A stretch of DNA of 41,760 nt, from positions 1-41,760 of the forward strand of contig JAHLFS010000017.1 in NCBI GenBank assembly GCA_018883675.1, read 5' to 3'. Each line of letters begins with the position of its first letter. The stretch's first letter is position 1. This document shows positions 1 to 41,760 of this stretch, piece after piece. A model generated the notes under the pieces. It saw nothing but the letters and a program-made list of their open reading frames with translations. It was not told where the DNA came from and did no database searches. The translations under genes and the position numbers were made by a program. Origin of the DNA: Candidatus Paralactobacillus gallistercoris (GTDB lineage: Bacteria > Bacillota > Bacilli > Lactobacillales > Lactobacillaceae).

Positions 1-91
1 AGCTTACTTTTAATAAGTATATTGTATTAATAATAAATCTTTTTAATACGTGATTTAATCGCATTATCGCTGGTATTATCACCAGAATAAT

Positions 92-122
92 AAAAAAATG
101 GATACTTAAAAAAAGTATCCAT
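92..122 (-). terminator. Terminator after rplI
   Basis: Inverted repeat ATGGATACTT / AAGTATCCAT (98-107 and 113-122) with a run of seven T on the minus strand. It lies about 30 bases past the rplI stop and would end the gdpP-rplI transcript. In many relatives the replicative helicase follows rplI. Bases 1-91 are AT-rich, and I see no gene in them. Confidence 0.8.
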
Positions 123-153
123 CATATGAACATCATATTAAATTAACACTTTA

Positions 154-609
154 TTAATTATTTTCACCAATGTGAACACGAATTGTTGCCACTACTCCTG
201 GCAATAATTGCACATCAACATTTCGATAACCTAAAGCCCGAATTGGTTCAGGTAAGTCAATTTTACGCTTATCAACCTTAATACCATATTGTTTTTCTAA
301 AGCTTGCGCAATTTGTTTGCTTGGTACTGAACCAAATAAACGACCGTCGGTGCCAGCCTTTGATTTGATTTCAACAATGGTTTTATCATTTTCAAGTTTA
401 GCTTTTAATTGTTGGGCTTGTGCCAATTCGGCTGCTTTTTGCTTATCTTCGGCCCGTTTTTGTGCGGCCAATTCATTCATAGCACCACTAGTTGCTGGTT
501 TCGCTTTGCCTTGTTTAATCAAAAAGTTTTGGGCGAAACCATCGGGAACATTCTTAACTTCACCCCGTTTACCATGACCACGAACATCTTGTGTAAAAAT
601 AACTTTCAT
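154..609 (-). CDS. rplI: 50S ribosomal protein L9
   Basis: L9 binds 23S rRNA near the base of the L1 stalk in the large ribosomal subunit. The 151-residue protein has the family's usual length. The N-terminal domain begins MKVIFTQDVRGHGKRGEV and includes the conserved GFAQNFLIKQGKA segment. A long charged connecting helix (about residues 45-75, rich in A, Q, K and E) leads to the C-terminal RNA-binding domain with the typical DGRLFGSV stretch near residue 88. It begins 21 bases after the gdpP stop, so the two genes are probably cotranscribed, as in many Firmicutes. The identification is secure. Confidence 0.97.
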   Translation of the reverse strand: MKVIFTQDVRGHGKRGEVKNVPDGFAQNFLIKQGKAKPATSGAMNELAAQKRAEDKQKAAELAQAQQLKAKLENDKTIVEIKSKAGTDGRLFGSVPSKQIAQALEKQYGIKVDKRKIDLPEPIRALGYRNVDVQLLPGVVATIRVHIGENN

Positions 610-630
610 AATTAACTGCTTCCTTTCTAA

Positions 631-2637
631 TTATTCTTCATCGGCAGTATCTTGCTGATGGATAATTGCTAATAATTCGTCGTGTACTGCCATGACGCTC
701 TTACCTTCAATTTGGGTAGCTGCATTGCTAAGATGACCACCACCACCCATTTGTTCCATCACAACTTGTACATTAATATCACCTAAGCTACGCGCGGAAA
801 TGCCTACTTTGCCGTCATTACGTCTAATAATAACATACGAAGCTTCAATTCCTGATAATGATAACAAAGTGTCCGCAGCTTGTGCGGCAATGACTGGATC
901 ATATGGTTCATCGTCAGCACCCATACATAACGCAATATGCGGGGCTACCATTTCAACTGTATCTACCAAATGATTCTTTTCAAGGTAATTATTAACATTT
1001 TCTTTAAGTAGTTTTTGAATCATTACGGCATTTGCACCAACTGAGCGTAAATAGCTAGCGGCATCAAATGTTCGCGTACCGGTACGCAGTGAAAATGAAT
1101 GCGTATCAACAGTTATACCGGCCAGCATTGCGGTAGCTTCAATCTTGTTAATTGCTTCAGCATTCTTCGGTTGATATTCAAACATTTCCGTAATTAATTC
1201 ACAAGTTGATGAAGCGTACGGTTCAATATAAACCAACATAGGATTCTTAGGAAATTCTTCACCACGCCGGTGATGATCAATCACAACCGTCCGGTTAGGT
1301 AATTTTTCATATAATTTAGGACTAATCGAAATTGATGGTTTGGAATGATCGACCATAATTAACAAACTATTCGTGGTTACACGACTAATCGCATCATCAG
1401 GTGTAATAATGCTGGCTTCATCATCTGGATATTTTTCAACTTCTTTTAATAACCGCTGAACATCCGTATGTAATGTATCAGGATCAACAATTACCCAGCA
1501 TTTTTTCTTATTCATTTGGGCAATACGCCGAATCCCTAACGATGCTCCTAAAGCATCCATATCAGGATGATTGTGGCCCATTACAAAGATTTGATCAGCT
1601 TGCAAGAATAAATCACGTAATGCTTGGGCAATCATGCGTGCCCGGACACGAGTTCGTTTTTCCATCGGGTTAGTTTGTCCGCCATAAAAACGGGCGGGTT
1701 CGCCACTATTCTTAACAACGACTTGATCACCGCCACGCCCTAATGCCAAATCTAAATAGCTTTGCGAATCATTAGCTAACTGGGCCAAATTATGATCACC
1801 GTAAGCAATACCGACACTCAAAGTTAATGGATAATTTTGTTTAGAAGTAGCTTTACGAATCGTATCAAGAATCGTAAATTTATCCTTTTCCAAAGCTTTT
1901 AAAGCCCGCATATAACCAATCATAAAGAAGTGGTCATTATCAACACGTTTTAAGAATAAATGAAACTCATTAGCCCAATCAGATAATAGATTAGTAACGT
2001 AATTACTTAAATTAGAAATTGCTTGGTCATCCATCATTTGGGTAACTTCATCGTAGTTATCTAAGAATAATTGCCCGATTACAATTTGTTCATCTTGATA
2101 ATGCCGTTGTAATTGCATATATTTCGTTGTATCAATGAAGTAAATGGCCCCAATGCTAGCTTGCACAATCACTTGAAAATCATTGTTATGCCAATGAACA
2201 TTATGCAATACATTATCCTTAACCAAGGTTAACTCGGCTAATTGCGAATCAAGATCAGCAATATTTTTATCAAGGATATTTTCATTTCCTAAAAAATGTT
2301 GAATAAACGGGTTAACCCACTGTACTTTTTGATGCTGATCATAGATAATCACACCCACTGGCATTTGGACTAATGCTTCTTGTTCGCCAATTTTAGCACG
2401 GTATGATAAATCAGAAACATAATCATGCGTTCGTTGCATAATGGTTTCGATCGCATGCACGGCTACTACTGAAACCACAATTAATAATAATAATAAAATA
2501 ATTGCTAAAAACGGGTTAATCATCAAAGAAACTATTACGCTTAATAGTCCTAAGACGAGTAACGCCAGCACAACTGTGCGCAAACGAACATCATGCCAAA
2601 AAAGTGGTATATGTAATCGTGAAAAGATTTTTTTCAT
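631..2637 (-). CDS. gdpP: Cyclic-di-AMP phosphodiesterase GdpP (DHH family)
   Basis: GdpP hydrolyses the second messenger c-di-AMP at the membrane, which affects osmotic balance, cell-wall stress and beta-lactam tolerance. Two membrane helices (about residues 20-62) are followed by a PAS-like region, a degenerate GGDEF domain (about 170-300) and a DHH/DHHA1 phosphodiesterase unit. The first metal-binding motif GHNHPDMDALGAS lies near residue 350, the DHH triplet sits in VIDHHRRGEEF, and GGGGHLSNAA lies near the C-terminus. I start it at the ATG at 2637 (MKKIFSRLHI, 668 residues). An in-frame TTG at 2655 has no ribosome binding site, while a GGGG sits 12 bases before the ATG. The usual partner rplI follows. 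Confidence 0.95.
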   Translation of the reverse strand: MKKIFSRLHIPLFWHDVRLRTVVLALLVLGLLSVIVSLMINPFLAIILLLLLIVVSVVAVHAIETIMQRTHDYVSDLSYRAKIGEQEALVQMPVGVIIYDQHQKVQWVNPFIQHFLGNENILDKNIADLDSQLAELTLVKDNVLHNVHWHNNDFQVIVQASIGAIYFIDTTKYMQLQRHYQDEQIVIGQLFLDNYDEVTQMMDDQAISNLSNYVTNLLSDWANEFHLFLKRVDNDHFFMIGYMRALKALEKDKFTILDTIRKATSKQNYPLTLSVGIAYGDHNLAQLANDSQSYLDLALGRGGDQVVVKNSGEPARFYGGQTNPMEKRTRVRARMIAQALRDLFLQADQIFVMGHNHPDMDALGASLGIRRIAQMNKKKCWVIVDPDTLHTDVQRLLKEVEKYPDDEASIITPDDAISRVTTNSLLIMVDHSKPSISISPKLYEKLPNRTVVIDHHRRGEEFPKNPMLVYIEPYASSTCELITEMFEYQPKNAEAINKIEATAMLAGITVDTHSFSLRTGTRTFDAASYLRSVGANAVMIQKLLKENVNNYLEKNHLVDTVEMVAPHIALCMGADDEPYDPVIAAQAADTLLSLSGIEASYVIIRRNDGKVGISARSLGDINVQVVMEQMGGGGHLSNAATQIEGKSVMAVHDELLAIIHQQDTADEE

Positions 2638-2715
2638 TTTAATTAATAACCCCAAAAATTGACATTAATAATTTATTAAGAATACTTAAATAATTTTATC
2701 ACAATCCAAATAAAT

Positions 2716-2746
2716 AAAAAAAGGACTTGGAATACTCCAAGTCCTT
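2716..2746 (-). terminator. Terminator after rpsR
   Basis: An 11-base-pair stem (AAGGACTTGGA / TCCAAGTCCTT, loop of four) with a T-rich run on the minus strand, directly after the rpsR stop. It separates rpsF-ssb-rpsR from gdpP-rplI. I saw no clear promoter for gdpP in the roughly 80 bases before its start. Confidence 0.85.
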
Positions 2747-2756
2747 AAAAGCTTAT

Positions 2757-2996
2757 TTAGTCTTCATCTGCGATAAATGGTAATAAGCCCATAATCCGAG
2801 CGCGCTTAATAGCAACTGTTAATTTCCGTTGGTTCTTAGCGCTTGTGCCTGTTACCCGACGAGGTAAAATCTTACCACGTTCTGAGATGAAACGCTTTAA
2901 TAAATCAGTGTCTTTATAATCGATATATTCGATATGGTTAGCAGCAATGTAGTCAACCTTGCGGCGACGACGACCGTAACGACGTGATTGAGCCAT
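2757..2996 (-). CDS. rpsR: 30S ribosomal protein S18
   Basis: S18 forms a heterodimer with S6 on the platform of the small ribosomal subunit. The 79-residue protein contains the family core: [20 protein letters not shown], then [19 protein letters not shown], then [13 protein letters not shown]. An in-frame GTG at 3005 could lengthen it by three residues. The ATG at 2996 is preferred because AAAGGAG lies about 8 bases upstream and the family starts this way. It is the last gene of rpsF-ssb-rpsR, with 24 bases separating it from ssb. Confidence 0.97.
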
Positions 2997-3020
2997 GTAT
3001 TTCACTCCTTTAGCGCAATA

Positions 3021-3584
3021 TTAGAATGGTAAATCATCATCAGAAATATCAATATCGCGACCAGCAGCACTATCTTGATATGGATCAGCCATACTATTAG
3101 CACTATCAGCGTTATTAGTTGGCATTGCTTCACTATTAAAGGTAGCATTGCTTGGCGCTGATGATGGTTGATTACCCGGCGCACCAAAGTTTTGATTCAT
3201 ATCGCCGTATTGATCGTTAACAGGCGGTTGTTGATTATTCATCATATTACGTTGCTGTGCAGCAGCCCGTGTTTCTAATAATGAGAAGTTATCAACACTA
3301 ACTTCAGTTACGTAAACACGTTGACCTTGTTGGTTTTCATAACTACGGGTTTGAATGCGACCTTCAACCCCAATTAATGAACCTTTATGCGCATAATTAG
3401 CCAAAGTTTCTGCTGGTTTACGCCAAATAACACAATTAATAAAATCGGTATCACGTGAACCATTTTGATTGGTATAATTACGTCCTACAGCTAAGGTAAA
3501 AGAAGCAACGGCAGTGCCACTAGCGGTATACCGTAAATCAACATCACGCGTTAAGCGACCGACTAAGACAACACGATTAATCAT
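3021..3584 (-). CDS. ssb: Single-stranded DNA-binding protein
   Basis: SSB coats single-stranded DNA during replication, repair and recombination and recruits partners through its C-terminal tip. The N-terminal OB fold runs from MINRVVLVGRLTRDVDLRYT to about residue 105. A disordered linker rich in N, Q, P and S follows, and the protein ends in the acidic tip DISDDDLPF that binds SSB partners. Its 187 residues are typical of the essential Firmicutes SSB. GAAAGGAG lies upstream of the ATG. It sits between rpsF (39 bases) and rpsR (24 bases), the standard arrangement. Confidence 0.97.
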   Translation of the reverse strand: MINRVVLVGRLTRDVDLRYTASGTAVASFTLAVGRNYTNQNGSRDTDFINCVIWRKPAETLANYAHKGSLIGVEGRIQTRSYENQQGQRVYVTEVSVDNFSLLETRAAAQQRNMMNNQQPPVNDQYGDMNQNFGAPGNQPSSAPSNATFNSEAMPTNNADSANSMADPYQDSAAGRDIDISDDDLPF

Positions 3585-3623
3585 TTTTGGTGCTCCTTTC
3601 GTTCATTAAATTAATTTCAAAAA

Positions 3624-3920
3624 TTAGTCTTCACGTTTAACAATCATATGACGTAAGATATCGCCATTAATTTTAGCCAAACGATCAAATTCATCAATTG
3701 CTTTAGCATCATTAGCAACGATATTTACGATATGGTAAGTACCTTCGTTATAGTGCTTGATTTCATATTGGAAACGTAATTTCTTCCAGTCTTTAGAATC
3801 AATCACTTCTGCACCGTTTTCTTTAAGAATATTATCAAAACGTTCTACTAAAGCACTCTTACTTTCTTCGTCAATATCAGGACGAATGATGTAAGTAATT
3901 TCATATTTAGTTTGAGCCAT
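3624..3920 (-). CDS. rpsF: 30S ribosomal protein S6
   Basis: S6 pairs with S18 in the small ribosomal subunit. The protein reads [19 protein letters not shown] at its start and contains the family segments [21 protein letters not shown] and [20 protein letters not shown]. An in-frame GTG at 3932 overlaps the Shine-Dalgarno sequence AAGGAGG, so the ATG at 3920 (about 98 residues) is the better start. It is the first gene of rpsF-ssb-rpsR. A promoter and a structured leader lie just upstream. Confidence 0.96.
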
Positions 3921-3950
3921 TTTGTCATTCACCTCCTTATGGACTTTAAG

Positions 3951-4013
3951 GTTCTGTGCATTAAAAATGCACAGAACAAGGAGTGACTAGCCAATATCTA
4001 GCTAGATACTCAC
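3951..4013 (-). promoter_or_regulatory. Structured 5' leader of rpsF
   Basis: Two hairpins lie between the predicted rpsF promoter and the gene. One is a perfect 12-base-pair stem (GTTCTGTGCATT / AATGCACAGAAC, 3951-3977). The other is the 14-base palindrome TATCTAGCTAGATA (3995-4008), closed by GTGA / TCAC (3983-3986, 4010-4013). Many bacteria autoregulate rpsF-rpsR through an S6:S18-binding leader, and this is the right place for one. I could not confirm the conserved CCG bulge of that motif, so the mechanism is inferred from position. Confidence 0.5.
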
Positions 4014-4021
4014 AAGTTGTT

Positions 4022-4050
4022 ATTTTACCATAGTTAAAACAAACTCTCAA
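4022..4050 (-). promoter_or_regulatory. Promoter of rpsF-ssb-rpsR
   Basis: On the minus strand, -35 TTGAGA (4045-4050) and -10 TAAAAT (4022-4027) are separated by exactly 17 bases. Transcription would start near 4015, at the 5' edge of the leader hairpins. Confidence 0.7.
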
Positions 4051-4091
4051 CTATTAGCCGGACGATTTTTACATTGATGTTGATATTATTA

Positions 4092-4796
4092 TTATTTACG
4101 TTGTTTATTTTGATAATTTTCGCGCCAATTAATAATAACAGCATACCAAATTGCTACTAAAAACTGTAAAAAAGCAGCAATCCAAATGGTATGTAAGTTA
4201 AATTCTTTTTGCAAAATAGCTGATACCAAAGCGCCAATCGCAAAACAAAATACTAATTCAATATATAGTAAAAAAGTATTTAATTTATCACGATCATGAT
4301 TATAGATAAAATAACTCAAACTGATAATCGCTTTTTTTAAATTACCAGTTGAAAACACATTATTATATGCCTGCCCTTCGATCATACTAAATGACGTGGT
4401 TTGCATTGACATTGATAATGATAATAATCCAATAATAATTACATCACTCGTATTAGCCGGTAGCATGCCAACAATAATACATGTAACTATCCCGGGAAAT
4501 AATGTGGCTAAGCGCCAATAATTGGATACTTTAAAACGTAAGTTTAATAATGTAACCAAGCCAACCCCAATCACAAAGGAAATCAATGAACAAATTTTTA
4601 CCAAAGCGCCGGGAAGATTATGATTAGCTAAGTTAACACTTAGAAAAATAATGTTCCCAGTTTGGGAAGCTGCTAATACATGTCCTCGCAAAACATACGT
4701 ATATGAATCGATAAAGCCACCGATAAAAGTTAATAGCATCGCAATTTCACGCATTTGATAAAGATTAGGTCGATGGTAACGTTCTTTTAATGACAT
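4092..4796 (-). CDS. DUF1275 (YoaK-like) membrane protein
   Basis: The 234-residue protein is strongly hydrophobic, with about six membrane segments. Its N-terminus has the DUF1275 pattern: LLTFIGGFIDSYTYVLRG, then ASQTGNIIFLSVNLA. This family is widespread in bacteria and its transport or other role is not established. It sits between gyrA and rpsF. The gyrA terminator hairpin ends only about 30 bases upstream, leaving little space for a separate promoter, so it may depend on read-through from gyrA. No terminator is visible between its stop and the rpsF promoter. GGAAAGG serves as ribosome binding site. The family call is good; the function is unknown. Confidence 0.85.
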   Translation of the reverse strand: MSLKERYHRPNLYQMREIAMLLTFIGGFIDSYTYVLRGHVLAASQTGNIIFLSVNLANHNLPGALVKICSLISFVIGVGLVTLLNLRFKVSNYWRLATLFPGIVTCIIVGMLPANTSDVIIIGLLSLSMSMQTTSFSMIEGQAYNNVFSTGNLKKAIISLSYFIYNHDRDKLNTFLLYIELVFCFAIGALVSAILQKEFNLHTIWIAAFLQFLVAIWYAVIINWRENYQNKQRK

Positions 4797-4825
4797 TATG
4801 ATGTGCCTTTCCTAATTATTTTTAA

Positions 4826-4856
4826 TAAAAAAGGTTGCGACATAAAGCCACAACCT
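4826..4856 (-). terminator. Terminator after gyrA
   Basis: AGGTTGTGGC / GTCGCAACCT on the minus strand forms a 10-pair stem, two pairs being G-U in RNA, followed by six T. It ends the gyrase operon but may be leaky, because DUF1275 starts about 30 bases further on. Confidence 0.75.
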
Positions 4857-4878
4857 GTTTGCTTTTAATGAATCACTT

Positions 4879-7335
4879 TTATTCATTATTTTGATCATCA
4901 TTAACAGCTGTTAATTTTGTCATGGTGATAACTTTGGCACCATCATCTAAGCGCATTAACTTAACACCTAAGGCAACGCGTCCTGTTTGGGAAACACTAT
5001 TGATATTAAAACGAATCGTTACGCCAGTATTCGTCATTACTAAGATATCTTCATTCCCCTTAACAGTTGTTACGCCTGCTAAATTACCATTTTTCGCAGT
5101 AATATTAACGGTCTTAATGCCTTTACCGCCACGACCTTTAACTGGATATTCACTAGCTGGCGTTTGCTTGCCATAACCTTTTTCAGAAATAACAAACACA
5201 TTATCGTCAGGAGCAATAATATCAGAACCAACAACATAATCATCCGGACGTAAACGGATCCCCCGTACACCAGCAGCGGCACGGCCCATTGGTCGTACAT
5301 CTTTTTCAGCAAAGGTTACGGAATAGCCTTGGTGAGTGCCAATAAAGATATTTTGTTTACCATCAGTAAGTAAAACATTACTTAATTCATCATTGGTCTT
5401 CAAAGTAATTGCTTTTAAGCCGTTACTCCGAATATTAGTAAATTCATTAACTGTTGTGCGTTTAACAACGCCACCTTTGGTAATGAAGAATAAGTAATGA
5501 TCTTGATGATCTTCATTATGCGGAATATTAACAACGGCTTCAATCCGTTCATTATTTTCAATATTTAAAAGATTAATTACCGGAATTCCTTTTGCCGTGC
5601 GGCTGTACTCAGGAATTTCATAACCTTTCAAACGGTAAATTTTACCCGTATTAGTTAAGAAGAAGAGAGTATCATGCGTTGAAGCTGCTAGTAAGCGTTC
5701 AACAAAGTCATCATCATGCACACCCATTCCTTGAATACCGCGACCACCACGATGCTGAGCTTTAAATTCAGAAGCTGGTAATCGTTTAATGTAACCATTG
5801 TGGGTTAGTGAAATAACAATATCTTCTTCTTCAATTAAGTCTTCATCTTCAAGACTTAATGCTTCACCAACTAACAAATCAGTCCGTCGTTTATCACCAA
5901 ACCGCCGTTGAATATCGAGTAATTCTTCATAAATAATGTCATTAATCCGGGCTGGTTTAGCAAGAATATCACGGTAATCAGCAATATCCTTTAATAAGTT
6001 TTGGTATTCACCTTCAACTTTATCCCGTTCCAAACCAGTAAGCCGGACTAACCGCATGTCCAAAATTGCTTGTGATTGTTTATCAGATAAACCATAGCGT
6101 TGCATCAAAACGGCTTTAGCATGGTCACCAGTATCAGAACTACGAATAATATTGATGATTTCATCAATATGATCTAATGCAATCCGTAATCCTTCTAAAA
6201 TATGGGCACGGGCTTCGGCCTTACGTAAATCAAAACGCGTCCGTCGGGTAATTACTTCTTCTTGATGTTGCAAGTAGTATTGCAAAATCTCTTTTAAGCT
6301 TAATGTCCGTGGTTCACCATTAACAATCGCTACCATGTTAAAGCTAAATGATGTTTGCATTGGTGTTAACTTAAACAAGTTATTTAAAACTACGGAAGCA
6401 CTAACATCACGCCGGACGTCAATGACAATCCGCATTCCATCGCGGTCAGATTCATCATTCAAATCCGTAATGCCATCAATTTGTTTTTCACGTGCTAACT
6501 TAGCAATTCGTTCTACCAAGCGCGCTTTATTAACCATGTATGGAATTTCGGTAACAACAATGCGTTCCCGACCATTCTTTTGAGTTTGAATTTCGGTCCG
6601 TGCCCGTAACACAATAGCACCACGGCCAGTTTCATAAGCACGACGAATACCAGATTTGCCCATTACTAAGCCACCTGTCGGAAAATCGGGACCAGGTAAA
6701 GCTTCCATTAACTCAGCTGTTGTTGCGGCTGGATTCTTCATTAACACATGAATAGCAGAAATTACTTCGGATAGATTATGCGGTGGAATATTCGTAGCCA
6801 TCCCCACCGCAATCCCGGTTGCTCCGTTAACTAGTAAGTTAGGAAAACGGGCTGGTAGGACACTCGGTTCTTTTTCAGTGCCATCGTAGTTAGGATCAAA
6901 ATCAATGGTATCCTTATTAATATCACGCAACATTTCCAAAGCAATCCGGCTCATTCTTGCTTCGGTATAACGCATGGCAGCGGCTCCATCACCATCAACA
7001 GAACCAAAGTTACCATGCCCATCAATTAACATATAACGATAACTAAAATCTTGCGCCATACGGACTAATCCTTCATAAATTGAAGAATCACCGTGAGGAT
7101 GATACTTACCCATAACATCCCCAACAATCCGGGCTGACTTTTTATATGGCTTGTCAGGAGTAACGCCTAATTCATTCATACCATACAAAATACGGCGTTG
7201 TACCGGCTTTAAGCCATCACGTACATCAGGTAAAGCCCGGGCAACAATAACACTCATTGCATATTCAAGGAATGATGTGCGCATAGTATGCGATAAGTCG
7301 GCTTTTTCAATTCGGCCATTTGGCTGTTCATCCAC
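4879..7335 (-). CDS. gyrA: DNA gyrase subunit A
   Basis: GyrA is the DNA-breaking subunit of the A2B2 gyrase that introduces negative supercoils. The 818 residues match the usual length. The start contains [19 protein letters not shown], and the catalytic tyrosine is Tyr123 in [12 protein letters not shown]. The quinolone-determining region reads [10 protein letters not shown], with Ser84 and Glu88 at the two positions usually altered in resistant strains, so it looks like a susceptible allele. The C-terminal beta-pinwheel carries a GyrA-box, HRGGRGIQG, required for DNA wrapping. It begins 34 bases after gyrB and has its own GGAGG. It is the last strongly predicted member of yaaA-recF-gyrB-gyrA. 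Confidence 0.98.
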
Positions 7336-7369
7336 TATTAGTTACCTCCTAATATTATTGTTTCAGCAA

Positions 7370-9322
7370 TTACGCATCGATATTACGACGATCAATATAT
7401 TGCGCATTTTCTTCAATAAATTCACGACGTGGTTCGACCTTATCACCCATCAGCATTTCAAAAACAGCATCTGCATCAGCGGCATCTTGGGTGGTAATTT
7501 GTAACATCCGTCGGTTTTGCGGATTCATCGTTGTTTCCCATAACTGGTCAGCATCCATTTCACCCAAACCTTTATACCGTTGAATAACTGGTTTTGGACT
7601 TGGTGGTAATTGTCCCAGTAAATCGTGTAATTCTTCATCAGAATCAATGTAACGAATCATCTTACCTTGACGTACTTGATACAATGGCGGTTGCGCAATA
7701 TAAACATAACCAGCATCCAAGACAGGACGCATAAAACGATAAATTAATGTTAATAGTAACGTCCGAATATGGGCACCATCGACATCGGCATCAGTCATGA
7801 TAATTAATTTATGGTAACGGGCTTTATTAAGATCAAATTCCTTACCAAAGCCTGTTCCCATCGCTGTGAATAAAGTTCGAATTTCATCATTCGCTAAAAT
7901 GCGGTCCATGGTGGCTTTTTCAACGTTCAGAATCTTCCCGCGGATTGGCAAAATGGCTTGCGTTAGCCGGGAACGACCTTGCTTAGCTGAACCACCAGCG
8001 GAATCACCTTCGACAATAAATAATTCAGAAATTTCTGGATCCTTGCTAGAATTATCAGCCAATTTACCTGGTAAATTACTAATTTCTAAACCAGATTTCT
8101 TCCGAGTAACTTCACGAGCGCGTTTTGCTGCTAAACGGGCCTTCGAAGCTAACATCCCTTTTTCAACAATTTTCTTGGCTTCATTAGGATGTTCCAATAA
8201 AAACTTAGCTAAATGATCAGATACCATTCGATCAGTAACTGCCCGGGCATCAGAATTACCTAATTTAGTCTTAGTTTGTCCTTCAAACTGTGGATCAGGA
8301 TGCTTAACGCTAACAATTGCCGTTAAGCCTTCACGCACGTCTTCACCTGACAAATTAGCATCTTTATCTTTTAAAATGTTGTTCTTATGCGCATAGTCAT
8401 TAATAACCCGGGTTAAGGCTGCTTTAAAACCAGCTTCGTGCGTACCGCCTTCATAAGTATGAATGTTATTAGCAAACGTTAATAAATTAGAGCGATAATC
8501 ATTTGAATATTGAAGTGCCACTTCAACGGTAATCCCTTTTTGTTGACCTTCAACATAAATTGGTTCAGCTAGTAAAGTATCCTTACCCTTATCAAGATAT
8601 TCTACATAACTTTTAATTCCGCCTTCATAGTGGAAAGTTAAGGTTTGCGGATTTTCTTGACGTTTATCGGTAAAGGTTAGTTTCAACCCTTTATTCAAGA
8701 AAGCCAATTCACGAATACGCGTAGTTAATACCTTATCATCGTAAACGGTAGTTTCCGTAAAGATATCTGGATCAGGCACAAAATGAACTTTAGTCCCATG
8801 GACAAATTCAGGTGCATCACCGATTACTTTCATTGGTGTATGAACTTTACCATGAACAAAATCAATATAATACCGTTTGCCGGCACGAGTTACTTCCACA
8901 TCAAGACTAGTAGAAAGCGCATTAACAACGGAAGCACCAACCCCGTGCAAACCACCAGAAACCTTATAACCGCCACCGCCAAATTTACCACCAGCGTGTA
9001 AGACGGTGAAAACTGTTTCTAAAGCTGGCCGGCCGGTTTTCTTTTGAATATCAACCGGTATGCCACGACCATTATCAGTTACCGTAATACTATTATCTGG
9101 TTCAACCACAACATCAATTTTAGTCGCAAAACCGGCTAAGGCTTCATCGATCCCATTATCAATGATTTCCCAAACTAAATGGTGTAACCCTTGGGAACTA
9201 GTTGAACCAATGTACATCCCCGGGCGTTTGCGAACCGCTTCAAGTCCTTCTAAAACTTGAATTTGACTAGCATCATATTCTTCGGCTAATTTTTCTTGCT
9301 TTTCTTTATCAATGTCAGTCAT
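7370..9322 (-). CDS. gyrB: DNA gyrase subunit B
   Basis: GyrB is the ATPase subunit of gyrase. The 650-residue protein begins with a GHKL ATPase domain (DNGRGIPVD and [15 protein letters not shown]). A transducer domain follows, then a TOPRIM domain with [27 protein letters not shown] and the metal-binding DADVDGAHI. The C-terminal part contains [19 protein letters not shown]. Its start overlaps the last 8 bases of recF, implying translational coupling, and AAGGAGG lies just before the ATG. Confidence 0.98.
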
Positions 9323-10445
9323 TATTTTCCTCCTTCGTTAACGTGCCATGCGCCACTTGAAAAATCAGCGGCTGATTAATTAATTTTTTAACAATATCAT
9401 CTAAGGATGGTGTGGTTAAAAAAGTTTGTACTTTATTTTGAATCGTTTTCAGTAAATGTGTTTGCCGTAATGGATCTAATTCTGATAACACATCATCAAG
9501 TAGTAAAACTGGGTACTCACCCGTTTGTTCATGCATTAATTCAATTTCTGCTAATTTAACACTTAATGCCGTGGTCCGCTGCTGTCCTTGTGAGCCATAA
9601 ATTTGAACATTATTACCATTAATCATAAAGGCAATATCATCATGATGCGGACCAATCAAAGTCGTTCCCCGTTCAATTTCACGTGTTTGTTGTTGTTCAT
9701 ATAATTGTTGTAAACATTGCTGCACTGCCACTACACCTTTAGCAATCGTATTCTCATCAACTTGCGTTACATAATGCAAAGTCAATTGTTCACTTTGCTT
9801 AGTAATTTGTTGATGTAATTGCGCGGCCCATTTTTGCATACGCATAACAAACGCCGCACGAGCGACAATAATTTGTGCTCCTAAAGTTGCTAGCTGTTCT
9901 GATAAAACTGCTAAATAAACTAAATCTTGGGCTTGATGCAGTTGCAACTGACGCAAATACTTATTACGTTGTTTTAAAACTTGACGGTATTGCGTACTAG
10001 CATATAAATACTGCGGATTAACCTGACCGTATTCCATATCAATAAAGCGCCGGCGAATGCTCGGACTGCCTTTCACTAAGGCTAAATCTTCTGGTGCAAA
10101 TAAAATCACATTAAAATTACCGACATATTGTGATAAACGTGCTTGTTCCAGATGATTGACCCGGGCTTTTTTGCCCTTTTTGCTAATAACTAGTTCTAAT
10201 GGTAGTGTGCCAACTTGGCGAACAACTTGACCGCTAATACGTGCAAAATCATGATGCCACCTAATTAATTCCCGATCACTATTCGTGCGATGACTACGGG
10301 CCAAAGCTAAAACATAAATCGCTTCTAACAAATTAGTTTTGCCCTGCGCATTAGCACCTAATAAAACATTAACTTGGGGTGAAAAAGTAACATCAAGATT
10401 GGCATAATTGCGAAAATTGTGTAATTGTAAACGTTGAAGATACAT
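9315..10445 (-). CDS. recF: DNA replication and repair protein RecF
   Basis: RecF is an SMC-like ATPase that helps load RecA at single-strand gaps and stalled forks. The 376-residue protein begins [14 protein letters not shown] and has Walker A near residues 30-38 (GANAQGKTN). The ABC-type signature and Walker B region near residue 325 reads [11 protein letters not shown]. Two bases separate it from yaaA and its end overlaps gyrB, the canonical yaaA-recF-gyrB arrangement. No strong Shine-Dalgarno sequence precedes it, so translation is probably coupled to yaaA. Confidence 0.97.
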
Positions 10446-10447
10446 AA

Positions 10448-10663
10448 TTACGCGATTTGATATGCACCAACATCAGGAATTTGGATACAATCGCCATGCG
10501 ATAACTTCCGACCACGACGTTTTTCAATGGTATTATTAACAATAACGTCATAATCAGCTAAAAACCATTTAGCTTGACCACCAGTCGCAATAACACCAAT
10601 TTCTTTTAAAAATTGTCCTAATGTGATGTAATCAGATGATATTTGAATGGTTGTTAATGACAT
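10448..10663 (-). CDS. yaaA: S4-domain RNA-binding protein YaaA
   Basis: This 71-residue protein is a single S4-like RNA-binding domain: ITLGQFLKEIGVIATGGQAK, then IVNNTIEKRRGRKLSHGD. It belongs to the YaaA/RlbA group that normally lies between dnaN and recF. Its molecular role is poorly defined, possibly in ribosome biogenesis. AAGGTGAG precedes the ATG. Here it is the first gene of its operon and is not near dnaN, the displaced arrangement discussed in the findings. Confidence 0.93.
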   Translation of the reverse strand: MSLTTIQISSDYITLGQFLKEIGVIATGGQAKWFLADYDVIVNNTIEKRRGRKLSHGDCIQIPDVGAYQIA

Positions 10664-10698
10664 GAACTCACCTTAATTATTTAGGTAATGAATGAAAA

Positions 10699-10730
10699 AC
10701 GGAGGTTAATACCAACAAATTAACCACCGT
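10699..10730 (-). promoter_or_regulatory. Terminator-like leader hairpin before yaaA
   Basis: On the minus strand ACGGTGGTTAA and TTAACCTCCGT pair across a 10-base loop, with one internal mismatch, and are followed by five T. It lies inside the predicted 5' untranslated region of the gyrase operon, between the promoter and yaaA, and so looks like an attenuator. Apart from the promoters and this hairpin I see nothing in 10664-10990. Confidence 0.5.
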
Positions 10731-10765
10731 ATTACGCTCATTAAATTAAAATTACTACATATATT

Positions 10766-10794
10766 ATTATAGTCTTTTTTGCCCTAAATAACAA
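10766..10794 (-). promoter_or_regulatory. Promoter of yaaA-recF-gyrB-gyrA
   Basis: On the minus strand, -35 TTGTTA (10789-10794) and a perfect -10 TATAAT (10766-10771) are separated by 17 bases. It gives the gyrase block its own promoter, needed because the block no longer follows dnaN. Confidence 0.75.
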
Positions 10795-10957
10795 TTACTT
10801 CTCAGTAGTAGCACGCCTTTTAACGCTTACTAATTGCAATTAGATAATCTATTTAAAACTTAATAATTTGCTTCAATTATCATTTATTACTATTTAAAAT
10901 TAATCCCTAGTTAAATTATTAAACTGGCTTTTTAGAAATGCCTTAAACCTGTTAAAC

Positions 10958-10963
10958 TATAAT
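10958..10963 (+). promoter_or_regulatory. -10 box for the VTT-domain gene
   Basis: TATAAT lies 27 bases before the ATG, with AAGAGG between them. No convincing -35 box is visible at the expected distance. Confidence 0.45.
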
Positions 10964-10990
10964 CAACAAACTAAAAGAGGATTACCAATT

Positions 10991-11686
10991 ATGAAAAAAA
11001 GAACGATAAAACGGCTTATCATTACCATTAGCATTATTTTAATTATTTTATTGTTAATTGGTTTAGGTTGTGATTACCGGCATCGTTTGCATATTATCTT
11101 TATTCAACCGCATTTTAATCGCCAGGTTCTCATTACTACGCTGCGCCAATATGGCAGTTTGGACATTTTCTTATTATTAGCACTAATGATTTTAATGGAT
11201 GCAGTTCCTGGTTGTCCTAGTTCAGTCATTGGTATTGTTAGTGGCATTTGTTTAGGACGACGTTTGGGTTGTTTAGTTAATCTAGTGGGCATGATTGGAG
11301 GCAATATGCTATCAATGTTGGTCATTCGTCATTTTGGCATTGCCAAATCATCTTCGAAACATAGTAGAATTATTAAAGCCATTATGCACATGCAGCATCC
11401 ACTCGTTGGTTTAGTGATTGGTTATGCTGTTCCTATGATTCCCACCGTCTTTACTAATTATGCGGCAACAAAGCTACATTTAAAATGGCACCAATTATTG
11501 AGCTGCATGGCATTAGGTGCGTTACCATCAGCTTGGCTTTATGCTTGCGGTGGTGATGCCTTTTTACGTGGTAATAATGTCATTGGTACGATTGCCCTAA
11601 TTGCCGTAGTTTTATTAATATTCTTAGTAATTATTATCCATCGTGATCGTAAAAAGCATGCTCAGCAGCAATTATCAAAACAATAA
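10991..11686 (+). CDS. VTT-domain (TVP38/TMEM64-like) membrane protein
   Basis: The 231-residue integral membrane protein has an N-terminal helix (about residues 8-27). A VTT/SNARE-associated-type core follows: a proline-containing segment ALMILMDAVPGCPSSVIGIV, a glycine-rich GMIGGNMLSM stretch, then GYAVPMIPTVFTNYAATKL. It ends in another helix and a basic tail. Bacterial relatives (TVP38/YdjZ, more distantly DedA) are thought to act in lipid movement or membrane homeostasis, but this member's substrate is unknown. Its 3' end overlaps the convergent YdjM-like gene by 12 bases. Confidence 0.75.
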   Translation: MKKRTIKRLIITISIILIILLLIGLGCDYRHRLHIIFIQPHFNRQVLITTLRQYGSLDIFLLLALMILMDAVPGCPSSVIGIVSGICLGRRLGCLVNLVGMIGGNMLSMLVIRHFGIAKSSSKHSRIIKAIMHMQHPLVGLVIGYAVPMIPTVFTNYAATKLHLKWHQLLSCMALGALPSAWLYACGGDAFLRGNNVIGTIALIAVVLLIFLVIIIHRDRKKHAQQQLSKQ

Positions 11687-12163
11687 ATACCACATTATTT
11701 CCCAGAACAAGGCAAATGTGGCTAAAGTAACGATACTTTTTTCAAACCAGCCACCAGTCATATAACCATGATGATGCCCATGCCGATGAGTAAGCGGATA
11801 TAACCATGTTACCCCTTCACTACTTAGTGAATCTTCAATTAGGTGTAACCAATAACCTAAAGCAACGCCCCACCATAATGGTTGGCGTTGACCAAAATGT
11901 AAACATAAAAACGTGATTAATAAAGCTGCCCATAACGTATGGGTAATCGTCCGGTGCTTAAGCATTTTCGCAAAGGGATTAAAGCGTCCCAAAATTGAAT
12001 CTTGCTGATCAATATCAGGTAATAATGCTCCCAACGCAATGCCACCAGCAAACCAAGTAACGCTAGTAAAATCGGTAGTATTTAAAAGTGGCATTAATGA
12101 CGGCCGCGTAGCTAAGGGTAGTAAAAGGGCTTCGCTAACCAGCACATGACTTTTACCTAACAT
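11675..12163 (-). CDS. YdjM/DUF457-family membrane protein
   Basis: The 162-residue membrane protein has the YdjM family pattern of conserved acidic and histidine residues: GKSHVLVSEAL at the start, GALLPDIDQQDSILGR, KHRTITHTLW, GYWLHLIEDSLSSEGVTWLYP, then a histidine-rich HRHGHHHGY near the C-terminus. The family is annotated as putative metal-dependent membrane hydrolases because of these residues; activity is not established for most members. AAGGAG precedes the ATG. The gene converges on and overlaps the VTT gene by 12 bases, with no terminator between them. Confidence 0.8.
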   Translation of the reverse strand: MLGKSHVLVSEALLLPLATRPSLMPLLNTTDFTSVTWFAGGIALGALLPDIDQQDSILGRFNPFAKMLKHRTITHTLWAALLITFLCLHFGQRQPLWWGVALGYWLHLIEDSLSSEGVTWLYPLTHRHGHHHGYMTGGWFEKSIVTLATFALFWEIMWYLLF

Positions 12164-12249
12164 GAAAAAATTCTCCTTAACATCTGTTTTTTTTTAATAA
12201 TTAGATTACAATAAAGCTAGTATTGTTAGTGAAAGAAGGTATCATTGCG

Positions 12250-12516
12250 ATGCAATTAATCAATCGGAATAACGCACCTGTTATGATTCAAAAACGTATG
12301 CGTGAAAATAGTAAATTGCATGCCATCGTTACTACGTGGAAACGCGACCGTAAAATTGAAATTATTAAAAATGGTGGTAAATATTCATTAACTGAAAATG
12401 GTTTTCAACATTTCCAAGCTAGCAAATTAAGTGCTGAAAAATGTATCAGTGTGCTAAAGGATAAGATGAAAGTAGAATTCCCACGTAGTCACCAAGTTTA
12501 CATTGCTTTTAAATAA
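12250..12516 (+). CDS. Small protein of unknown function
   Basis: I do not recognise this 88-residue protein. It begins MQLINRNNAPVMIQKRMREN, is basic and soluble, and contains KWKR-type charged clusters and a C-terminal VEFPRSHQVYIAFK. I start it at the ATG at 12250 because GAAAGAAGG lies about 10 bases upstream; an upstream in-frame start at 12223 would place that ribosome binding site inside the gene. A TACAAT -10-like box lies about 40 bases upstream. It ends at a bidirectional terminator shared with aspD. Good start context and fit to the intergenic space suggest a real gene. Confidence 0.6.
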   Translation: MQLINRNNAPVMIQKRMRENSKLHAIVTTWKRDRKIEIIKNGGKYSLTENGFQHFQASKLSAEKCISVLKDKMKVEFPRSHQVYIAFK

Positions 12517-12552
12517 CATTAAAAACAACTGAAGCTATTTTATATGCAAAAT

Positions 12553-12585
12553 AAAAACGACGCAATTAATAATTGCGTCGTTTTT
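12553..12585. terminator. Bidirectional terminator between the small gene and aspD
   Basis: AAAAACGACGCAATT and AATTGCGTCGTTTTT form a perfect 15-base-pair stem with a three-base loop. The flanking A and T runs let it act on both strands, ending 12250-12516 on plus and aspD on minus. Confidence 0.9.
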
Positions 12586-12626
12586 ATTATTTTTATAAAG
12601 AACTTAACTTCACTAAACAATCATCA

Positions 12627-14222
12627 TTAGTGTTGAAGACTTTGTTGATATTCAGCATAGTAATCTTGTAAAACAGCCAAAATTTTGTCCCCAATGCGTT
12701 GGTAATCATCAAACGTCAAGTTAGCTTCAGAAACCCGCAAACTATCACCATCCGCATCAAAACCGCGGCCATACATTAACACAATGCCAAACTTATCAGC
12801 TAATCTGACTAAAAAGTCTAATGGCGAATAATTATCCTTAAGATAGTTGCGAAAAGCTTCACTATACTTCAACTTAGCTAAACGATAAACATCAATCATC
12901 GCATAATATTTTGAATTATTCTTACTCTTATTAATTGGTAAACCTAAGGCTTCATACAATTTAGCATAGCGATCACTCACAATTTGCCGCGCCGTCAGCA
13001 CATATTGATCAGGCTTACCACGCAAAATTAAGTGCGTCAACGCAAATAAATCGGCTAAAATTTGTTGCGGGGTTGATAAACCTGAAGTGTGATATAACCC
13101 AATGGAACGACTATCAGCTGTCATCCGGTCGATAAACTTCATTTGTGCAGGATTAACCTCAACAATTCCATAACGTTTATTCATTTCTTTTTGATCAGCA
13201 GCTGGTAATTTTTGGATTAAATGATCAAACAAATTATTCTGATTAACAGCAATCATGCCAAGCCGCCAACCAGTTACCCCAAATAACTTTGAAAATGAAT
13301 ATACTAACAAGGTGTTATACGGAACAACACTGTAAACACTTTGAAAATCATCAACAAACGTGCCATAAACATCATCAGTAATAATTAATAAATTAGGATT
13401 TTTCGCTACTGCTCGTTGTAAATGTGCCAGTAATTCTGGCGTTAATGAGCGTGAACCAGGATTACTTGGATTTACTAAGAAAAAGGCCTTAATACTTGGA
13501 TCTTGTAACTTATCTAATTCTTCGCCCTTTAATTCCCAGTTACGTGATTCTTCAGCACTTAAATGTAATTCAACTAAATCATAATCATTTAATATCGGAA
13601 TTTCTAAATACGGTGTGAAAATAGGCGTATTAATTGCGATTTTATCACCCGGGTTAAGAATATGATTTTCTTTCAACGAGTTAAAAATATACACAATCGC
13701 CGCCGTGCCACCTTCAGTTAAGAATAAGTTAGTTTGATCAGCCAGCGGTTTATTTTGATACAAAATTTCTTGCAAATAGCGGTTAAGAATTTTTTCCGTA
13801 TATGGTAAAACCCGACTGGGCGTTGGATAGGTATTACCAATTACCCCGTTCGTGAATTCAGCCACTACCTCATCAAGATCAAAGTGCAAATCATGATGTA
13901 AGTAAGTGAATGCATCAATTAAAAAACGATCAATTTCATTATCATCTGGATCTAAAAAAGCCTGTAAACGATTAGCAATGCCTTTTTTATCAATATAACC
14001 AGCTAAATCCCCATGATCAATAGTTCGTTTGGATTCTTTTACGCCGAATTCAATTAATCGCGCTTGTGCTAAGCGTCCTTTCGTATTAATCCAGTTAGGA
14101 TTGCCACGCCCTGCATCAAGCAACTGCGCATGTTGTTTATTATGCTGTGCAATAGCGATCATTTCTTCGCTAATTTCAAATGCACTAATCCGAGCTAGTG
14201 CTTTTTCTTCAGCTGCATCCAT
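12627..14222 (-). CDS. aspD: Aspartate 4-decarboxylase (bifunctional aspartate aminotransferase)
   Basis: This PLP enzyme converts L-aspartate to L-alanine and CO2 (EC 4.1.1.12), with aminotransferase side activity. Its 531 residues fit the AspD group, which is longer than ordinary class I aminotransferases. Visible features are a substrate-domain segment TEGGTAAIVYIFNSL, FLVNPSNPGSRSLTPE, the DDVYGTF strand and SFSKLFGVTGWRLGM, whose lysine forms the PLP Schiff base. The C-terminus contains YGRGFDADGDSLRVSEANL. The decarboxylation consumes a proton, so with an aspartate/alanine exchanger it yields proton-motive force; no AspT-like gene is present here. GGAGG precedes the ATG. It follows arcD but is separated by a terminator. 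Confidence 0.9.
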   Translation of the reverse strand: MDAAEEKALARISAFEISEEMIAIAQHNKQHAQLLDAGRGNPNWINTKGRLAQARLIEFGVKESKRTIDHGDLAGYIDKKGIANRLQAFLDPDDNEIDRFLIDAFTYLHHDLHFDLDEVVAEFTNGVIGNTYPTPSRVLPYTEKILNRYLQEILYQNKPLADQTNLFLTEGGTAAIVYIFNSLKENHILNPGDKIAINTPIFTPYLEIPILNDYDLVELHLSAEESRNWELKGEELDKLQDPSIKAFFLVNPSNPGSRSLTPELLAHLQRAVAKNPNLLIITDDVYGTFVDDFQSVYSVVPYNTLLVYSFSKLFGVTGWRLGMIAVNQNNLFDHLIQKLPAADQKEMNKRYGIVEVNPAQMKFIDRMTADSRSIGLYHTSGLSTPQQILADLFALTHLILRGKPDQYVLTARQIVSDRYAKLYEALGLPINKSKNNSKYYAMIDVYRLAKLKYSEAFRNYLKDNYSPLDFLVRLADKFGIVLMYGRGFDADGDSLRVSEANLTFDDYQRIGDKILAVLQDYYAEYQQSLQH

Positions 14223-14310
14223 AGTAATATTCCTCCAAATGTTTCTATTCTTTTATATTGTAGCGCAATTTATTAACGAACATCGCTAAAATGAATTCAT
14301 TAAGGCATAC

Positions 14311-14341
14311 AAAAAAGCGGATAGCTTTAGCTATCCGCTTT
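14311..14341 (-). terminator. Terminator after arcD
   Basis: AAGCGGATAGC / GCTATCCGCTT, an 11-base-pair perfect stem with a four-base loop and six T on the minus strand. It separates arcC-arcD from aspD. Confidence 0.9.
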
Positions 14342-14359
14342 AATAATCATTATTCAATA

Positions 14360-15808
14360 TTATGAACCACTGATTGTAACTTTATGCATAATTAACAATG
14401 CAATAGCAATGATACCAACTACTACGAAGAAGATAGCCCAGCATAATTCGATTGGACCAAATACTTTCTTAGCATGGTTATCATGCTTTTGTAAGTAGAT
14501 GTACAATGGTACGCCTACACCGAACAAGATTGTTAATAACAATAAGTTAGTGTAACCAGCAGCGTATACTAACCAAACTGTGTATACACTAGCAATAATA
14601 CCAATGATGATATTACCAGTCCGTCCTGGTGTACCAGCAGGTTCTTGCATTGAGAACTTCAATTGATAGAATGCAGAGAACATGTATGGAATCAAGATGG
14701 CAGCTGTTGAAATTGTGTAGAATAATTGGTAAGCAGATGATGTTACCAAGAATGTTAAGATAAACAATTCAGTAGCTGCATTAGTAATAATCAATGATGT
14801 TACTGGTGCATGATGTTTGTTTTCCTTAGCAAAGAACTTAGGGAAAGTACCAGTTTTAGCTGCTTCGTATGGTACTTGAGCGGCAAACATTGTCCATGAT
14901 AACCAAGCTCCAGCAACGGAGATGATTAAGCCTAAGTTAACAACGATAGCGCCCCATTTACCAACAACATGTTCTAACAATGCAGCCATAGCTGGTTGTG
15001 ATAAGCTAGCAACTTGTGCACGCCGCATAACACCTAATGAAAGCAATGTTACTAACATGTAGATTAAGATAACAGTAACAATACCTAAAACAGTAGCAGT
15101 ACCAATATCCTTACGACGTTTTGCACGACCTGAGAAAACAACGGCCCCTTCAACACCGATGAATACCCATACTGTTACAAGCATGGTACCACGAACTTGT
15201 TTCATAACATCAGCAAATGCAAAATGACCACTTGGTGTCATCCAGAAACCTGATGTAAAGACGTTTAATTTGAAAGCGACGATCATTACAACGATGAACA
15301 AGAACAATGGTACTAACTTAGCAATAGTAACAATGGTGTTAATGAATGATGCTGATTCTGCCCCGTGAAGGAGTAAGAAATGGCATCCCCATAAAATAAT
15401 TGATGCAACGATGATTGACCAAATATTTTGACCATTGCCGAAGATTGGTAAGAAGTAACCAACTGAACTCATAAGTAATGTTGCGTAACCAACGTCACCT
15501 AACCAAGCTGATGCCCAGTAACCCCATGCAGAGTTAAAGCCCCAGTACTTACCAAAACCTTCTTCAGCGTAACTATAAATACCGGCATCAAGATCTTGAC
15601 GTTTCATTGATAAGTTTTTAAAACTTAAAGCCAAGAAAATCATACCGATACCAGCGATAATCCAACCAATAAGGATAGCGCCGGCGCCGGCTGGTACTCC
15701 AGCCATGTTTTGCATTAAGTCGAAAACCCCACCACCGATAATTGAACCGATGACTAACATGGTTAATTCAATGAGGTTTAACTTTCCAGCTGACTTTTCT
15801 TCACTCAT
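14360..15808 (-). CDS. arcD: Arginine/ornithine antiporter ArcD (APC family)
   Basis: ArcD exchanges extracellular arginine for intracellular ornithine, so the deiminase pathway runs without energy cost for uptake. The 482-residue protein has about 12-13 membrane helices. It shows the basic amino acid/polyamine antiporter hallmarks: the first-helix motif GSIIGGGVFDLMQNMAG, the ALSFKNLS loop, VWVFIGVEGAVVFSGRAKRR in helix 6, and SWTMFAAQVPYEAAKTGTFP. AGAGGGG precedes the ATG. It sits just downstream of arcC, which supports arginine/ornithine over other basic substrates. The substrate is inferred from family and context. Confidence 0.88.
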   Translation of the reverse strand: MSEEKSAGKLNLIELTMLVIGSIIGGGVFDLMQNMAGVPAGAGAILIGWIIAGIGMIFLALSFKNLSMKRQDLDAGIYSYAEEGFGKYWGFNSAWGYWASAWLGDVGYATLLMSSVGYFLPIFGNGQNIWSIIVASIILWGCHFLLLHGAESASFINTIVTIAKLVPLFLFIVVMIVAFKLNVFTSGFWMTPSGHFAFADVMKQVRGTMLVTVWVFIGVEGAVVFSGRAKRRKDIGTATVLGIVTVILIYMLVTLLSLGVMRRAQVASLSQPAMAALLEHVVGKWGAIVVNLGLIISVAGAWLSWTMFAAQVPYEAAKTGTFPKFFAKENKHHAPVTSLIITNAATELFILTFLVTSSAYQLFYTISTAAILIPYMFSAFYQLKFSMQEPAGTPGRTGNIIIGIIASVYTVWLVYAAGYTNLLLLTILFGVGVPLYIYLQKHDNHAKKVFGPIELCWAIFFVVVGIIAIALLIMHKVTISGS

Positions 15809-15867
15809 GCTGTTTCGCCCCTCTATATTAATTTTTAACTATTAACCGAATAACAAATATAATAGCG

Positions 15868-15928
15868 TTGTTTGAATCAAACTAATGATTCAAACAAAAT
15901 ATGTAAGAACTGCCTTTGACGACAGTTC
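15868..15928 (-). repeat. Two hairpins between arcC and arcD
   Basis: A perfect 12-base inverted repeat TTGTTTGAATCA / TGATTCAAACAA (15868-15879, 15886-15897) lies beside a weaker GAACTG / CAGTTC stem (15907-15912, 15923-15928). Neither is followed by a good T run. They probably stabilise or process the arcC-arcD message rather than end it. Confidence 0.5.
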
Positions 15929-15947
15929 CCATGATTAGATACTAAAA

Positions 15948-16892
15948 TTAGTCTTTAGTAATGATAGTACCTGCACCTTCACTTAAGAACTTATCAACGT
16001 TTTCAAGTGATGTGATAACTGCTTTACCATTTGGTTTGTTTTCAACAAAGTTGATAGCAGCTTGTACTTTTGGTAACATTGAACCTTTTGCAAATTCGCC
16101 TGATTCGATGTATGGCTTCAAATCTGCAACAGTTACATGTTCCAATTTCTTTTGATCTGGTTTGTTGAAGTGTACGTATACATTGTCAACAGCTGTTAAG
16201 ATGATTAACATATCAGCATCGATTAATTCAGCTAATTTTGATGAAGCTGAGTCTTTATCGATAACGGCTTCACGACCAACTAAACGGTTACCATCTTTAA
16301 CAACTGGCACACCGCCGCCGCCGCAAGCTACAGGAATTACACCAGCATCTAACATAGCGTTAACAACTTTGTATTCCTTAACGCCGGTTGGTTTTGGTGA
16401 TGGAACAACACGACGATAGCCACGACCAGCATCTTCAACATACTTGAAGTCTGGATGTTCGCTTTGTTTTTGTTCCATTTCTTCTTTTGTATAGAATGGA
16501 CCAACTGGTTTAGTAGGTTCTTCAAATGCATGGTCATTAGCGTCTACTTCAACTTGTGTTACGATTGTTGCAACATCTTTGTTGATACCGTGGTTTGCTA
16601 ATGCTTCATCCAAAGCGTTTTCTAACCAGTAACCAATACTACCTTGAGTCATAGCAACTGCTGTGTCTAAAGGCATTGCTGGGTTCTTAGGTGTTGAACC
16701 AGCTTCTTGTTGTAACAACAAGTTACCAACTTGTGGGCCATTGCCGTGAGCGATAACTAATTGGTCACCGTTTTCGACAAAGCTTACTAAAAATTCAGCA
16801 GTTTTACGCAATGCTGCCATTTGAGCAGCTGCAGATGGATCATCTGTTAAGATTGCGTTACCGCCTAAAGCAACTACAATTTTCTTTCCCAT
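15948..16892 (-). CDS. arcC: Carbamate kinase
   Basis: ArcC transfers phosphate from carbamoyl phosphate to ADP, giving ATP, CO2 and NH3; this is the ATP-yielding step of the arginine deiminase pathway. The 314-residue protein has the amino-acid-kinase fold: KKIVVALGGNAIL at the start, VIAHGNGPQVGNLLLQQE, then PVACGGGGVPVV and VIDKDSASSKLAEL, then FAKGSMLPKVQAAI near the end. Length is typical. It has its own extended -10 promoter upstream and is separated from arcB by a terminator, so arcC-arcD may form a second unit. Confidence 0.97.
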   Translation of the reverse strand: MGKKIVVALGGNAILTDDPSAAAQMAALRKTAEFLVSFVENGDQLVIAHGNGPQVGNLLLQQEAGSTPKNPAMPLDTAVAMTQGSIGYWLENALDEALANHGINKDVATIVTQVEVDANDHAFEEPTKPVGPFYTKEEMEQKQSEHPDFKYVEDAGRGYRRVVPSPKPTGVKEYKVVNAMLDAGVIPVACGGGGVPVVKDGNRLVGREAVIDKDSASSKLAELIDADMLIILTAVDNVYVHFNKPDQKKLEHVTVADLKPYIESGEFAKGSMLPKVQAAINFVENKPNGKAVITSLENVDKFLSEGAGTIITKD

Positions 16893-16919
16893 TGTATGTG
16901 CCCCTTCCTAAAATATTTG

Positions 16920-16942
16920 TTAACTTTATTAAATAAAGTTAA
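16920..16942 (-). promoter_or_regulatory. Palindrome in the arcC leader
   Basis: TTAACTTTAT and ATAAAGTTAA form a perfect 10-base inverted repeat around TAA, between the arcC promoter and its ribosome binding site. With no T run after it, it is a possible repressor site or stabilising hairpin rather than a terminator. Confidence 0.4.
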
Positions 16943-16956
16943 AACTAACCTTTATC

Positions 16957-16965
16957 AGTATAGCA
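16957..16965 (-). promoter_or_regulatory. Extended -10 promoter of arcC
   Basis: TGCTATACT on the minus strand is an extended -10 element. No good -35 box is visible, which is common for such promoters. Confidence 0.45.
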
Positions 16966-17021
16966 TATTTAACCGCTTACTCCTAGAGTAAATCAAGGTT
17001 TTTAATGTAAATTTTTTATAT

Positions 17022-17055
17022 AAAAAAAAGCAGGTACACATTGTGTACCTGCTTT
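17022..17055 (-). terminator. Terminator after arcB
   Basis: AGCAGGTACACA / TGTGTACCTGCT, a 12-base-pair stem followed by eight or more T on the minus strand. It should strongly limit read-through from arcA-arcB into arcC. Confidence 0.88.
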
Positions 17056-17096
17056 AATTATGCGCTTATCGCACTATCAACTAATCCATTTGAAGA

Positions 17097-18128
17097 TTAA
17101 ACTTCAGGAATGAATAAGTTACCGTTTGTTGCGGCCATGATAGCTTTGATTGAGTGCATACGGTTTTCAGCTTCTACGAATTGCCATGCATACTTGGAGC
17201 GGAATACTTCGTCAGTAACTTCCATGCACTTCAAGCCGTACTTTTCGTATACGTCTTTACCATATTTAGTGTTTGTGTCGTGGAATGCTGGTAAGCAGTC
17301 CATGAAGATAAGTTCGTCATCTGGTGTGCCAGTTGCTTTCATCATGTCCATGTTGATTTGGTATGGTTTCAACAAGTTGACACGTTCTTCCCAGTTTGAT
17401 TCACCCATTGATACCCAAACGTCACCGTAGATAACGTTTGAATCCTTAACACCTTCGTTGATGTCGTCAGTGATTGTGTAGTGTGCGCCTGATTCTGCAC
17501 ATGCCTTGTCAGCCATGTCAGTAATTTCTTTACCTGGGAATAATTCCTTAGGTGATAATAAGCGTACATTGATACCAACGATTGAGCCTGCTACTAACAA
17601 GCTGTTAGCCATATTGTTACGGCCATCACCAACGTATGTTAAGTTGATACCCTTCAAATGACCGAATTTTTCTTTGATTGTCATGAAGTCAGCGATCATT
17701 TGTGTTGGGTGCCACATATCACTTAAGCCGTTCCATACTGGTACGCCAGCATGTTTTGCTAAGTTTTCTACATCGCTTTGTGCGAAGCCACGGTATTCGA
17801 TACCATCGAAGAAGTTACCTAATACGATAGCTGTATCTTCAATCGATTCCTTGTTACCTAATTGCATATCTGCTGGGCTCATGAATTCTGCGCTTGCGCC
17901 TAAGTCATGTGCTGCTACAACAAAGGATGAACGTGTACGTGTTGATGTCTTTTCAAACAACAATGCGATGTTTTGACCTTCCATGTAGTGATGTGGAATG
18001 TGATGATGCTTTAAGTACTTCAAGTGTTCACCGAAGTCTACTAAGTAGTTGATTTCATCAGCTGTGAAATCTTTCATAGCAAGTAAGCTACGACCTTGGA
18101 AATGTGATGCGTAACCTTTCTTTTCCAT
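17097..18128 (-). CDS. arcB: Ornithine carbamoyltransferase (catabolic)
   Basis: ArcB splits citrulline with phosphate into ornithine and carbamoyl phosphate. The 343-residue protein shows the carbamoyl-phosphate site STRTR at residues 62-66, HPTQ at 140-143, the ornithine loop DVWVSMGE ending near residue 243, and the DCLPAFHD segment at 277-284 with the active-site cysteine at 278. Most family members read HCLP here, so Asp277 is unusual. It lies 43 bases after arcA in the same operon, with AGAGG upstream of the start, and is followed by a strong terminator. Confidence 0.97.
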
Positions 18129-18171
18129 GTATGCTATACCTCTTTCAAATATTTTGAAGTTTTTGATCTAA

Positions 18172-19401
18172 TTAAAGATCTTCACGAACAAGTGGGCAGG
18201 ACATGCAACGTGGGCCGCCACGACCGCGTGATAATTCACTTGAAAGTACTTCAAGAACTTTCAAGCCATGTTTACGTAATGCTTCGTTAGAAACATAGTT
18301 ACGGTTGTATGTTACTACAACGCCTGGAGCGATTGCTAATGTGTTTGAACCATCGTTCCATTGTTCACGACCAGCAATGATAGGATCACCGTTACCAGTT
18401 GGGATTAAGTCTAATTCGCTTAAGCCTAATTCCTTCTTCAATACAGCTTGTAAATCATGGTTGTATTCTACGCTGAAGCCTTCTTCATTGTCAGCTGGGT
18501 GTAATGTCCAAGTATCAATCTTGCCACCTTCGCCCAAGATACCTGGGTGAACAGTGAATTGATCCTTGTTAACCATTGTAAATACAGTATCTAAGTGCAT
18601 CATAGCATGGTTATGTGGAATATGAACAGCGATAATTGTGTCGTAGTTGCTGTCCTTGAATAAGCTACGAGCTACATCTTGGATAGCTTCGGCAGATGTA
18701 CGTTGTGATACACCGATAGCCATTACGTGATCGCTAAGGACTAATTCGTCCCCACCTTCGATACGTGTTGTGTGGTTACGATCGCGCCATACATGTAAAC
18801 CTTTGTTTGCGAAACGTGGGTGGTATTTAACGATCATATCCATGAATAATGATTCACGTGTACGAGCTGCAAAAGTCATATGGTTGATTGTTAAACCATC
18901 GCCGATTGAAGCTTGTGGATCACGTGTGAAGTATACGTTAGGCATTGGATCCATGTAGAATGGATAATCCTTGTCTTCAGCAACACTTACTAAATCCTTA
19001 GGAGTGAAGTCTACTTCGTTTTTACGTACCCCAGCAATAATCTTGTTAACCATTGCTTGTGTATCCATGCTCATTAAGTATTCCTTTAATGCGTCATGGG
19101 TTGTACCTGCTGCATAGCCGGATTCTGCTAATTCTTGTTCAACAAAACTATCCTTGACTTTGCCAGCATCAATTGCTTCTGCTAATAATTTTTCAACATA
19201 GAGTACTTCTACTCCGTTGTCGCGTAAAGTATCAGCAAAGTAATCGTGTTCCTTTTGAGCAACTGGTAAATATGGAATATCATCGACTAACATACGTTGC
19301 ATCATGTCAGGTGTGAAGTTTTCAACTTCTTCGCCAGGACGGTGTAACATAACAGTCTTTAATTTACCAATTTCTGAAGTAACATGAATTGGTGATGTCA
19401 T
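18172..19401 (-). CDS. arcA: Arginine deiminase
   Basis: ArcA hydrolyses arginine to citrulline and ammonia, the first step of the deiminase pathway, which raises pH and feeds ATP synthesis. The 409-residue protein has the guanidino-modifying fold: [20 protein letters not shown] at the start, [31 protein letters not shown] with the catalytic histidine, and the nucleophile Cys399 in [11 protein letters not shown]. Two ATGs are possible. The second, at 19401, is 8 bases from AGGAGG, while the first at 19407 is only about 2 bases away, so I use 19401. It is the first gene of arcA-arcB. Confidence 0.97.
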
Positions 19402-19432
19402 TGTCATAACCTCCTTTTCAACTTACAAGTGC

Positions 19433-19461
19433 ATTATATAATCATTATTTTGTGTATGCAA
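19433..19461 (-). promoter_or_regulatory. Promoter of arcA-arcB
   Basis: On the minus strand, -35 TTGCAT (19456-19461) and a perfect -10 TATAAT (19433-19438) are spaced by 17 bases. AGGAGG follows before the arcA start. Confidence 0.85.
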
Positions 19462-19470
19462 CCGTTTACT
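19456..19470 (-). promoter_or_regulatory. cre site over the arcA -35 box
   Basis: Read on plus, ATGCAACCGTTTACT fits the Gram-positive cre consensus WTGNAANCGNWNNCW at every defined position. It overlaps the -35 box of arcA, so CcpA bound here would be expected to block RNA polymerase when preferred sugars are present. Glucose repression of arc operons by CcpA is well known in lactic acid bacteria; the effect here is inferred. Confidence 0.65.
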
Positions 19471-19504
19471 TGCATTTTTTTAACGTTTTTTACATGCAAA
19501 AAAA

Positions 19505-19543
19505 ATGTAAACGCTACAAATGCTTTTATATCAACGTTTTCAA
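19505..19543. promoter_or_regulatory. Two further cre-like sites upstream of arcA
   Basis: ATGTAAACGCTACAA (19505-19519) and, on minus, TTGAAAACGTTGATA (19529-19543) each miss the cre consensus by one defined position. They lie between arcA and the divergent gene at 19738 and could support cooperative CcpA binding. A weak 7-base-pair hairpin with a T tail follows on plus (19542-19565). Beyond the promoters and these sites I see nothing in 19408-19737. Confidence 0.4.
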
Positions 19544-19693
19544 AGGTATTTTTTACCTTTTTTTTACTAAAAATTTTTAGTTCATTTTCCGTACATAAGC
19601 ATTGATTTAACAGTCTTTCGCTATCCTCAATATTATCCAAGCTATTTTTTATTTTTCAAAATTCTTTCACCACTTAGTAACGACTTTTTTTGA

Positions 19694-19699
19694 TACAAT
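19694..19699 (+). promoter_or_regulatory. -10-like box for the 19738 gene
   Basis: TACAAT lies 38 bases before the start, with AAGGAGGAG between. The -35 region is not convincing. Confidence 0.35.
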
Positions 19700-19737
19700 T
19701 ATTAAGATGATTTTTTACTAAGGAGGAGAAATGAATA

Positions 19738-19992
19738 ATGCTAGCAAATCATTGCGAAATTACGATTAATGAGCATGCGTATATTAAAATCTTGCCCGAT
19801 ACCCAATATAATTTAGAAGTTTGGAAACAACCAACTACTACAAAGCAATCTCAACGAATTGGTCGAATGGATTATAAATACCATCGTGATGCTTTTGCCG
19901 GCTTTATTTATCGTTTATTTCCGCAAATCGATATGATCCAAATTCATAATTTGCAAAAACAAATTAATCCTTTCTTTGAGTTAGAAATTTAA
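19738..19992 (+). CDS. Small protein of unknown function
   Basis: I do not recognise this 84-residue protein. It is soluble, with no signal peptide, and begins MLANHCEITINEHAYIKILP. The central part is basic and aromatic (GRMDYKYHRDAFAGFIYRLF) and the end is FFELEI. A strong AAGGAGG lies about 11 bases before the ATG at 19738; another ATG at 19731 is out of frame and reaches a stop quickly. It diverges from arcA and shares the cre-bearing intergenic region. A 59-residue membrane protein follows after 19 bases and is probably cotranscribed. Confidence 0.65.
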   Translation: MLANHCEITINEHAYIKILPDTQYNLEVWKQPTTTKQSQRIGRMDYKYHRDAFAGFIYRLFPQIDMIQIHNLQKQINPFFELEI

Positions 19993-20011
19993 ATTAATAA
20001 AGGACAACAAG

Positions 20012-20191
20012 ATGTTTGATACAGTTCAAATTAAATTATTAATCATGGCGGTTGCAGCAGCGCTGGTTACGCTTAGCATTTTATTTATTACATGGCGGCA
20101 GCACCTTTGGCGCTGGCAAACAACAATTCCGCAAGTTATTGTTTTAATACTGATTTTGTTAATTATTATTGTTTTACTACACTGGATATAA
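20012..20191 (+). CDS. 59-residue two-helix membrane protein
   Basis: A short gene with good support: AAAGGA lies 8 bases before the ATG and the stop runs directly into a strong terminator. The protein has two hydrophobic helices, about residues 8-27 (LLIMAVAAALVTLSILFI) and 41-57 (VIVLILILLIIIVLL). A short basic, tryptophan-rich loop (WRQHLWRWQ) joins them. It belongs to no family I recognise. It lies 19 bases after the 84-residue gene, so the two form a small operon. Small membrane proteins of this shape may be regulators, toxins or accessory subunits; nothing here decides. Confidence 0.7.
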   Translation: MFDTVQIKLLIMAVAAALVTLSILFITWRQHLWRWQTTIPQVIVLILILLIIIVLLHWI

Positions 20192-20224
20192 AAAAAGAAC
20201 GTGCCGCGGCCACGTTCTTTTTTT
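20190..20224. terminator. Strong bidirectional terminator
   Basis: AAAAAAGAACGTG and CACGTTCTTTTTT form a 13-base-pair stem around a GC-rich loop, with A and T runs on both sides. It ends the small operon on plus and could also end a minus-strand transcript from the hairpin-rich stretch to its right. Confidence 0.9.
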
Positions 20225-20419
20225 ATTACTAGAAAGCTTTAGAGTTAAGGAGGTTAACACTATTGAGATAGAATAATTATTTTAATTATTCACCGTACTA
20301 CCTCACAATTTGATGTGAAGCACAACAAATTATCAAGAAACATAACAATTCTTGATAGGATCAGCACTGATTGCGCATTTAGTGCTCTCCTTCACCGCGC
20401 TTTCCCTAGAGTTAGCGTT

Positions 20420-20445
20420 TTGTAATCGTTTTCTTACGATTACAA
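20420..20445. promoter_or_regulatory. Inverted repeat with embedded cre-like site
   Basis: TTGTAATCG and CGATTACAA form a perfect 9-base inverted repeat. The bases at 20420-20434 (TTGTAATCGTTTTCT) also fit WTGNAANCGNWNNCW completely. It lies at the predicted start of the minus-strand RNA, where a repressor would act. Confidence 0.4.
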
Positions 20446-20493
20446 CTATATCATTGCATATTTTCACAATACTTGTTAAATAATCAGCTCATT

Positions 20494-20525
20494 AAAAAAG
20501 CGGTTAGTTTGCTTACTAACCACTT
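20494..20525 (-). terminator. Terminator after glycerate kinase
   Basis: AAGTGGTTAGT / ACTAACCGCTT on the minus strand, with one mismatch, a six-base loop and a run of six T. It directly follows the glycerate kinase stop. Confidence 0.8.
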
Positions 20526-20536
20526 AATTAATTAAT

Positions 20537-21700
20537 TTATTTATTAATATGTTTGTCTTGATAAATACTCTTTAATAAACGCGCGATGTTTTCAGCAGAA
20601 AGGGCAATATCATGCTTGCTTTCTTTCATTGCAATATCGAAAGGCTTATTGTCAATCGCAGCGGAAAAAATAGCGTCAACGCCATCTTTGGCATAAAGAT
20701 CACTAACATCGCCGCCAATTCGACCAGCTAAAACAATTACCGGCGCATTCGGGGCCACTTCTTTAGTGGCTTTAGCAACACCATATGGGGTTTTTCCGTA
20801 TTGGGTTTGTTCGTCAACACTACCTTCACCGGTGAAAACAAAATCAGCATCTTGTGCCTTTTGTTTTAAATGGCTAAATTGCACTACTAAATCAATGCCC
20901 TTGCACATTTTGGCTTTAGTAAAGGCCATTAAGCCAGCGCCTAACCCACCAGCAGCACCAGAACCGGGAATATCAGCCACATCTTTATCAAGATCTTGTT
21001 TAATGACTTCAGCATAATGTTTTAAATTAGCATCTAATAACTTAACCATTTCAGGTGTTGCACCTTTTTGTGGGCCAAAAACAGCCGAAGCGCCTTTAGG
21101 ACCAACTAACGGTACAGCTACATCAGAAGCAACTAAAATCTCGGTAGTTGCAATGCGGGGATCAACATGACTCATGTCAATATGACGCAAATTATTTAAA
21201 GCACCGCCACCACCAGGAAATTCATTGCCAGCTGCATCAAGCAAGCGTACCCCAATGGCTTGAGCCATACCTGCACCACCATCGTTAGTAGCACTGCCGC
21301 CAATCCCTAAAATAATCTTTTTTACTTGATGGTCTAAGGCATCTAAAATTAATTCGCCAGTTCCATAAGTAGTAGTAACTAGCGGATTACGTTGTTCAGC
21401 CGGCACATATTGAAAGCCACTAGCTTGAGCCATTTCAATAACAGCTGTCGTGCCATCGCCTAAAATACCATAATATGCATCAACTGGTGTGCCTAAAGGT
21501 CCAGTAATATTACGATGAATTAAATGACCATTAGTGGCATCAACTAGGGACTGCACTGTTCCTTCGCCACCATCAGCCATTGGTACTAGAGTATATTCAG
21601 CTTCAGGAAAAATCCGGGCTAACCCGTCTCTAACCGCCGTAGCCACTTCTTGTGCCGATAAGCAATTCTTAAAAGAATCAGGAGCAATAACAAACTTCAT
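20537..21700 (-). CDS. glxK: Glycerate kinase
   Basis: Phosphorylates D-glycerate with ATP to a phosphoglycerate that enters lower glycolysis. The 387-residue protein has the type I glycerate kinase pattern: MKFVIAPDSFKNCLSAQEVA, VPMADGGEGTVQSLVDATNG, GIGGSATNDGGAGMAQAIG, GSGAAGGLGAGLMAF and FTGEGSVDEQTQYGKTP. I start at the ATG at 21700; an in-frame GTG at 21721 overlaps the ribosome binding site AGAGGAG. It lies 30 bases after a GntP-type permease, so the pair probably imports and activates glycerate. The exact product, 2- or 3-phosphoglycerate, cannot be told from sequence. Confidence 0.93.
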   Translation of the reverse strand: MKFVIAPDSFKNCLSAQEVATAVRDGLARIFPEAEYTLVPMADGGEGTVQSLVDATNGHLIHRNITGPLGTPVDAYYGILGDGTTAVIEMAQASGFQYVPAEQRNPLVTTTYGTGELILDALDHQVKKIILGIGGSATNDGGAGMAQAIGVRLLDAAGNEFPGGGGALNNLRHIDMSHVDPRIATTEILVASDVAVPLVGPKGASAVFGPQKGATPEMVKLLDANLKHYAEVIKQDLDKDVADIPGSGAAGGLGAGLMAFTKAKMCKGIDLVVQFSHLKQKAQDADFVFTGEGSVDEQTQYGKTPYGVAKATKEVAPNAPVIVLAGRIGGDVSDLYAKDGVDAIFSAAIDNKPFDIAMKESKHDIALSAENIARLLKSIYQDKHINK

Positions 21701-21730
21701 CTTACCAAAATCTCCTCTCACTTTTACTTA

Positions 21731-23038
21731 TTATACTAAATGCATAAAGCCATATAAAACGGTCGCAACAATTGTGGAAGCTAAACCGGAACATGTTTCA
21801 TATAGCATTGCTTGTGAACGTTCCTTAATATCCATATGCATAGCATTGGCAGTTACGTGGAAATAATTACCCTGTGGTAACTGGTCGATGATAGTTGCTG
21901 ATGTATGTACCATCGCAGCCGCTGCCAACGGTGATACACCAAAACCAAGAATGGCTTTTGAAAATGACTTCGTAGCCAAAATAACCCCGGTTGACGTTGA
22001 AGCAGTAGCAGCACTCATTAATAATCCTGATAATGGTGCTAATAAAACGCCTGGAACATGTAAAACTTTGACTAAATGAATTAATTGGGCTGGTAAATCA
22101 GATGAAGTAATCGTAGCACCAATCGCACCCGCACCAATTAAAATTAATACCACATCCGTCATCCGACTAACACCGGTCATCGCAAAATGGCGTAGTTTTT
22201 TACCTTGTTTCATTGCCAAAGCACCAATAATAGCGGCAATTGGTAAAGCATACATCGCATCAATATGGATATTAGCTAAACAGTTAATGTGCAAAAGCGT
22301 GCCAATTGGACTCAATAATAACAAAACAATGGCGACAATTGGCGCAACTAAAGAAGTACCCAATGATGGTAAAACATTTGGTTGGTCAGGGGCTTCATCT
22401 AGATTTTGCAAATCTTCATCTAATACTGGCGACCCCTTATGTTTAATTAAATTAGCAACAATTACTGTTGCTGCTAAAGCAAACAAGGCTGGAACAAAAT
22501 CAACCATCATAACTTGATTTAGTTGCAAACCAAAACCTTTGGCGGCAGCAATCGTATTCGCATTAGGTGAAATAATATTACCAGCTTTACCGCCACCTGA
22601 TAATGCCACAATCAACGCTAATTTGGAAATATTTAACCGCCGGCCAACTTCCAACGCAATCGGTGCAATGATTAAAACCGTTACGGGAATAAATACGCCA
22701 ACAGCAGTAATAATCATTGAAGCCAATGCCAATGATAAAATAGCTAATTTATCACCTAATTTATCAATAATAGCGCGAGCAATCGTGTCAGCTGCACCGG
22801 ATTCCATCATTACGCCGGCTAACATACCAGCCGCTAAGACCCGGACGACGGTCCCCATTACACTTTGGGTACCTTTAACGACCAAGTTAACGGTATCGGC
22901 TAAACCAGCACCACCAATTAATGCACCAATAATAGCGCCCAAAATTAGTGAATATACTGGATTAAGTTTCTTTAAAATAAGAATAATTGCAACTGCTAAG
23001 CCGATTAAAGCGGCCCACCACGGAATAATTACAGACAT
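21731..23038 (-). CDS. GntP-family permease, probably for glycerate or a sugar acid
   Basis: The 435-residue integral membrane protein has about 12 helices and the GntP (gluconate:proton symporter) pattern: LNPVYSLILGAIIGALIGG, GMLAGVMMESGAADTIARAI, VFIPVTVLIIAPIALEVGRR, then SGGGKAGNIISPNANTIAAA and STSTGVILATKSF in the C-terminal half. GGAGG precedes the ATG. The family carries gluconate and other sugar acids. Cotranscription with glycerate kinase makes glycerate the likely substrate, an inference from context. Confidence 0.85.
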   Translation of the reverse strand: MSVIIPWWAALIGLAVAIILILKKLNPVYSLILGAIIGALIGGAGLADTVNLVVKGTQSVMGTVVRVLAAGMLAGVMMESGAADTIARAIIDKLGDKLAILSLALASMIITAVGVFIPVTVLIIAPIALEVGRRLNISKLALIVALSGGGKAGNIISPNANTIAAAKGFGLQLNQVMMVDFVPALFALAATVIVANLIKHKGSPVLDEDLQNLDEAPDQPNVLPSLGTSLVAPIVAIVLLLLSPIGTLLHINCLANIHIDAMYALPIAAIIGALAMKQGKKLRHFAMTGVSRMTDVVLILIGAGAIGATITSSDLPAQLIHLVKVLHVPGVLLAPLSGLLMSAATASTSTGVILATKSFSKAILGFGVSPLAAAAMVHTSATIIDQLPQGNYFHVTANAMHMDIKERSQAMLYETCSGLASTIVATVLYGFMHLV

Positions 23039-23150
23039 TGTTTTAATTTTCCTCCAAGCCTTTCATTAAATAAAAAATCAGTCTGTATTAAGCATATTTA
23101 AATCAATTTATGAAAGCAATGAATAATTTCTTTCTATACAAAATCGTTAC

Positions 23151-23191
23151 AAAAAAATGTGCTGTAATTACAAAAAATTACAGCACATTTT
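23151..23191 (-). terminator. Terminator after mnmG
   Basis: AAAATGTGCTGTAATT / AATTACAGCACATTTT, a perfect 16-base-pair stem with a six-base loop and a T run on the minus strand, just past the mnmG stop. Confidence 0.92.
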
Positions 23192-23199
23192 ACAAAACA

Positions 23200-25110
23200 T
23201 TAGTCTTCTTTTACTTTAGCAATTTTGCCTTGTTCAATGTAAACACTCAAGATACCAATATCAGATGGATTTACACCACTAATCCGACTAGCTTGCGCAA
23301 TCGTGGTTGGATTAATCTTCTTAAATTTTTGCCGTGCTTCGGTTGCTAAACCGTTGATATCATCATAATCAATGTTGGCCGGAATCTTCTTAGATTCAAG
23401 ACGTTTTAATTTAGCAACATTAGCTTCTTGCTTCTTAATATAGCCAGCATACTTAATTTGAATTTCAACTTGTTCAATTACCCGGCGATCAAGTTTCTCT
23501 GGTGGCGCCGGAATGAATTGGGCCAGATCAGCATACTTAACTTCAGGCCGTTTTAAGAAATCACTAGCTAAAACGCCATCTTTTAATGGTGTAGAACCTT
23601 TTGCTTCCAAAAAGGCTTGTACAGCTGGAGTTGGCTTAATCCGAATACTTTGTAAACGAGAAAGTTCTTTTTCAATAGCTTCTTTCTTATTTAAAAATGC
23701 TTGGTAACGTTTTTCGCTAATTAAACCTAAGTTATAGCCTTTTTCAGTTAACCGCAAGTCAGCATTATCACTCCGTAATAATAACCGGTATTCGGCCCGA
23801 CTAGTAAGTAAACGGTAAGGTTCAGTAGTACCTTTAGTTACTAAGTCATCAATCATGACGCCGATGTAAGCATCGCTCCGATCTAAGATAAATGGTTCTT
23901 TGCCTTGTACTTTCAAAGCAGCATTAATCCCGGCAATAATACCTTGACCAGCGGCTTCTTCATAGCCAGAAGTACCATTAATTTGCCCAGCAGCATACAA
24001 ATTCTTAATCCGCTTTGTTTCCAACGTCTTCTTTAATTGCCATGGTTCAATGACATCATATTCAATGGCATAACCAGGCCGCATCATTTGGGCATGATGT
24101 AAACCTTCAACGGAATGCAACATTTCTTGTTGAATTTCTTCCGGCAATGAAGTTGAAAATTCACCAACATAGTATTCTTCTGTGTCACGACCTTCAGGTT
24201 CAAGGAAAATTTGATGCCGTGGTTTATCTGCAAAACGAACGATTTTATCTTCAATGGATGGGCAGTAACGTGGGCCGACACCTTTAATATCACCTGAGAA
24301 CAATGGTGCACGATCCAAATTATCACGAATAATTTGGTGCGTCTTACCATTAGTGTAAGTCATCCAGCATGACATTTGTTTATCCACTGGTAAGTAATCA
24401 GCATCCGGCGTTTCATAGCTAAATGCGTTTGGCGTAGCGTCTCCGGGTTGTTCAATAGTTTCATCATAGTCGATAGAATGAGCGTTAATCCGTGGTGGCG
24501 TACCAGTCTTAAAGCGCCGCATCTTAAAGCCTAATTCTTCCAAATTTTCGGATAATTTAATAGAAGGTAAAGTATTATTCGGACCAGATGAGTAGTGTAA
24601 TTCACCGATAAAAATCTTACCGCGTGAACTAGTTCCAGCAGCTAAAACAACTGCTTTAGCCCGGTAACGTGCACCAGTATTAGTTACTACTCCAACTACT
24701 TGATCATCTTCAACAATTAAACGATCAACCGTTGCTTGCCGTAAAGTTACGTTCGGTTCATTTTCCAAAGTATCTTTCATGGCAGCATGATAAGCATACT
24801 TATCAGCTTGTGCCCGTAAAGCTTGAACAGCTGGTCCTTTACCAGTATTTAACATCCGCATTTGTACGTATGTTTTATCAATGTTACGACCCATTTCGCC
24901 ACCTAAAGCATCAATTTCACGAACAACAACCCCTTTGGCTGGTCCACCAATTGATGGGTTACATGGCATAAATGCAACCATATCCAAACTAATTGTCAGC
25001 AATAAAACTTTTTCGCCCATGCGTGCTGCCGCCAAACCGGCTTCACAGCCAGCGTGACCAGCACCAACAACGACGACATCATATTGTTCATTTGATTCGT
25101 ATTCGCGCAT
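23200..25110 (-). CDS. mnmG: tRNA uridine-5-carboxymethylaminomethyl enzyme MnmG (GidA)
   Basis: MnmG works in a complex with MnmE to place the cmnm5 group on the wobble uridine of several tRNAs, using FAD, NADH and a folate carbon. The 636-residue protein has the FAD-binding motif [10 protein letters not shown] at residues 16-25, [14 protein letters not shown] with a conserved cysteine, [28 protein letters not shown], and a C-terminal helical domain ending [19 protein letters not shown]. Length is typical. It lies 21 bases after mnmE and ends at a strong terminator. Confidence 0.98.
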
Positions 25111-25131
25111 TTTATTTCCCCGTCAATATTT

Positions 25132-26523
25132 TTATTTACCTAAGCAGAAACGACTAAACAATTCATTAATCATTTCATCAGGTGATGAATCACCGGTAAT
25201 TTCACCTAATTCTTCCCAGCAGTTAGTAAAATCAATTTGTACTAAATCAATTGGCATGCCGGCGTCAACACTATTAATTACATTATCTAATGAATGTGAT
25301 GCTTGCTTAAATAAAGCCGTTTGCCGTGCACTAGTAATCATTAAGTTATTTTGACTATTTTCAATGCCACTGAAGAACATTGCTGAAATGCGTTGCTTCA
25401 AAGCATCGATCCCATCATTGTTCAAAACGGAAATTGGCAAGATTTCATCACGGTCAACTAATTTACTCAAATCAGCAACTGTGGTCTTTTGCGGCAAATC
25501 AATTTTATTTAAAATAACAATCCGGGCCTTATCCTTAGTAGCGTCAATTAATTCACGATCTTCTGCTGTCAAAGGCGTGCTAGCATCAATTAATAATAAA
25601 ACTAAATCAGCTTGCACAATGGCCTTTCGACTTCGTTCAACCCCGATTTTTTCAACCTTATCTTCAGTATCACGAATTCCCGCCGTATCAATTAACTTCA
25701 ATGGAATATTATTAACATTAACGTATTCTTCCAAAACGTCGCGTGTTGTCCCAGCAACATCAGTAACAATCGCCTTATCTTGGTGTAATAACTGGTTTAA
25801 TAAACTAGACTTACCAACATTAGGCCGACCAACTAACGCTGTTGCTAAACCATCACGTAATACTTCACCGTCTTGGGCAGTAGCTAGTAACTTCGCAATC
25901 CGTTGTTTAACATCAAGGGCCGTTTTCTTCATTAAATCAAGGGTAATTTGGTCTTCATCATATTCAGGATAATCAATATTAACTTCAACCTTACCCATGA
26001 CTTCCATAATATCATCACGTAAATCGCGGATAGCTTGCCGTAAATTACCGCCTAATTGATCAACGGCGACTTGCCGGGCCCGGTCACTTTTGGCATCAAT
26101 CAAATCTTCAATTGATTCTGCTTGTGTTAAGTCAATCCGTCCGTTCAAGAAAGCACGTTTGGTAAATTCACCTGGTTCAGCAGCCCGGGCCCCATTAGCC
26201 AATAATAATTCCAAAATACGGTTAGTAACGACAATCCCACCATGACAATTAATTTCAACAATGTCTTCGCGGGTGTAAGTCCGTGGTGCCCGCATAATGG
26301 TAACCATTACTTCGTCAACGATTTCATTATCATTATCAGGATCAATGATATGACCGTAATTCATCGTATGGGTGGCAACTTTAGTTAAATCTTTACCCTT
26401 AAACAATTTATTAGCAATATCAACGGCTTCATCACCAGACATCCGTACAATTGAAATCGCACCGACACCAGGTGGCGTTGAAATGGCAGCAATCGTATCA
26501 TATTCGGTTACTCTATTTGGCAT
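25132..26523 (-). CDS. mnmE: tRNA modification GTPase MnmE (TrmE)
   Basis: MnmE is the GTPase partner of MnmG in wobble-uridine modification. The 463-residue protein starts with a folate-binding domain ([20 protein letters not shown] and [20 protein letters not shown]). A helical domain follows with an inserted G domain carrying [30 protein letters not shown] and NKID, and the protein ends in the CLGK motif that is essential for activity. GAAAGGAG precedes the ATG. It is the first gene of mnmE-mnmG, and a promoter and terminator-like leader hairpin lie upstream. Confidence 0.98.
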
Positions 26524-26550
26524 AATAAAACTCCTTTCCTAATTAAAAAC

Positions 26551-26602
26551 AATAAAAAAAGTGCTTTCCATCCAAACTGGTAAGTTTGGATAAAGCACTT
26601 TG
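26551..26602 (-). terminator. Terminator hairpin inside the mnmE leader
   Basis: A very strong stem: 10 base pairs (AAAGTGCTTT with AAAGCACTTT), a two-base bulge, then 9 more (ATCCAAACT with AGTTTGGAT), with a GGTA loop. Seven T follow on the minus strand. The only gene on minus reached by this transcript is mnmE, 28 bases further on, so the hairpin lies in the mnmE 5' untranslated region and should end most transcripts unless prevented. Confidence 0.8.
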
Positions 26603-26613
26603 ACTACTTTATC
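26589..26613 (-). promoter_or_regulatory. Alternative hairpin competing with the mnmE terminator
   Basis: On minus, GATAAAG (26607-26613) can pair perfectly with CTTTATC (26589-26595). The second arm is also part of the terminator's 5' arm, so the two structures exclude each other, as in attenuators. No ligand or protein binding site is recognised. Confidence 0.4.
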
Positions 26614-26640
26614 GAGTTATTAATAAGAATGATTAATTAC

Positions 26641-26668
26641 AATATATCATGTTTTCTATATTTGTCAA
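26641..26668 (-). promoter_or_regulatory. Promoter of mnmE-mnmG
   Basis: On minus, a perfect -35 TTGACA (26663-26668) and -10 TATATT (26641-26646) with a 16-base spacer. Transcription from about 26634 gives a leader of roughly 110 bases containing the hairpins described. Confidence 0.7.
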
Positions 26669-26773
26669 TTTTAGTAAAACTTCATAAAAATGTGCCATAT
26701 AATAAAGATGTTTACGATTACATAATATAATTAAAGTAATAACAATTAAAAAAATATCAGAAAGGATAATGAA

Positions 26774-27142
26774 ATGGCCATTTTTGTATACGAAGACAAA
26801 CGGGCTAAAATTCCATTTTATGAGTGGCGTAATAAAATGAATGCCAAAGAGCCAAGTATTGCGCATAAAATTGATGATATGATTGCAATGATGCAAAACA
26901 AGACATTACCATTAGAACGTCCCCGCGTGAAACGCATGCTAGCCCGGTTGCCTTACCGCGATTTATTTAAAATCCGCTTGGGCAAATACCGCTTATTCTT
27001 CCTATTTAAGGATGATGATTATTACTTATTGCACGCATTTCGCAAATCTAGTCAACGTACGCCGGAAAAAGAATGCCGCTTAGTAGCGCGTGAGATTGAA
27101 GCAAATCACTATACTACTTATCATGAGCAGAAAGGAGATTAG
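26774..27142 (+). CDS. RelE/Gp49-like toxin-family protein, copy 1
   Basis: The 122-residue basic protein fits the phage-derived Gp49-like/HigB branch of the RelE superfamily. These are mRNA-cleaving toxins normally paired with a helix-turn-helix antitoxin. Family features are an N-terminal strand and PFYEWRNKM helix, the VKRMLARLPYRDLFKIRLG segment (family pattern: linker to K-x-L, then Y-E-L-R), a YRLFF strand, and the LLHAFRKSSQRTPEKE signature before a C-terminal helix. GAAAGGA lies before the ATG. No antitoxin gene is adjacent; a close paralogue follows after 5 bases. Activity is not shown; it could be a domesticated nuclease. Confidence 0.75.
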   Translation: MAIFVYEDKRAKIPFYEWRNKMNAKEPSIAHKIDDMIAMMQNKTLPLERPRVKRMLARLPYRDLFKIRLGKYRLFFLFKDDDYYLLHAFRKSSQRTPEKECRLVAREIEANHYTTYHEQKGD

Positions 27143-27147
27143 TAATA

Positions 27148-27519
27148 ATGGCCATTTTTGTATATGAAGATAACCGGGGCAAAATACCTTTTTATGAATG
27201 GCGTGATAAAATTGCGGCTAAAGATCCAAGTATTTATCGCAAAGTCCAAGATATGATTGCAATGATGCGACAGCAAAATTTGCCGTTAACCCGGCCGTTA
27301 GTAAAACGAATGTTATTGCGCTTACCATACCGTGATCTTTATAAAATCCGGTTAGGTAAATACCGCTTAATGTTTTTAGCTGATGGCGGTGATTACTACC
27401 TACTACACGCTTTTCGGAAAACAACACAGCAAACGCCAGAAAAAGAACGTCACATTGTTTCCCGGGAAATTGAACGTCATCAATACTTACCATATCAAGA
27501 CATGACCGAAAATCATTAA
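27148..27519 (+). CDS. RelE/Gp49-like toxin-family protein, copy 2
   Basis: A paralogue of the preceding gene: about 80 of 114 aligned residues are identical by hand count. Both proteins start MAIFVYED and share PFYEWR, DMIAMM, RLPYRDL, KIRLGKYRL and LLHAFRK. The 123-residue protein carries the same LLHAFRKTTQQTPEKE signature. AAAGGAG lies just before its ATG, inside the end of copy 1. The divergence argues for an old tandem duplication with both copies kept intact. The next gene, a PTS permease, starts 15 bases after its stop. As with copy 1, no antitoxin is visible. Confidence 0.75.
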   Translation: MAIFVYEDNRGKIPFYEWRDKIAAKDPSIYRKVQDMIAMMRQQNLPLTRPLVKRMLLRLPYRDLYKIRLGKYRLMFLADGGDYYLLHAFRKTTQQTPEKERHIVSREIERHQYLPYQDMTENH

Positions 27520-27534
27520 TAAGAAGTTATATTT

Positions 27535-28851
27535 ATGAATGTTATTAAGTTTATCGTTTACCAAGTATTAAGTAATGAAACCCTTTTTTTAGGCATTATT
27601 GCGTTAATTGGCTTATTATTTCAACGTAAAAACCTCTCAGAAACTGTCAAAGGTGTAGTACATACTATTGTTGGCTTTGCTATTTTAATGGCGGGCGTTA
27701 ATATTTTAATTAATTCCTTATCACCAGTCATTACGAAATTAAATGCCACTTGGCATGTTCATGGGGTACTACCAACTAATGATGCTGCGTTTGGCATCGT
27801 CATGCATTTCAACCAGATTGCTAATGATGTTATTCTTACTTTCATCTTAGCTTTTATAATTCATTTGTTTTTAGTCAAAATTACTCCCGGCAAGTTATTT
27901 AAAAATGTCTACCTAATGGCGCAGATGATGCTTTACCTAGCCGCTTTTCTCAATGTTACGATTCCAACTGTATTACACACTAATAATTGGGAAACAGTTA
28001 TTATTGGCGCAGTATTAAGTGCTCTTTATTTAACTTATTCACCGGCTATTACACGTTATTTGGCCCGTCATTGGATGCATGATACCACTTTGGGGTTTAT
28101 GGACCAAGTGGGCGCAATCATTGCCCATTATGTGGGTAAATGGTGTGGTAGTCGTGATCCCCAGCAAGATGCTGATAATATGCGCTTACCTAAGTGGGCC
28201 AGCATGTTTAAAGATGATACTGTCATGTTATTTTTTGTTATGCCCTTAATTTTTATTGGCATTGGCTTAGCCGTAGGACCACATGGCATTCAGCAACTAA
28301 TGGGGCATACTGCTACCAACAATAACTGGATTATCTGGTTAATTTTACAAGGCATTAACTTCACGGCCGGCATTGTTATTTTGATGTATGGCGTTAATAT
28401 GTTTATTGCTGCGATTGTACCAGCTTTTAAAGGTATTTCTGAAAAACTATTGCCTGGTGCAATTCCCGCTTTAGGTGCACCAACCATTTTCCCATATTCA
28501 CCAATGGGCGGAATGTTTGGCTTTTTGGGTTCATCAATCGGTTGTATTTTAGTAACCATCTTAACCATTACTTGTCATGCTCCCGTAATCGTTTTTCCAA
28601 GTCCGATTATTATGTATTTTGACGGTATGGTAATGGGCATTTTTGGTAATAAGGCGGGCGGCTGGCGTGGCGCACTTGCAGCTGGTTTCGTAACGGGCAT
28701 GATTTCTTCAGCCGCCGTGATTTTATTCTATCCTTTAACTGGCAAGATGTTTGGATCCGGGCTGACTTGGTCTAATATTGATTACGCGGTGGTTTGGATG
28801 CCCATTTTATACCTATTAAAAGGAATTCGGATGTTAATTTTACATATTTAA
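27535..28851 (+). CDS. Ascorbate-type PTS EIIC (UlaA/SgaT family)
   Basis: The 438-residue membrane protein has about 11 helices and resembles the UlaA family, the membrane IIC channel of the L-ascorbate phosphotransferase system: GLLFQRKNLSETVKGVVHTI near the start, GFAILMAGVNILINSLSPV, FNQIANDVILTFILAF, then FPYSPMGGMFGFLGS and MYFDGMVMGIFGNKAGGWRG. No EIIA or EIIB gene is adjacent, so it would need partners encoded elsewhere or be specialised. The ribosome binding site is weak (AAGAAG). Its closeness to the RelE-like pair suggests one transcript. The substrate is unproven. Confidence 0.82.
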   Translation: MNVIKFIVYQVLSNETLFLGIIALIGLLFQRKNLSETVKGVVHTIVGFAILMAGVNILINSLSPVITKLNATWHVHGVLPTNDAAFGIVMHFNQIANDVILTFILAFIIHLFLVKITPGKLFKNVYLMAQMMLYLAAFLNVTIPTVLHTNNWETVIIGAVLSALYLTYSPAITRYLARHWMHDTTLGFMDQVGAIIAHYVGKWCGSRDPQQDADNMRLPKWASMFKDDTVMLFFVMPLIFIGIGLAVGPHGIQQLMGHTATNNNWIIWLILQGINFTAGIVILMYGVNMFIAAIVPAFKGISEKLLPGAIPALGAPTIFPYSPMGGMFGFLGSSIGCILVTILTITCHAPVIVFPSPIIMYFDGMVMGIFGNKAGGWRGALAAGFVTGMISSAAVILFYPLTGKMFGSGLTWSNIDYAVVWMPILYLLKGIRMLILHI

Positions 28852-28852
28852 C

Positions 28853-28878
28853 AAGGTTACGTACCACGTAGCCTTTTT
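28853..28878 (+). terminator. Terminator after the EIIC gene
   Basis: AAGGTTACGT / ACGTAGCCTT, a 10-pair stem including one G-U pair, a three-base loop and five T on plus. Confidence 0.75.
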
Positions 28879-28897
28879 ATTATCGCCAGTAGTAAAA

Positions 28898-28911
28898 TTA
28901 GGACTGCCTAA
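28898..28911. promoter_or_regulatory. DtxR/MntR-like operator before mntH
   Basis: TTAGGACTGCCTAA is a palindrome TTAGG-N4-CCTAA flanked by A and T runs, matching the core recognised by DtxR-family metalloregulators (IdeR, DtxR, ScaR/MntR types). It lies upstream of the predicted mntH promoter, consistent with manganese-dependent control. The regulator gene is not in this window. Confidence 0.6.
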
Positions 28912-28940
28912 AATTTGTTTTTATTATAACTAATCTGCTG

Positions 28941-28946
28941 TATAAT
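28941..28946 (+). promoter_or_regulatory. -10 box of mntH
   Basis: A perfect TATAAT lies 30 bases before the mntH ATG. The -35 region is a poor T-rich match at 28918-28923. Confidence 0.5.
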
Positions 28947-28976
28947 GTTATTGAAATTTAATTATGAGGTGAATAT

Positions 28977-30587
28977 ATGAAAGACCAAGTTTCTAAACAT
29001 AACGAACAATTAACTAGTCATAAGCAACGGGCCATCGCTCATAAACATCAATTAATTGAATATGCCAACGGCAAATCATTAGAAGAAATTAATGGTAGTG
29101 TTGAAGTACCTAAAGGCAAGGGGTTTTGGCGTACTTTGTTAGCATATTCTGGTCCGGGTGCCTTAGTTGCGGTCGGTTATATGGATCCAGGTAACTGGTC
29201 AACATCAATTACTGGTGGGCAAAACTTCCAATATTTATTAATGTCAGTGATTTTAATGTCCAGTTTAATTGCCATGCTATTACAATATATGGCAGCTAAA
29301 CTAGGCATTGTAACCCAAATGGACCTTGCCCAAGCAATTCGCGCGCGCACTAGTCGTTCCTTAGGAATTGTTTTATGGTTACTAACCGAATTGGCAATTA
29401 TGGCTACTGACATTGCTGAAGTAATTGGTGCCGCTATCGCCTTATACTTACTTTTCAAAATTCCACTAATCATCGCGGTATTTATTACTGTATTAGATGT
29501 TTTTCTACTATTATTACTTACTAAAGTGGGCTTCCGTAAAATTGAAGCATTAGTAGTATGCTTAATTATGGTTATTCTTGGTGTTTTTGTTTACCAAGTA
29601 ATCTTATCTAATCCCAACTGGGCCGCTGTTTTGAAAGGTTTTATTCCTTCACCCCAAATTATGGCAACGCATCCAGATATTAATGGGCAAACCCCGTTGA
29701 CTGGCGCTTTAGGAATTATTGGTGCCACGGTTATGCCACATAATCTTTACTTACATTCAGCTATTTCCCAAACCCGTAAAATTGACTATGGTGATGAAGA
29801 AAACGTAGCGCAAACAATTAAATTTACCTCATGGGATTCGAATATTCAATTAACGATGGCTTTCTTTGTTAACGTTTTACTATTAATCATGGGTGTTTCT
29901 GTATTCAAAACCGGTGCTGTTAAAGACCCATCATTCTTTGGGTTATACCAAGCATTACATAATCCGGCGACCGTCAGCAATCATGTCTTAGCGACTGTTG
30001 CGCGATCAGGCGTATTATCATCATTATTTGCCGTGGCTTTACTTGCGTCGGGACAAAATTCAACCATTACTGGTACACTAACCGGTCAAGTCATTATGGA
30101 AGGTTTCGTACACATGCGCATGCCGCTATGGCTACGTCGGCTAGTAACCCGGTTATTATCAGTTGTTCCGGTCCTCGTGTGCGTTTTAATGACTAAGAAC
30201 GATTCGCCATTGCAAGAACACATTGCTTTAAACGACCTAATGAATAATTCGCAAGTCTTTTTAGCCCTAGCTTTACCATTTTCAATGTTACCGTTAATTA
30301 TCTTAACCGATAGTGCTAAAGAAATGGGCCGCTTTAAAAACTCACTATGGGTGAAAATTGCCGGTTGGGTAGCTGTTATTGCTTTAACTATTTTGAATAT
30401 TATCGGTTTACCTGATCAAATGGTATCATTCTTTAGTGACAATCCCACCCATGCCCAGGTATTATTAGGACATCGGGTTGCTTATGTTTTAATCGTTTTA
30501 ATGATTTTACTTCTCACATGGACAATTATTGAACTATGGCACAGCAGTAAACATTTACAACCAAATCAAAATAAAAATGAGGAATAA
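28977..30587 (+). CDS. mntH: Mn2+ transporter MntH (Nramp family)
   Basis: A proton-coupled importer of manganese and other divalent metals. The 536-residue protein has about 11-12 helices and the Nramp metal-binding signatures: the helix-1 motif DPGNW at residues 70-74 and the helix-6 motif ATVMPHNLYLHSA near residue 253. The usual transport-signature loop GQNSTITGTLTGQVIMEGF is also present. It is longer than a typical 420-450-residue MntH because of a hydrophilic N-terminal extension of about 50 residues, seen in several lactobacilli. A GAGGTG site precedes the ATG. A small gene follows after three bases. Confidence 0.93.
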   Translation: MKDQVSKHNEQLTSHKQRAIAHKHQLIEYANGKSLEEINGSVEVPKGKGFWRTLLAYSGPGALVAVGYMDPGNWSTSITGGQNFQYLLMSVILMSSLIAMLLQYMAAKLGIVTQMDLAQAIRARTSRSLGIVLWLLTELAIMATDIAEVIGAAIALYLLFKIPLIIAVFITVLDVFLLLLLTKVGFRKIEALVVCLIMVILGVFVYQVILSNPNWAAVLKGFIPSPQIMATHPDINGQTPLTGALGIIGATVMPHNLYLHSAISQTRKIDYGDEENVAQTIKFTSWDSNIQLTMAFFVNVLLLIMGVSVFKTGAVKDPSFFGLYQALHNPATVSNHVLATVARSGVLSSLFAVALLASGQNSTITGTLTGQVIMEGFVHMRMPLWLRRLVTRLLSVVPVLVCVLMTKNDSPLQEHIALNDLMNNSQVFLALALPFSMLPLIILTDSAKEMGRFKNSLWVKIAGWVAVIALTILNIIGLPDQMVSFFSDNPTHAQVLLGHRVAYVLIVLMILLLTWTIIELWHSSKHLQPNQNKNEE

Positions 30588-30590
30588 TCA

Positions 30591-30806
30591 ATGGAATTAA
30601 ACGAATTACGAACCGAACAAGATAAAGTTTGGTATGCCACTATGAACCTAGTCCCCCAGGGTTTAGGAGCTGATGAAATTTGTCAAAAAGTTGACCTAAC
30701 ACCGCAAGAATATTATCGTGAATTAGCTTATCACCCTGAATATGCGCGTCCCCATGATTTTGATGAATGGGTATGGGCACATCGGCTTAAAATTGATCCA
30801 TATTAA
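30591..30806 (+). CDS. Small protein downstream of mntH, possibly DUF2316-like
   Basis: The 71-residue acidic protein begins only three bases after mntH, so it is almost certainly cotranscribed. It reads LVPQGLGADEICQKVDLTPQ followed by EYYRELAYHPEYARPHDFDE and ends LKIDPY. The first part looks like a helix-turn-helix, and the overall pattern weakly recalls DUF2316, a short family of unknown function. A GAGGAAT site precedes the ATG and a strong terminator follows. The link to manganese is positional only. Confidence 0.6.
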   Translation: MELNELRTEQDKVWYATMNLVPQGLGADEICQKVDLTPQEYYRELAYHPEYARPHDFDEWVWAHRLKIDPY

Positions 30807-30810
30807 AAAC

Positions 30811-30841
30811 AAAAAGGACTTAGCAAAGCTAAGTCCTTTTT
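30811..30841. terminator. Bidirectional terminator between mntH and LysM units
   Basis: AAAAAGGACTTAGC / GCTAAGTCCTTTTT, a 14-base-pair perfect stem with a three-base loop, serving the mntH operon on plus and the LysM gene on minus. Confidence 0.9.
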
Positions 30842-30864
30842 AATTAATTGAATAATTGCTGTTT

Positions 30865-31953
30865 TTAGTACCAACCATGTGCTTGACGGAATGCTAAGGC
30901 ATTTTGTACAGAGCCATAACGTTGGTTGCAATATTGTTGAAAGACGCGGTCTTGGTTAGCAGCTGATAAATCACCATGCAAGTATGAAATATCTAATTGA
31001 TACTTACCATAGTAACGACCATTACGAGCAGTATAACTACCACCTGATTCAGCTTGGGCAATCGCATTAGCAGCGGCAGCAGCTGAACCAGTAAACGTAG
31101 TTGTTTGTGGTTGTTGTTGTGCTTGCCGCACTGGTGTTGATTGGACATTGTTGCGCACTAGTGTTACCCGTTGTGCGTAGTTATTATAATGAACTGGTGT
31201 TTGTTTAGGTTGAACATGCACAGCTGGTGTTGCTGAAGCAACTGAAACTGCTTTAACAGCGGCACTTGGTGCTTTACTTACGGCTTGACTAGCTGCTGAT
31301 GCGATTGATTTAGCAGCACTTACAGCTGAAACTTGTGATGGTTGTTGTGAAGCCGCACTTACTGGTTTAACAGTTGTTGATGTTGCCACTGATTTAGCAG
31401 CACTCATTGCTGAAACCTGCGATGGTTGTTGTGAAGCAACACTTACTGGTTTAACAGCTGCTGATGGTGCGACTGATTTAGCGGCACTAGCAATAGAAAC
31501 TGCCTTAACAGCAGCACTAGTAGCAGGTGCTACATAAGCATTAGAAGCAACAGCGGAGGTCGCAACTGGTTGTGGCGTCATCCCTGGCATTACTTTTAAT
31601 ACTTGACCAATGTAGATAGTAGTACCGTTAATGTTATTTAATTGTTGTAAAGCGGCAACACTGGTGTGATATGTTTGTGCCAAACCAGACAAAGTATCGC
31701 CTGCTTTTACAACAACTGTTTGATAATTATTTTGATCAGGAAGATTTAATTTACTTCCAATTTGTAACTTATAAGGGTTAACGTTATTAAGTTGTTGTAA
31801 TTTAGCAACACTCGTATGATTAGCAGCAGCAATTTGGGATAAAGTATCACCCGCTTTTACTGTAACAGTAGCTGCATGCGCTGCCATTGGGGCAGTTGTC
31901 ATTAAGCCACCGGCCGTCATTGTTGTAAATGCTAATAAAGTCTTAACTTTCAT
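30865..31953 (-). CDS. Secreted LysM protein with Rpf-like C-terminal domain
   Basis: The 362-residue protein has a signal peptide (cleavage probable after AAHA, near residue 27) and two LysM peptidoglycan-binding repeats (about residues 29-72 and 78-122; both have VKAGDTLS and an LNN segment). A long Ser/Ala/Val-rich low-complexity linker follows (about 125-290), with an imperfectly repeated 30-residue unit containing VKPVS and [10 protein letters not shown]. It ends in a transglycosylase-like domain, [11 protein letters not shown] to FRQAHGWY, where the glutamate of QAESGGSY is the likely catalytic residue. This matches aggregation-promoting-factor and resuscitation-factor-like proteins of lactobacilli, which act at the cell wall. 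Confidence 0.85.
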
Positions 31954-32103
31954 AAACTAAATTCACCCTATTTGTTTTATTGATCTTTTTCTATCGTAAT
32001 ATATTTGTTCATAAAAAAGGTGAAAAAAGGGCATATGCAATCAGAGTTTAATCTATTTGTTACACGGTTGTAATATTTTTAATAACTTCAACCGCTTTTT
32101 ACG

Positions 32104-32131
32104 TTCATTATTAAAACAATAAGTGTATAAT
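32104..32131 (+). promoter_or_regulatory. Promoter of the ClC gene
   Basis: -35 TTCATT (32104-32109) and a perfect -10 TATAAT (32126-32131) with a 16-base spacer; GATAAGAAGG lies before the ATG. Confidence 0.55.
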
Positions 32132-32166
32132 TTTGCTGTAAGTTATTTAATGATAAGAAGGTTTTT

Positions 32167-33579
32167 ATGAAGATGCAAAAATCAGCTAAAGACGTGCTTA
32201 ATGCACCTTTTAAAACACAAAATATCATTTTTGTCTTTAAAGGCACAATTGTAGGACTCATCACCGGCATTATTGTTAGTGCCTTTCGTTTAATTATCGA
32301 TAATACTTTAAAACTACTATATAAAGTATATCCATATATGGTTCATCATCCCCAAACTATTATTTTATATGTCATTGGAACTTGCATTTTATCATTAATC
32401 TTAGGTTTCATTATTCGTCCCCAATTACTATATGTAAAAGGTTCCGGAGTACCACAAATTGAAGCCCAAATGGAAGGAAAAATTCGAATTAAGTGGTGGC
32501 CGGTTTTATGGCGTAAATTTGTAGGCGGCTTACTAGCAATTTGTCCCGGCTTATTTCTTGGCCGGGAAGGTCCTTGTATCCAAATGGGCGCTTGCGTTAG
32601 TCAGGGGATTTCGGAAGAAATTTTTCGCAGTAATCCCAATGAAGAGCGCATTATGATTTCATGTGGTATTGCGGCTGGTTTATCAGCTGCTTTTAGTGCT
32701 CCTATTGCCGGTGCATTATTCTTATTAGAAGAAATTACGTTTAGTTTTTCACCATTAGTATGGTTAACCGCCCTTGCTTCTTCATTAGCAGCTGATTTTG
32801 TTACTTTATTAGTTTTTGGATTAACACCAAGTTTACACTTTACTTATGATTTTAGTATTCCTGTTAATCAATACTGGCAATTACTTTTATTAGGAATAAT
32901 CCTGGGATTATTTGGTTATTTATACCAACGAGTAATTTTAAATTTGTCAAAGTGGTACGGCAAAATCAAGTTTATTCCTACCGCCTGGCATAGCATTATT
33001 CCATTATTATTAGTCATTCCTATTGGCTTGTACTATTGCAAAATTCTTGGTGGTAGTCATGATTTTATCCTTGATATCACTAGCCAACATTTCATTCAAT
33101 ATTTATCAGATAGCTTACCAGCCGTTGGTTTTTTGACAATCTTATTAATAATTCGGTTTGTTTTTTCGATGGTTTCATATGGGGCATCGACACCGGGTGG
33201 GATTTTTATGCCGATTTTAGTCCTTGGTGCCACTAGTGGTGCTTTGTATGCTAGCATTATGATTCATTTAGGTTTATTAAAGGAAGTTTATTTCTTAAAT
33301 ATTATTATCTATGCAATGGCCGCTTACTTTGGAGCGATTGAAAAAGCACCCTTTACAGCAATTATTCTTATTTCTGAAATGGTTGGTAGTATTAAACACA
33401 TGATGCCTTTACTAGTAGTAACGTTAGTTGCTTATCTAGTTAATGACTGGTTAGGTGGCCGACCAATTTACGGTGCTTTAAAAGACACGATGAATTTCAC
33501 TAAAAATCCAGCGGCAGAAAAATTATCAACATGGTTTAAGCATCGGCAACGCCAATGGCGTAAAAAACATCTCGCATAA
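32167..33579 (+). CDS. ClC-family chloride channel or H+/Cl- exchanger
   Basis: The 470-residue membrane protein has all three ClC selectivity motifs: GSGVP near residue 96, GREGP at residues 132-136 with the gating glutamate 134 present, and GGIFMP near residue 345. About 10-12 helices are visible, and the typical GAIEKAPFTAIILISEM follows. No C-terminal CBS domains are present. In bacteria such proteins support extreme acid resistance or anion balance, which fits the acid-stress genes elsewhere in the window. Whether it is a channel or an exchanger cannot be decided here. Confidence 0.92.
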   Translation: MKMQKSAKDVLNAPFKTQNIIFVFKGTIVGLITGIIVSAFRLIIDNTLKLLYKVYPYMVHHPQTIILYVIGTCILSLILGFIIRPQLLYVKGSGVPQIEAQMEGKIRIKWWPVLWRKFVGGLLAICPGLFLGREGPCIQMGACVSQGISEEIFRSNPNEERIMISCGIAAGLSAAFSAPIAGALFLLEEITFSFSPLVWLTALASSLAADFVTLLVFGLTPSLHFTYDFSIPVNQYWQLLLLGIILGLFGYLYQRVILNLSKWYGKIKFIPTAWHSIIPLLLVIPIGLYYCKILGGSHDFILDITSQHFIQYLSDSLPAVGFLTILLIIRFVFSMVSYGASTPGGIFMPILVLGATSGALYASIMIHLGLLKEVYFLNIIIYAMAAYFGAIEKAPFTAIILISEMVGSIKHMMPLLVVTLVAYLVNDWLGGRPIYGALKDTMNFTKNPAAEKLSTWFKHRQRQWRKKHLA

Positions 33580-33580
33580 T

Positions 33581-33620
33581 AAAAAATAGCGGATCAAGTA
33601 AAAATTGATCCGCTATTTTT
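33581..33620. terminator. Bidirectional terminator
   Basis: AAAAATAGCGGATCAA / TTGATCCGCTATTTTT, a 16-base-pair stem with A and T runs on both sides, between the convergent ClC gene and DUF4176 gene. Confidence 0.92.
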
Positions 33621-33622
33621 AA

Positions 33623-33937
33623 CTACTTAACATTATCAGAACTAAGTTCTTCCATGGTAAAGCGATGGTACTTAACATTACCTAATTGTTCATTCATTTG
33701 AGCCACTAATTGGGCTTCAGCTAGTGATTGATAACCCCGAAAGCAAACTTCGGCAATATCTTCATGATTAAAAAAGAAATGTTGATTATGGTAAACACCC
33801 TCGGGATATAAACAACTATCATATTCAAAATAACCATCTTTACCATTAAACGTTGCAATCGGAAAACGCGTTGTAATCATTAACGGTTGATCACTATTTT
33901 TTAACTTTACGACAGAACCAATCGGTAATAATTGCAT
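33623..33937 (-). CDS. DUF4176-family protein
   Basis: The 104-residue soluble protein matches the DUF4176 pattern: LLPIGSVVKLKNSDQPLMI, then the Tyr/Gly segment DGYFEYDSCLYPEGV and FFNHEDIAEVCFRGY. Two ATGs are possible. I use 33937 because AGAAGG is about 8 bases from it and only about 2 from the one at 33943. DUF4176 genes often accompany type VII secretion loci, but nothing of that kind is present, so here it is a stand-alone gene of unknown function. Confidence 0.8.
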   Translation of the reverse strand: MQLLPIGSVVKLKNSDQPLMITTRFPIATFNGKDGYFEYDSCLYPEGVYHNQHFFFNHEDIAEVCFRGYQSLAEAQLVAQMNEQLGNVKYHRFTMEELSSDNVK

Positions 33938-34014
33938 GATCATAACCTTCTTATATGTAGTTTTAACAATATATTATTATACTCATTTCGTCATTTACTG
34001 CCTATGAGTAGCGT

Positions 34015-34020
34015 TATAAT
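34015..34020 (+). promoter_or_regulatory. -10 box of pepO
   Basis: TATAAT lies 30 bases before the pepO ATG, with AAGGAGG between. The -35 match is weak. Confidence 0.45.
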
Positions 34021-34050
34021 AAAAACATATATTTTATTAAGGAGGAAATT

Positions 34051-36000
34051 ATGAACACACAATACATTGTGGGTGGTGCAAGTGTCACCGCGGCGCAAAA
34101 TGCCAGTATCAAAGATAACTTATACATGCATGTTAACGGCGCATGGCTTGAACAAGCAACCATTCCCGCCGATAAGCCCGTTACGGGTGGCTTTCAAGAT
34201 TTAGCTGATGACGTTGAAAAAACGTTAATGCATGATTATCAAGCTTACCATGACGGCAAGTTTACTGCTCCTAATCCGATGTTTGCAGAAGCAATGAAAT
34301 TACATACGCTTGCCAGTGATTTTACTAAACGTGATGCTGATGGTATTACCCCATTAAAACCATTAATTGCCCAAGTACTTGCTCTTAAAAATTTAAAACA
34401 ATACGACGAACAATTAGGCGACTGGTTACTAAACGACATGCCATTACCATTTTATGTCTCGGTTAGTCCTGATTGGAAAGATACTACACGACACGCCGTT
34501 TTTGTTGAAGCACCTAGTTTAATTTTACCTGACAAAACTTACTATGCTGATAATAATCCGGCTGGTCCCCAATTATTAAAAGTATGGGCCCAAATGTCAC
34601 AACAATTATTACAAAAGTGTGGCTTTACTGCTGATCAAGCCCACCGTCATGTTGAAAATGCCCTAGCTTTTGATCGGGCTTTGGTTCCTTACGTGATGAG
34701 TTCTGAAGAAGCAGCGGATTATCCTAAGCAATATAATCCACAATCATTCGCTAAATTCATCAGTAATAGCCATTTTCTATCTTTAGACAACTTATTAAAC
34801 ACCGTTTTACCACAGCAACCACAACAAGTGATTGTTACTAATCCTAAGTTCTTCCAAGCCCTTGATCAAATTATTAATGATCATACTTTCGAACAACTTA
34901 AGAGTTGGTTATTAATTGACGTCGTTAACAGTTTTAGTGGTTACTTAAGTGAAGAATTACGTCAATTATCCGGCATGTTTAATCGGGCATTAGTTGGTAG
35001 TCAACAAGCCATTTCACAAGCCAAACATGCTTATCGTTTAACAACAAGTGTCTTCAGTCAAGTAATTGGCGATTATTATGGACGGAAGTATTTTGGCGAA
35101 GCTGCCAAAACCGATGTAACTGCTATGGTTCAAAAAATGATCGCGATTTATAAAAAACGGTTGCAAAATAATAACTGGCTTAGTCCCGCAACCCGGGATA
35201 AAGCAATTTTAAAACTTGATAAAATCGTAATTAAAGTCGGTTATCCTGATAAAATTAAACCAATTTACCAAAAGTTCCACGTGAAAACGGCCGCTGCTGG
35301 AGGGACATTACTCGAAAATATTTTGCATTTTAATAAGATTAGTATTGCTGACAACTTGGCAAAATTTAATCAAGATGTTGATCGCAGTATTTGGGGCATG
35401 CCGGCCCAAATGGTAAATGCAATGTATGATCCATCACGCAATGACATTACTTTCCCCGCTGCTATTTTGCAAGCACCATTTTATAGCTTGCAACAATCGG
35501 CTAGTGCTAATTACGGCGGCATTGGTGCGGTAATTGCCCATGAAATTTCGCATGCCTTTGATAACAATGGTGCGCAATTTGATGAACTTGGTAACCTTAA
35601 TAATTGGTGGACAAAAGATGATTACGCTCATTTTAAACAATTAACCCAAGCCATGATTGATGAATTTGATGGCATTGCTTTTGCTGGCGGCAAAGTTAAT
35701 GGTAAATTGGTCGTTTCGGAAAATGTTGCTGATTTAGGTGGCTTAAGTTGTGCCTTAGAAGCTACCAAACATGAAGAACACTATAACTTAAAGGAATTCT
35801 TTATTAACTGGGCAACAATTTGGCGTATGAAAGCACGGCCGCAATATCAACAAATGTTGTTAGCAGCTGACGTGCATGCTCCGCACGAATTGCGTGCTAA
35901 CGTGCAACCACAAAATTTTGCTGAATTTTATGAAACATTTGATATTCATGAAAACGATGGCATGTGGTTAGCACCTGAGAAGCGGGTACAAATTTGGTAA
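34051..36000 (+). CDS. pepO: Endopeptidase PepO (M13 metallopeptidase)
   Basis: PepO is a zinc endopeptidase of the neprilysin family that cuts oligopeptides in the cytoplasm of lactic acid bacteria. The 649-residue protein has the N-terminal M13 domain (DNLYMHVNGAWLEQATIP) and a catalytic domain with the zinc motif HEISH at residues 497-501. The third zinc ligand lies in ENVADLGG, and NAMYDPSRNDITFPAAIL is the usual substrate-site segment. There is no signal peptide, as expected for the lactic acid bacterial enzyme. A strong AAGGAGG precedes the ATG and the gene stands alone. Confidence 0.96.
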   Translation: MNTQYIVGGASVTAAQNASIKDNLYMHVNGAWLEQATIPADKPVTGGFQDLADDVEKTLMHDYQAYHDGKFTAPNPMFAEAMKLHTLASDFTKRDADGITPLKPLIAQVLALKNLKQYDEQLGDWLLNDMPLPFYVSVSPDWKDTTRHAVFVEAPSLILPDKTYYADNNPAGPQLLKVWAQMSQQLLQKCGFTADQAHRHVENALAFDRALVPYVMSSEEAADYPKQYNPQSFAKFISNSHFLSLDNLLNTVLPQQPQQVIVTNPKFFQALDQIINDHTFEQLKSWLLIDVVNSFSGYLSEELRQLSGMFNRALVGSQQAISQAKHAYRLTTSVFSQVIGDYYGRKYFGEAAKTDVTAMVQKMIAIYKKRLQNNNWLSPATRDKAILKLDKIVIKVGYPDKIKPIYQKFHVKTAAAGGTLLENILHFNKISIADNLAKFNQDVDRSIWGMPAQMVNAMYDPSRNDITFPAAILQAPFYSLQQSASANYGGIGAVIAHEISHAFDNNGAQFDELGNLNNWWTKDDYAHFKQLTQAMIDEFDGIAFAGGKVNGKLVVSENVADLGGLSCALEATKHEEHYNLKEFFINWATIWRMKARPQYQQMLLAADVHAPHELRANVQPQNFAEFYETFDIHENDGMWLAPEKRVQIW

Positions 36001-36077
36001 TAATACGCAACAAAAAGCAGCACGTTAATTAATAATTCCAAATATAAACTATCTGCATTGGATAGTTATCAAAAAAA

Positions 36078-36115
36078 TAAAACGGAACATCATGTTGCAT
36101 GATGTTCCGTTTTTT
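36078..36115 (+). terminator. Terminator after pepO
   Basis: AAACGGAACATCATG / CATGATGTTCCGTTT, about 15 base pairs with a TTG loop and six T on plus. Confidence 0.9.
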
Positions 36116-36168
36116 GACAACAATATATTTTGTTGCATATTGGTATACCTTAAAATGACCTTAATAAT

Positions 36169-36195
36169 AAAAAAAGCGGACATTAAAATGTCCGC
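36169..36195 (-). terminator. Terminator after jag
   Basis: GCGGACAT / ATGTCCGC with a four-base loop, followed by seven T on the minus strand, about 90 bases past the jag stop. Confidence 0.85.
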
Positions 36196-36283
36196 CAAAT
36201 AATCTGCATCGGATACCTTTGTAAGGTACACTTTTATCATATAACGATTATCTGCATAAAACTAATTTCTAGCTTCAATTTAA

Positions 36284-37009
36284 TTATTTTGTATGTAATG
36301 AAACAACAACATACCGGTGTGGTTCTACACCCTCTGAATGCGTTGTTACATACTGATTATCTTGTAAACGTTGATGAATTTGCTTACGTTCAAATGACGG
36401 CATCGGATCCAATGTGTAAGGTCGTCCAGTAGCAATAACTTCGCGAGCCGCATTATCAGCTACTTTTTTCAAAATAGCTGTGCGGCGTTGTCGATAATCA
36501 CCAACGTTTAGGATAATCCGCTTTTTTAAATGCGTATAATGATTAAAAGCCGTTTGGGCTAAATACTGTAAAGCATTAATTTTCTGCCCATGTTTACCGA
36601 TTAAAAAGCCTTCACGTGCTGTTTGTAAATGAAATACCAAGTTATCTTTTTCAGCAGTTACTTTAATTTGAGTAGGAATACTTAACGCCGCAGTAATTGC
36701 TTCAAGATATGCAACAATATGATCAGTAGCAGTCTGCAAATCATTGCGTTTTGTTGCTTTAGGTTTTATTACTTTGGGTTTAGTTACTACTGCTGGTGAT
36801 GCTGCTTTAATAGTAGTAACCGTTGGCGTAGTTGGGGATGCTGGTAAATTAGGTTTTAGATTAACCACTGCTGGTTTACGACCAATACCAAATAAGCCCC
36901 GTTTCCCTTCAGTAATTACTTCAACATTTACTTCATCACGCGGTAATTTTAGTACTGCCAATCCTTTTGTAATTGCAGCTTGAATACTATTTCCCTCAAA
37001 AATTGGCAT
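36284..37009 (-). CDS. jag: RNA-binding protein Jag (KhpB/EloR)
   Basis: Jag/KhpB is a cytoplasmic RNA-binding protein that, with KhpA, influences cell elongation and division in Firmicutes. The 241-residue protein has an N-terminal Jag_N domain (GNSIQAAITKGLAVL and the end of that domain, KRGLFGIGRKPAVV), then a variable Thr/Pro/Lys-rich linker (about residues 50-90). A KH domain with the GXXG loop GKHGQK lies near residue 140, and a C-terminal R3H domain contains HQRLQ and RYVVVSL. GGAGG lies about 12 bases before the ATG. It follows yidC by 34 bases. Confidence 0.95.
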   Translation of the reverse strand: MPIFEGNSIQAAITKGLAVLKLPRDEVNVEVITEGKRGLFGIGRKPAVVNLKPNLPASPTTPTVTTIKAASPAVVTKPKVIKPKATKRNDLQTATDHIVAYLEAITAALSIPTQIKVTAEKDNLVFHLQTAREGFLIGKHGQKINALQYLAQTAFNHYTHLKKRIILNVGDYRQRRTAILKKVADNAAREVIATGRPYTLDPMPSFERKQIHQRLQDNQYVTTHSEGVEPHRYVVVSLHTK

Positions 37010-37043
37010 AATTTTTTTGATCCTCCATCATAGCAATCAATGA

Positions 37044-37874
37044 TTATTTATGATGTAATATTTTCTTCTTAGCTTTAGCTAAGGCTTTCTTATGCGCTTT
37101 TTCACGTTCAACAGCTTCACGTTGTTCGCGACGATGCGTAAATGGTTTCATCACAAATAATGTTTGTAAAGCTGAGAAGGCATTTGTTACCACCCAATAA
37201 ATGGAAACAGCTGACGCAATACTTTGCGCAGTAAAGAAGATAAAGACCGGCATTACAAACAACATAACCGTGCTGGTTGGATTCTTCGGTTGTCCAATCA
37301 TTGACAAATATGATGTGAGTAATGTAAAGGCGGCCGCTAAAATAGCCATAACAAAATATGGGTCAGGTTTACCTAATTGCATCCATAAGAAAGTACCATG
37401 TTGCAATGCTGGTGTTCGGTAAATCGCTTGATATAAACCAAGTAAAAACGGCATTTGAATCAACAATGGCAAGCAGCCTGACATCGGGTTAACGCCTGCT
37501 TCAGAATATAACTTTTGCATTTCTTCTTGCAGTTTTTGTTGCGTTTCAACATCACGACTACTATATTTTTGTTGCAAAGCTTGCAATTTAGGTTGTAATT
37601 TTTGCGTTTTAACCATACTGCGACTTTGAATAATGGTTAATGGCAATAACACAATCCGGATAATAATTGTAAAGACAATAATTGCAATTCCCGCGTTGCC
37701 AAAAATATGTGAAAGCCACATGATAAAACGAGAAAAATTATAAACAACCCAATGATCCCAAATACCAGAACTATGGCTTGTAATTGGCGTTGTTTTCATA
37801 CAACCAGCCATTAAAAAAGTCATTGCTAATAGACCAGCGCCAACTAACCAACGCTTTCGTACTTTTTTATTCAC
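37044..37874 (-). CDS. yidC: Membrane protein insertase YidC (lipoprotein form)
   Basis: YidC inserts and folds membrane proteins, alone or with Sec. The start is a GTG at 37874, 8 bases after AGGG; a GTG at 37889 overlaps that site. The 276-residue protein has a lipoprotein signal with lipobox LMAGC (Cys25), then five membrane segments. Conserved parts include IFTIIIRIVLLPLTIIQSRS with the hydrophilic-groove arginine, MQKLYSEAGVNPMSGCLPLL and FFTAQSIASAVSIYWV. It follows rnpA directly, the standard order. Confidence 0.95.
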   Translation of the reverse strand: MNKKVRKRWLVGAGLLAMTFLMAGCMKTTPITSHSSGIWDHWVVYNFSRFIMWLSHIFGNAGIAIIVFTIIIRIVLLPLTIIQSRSMVKTQKLQPKLQALQQKYSSRDVETQQKLQEEMQKLYSEAGVNPMSGCLPLLIQMPFLLGLYQAIYRTPALQHGTFLWMQLGKPDPYFVMAILAAAFTLLTSYLSMIGQPKNPTSTVMLFVMPVFIFFTAQSIASAVSIYWVVTNAFSALQTLFVMKPFTHRREQREAVEREKAHKKALAKAKKKILHHK

Positions 37875-37889
37875 TGACAATTCCCTCAC

Positions 37890-38246
37890 TTATTGATCTT
37901 CATCAGCAGGCAATAATTGTGCAAGACGCAACACGTGCATAAGGTTGTTTTTTGTTTGCGCCATGTTTAATTTTGTTGCTGGTTTACGAGCAATAACCAA
38001 AAAATCAACATCACGCGGTAATTGTGGTTTTACTTCTAATAAGCTTTGCCGAATATAACGCTTGATTTGATTCCGCATCACCGCAGTATGACCAACTTTT
38101 TTACCAACCGAAAGGCCAACCCGAAAATGTTTTTGCTGCGGTTTATGTAACTTATAAATTACAAAACAACGATTAGCAACTGATTTGCCAGCATTAAATA
38201 CCCGTTGAAAATCAGCTTCAGTTTTAACGCGATATGATTTACGCAT
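37890..38246 (-). CDS. rnpA: Ribonuclease P protein component
   Basis: RnpA is the protein subunit of RNase P, which matures the 5' ends of tRNAs. The 118-residue protein has the family core: [18 protein letters not shown] at the start, [20 protein letters not shown] and [12 protein letters not shown], the RNR-type RNA-binding motif being RNQ here, as in many lactobacilli. AAGGAG precedes the ATG. A terminator and a long hairpin separate it from rpmH. Its stop abuts yidC. Confidence 0.96.
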
Positions 38247-38268
38247 AATTATTGCTCCTTATGCACGA

Positions 38269-38326
38269 AACGCGCGAAAAATACTCTTTCAGCCTGGAAA
38301 GTTATAGCGAGCATTTTTCACGCGTT
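38269..38326 (-). promoter_or_regulatory. Long hairpin in the rpmH-rnpA gap
   Basis: The arms at 38270-38286 and 38309-38325 pair over about 17 positions with two mismatches (5, 7 and 3 base pairs), and an inner CTTTC / GAAAG stem (38286-38290, 38297-38301) is an alternative fold. It lies between the rpmH terminator and the rnpA ribosome binding site. Stems this long are often RNase III substrates, so it may process the rpmH-rnpA transcript. Confidence 0.5.
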
Positions 38327-38341
38327 CGCGTTGAAAATAAT

Positions 38342-38370
38342 AAAAAAACCACTGAAAAAACAATCAGTGG
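38342..38370 (-). terminator. Terminator between rpmH and rnpA
   Basis: CCACTGA / TCAGTGG with an eight-base loop and seven T on the minus strand, directly after rpmH. It probably lets rpmH be expressed more strongly than rnpA. Confidence 0.8.
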
Positions 38371-38371
38371 C

Positions 38372-38512
38372 CTAAGCAGACAATACTTTTCTACCTTTAC
38401 TACGGCGACGTGCTAACACCTTACGGCCGTTACTTGTACTCATACGTTTCATAAAACCATGAACGCGTTGACGATGGCGCTTCTTTGGTTGATAAGTTCT
38501 CTTTGTAGTCAC
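38372..38512 (-). CDS. rpmH: 50S ribosomal protein L34
   Basis: L34 is a very small, basic large-subunit protein. Reading from a GTG at 38512, the 46-residue protein contains [20 protein letters not shown] and [17 protein letters not shown], the standard L34 pattern. AAGGAGG lies about 9 bases before the GTG. It is the gene nearest the origin on the left side, as in most bacteria, and transcribes away from oriC. Confidence 0.96.
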
Positions 38513-38630
38513 TGAAGTACACCTCCTTGAACTTATTAAATGAGCATCAACTCTATTTTATTACTAATGTATTTTAACATACCTCAGCATTATTTCAAAG
38601 TTTTTTTAAAATTATCTACCCCAGGAACGT

Positions 38631-38950
38631 TTATCCACAGAAATCACTATTAGCTGTGGATATCCTGTGGATAACGTGTGGATAACTAAATTGGTATAGG
38701 TGAATTATCCACAGACTTATCCACAATTTTTTAATTATCCACAGCCTGTGGAAAAAAGTTATCCACAGTTGTGGATAACTTTAATAAAATTCAATATTCA
38801 TACTACTTTAACCGTGATTAGTTATCCACAATTGCATGTGGATAACTATATGACAGCTAACTAGTTATCCACATATCCACAACCTACGATTTTTAGTTTT
38901 CCACAGCCTGTGGAAAACTTTACTATGATTTATCCACAGCCTGTGGAAAA
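38631..38950. other. oriC: DnaA-box cluster upstream of dnaA
   Basis: By eye I count twelve perfect TTATCCACA boxes. Plus-oriented starts: 38631, 38705, 38717, 38735, 38759, 38822, 38865, 38930. Minus-oriented starts: 38666, 38677, 38770, 38837. Six more differ by one base (38655, 38747, 38873, 38897, 38909, 38942). The palindrome CCACAGCCTGTGG occurs three times (38739, 38901, 38934). An AT-rich stretch follows at 38983-39017. The rest of 38513-39030 shows no gene. Confidence 0.95.
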
Positions 38951-39030
38951 CTCATTTTCTTAATGTTAAAATTATGTGCTGTAAATAATAAAAAATTAAT
39001 TTTTTAATTCAAAATAAAGGAAGTGAATTT

Positions 39031-40383
39031 ATGACCCAGTTAATGACTTTATGGCAAAATATCACTACCGAATTAGCTAAACAAATTGGCACAATTACTT
39101 ACAATAATTTCGTTACGCCCGCAAAACCTATTGCCTTAGATGATGACAAAATCATCATTCAAGTTCCTAACAATGAAGCTAAGCGCTATTGGAATAAAAG
39201 CTTAGCTGTTTACGTTGTCGAAACCGCGCGTAACGCTGTTGGCCATGTCATTACTCCTGTTTTTAAATTAGCGAGCGAATTACCACAAAATACACCGCCT
39301 AAGCCCAAGCAATACACAAAGCAGCAATTACAACAAGCATCGCAATTAAATGATAAATATACTTTTGATCGTTTCATTGTTGGTAAAGGAAACGATTTTG
39401 CCCGGGCAACGGCGCTAGTCGTCGCTGAAGAACCAGGCATTGTTTATAATCCGTTATTGATTTATGGTGGCGTTGGTTTAGGGAAAACACATTTAATGCA
39501 AGCAATCGGCCATAAAATGTTAGAAAAAAATCCCCATGCTAATGTTAAGTACATTACTTCTGAAAAATTCACAAATGATTTTATTAACGCAATTCGTTCA
39601 AATACGCAGGAACAACTACGCGAAGAATACCGTCATGTTGATGCATTACTAGTTGACGATATTCAATTTTTTGCAACTACTGAGCGTACCCAGGAAGAAT
39701 TTTTCCACACTTTTAATGATTTGTACGAACAAAAAAAGCAAATCGTTATGACTTCTGATCGCTTACCACAAGAAATTTCGAAGTTAAAAAGCCGGCTAGT
39801 CTCCCGCTTTGATTGGGGGGTCTCCACTGATATTACCCCACCTGATTTAGAAACACGCATTGCGATTTTAAAAAGTAATGTCGATACAGACCATCTAACC
39901 ATTTCTGACTCGACATTAACTTATATTTCAGGACAAATTGATTCAAATGTTCGGGAATTAGAAGGTGCACTTAATCGTGTTGAAGCTTATGCACGCGCTC
40001 ATCAGCAAACAAATATCACTACTAATTTAGCCGTTGAAGCCTTACAAGGTTTACAAACTGTAACTAAATCACCTGAATTAGCAATCAGTGATATTCAAGA
40101 AACCGTCGCTGATTATTACAATATTTCGGTTGATGATTTAAAAGGGAAAAAGCGTAACAAACAAATCGTGAATCCGCGGCAAATTGCAATGTATCTAGCA
40201 CGGGAGTTAACACCAAATTCTTTGCCTAAAATTGGCAGTGAATTTGGTGGCCGTGATCATACTACCGTGATGCATGCTTATGAAAAAATTCAAGAAAGTA
40301 TTAACACGGATGACAAAATTAAGGATCAAATTGTGGAATTACGAAATTTATTAAAAAGTAAGGTTGTTGACTCAAAATCCTAA
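39031..40383 (+). CDS. dnaA: Chromosomal replication initiator DnaA
   Basis: DnaA binds DnaA boxes and, in its ATP form, opens the origin. The 450-residue protein has an N-terminal domain I, a short linker near residues 82-105, and an AAA+ domain beginning LNDKYTFDRFIVGKGNDFA with Walker A GGVGLGKT (146-153) and Walker B LLVDDIQFF. Domain IV has the DnaA-box-binding helix-turn-helix with the signature GGRDHTTVMHAYEKI. AAGGAAGTG lies before the ATG. The DnaA-box cluster upstream makes autoregulation likely. Confidence 0.98.
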   Translation: MTQLMTLWQNITTELAKQIGTITYNNFVTPAKPIALDDDKIIIQVPNNEAKRYWNKSLAVYVVETARNAVGHVITPVFKLASELPQNTPPKPKQYTKQQLQQASQLNDKYTFDRFIVGKGNDFARATALVVAEEPGIVYNPLLIYGGVGLGKTHLMQAIGHKMLEKNPHANVKYITSEKFTNDFINAIRSNTQEQLREEYRHVDALLVDDIQFFATTERTQEEFFHTFNDLYEQKKQIVMTSDRLPQEISKLKSRLVSRFDWGVSTDITPPDLETRIAILKSNVDTDHLTISDSTLTYISGQIDSNVRELEGALNRVEAYARAHQQTNITTNLAVEALQGLQTVTKSPELAISDIQETVADYYNISVDDLKGKKRNKQIVNPRQIAMYLARELTPNSLPKIGSEFGGRDHTTVMHAYEKIQESINTDDKIKDQIVELRNLLKSKVVDSKS

Positions 40384-40435
40384 TTAGGAACATTTTGGTT
40401 AAAAATTAACGCAAAATAAATAACTCATTAACAAT

Positions 40436-40541
40436 TTATCCACAGGTTATCCACAAGATATCCACAGGGTTATCCACAAGCAAGCGTGCTCGCTAATGCA
40501 CGTGTAGCAAGGGTTTTAATGAGTTATCCACATTATCCACA
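40436..40541 (+). other. Second DnaA-box cluster (dnaA-dnaN gap)
   Basis: Five perfect TTATCCACA boxes (40436, 40447, 40470, 40524, 40533) and one with a single mismatch (40458), all on plus. The first four are spaced 11, 11 and 12 bases apart, close to one helical turn. With the upstream cluster this makes the origin bipartite, as in Bacillus subtilis. Confidence 0.92.
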
Positions 40542-40600
40542 GGCCCTACTACTATTACTAATAAATATATATTATTATTAATATACTAAACACCAAAGGA
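40542..40600 (+). other. Predicted DNA-unwinding element with DnaA-trios
   Basis: The box pair at 40524-40541 is followed by a short GC-rich GGCC, then CTA CTA CTA TTA CTA ATA (40546-40563). These are the complements of the 3'-GAT-5'-type DnaA-trio repeats described in Bacillus subtilis. A long AT-only stretch follows (40561-40588). This order of boxes, GC element, trios and AT-rich DNA matches the basal unwinding system, so opening probably starts here rather than upstream of dnaA. Confidence 0.8.
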
Positions 40601-40610
40601 GTTGAATGTG

Positions 40611-41756
40611 ATGCAATTTACGATTAATCGTAATGCTTTTATTAAAAAACTAAACGATGTATCACGTGCTATCGCAGCTAAAACGACCATTCCCATTCTT
40701 TCCGGGTTAAGAATGGAATTAACACAAGCTGGGTTAACATTAACTGGCAGTAATTCTGATATTTCGATCGAATCATTTTTATCGGCTAATGATGAAAAAA
40801 ATGCTTTGCTAGTAACTGAACCAGGTGCCATTGTTGTTCCCGCCCATATTTTTAGTGAAATTACGAAAAGATTACCTGATGAAACGATGACTATTCAAGT
40901 TAATAATGAAACCTTATTAACGACTATTACTTCAGGACAATCAGAATTTAATATTAATGGCAGTGATGCTAATACTTATCCACATTTACCCGATATCACG
41001 GCTGAAAATCAATTAACTTTAAATGCCAATGTCTTGAAGGAATTAATTAGCCAAGTTGTCATTGCGGTTTCTAATCAAGAAACACGCCCAATTTTAACTG
41101 GGGTTCATTTTATTATTAATGATGGTAAATTAATGGCCGTAGCGACCGATTCTCATCGTTTAGCGCAACGTAAACTTGAATTAGGGGAATTACCTAAGGA
41201 TGTTGAATACGACGTTGTAATCCCCGGAAAAAGCCTCCTAGAGCTATCCCGGATGTTAACTGATAATATGAATGACATTACGATGCGTATTAGCGATAAA
41301 CAAGTATTATTTATTCTAGGTGATACGTCATTTTATTCACAGTTATTACCAGGCAAGTATCCCGACACTACCCGTTTGATTCCCACAAGTGCTAACACTA
41401 CGATTGAATTTGAAGCCCGGACTTTACTAGCTGCGATTGAACGTGCCTCATTAATGTCCCATGCAGGGCATAATAACATTGTGCGGTTAGTTTTAAATCC
41501 TGAACAACAAAGTGCGGTTTTATCAAGTAATTCACCTGAAATCGGAAAGGTTGAAGAAAACTTAGCATTTGTTTCTCTTGAAGGTGCTTCATTGGATATT
41601 TCTTTCAATCCTGATTACATGAAAGATGCCTTACGTTCATTTGGGCAAAGTACTATTACTATTGGATTTACGGCAGCACTACGGCCATTTACTTTAGAAC
41701 CGTCCGAAGATCATGAACACTTTATCCAATTAATTACACCAGTACGAACAGCATAA
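40611..41756 (+). CDS. dnaN: DNA polymerase III beta subunit (sliding clamp)
   Basis: DnaN is the ring-shaped clamp that holds polymerase III on DNA. The 381-residue protein has the three clamp domains: MQFTINRNAFIKKLNDVSRA at the start, KTTIPILSGLRMELTQAGL, TDSHRLAQRKLEL and the C-terminal ALRPFTLEP with the usual LITPVR ending. I start at the ATG at 40611 (AAAGGAG about 9 bases upstream); an in-frame TTG at 40602 overlaps that site. The stop falls four bases before the window end, so its right neighbour is not visible. Confidence 0.97.
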   Translation: MQFTINRNAFIKKLNDVSRAIAAKTTIPILSGLRMELTQAGLTLTGSNSDISIESFLSANDEKNALLVTEPGAIVVPAHIFSEITKRLPDETMTIQVNNETLLTTITSGQSEFNINGSDANTYPHLPDITAENQLTLNANVLKELISQVVIAVSNQETRPILTGVHFIINDGKLMAVATDSHRLAQRKLELGELPKDVEYDVVIPGKSLLELSRMLTDNMNDITMRISDKQVLFILGDTSFYSQLLPGKYPDTTRLIPTSANTTIEFEARTLLAAIERASLMSHAGHNNIVRLVLNPEQQSAVLSSNSPEIGKVEENLAFVSLEGASLDISFNPDYMKDALRSFGQSTITIGFTAALRPFTLEPSEDHEHFIQLITPVRTA

Positions 41757-41760
41757 ATTT

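Follow-up and report, generated by a model that had tools for sequence, protein, structure and literature searches.

Tandem HigB-like genes without a HigA partner in a Lactobacillaceae genome, and the antitoxin-free clade to which they belong

Can toxins of the RelE type persist stably in a genome without an antitoxin, and if so, what renders them safe? This question is raised by two adjacent genes of a gut lactobacillus whose products belong to a family of mRNA-cutting bacterial toxins. They lie in a window of 41,760 nucleotides (the whole stretch of DNA that was analysed), which gene names assigned from the translated products place as the dnaA-gyrB-gyrA-rplI region in the genome of a member of the Lactobacillaceae. 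Solitary toxins have already been reported as annotations (for example, PMC4861877), and one orphan toxin, OrtT, which belongs to a different family, has been the subject of its own study (PMC4344625), so the kind is already known. Stable keeping of RelE-type toxins without an antitoxin has rarely been testable, however, because solitary copies are usually dismissed as debris; in a 2025 survey of the superfamily, they were filtered out before the analysis (PMC11980606). The literature searches that we made found no published description of the clade to which the two genes belong.

The features of the locus are these:
26524..26773, no strand assigned: upstream gap up to mnmE, with no antitoxin ORF and no Rfam RNA
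26774..27142, + strand: copy 1, HigB/Gp49-like protein without an antitoxin, 122 amino acids (PF05973 40.3 bits; AlphaFold2 pLDDT 90; Z 14.3 to Streptococcus pneumoniae HigB)
27148..27519, + strand: copy 2, HigB/Gp49-like protein without an antitoxin, 123 amino acids (PF05973 43.3 bits; 69% identical to copy 1; AlphaFold2 pLDDT 88.7)
27535..28851, + strand: EIIC-GAT (ascorbate-type) PTS permease (PF03611 264 bits; terminator scan)
28853..28875, + strand: terminator-like hairpin 3' of the PTS gene, a 10-pair stem with a T tail

Both copies are intact open reading frames on the + strand, spaced 5 bases apart, each with a Shine-Dalgarno-like stretch before its ATG (AGAAAGG and AGAAAGGAG), and their products are 69% identical over 118 residues, much as the initial annotation had described them (intact, about 70 percent identical, with good ribosome binding sites). 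Upstream of copy 1, on the opposite strand, are mnmE and mnmG. The PTS permease gene starts 15 bases downstream of copy 2, with no terminator-like site found between the two in our scan, and is possibly the third gene of the same transcript; it is not conserved next to relatives of the pair. The hairpin at 28853..28875 is weak evidence on its own, because shuffled sequences yield about as many in the scan. The pair belongs to about 9.6 kb of genes (window 26600-36200) interrupting the usual jag-mnmE neighbourhood near the origin, which also include the PTS permease gene, mntH, pepO and genes for a LysM protein and a chloride channel. The mnmE leader, on the - strand at 26558-26668, contains a long hairpin followed by a T run, which looks like a terminator or attenuator and has no Rfam match; a promoter-like site (TTGACA-16-TATATT, 26668-26641) lies on one side of it and the start codon of mnmE (26523) on the other.

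The assignment of both proteins to the RelE/Gp49 family, made originally from the letters of the sequence, held up in profile searches and structure prediction. Both score above the curated cut-off of 23.9 bits for PF05973 (Gp49/HigB-type, RelE/ParE superfamily), and copy 2 finds S. pneumoniae HigB, a toxin with a solved structure (6af3), at an E value of 3.4e-7; these scores and this match mark the two as true homologues and not chance resemblances. No further PF05973 match was found in their own genome (1.16 Mb, 87% complete), and searches of the copies against NCBIfam and the PADLOC defence profiles gave nothing relevant and no match, respectively. The AlphaFold2 models of both are confident. 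The best structural match of the copy 1 model is S. pneumoniae HigB (2.0 A over 107 residues), followed by M. tuberculosis HigB1 (Z 11.4) and other RelE-type toxins, among them ribosome-bound RelE (Z 9.1); as modelled, copy 1 has the RelE/BECR fold with a long C-terminal helix.

Eight species of the Ligilactobacillus aviarius group each carry a single close relative of the pair (about 69% identical), and two other genera, one within the Lactobacillaceae (G027) and one in another Lactobacillales family (G317), each have two more distant members (about 43% identity) at dispersed positions. These, together with the window pair, make up the clade. No additional members were found in 398 Lactobacillaceae and 399 Bacilli genomes, which are even draws from larger groups; in the Bacilli set, searched at E 1e-12, matches beyond the window came only from one Lactobacillales genus (g43), in genes adjoining HigA. 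In a tree of 59 rows, made by a quick method and having long branches and many other open forks, the 11 distinct clade members form one group (SH-aLRT 98), and the split between the window pair and the L. aviarius genes is left open. The initial annotation had proposed looking for the same tandem among relatives, and it does not recur. Since the relatives have either a single copy or scattered ones, the tandem is most readily explained as a lineage-specific duplication, with that fork open in the tree. A mobile origin was considered and rejected: the nearest phage and plasmid matches are 28-30% identical, no phage or plasmid was seen to carry the clade itself, and the relatives on viral contigs are distant and have HigA beside them. 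In the 1.3 Mb genome of G317, where the two solitary HigB-like genes are L099 and L100, one of them is just downstream of glmM, past a strong terminator-like hairpin.

No partner gene is conserved across the clade. In seven of the eight L. aviarius-group species (L003-L008, L054), a GreA-family gene directly follows the solitary gene, probably in one transcript with it; this arrangement is absent from the avistercoris genome, G027, G317 and the window. The adjacency may hint at a role around stalled gene expression, although the link is missing in the other genera.

The absence of an antitoxin, already remarked upon in the initial annotation, was confirmed and proved to extend to the whole clade. 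We built a HigA profile from 14 neighbours and ran it on every ORF of 151 sequences, taking 500 bases as the limit of adjacency, and found no HigA-like ORF within that distance of copies 1 and 2 on either strand. An antitoxin in the 250-base upstream gap was rejected, as the ORFs there are at most 33 amino acids long and have no ribosome binding site; so was an antisense antitoxin, as the 91-residue reading frame opposite copy 2 is closed in the genes of L. aviarius and G027. HigA lies within 500 bases of none of the 11 distinct clade members, versus all 48 of the other intact Gp49/HigB relatives retrieved, some of whose neighbours were included in building the profile, although it owes nothing to most of the 48. 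In the paired relatives, HigA is mostly downstream on the same strand with an overlap of a few bases. The clade thus lacks the adjacent HigA-type antitoxin gene by which a type II higBA module is recognized.

The proteins of the clade retain a catalytic core and differ from paired toxins at a small number of positions. In S. pneumoniae HigB, R68, R73, F90 and K92 matter for RNase activity and their mutation weakens it, while E66 is dispensable in vitro (PMC7984235). M. tuberculosis HigB1 requires K58, R68, R77, K95 and K99; the alanine mutant of K99 is non-toxic, E66A partly inhibits the toxin in vivo, and the P-site tRNA is touched by R61, where strand 1 ends (PMC9098466). Clade residues R68, R73, F89 and K91 align with the S. 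pneumoniae set and K53 with M. tuberculosis K58, and all five are invariant in the 11 distinct proteins. Position 66, by contrast, is Lys in all 11 and Glu in 47 of the 48 paired proteins; an insertion between strands 1 and 2 with an invariant Arg58 is present in 11/11 and 0/48, respectively; and the second Lys of FxKK is replaced in nine clade members versus five paired proteins. By analogy with R61 of M. tuberculosis HigB1, the Arg58 loop may face the ribosome. At position 95, corresponding to M. tuberculosis K99, copy 1 has Arg and copy 2 Gln, so that the two may differ in strength; the L. aviarius group and one of the G027 proteins have Lys there, and the remaining members Thr or Ala. Net charge is 8 to 17 in the clade versus a mean of 5.2 in the paired proteins, and position 19, which corresponds to M20, a HigA contact in S. 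pneumoniae HigB, holds Arg or Tyr in 7 of 11 clade members versus Leu, Ile or Met in 44 of 48 paired ones. The clade is under purifying selection: dN/dS is 0.11 between copies 1 and 2 and 0.02-0.04 for the two pairs from the L. aviarius group whose dS was computable. These values are rough, as most comparisons approach or exceed saturation at synonymous sites.

The anatomy of the locus and of the clade is well supported; the activity we infer only from residues. As no antidote gene lies beside these genes or their closest relatives, the protein is probably retained as a toned-down cellular regulator and not as one half of a toxin-antitoxin pair. The explanation that we favour, tentatively and with slightly less than an even chance of being right, is that the window contains a tandem duplicate of a HigB-like protein working without HigA, which would be an attenuated ribosome-directed RNase regulated by its expression. 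Such a protein would still enter the ribosomal A site and cleave or block mRNA there. Its activity would be lowered or altered by the change of E66 to K, the loss of the second Lys in FxKK and the Arg-bearing insert between strands 1 and 2, which would modify the pocket and the surface facing rRNA or tRNA while keeping the catalytic core. The cell would tolerate the protein unpaired because its activity is lowered or altered or its dose is low, the dose being set by transcription and translation instead of an antitoxin, and the protein would regulate translation or the decay of mRNA. The domesticated role that was among the initial suggestions fits with this, given that the clade as a whole lacks antitoxins, evolves under purifying selection and sits in chromosomal surroundings. 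Against attenuation, the kept catalytic residues also fit a fully active toxin under unseen control, E66 was dispensable in the S. pneumoniae enzyme in vitro, and the window's own genome is 87% complete.

The same residues can be read as those of a protein that cleaves no RNA and instead binds the ribosome or RNA as a translation or stress factor. The catalytic pocket is changed by the E66 to K replacement and by the loss of the second FxKK Lys in most members, and the Lys or Arg at the M. tuberculosis K99 position is missing in copy 2 and in three of the four G027 and G317 proteins; we nevertheless judge this somewhat unlikely, as the Arg/Phe/Lys residues that matter most in S. pneumoniae HigB are invariant, and a pure binder would have no need of them. 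The kept catalytic residues would suit a full toxin whose neutralising antitoxin, HigA-like or of a new kind, is encoded at another site, as would the generic XRE/HTH proteins present in all carriers. Control of this sort, another of the initial suggestions, gained little from whole-genome searches. The HTH proteins elsewhere in the window's own genome match the HigA profile weakly (best 34.7 bits, in the HTH part), and six carriers whose entire genomes were searched, one of them a single contig and another 99% complete (G317), yielded matches mostly limited to the HTH part (best 42 bits), with none full-length; G317 gave a single match of just 25 bits, in a 280-codon frame. The exception is an L. 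aviarius genome (G303) with a canonical HigB-HigA pair (L066 7212-7849) besides its solitary HigB-like gene, where an antitoxin acting in trans is possible because that pair sits elsewhere in the genome. With the HigA-contact position 19 now Arg or Tyr in most members as well, we consider neutralisation from elsewhere unlikely.

That the products of copies 1 and 2 regulate each other as a heterodimer, also suggested at the outset, would suit two adjacent and probably co-translated genes, and G027 and G317 likewise have two copies per genome. As a general explanation it is weakened by the single copy in eight L. aviarius-group species, by the distance between the copies in the other two-copy genera and by the apparent lineage-specific duplication in the window (that fork being open in the tree), and we rate it as quite improbable. 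An RNA antitoxin made at the locus, in the style of type I or III, seems more improbable still. Although the 250-base, A+T-rich upstream gap folds better than shuffled sequences (z -3.45), its fold energy derives largely from the mnmE-leader hairpin; no type III-typical repeats were seen on reading the gap, it has no Rfam match, and the upstream regions of relatives are short and unrelated. The absence of an antitoxin might finally suggest the remnants of a decayed toxin-antitoxin module, but intact ORFs, low dN/dS and invariant catalytic residues across several genera largely refute this, and we give it hardly any weight.

Returning to an attenuated regulator, a bolder version, which we regard as possible if doubtful, is that the clade is a distinct, antitoxin-independent Lactobacillales HigB subfamily serving as a chromosomal translation regulator. 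It would be made safe by the E66 to K change and the Arg-bearing, ribosome-facing loop, and its co-transcription with GreA in the L. aviarius group would link the rescue of ribosomes with that of RNA polymerase. Whichever version is considered, the clade offers a clean contrast, all solitary versus all paired with few separating residues, and this contrast reduces the question of persistence and safety to a handful of expression and mutation tests.

Among known systems, S. pneumoniae HigB (PF05973; 6af3, 6af4) shares with the window proteins its fold, the catalytic R68/R73/F90/K92 and an N-terminal YxD..G..P motif, but it has HigA as its partner, carries E66 and FxKR, is without the Arg58 insert and is about 25% identical. 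M. tuberculosis HigB1 of the TAC system (7nbu, 7awk) likewise has the same fold, with counterparts of its K58, R68, R77, F93, K95 and Q98 in the window proteins; it differs in belonging to a three-gene module with HigA and a SecB-like chaperone and in having E66, while its Lys99 counterpart is only partly kept in the solitary clade. The canonical higBA modules of Lactobacillaceae, Streptococcus and other Lactobacillales (L017-L040, L073-L096) share the Pfam family and the catalytic core, but every intact one has HigA beside the toxin, and most of the clade-specific residues differ. OrtT of E. coli is an unrelated membrane protein of the GhoT family, although it does set a precedent, being a member of a toxin family that is retained with no antitoxin and modulates growth (PMC4344625).
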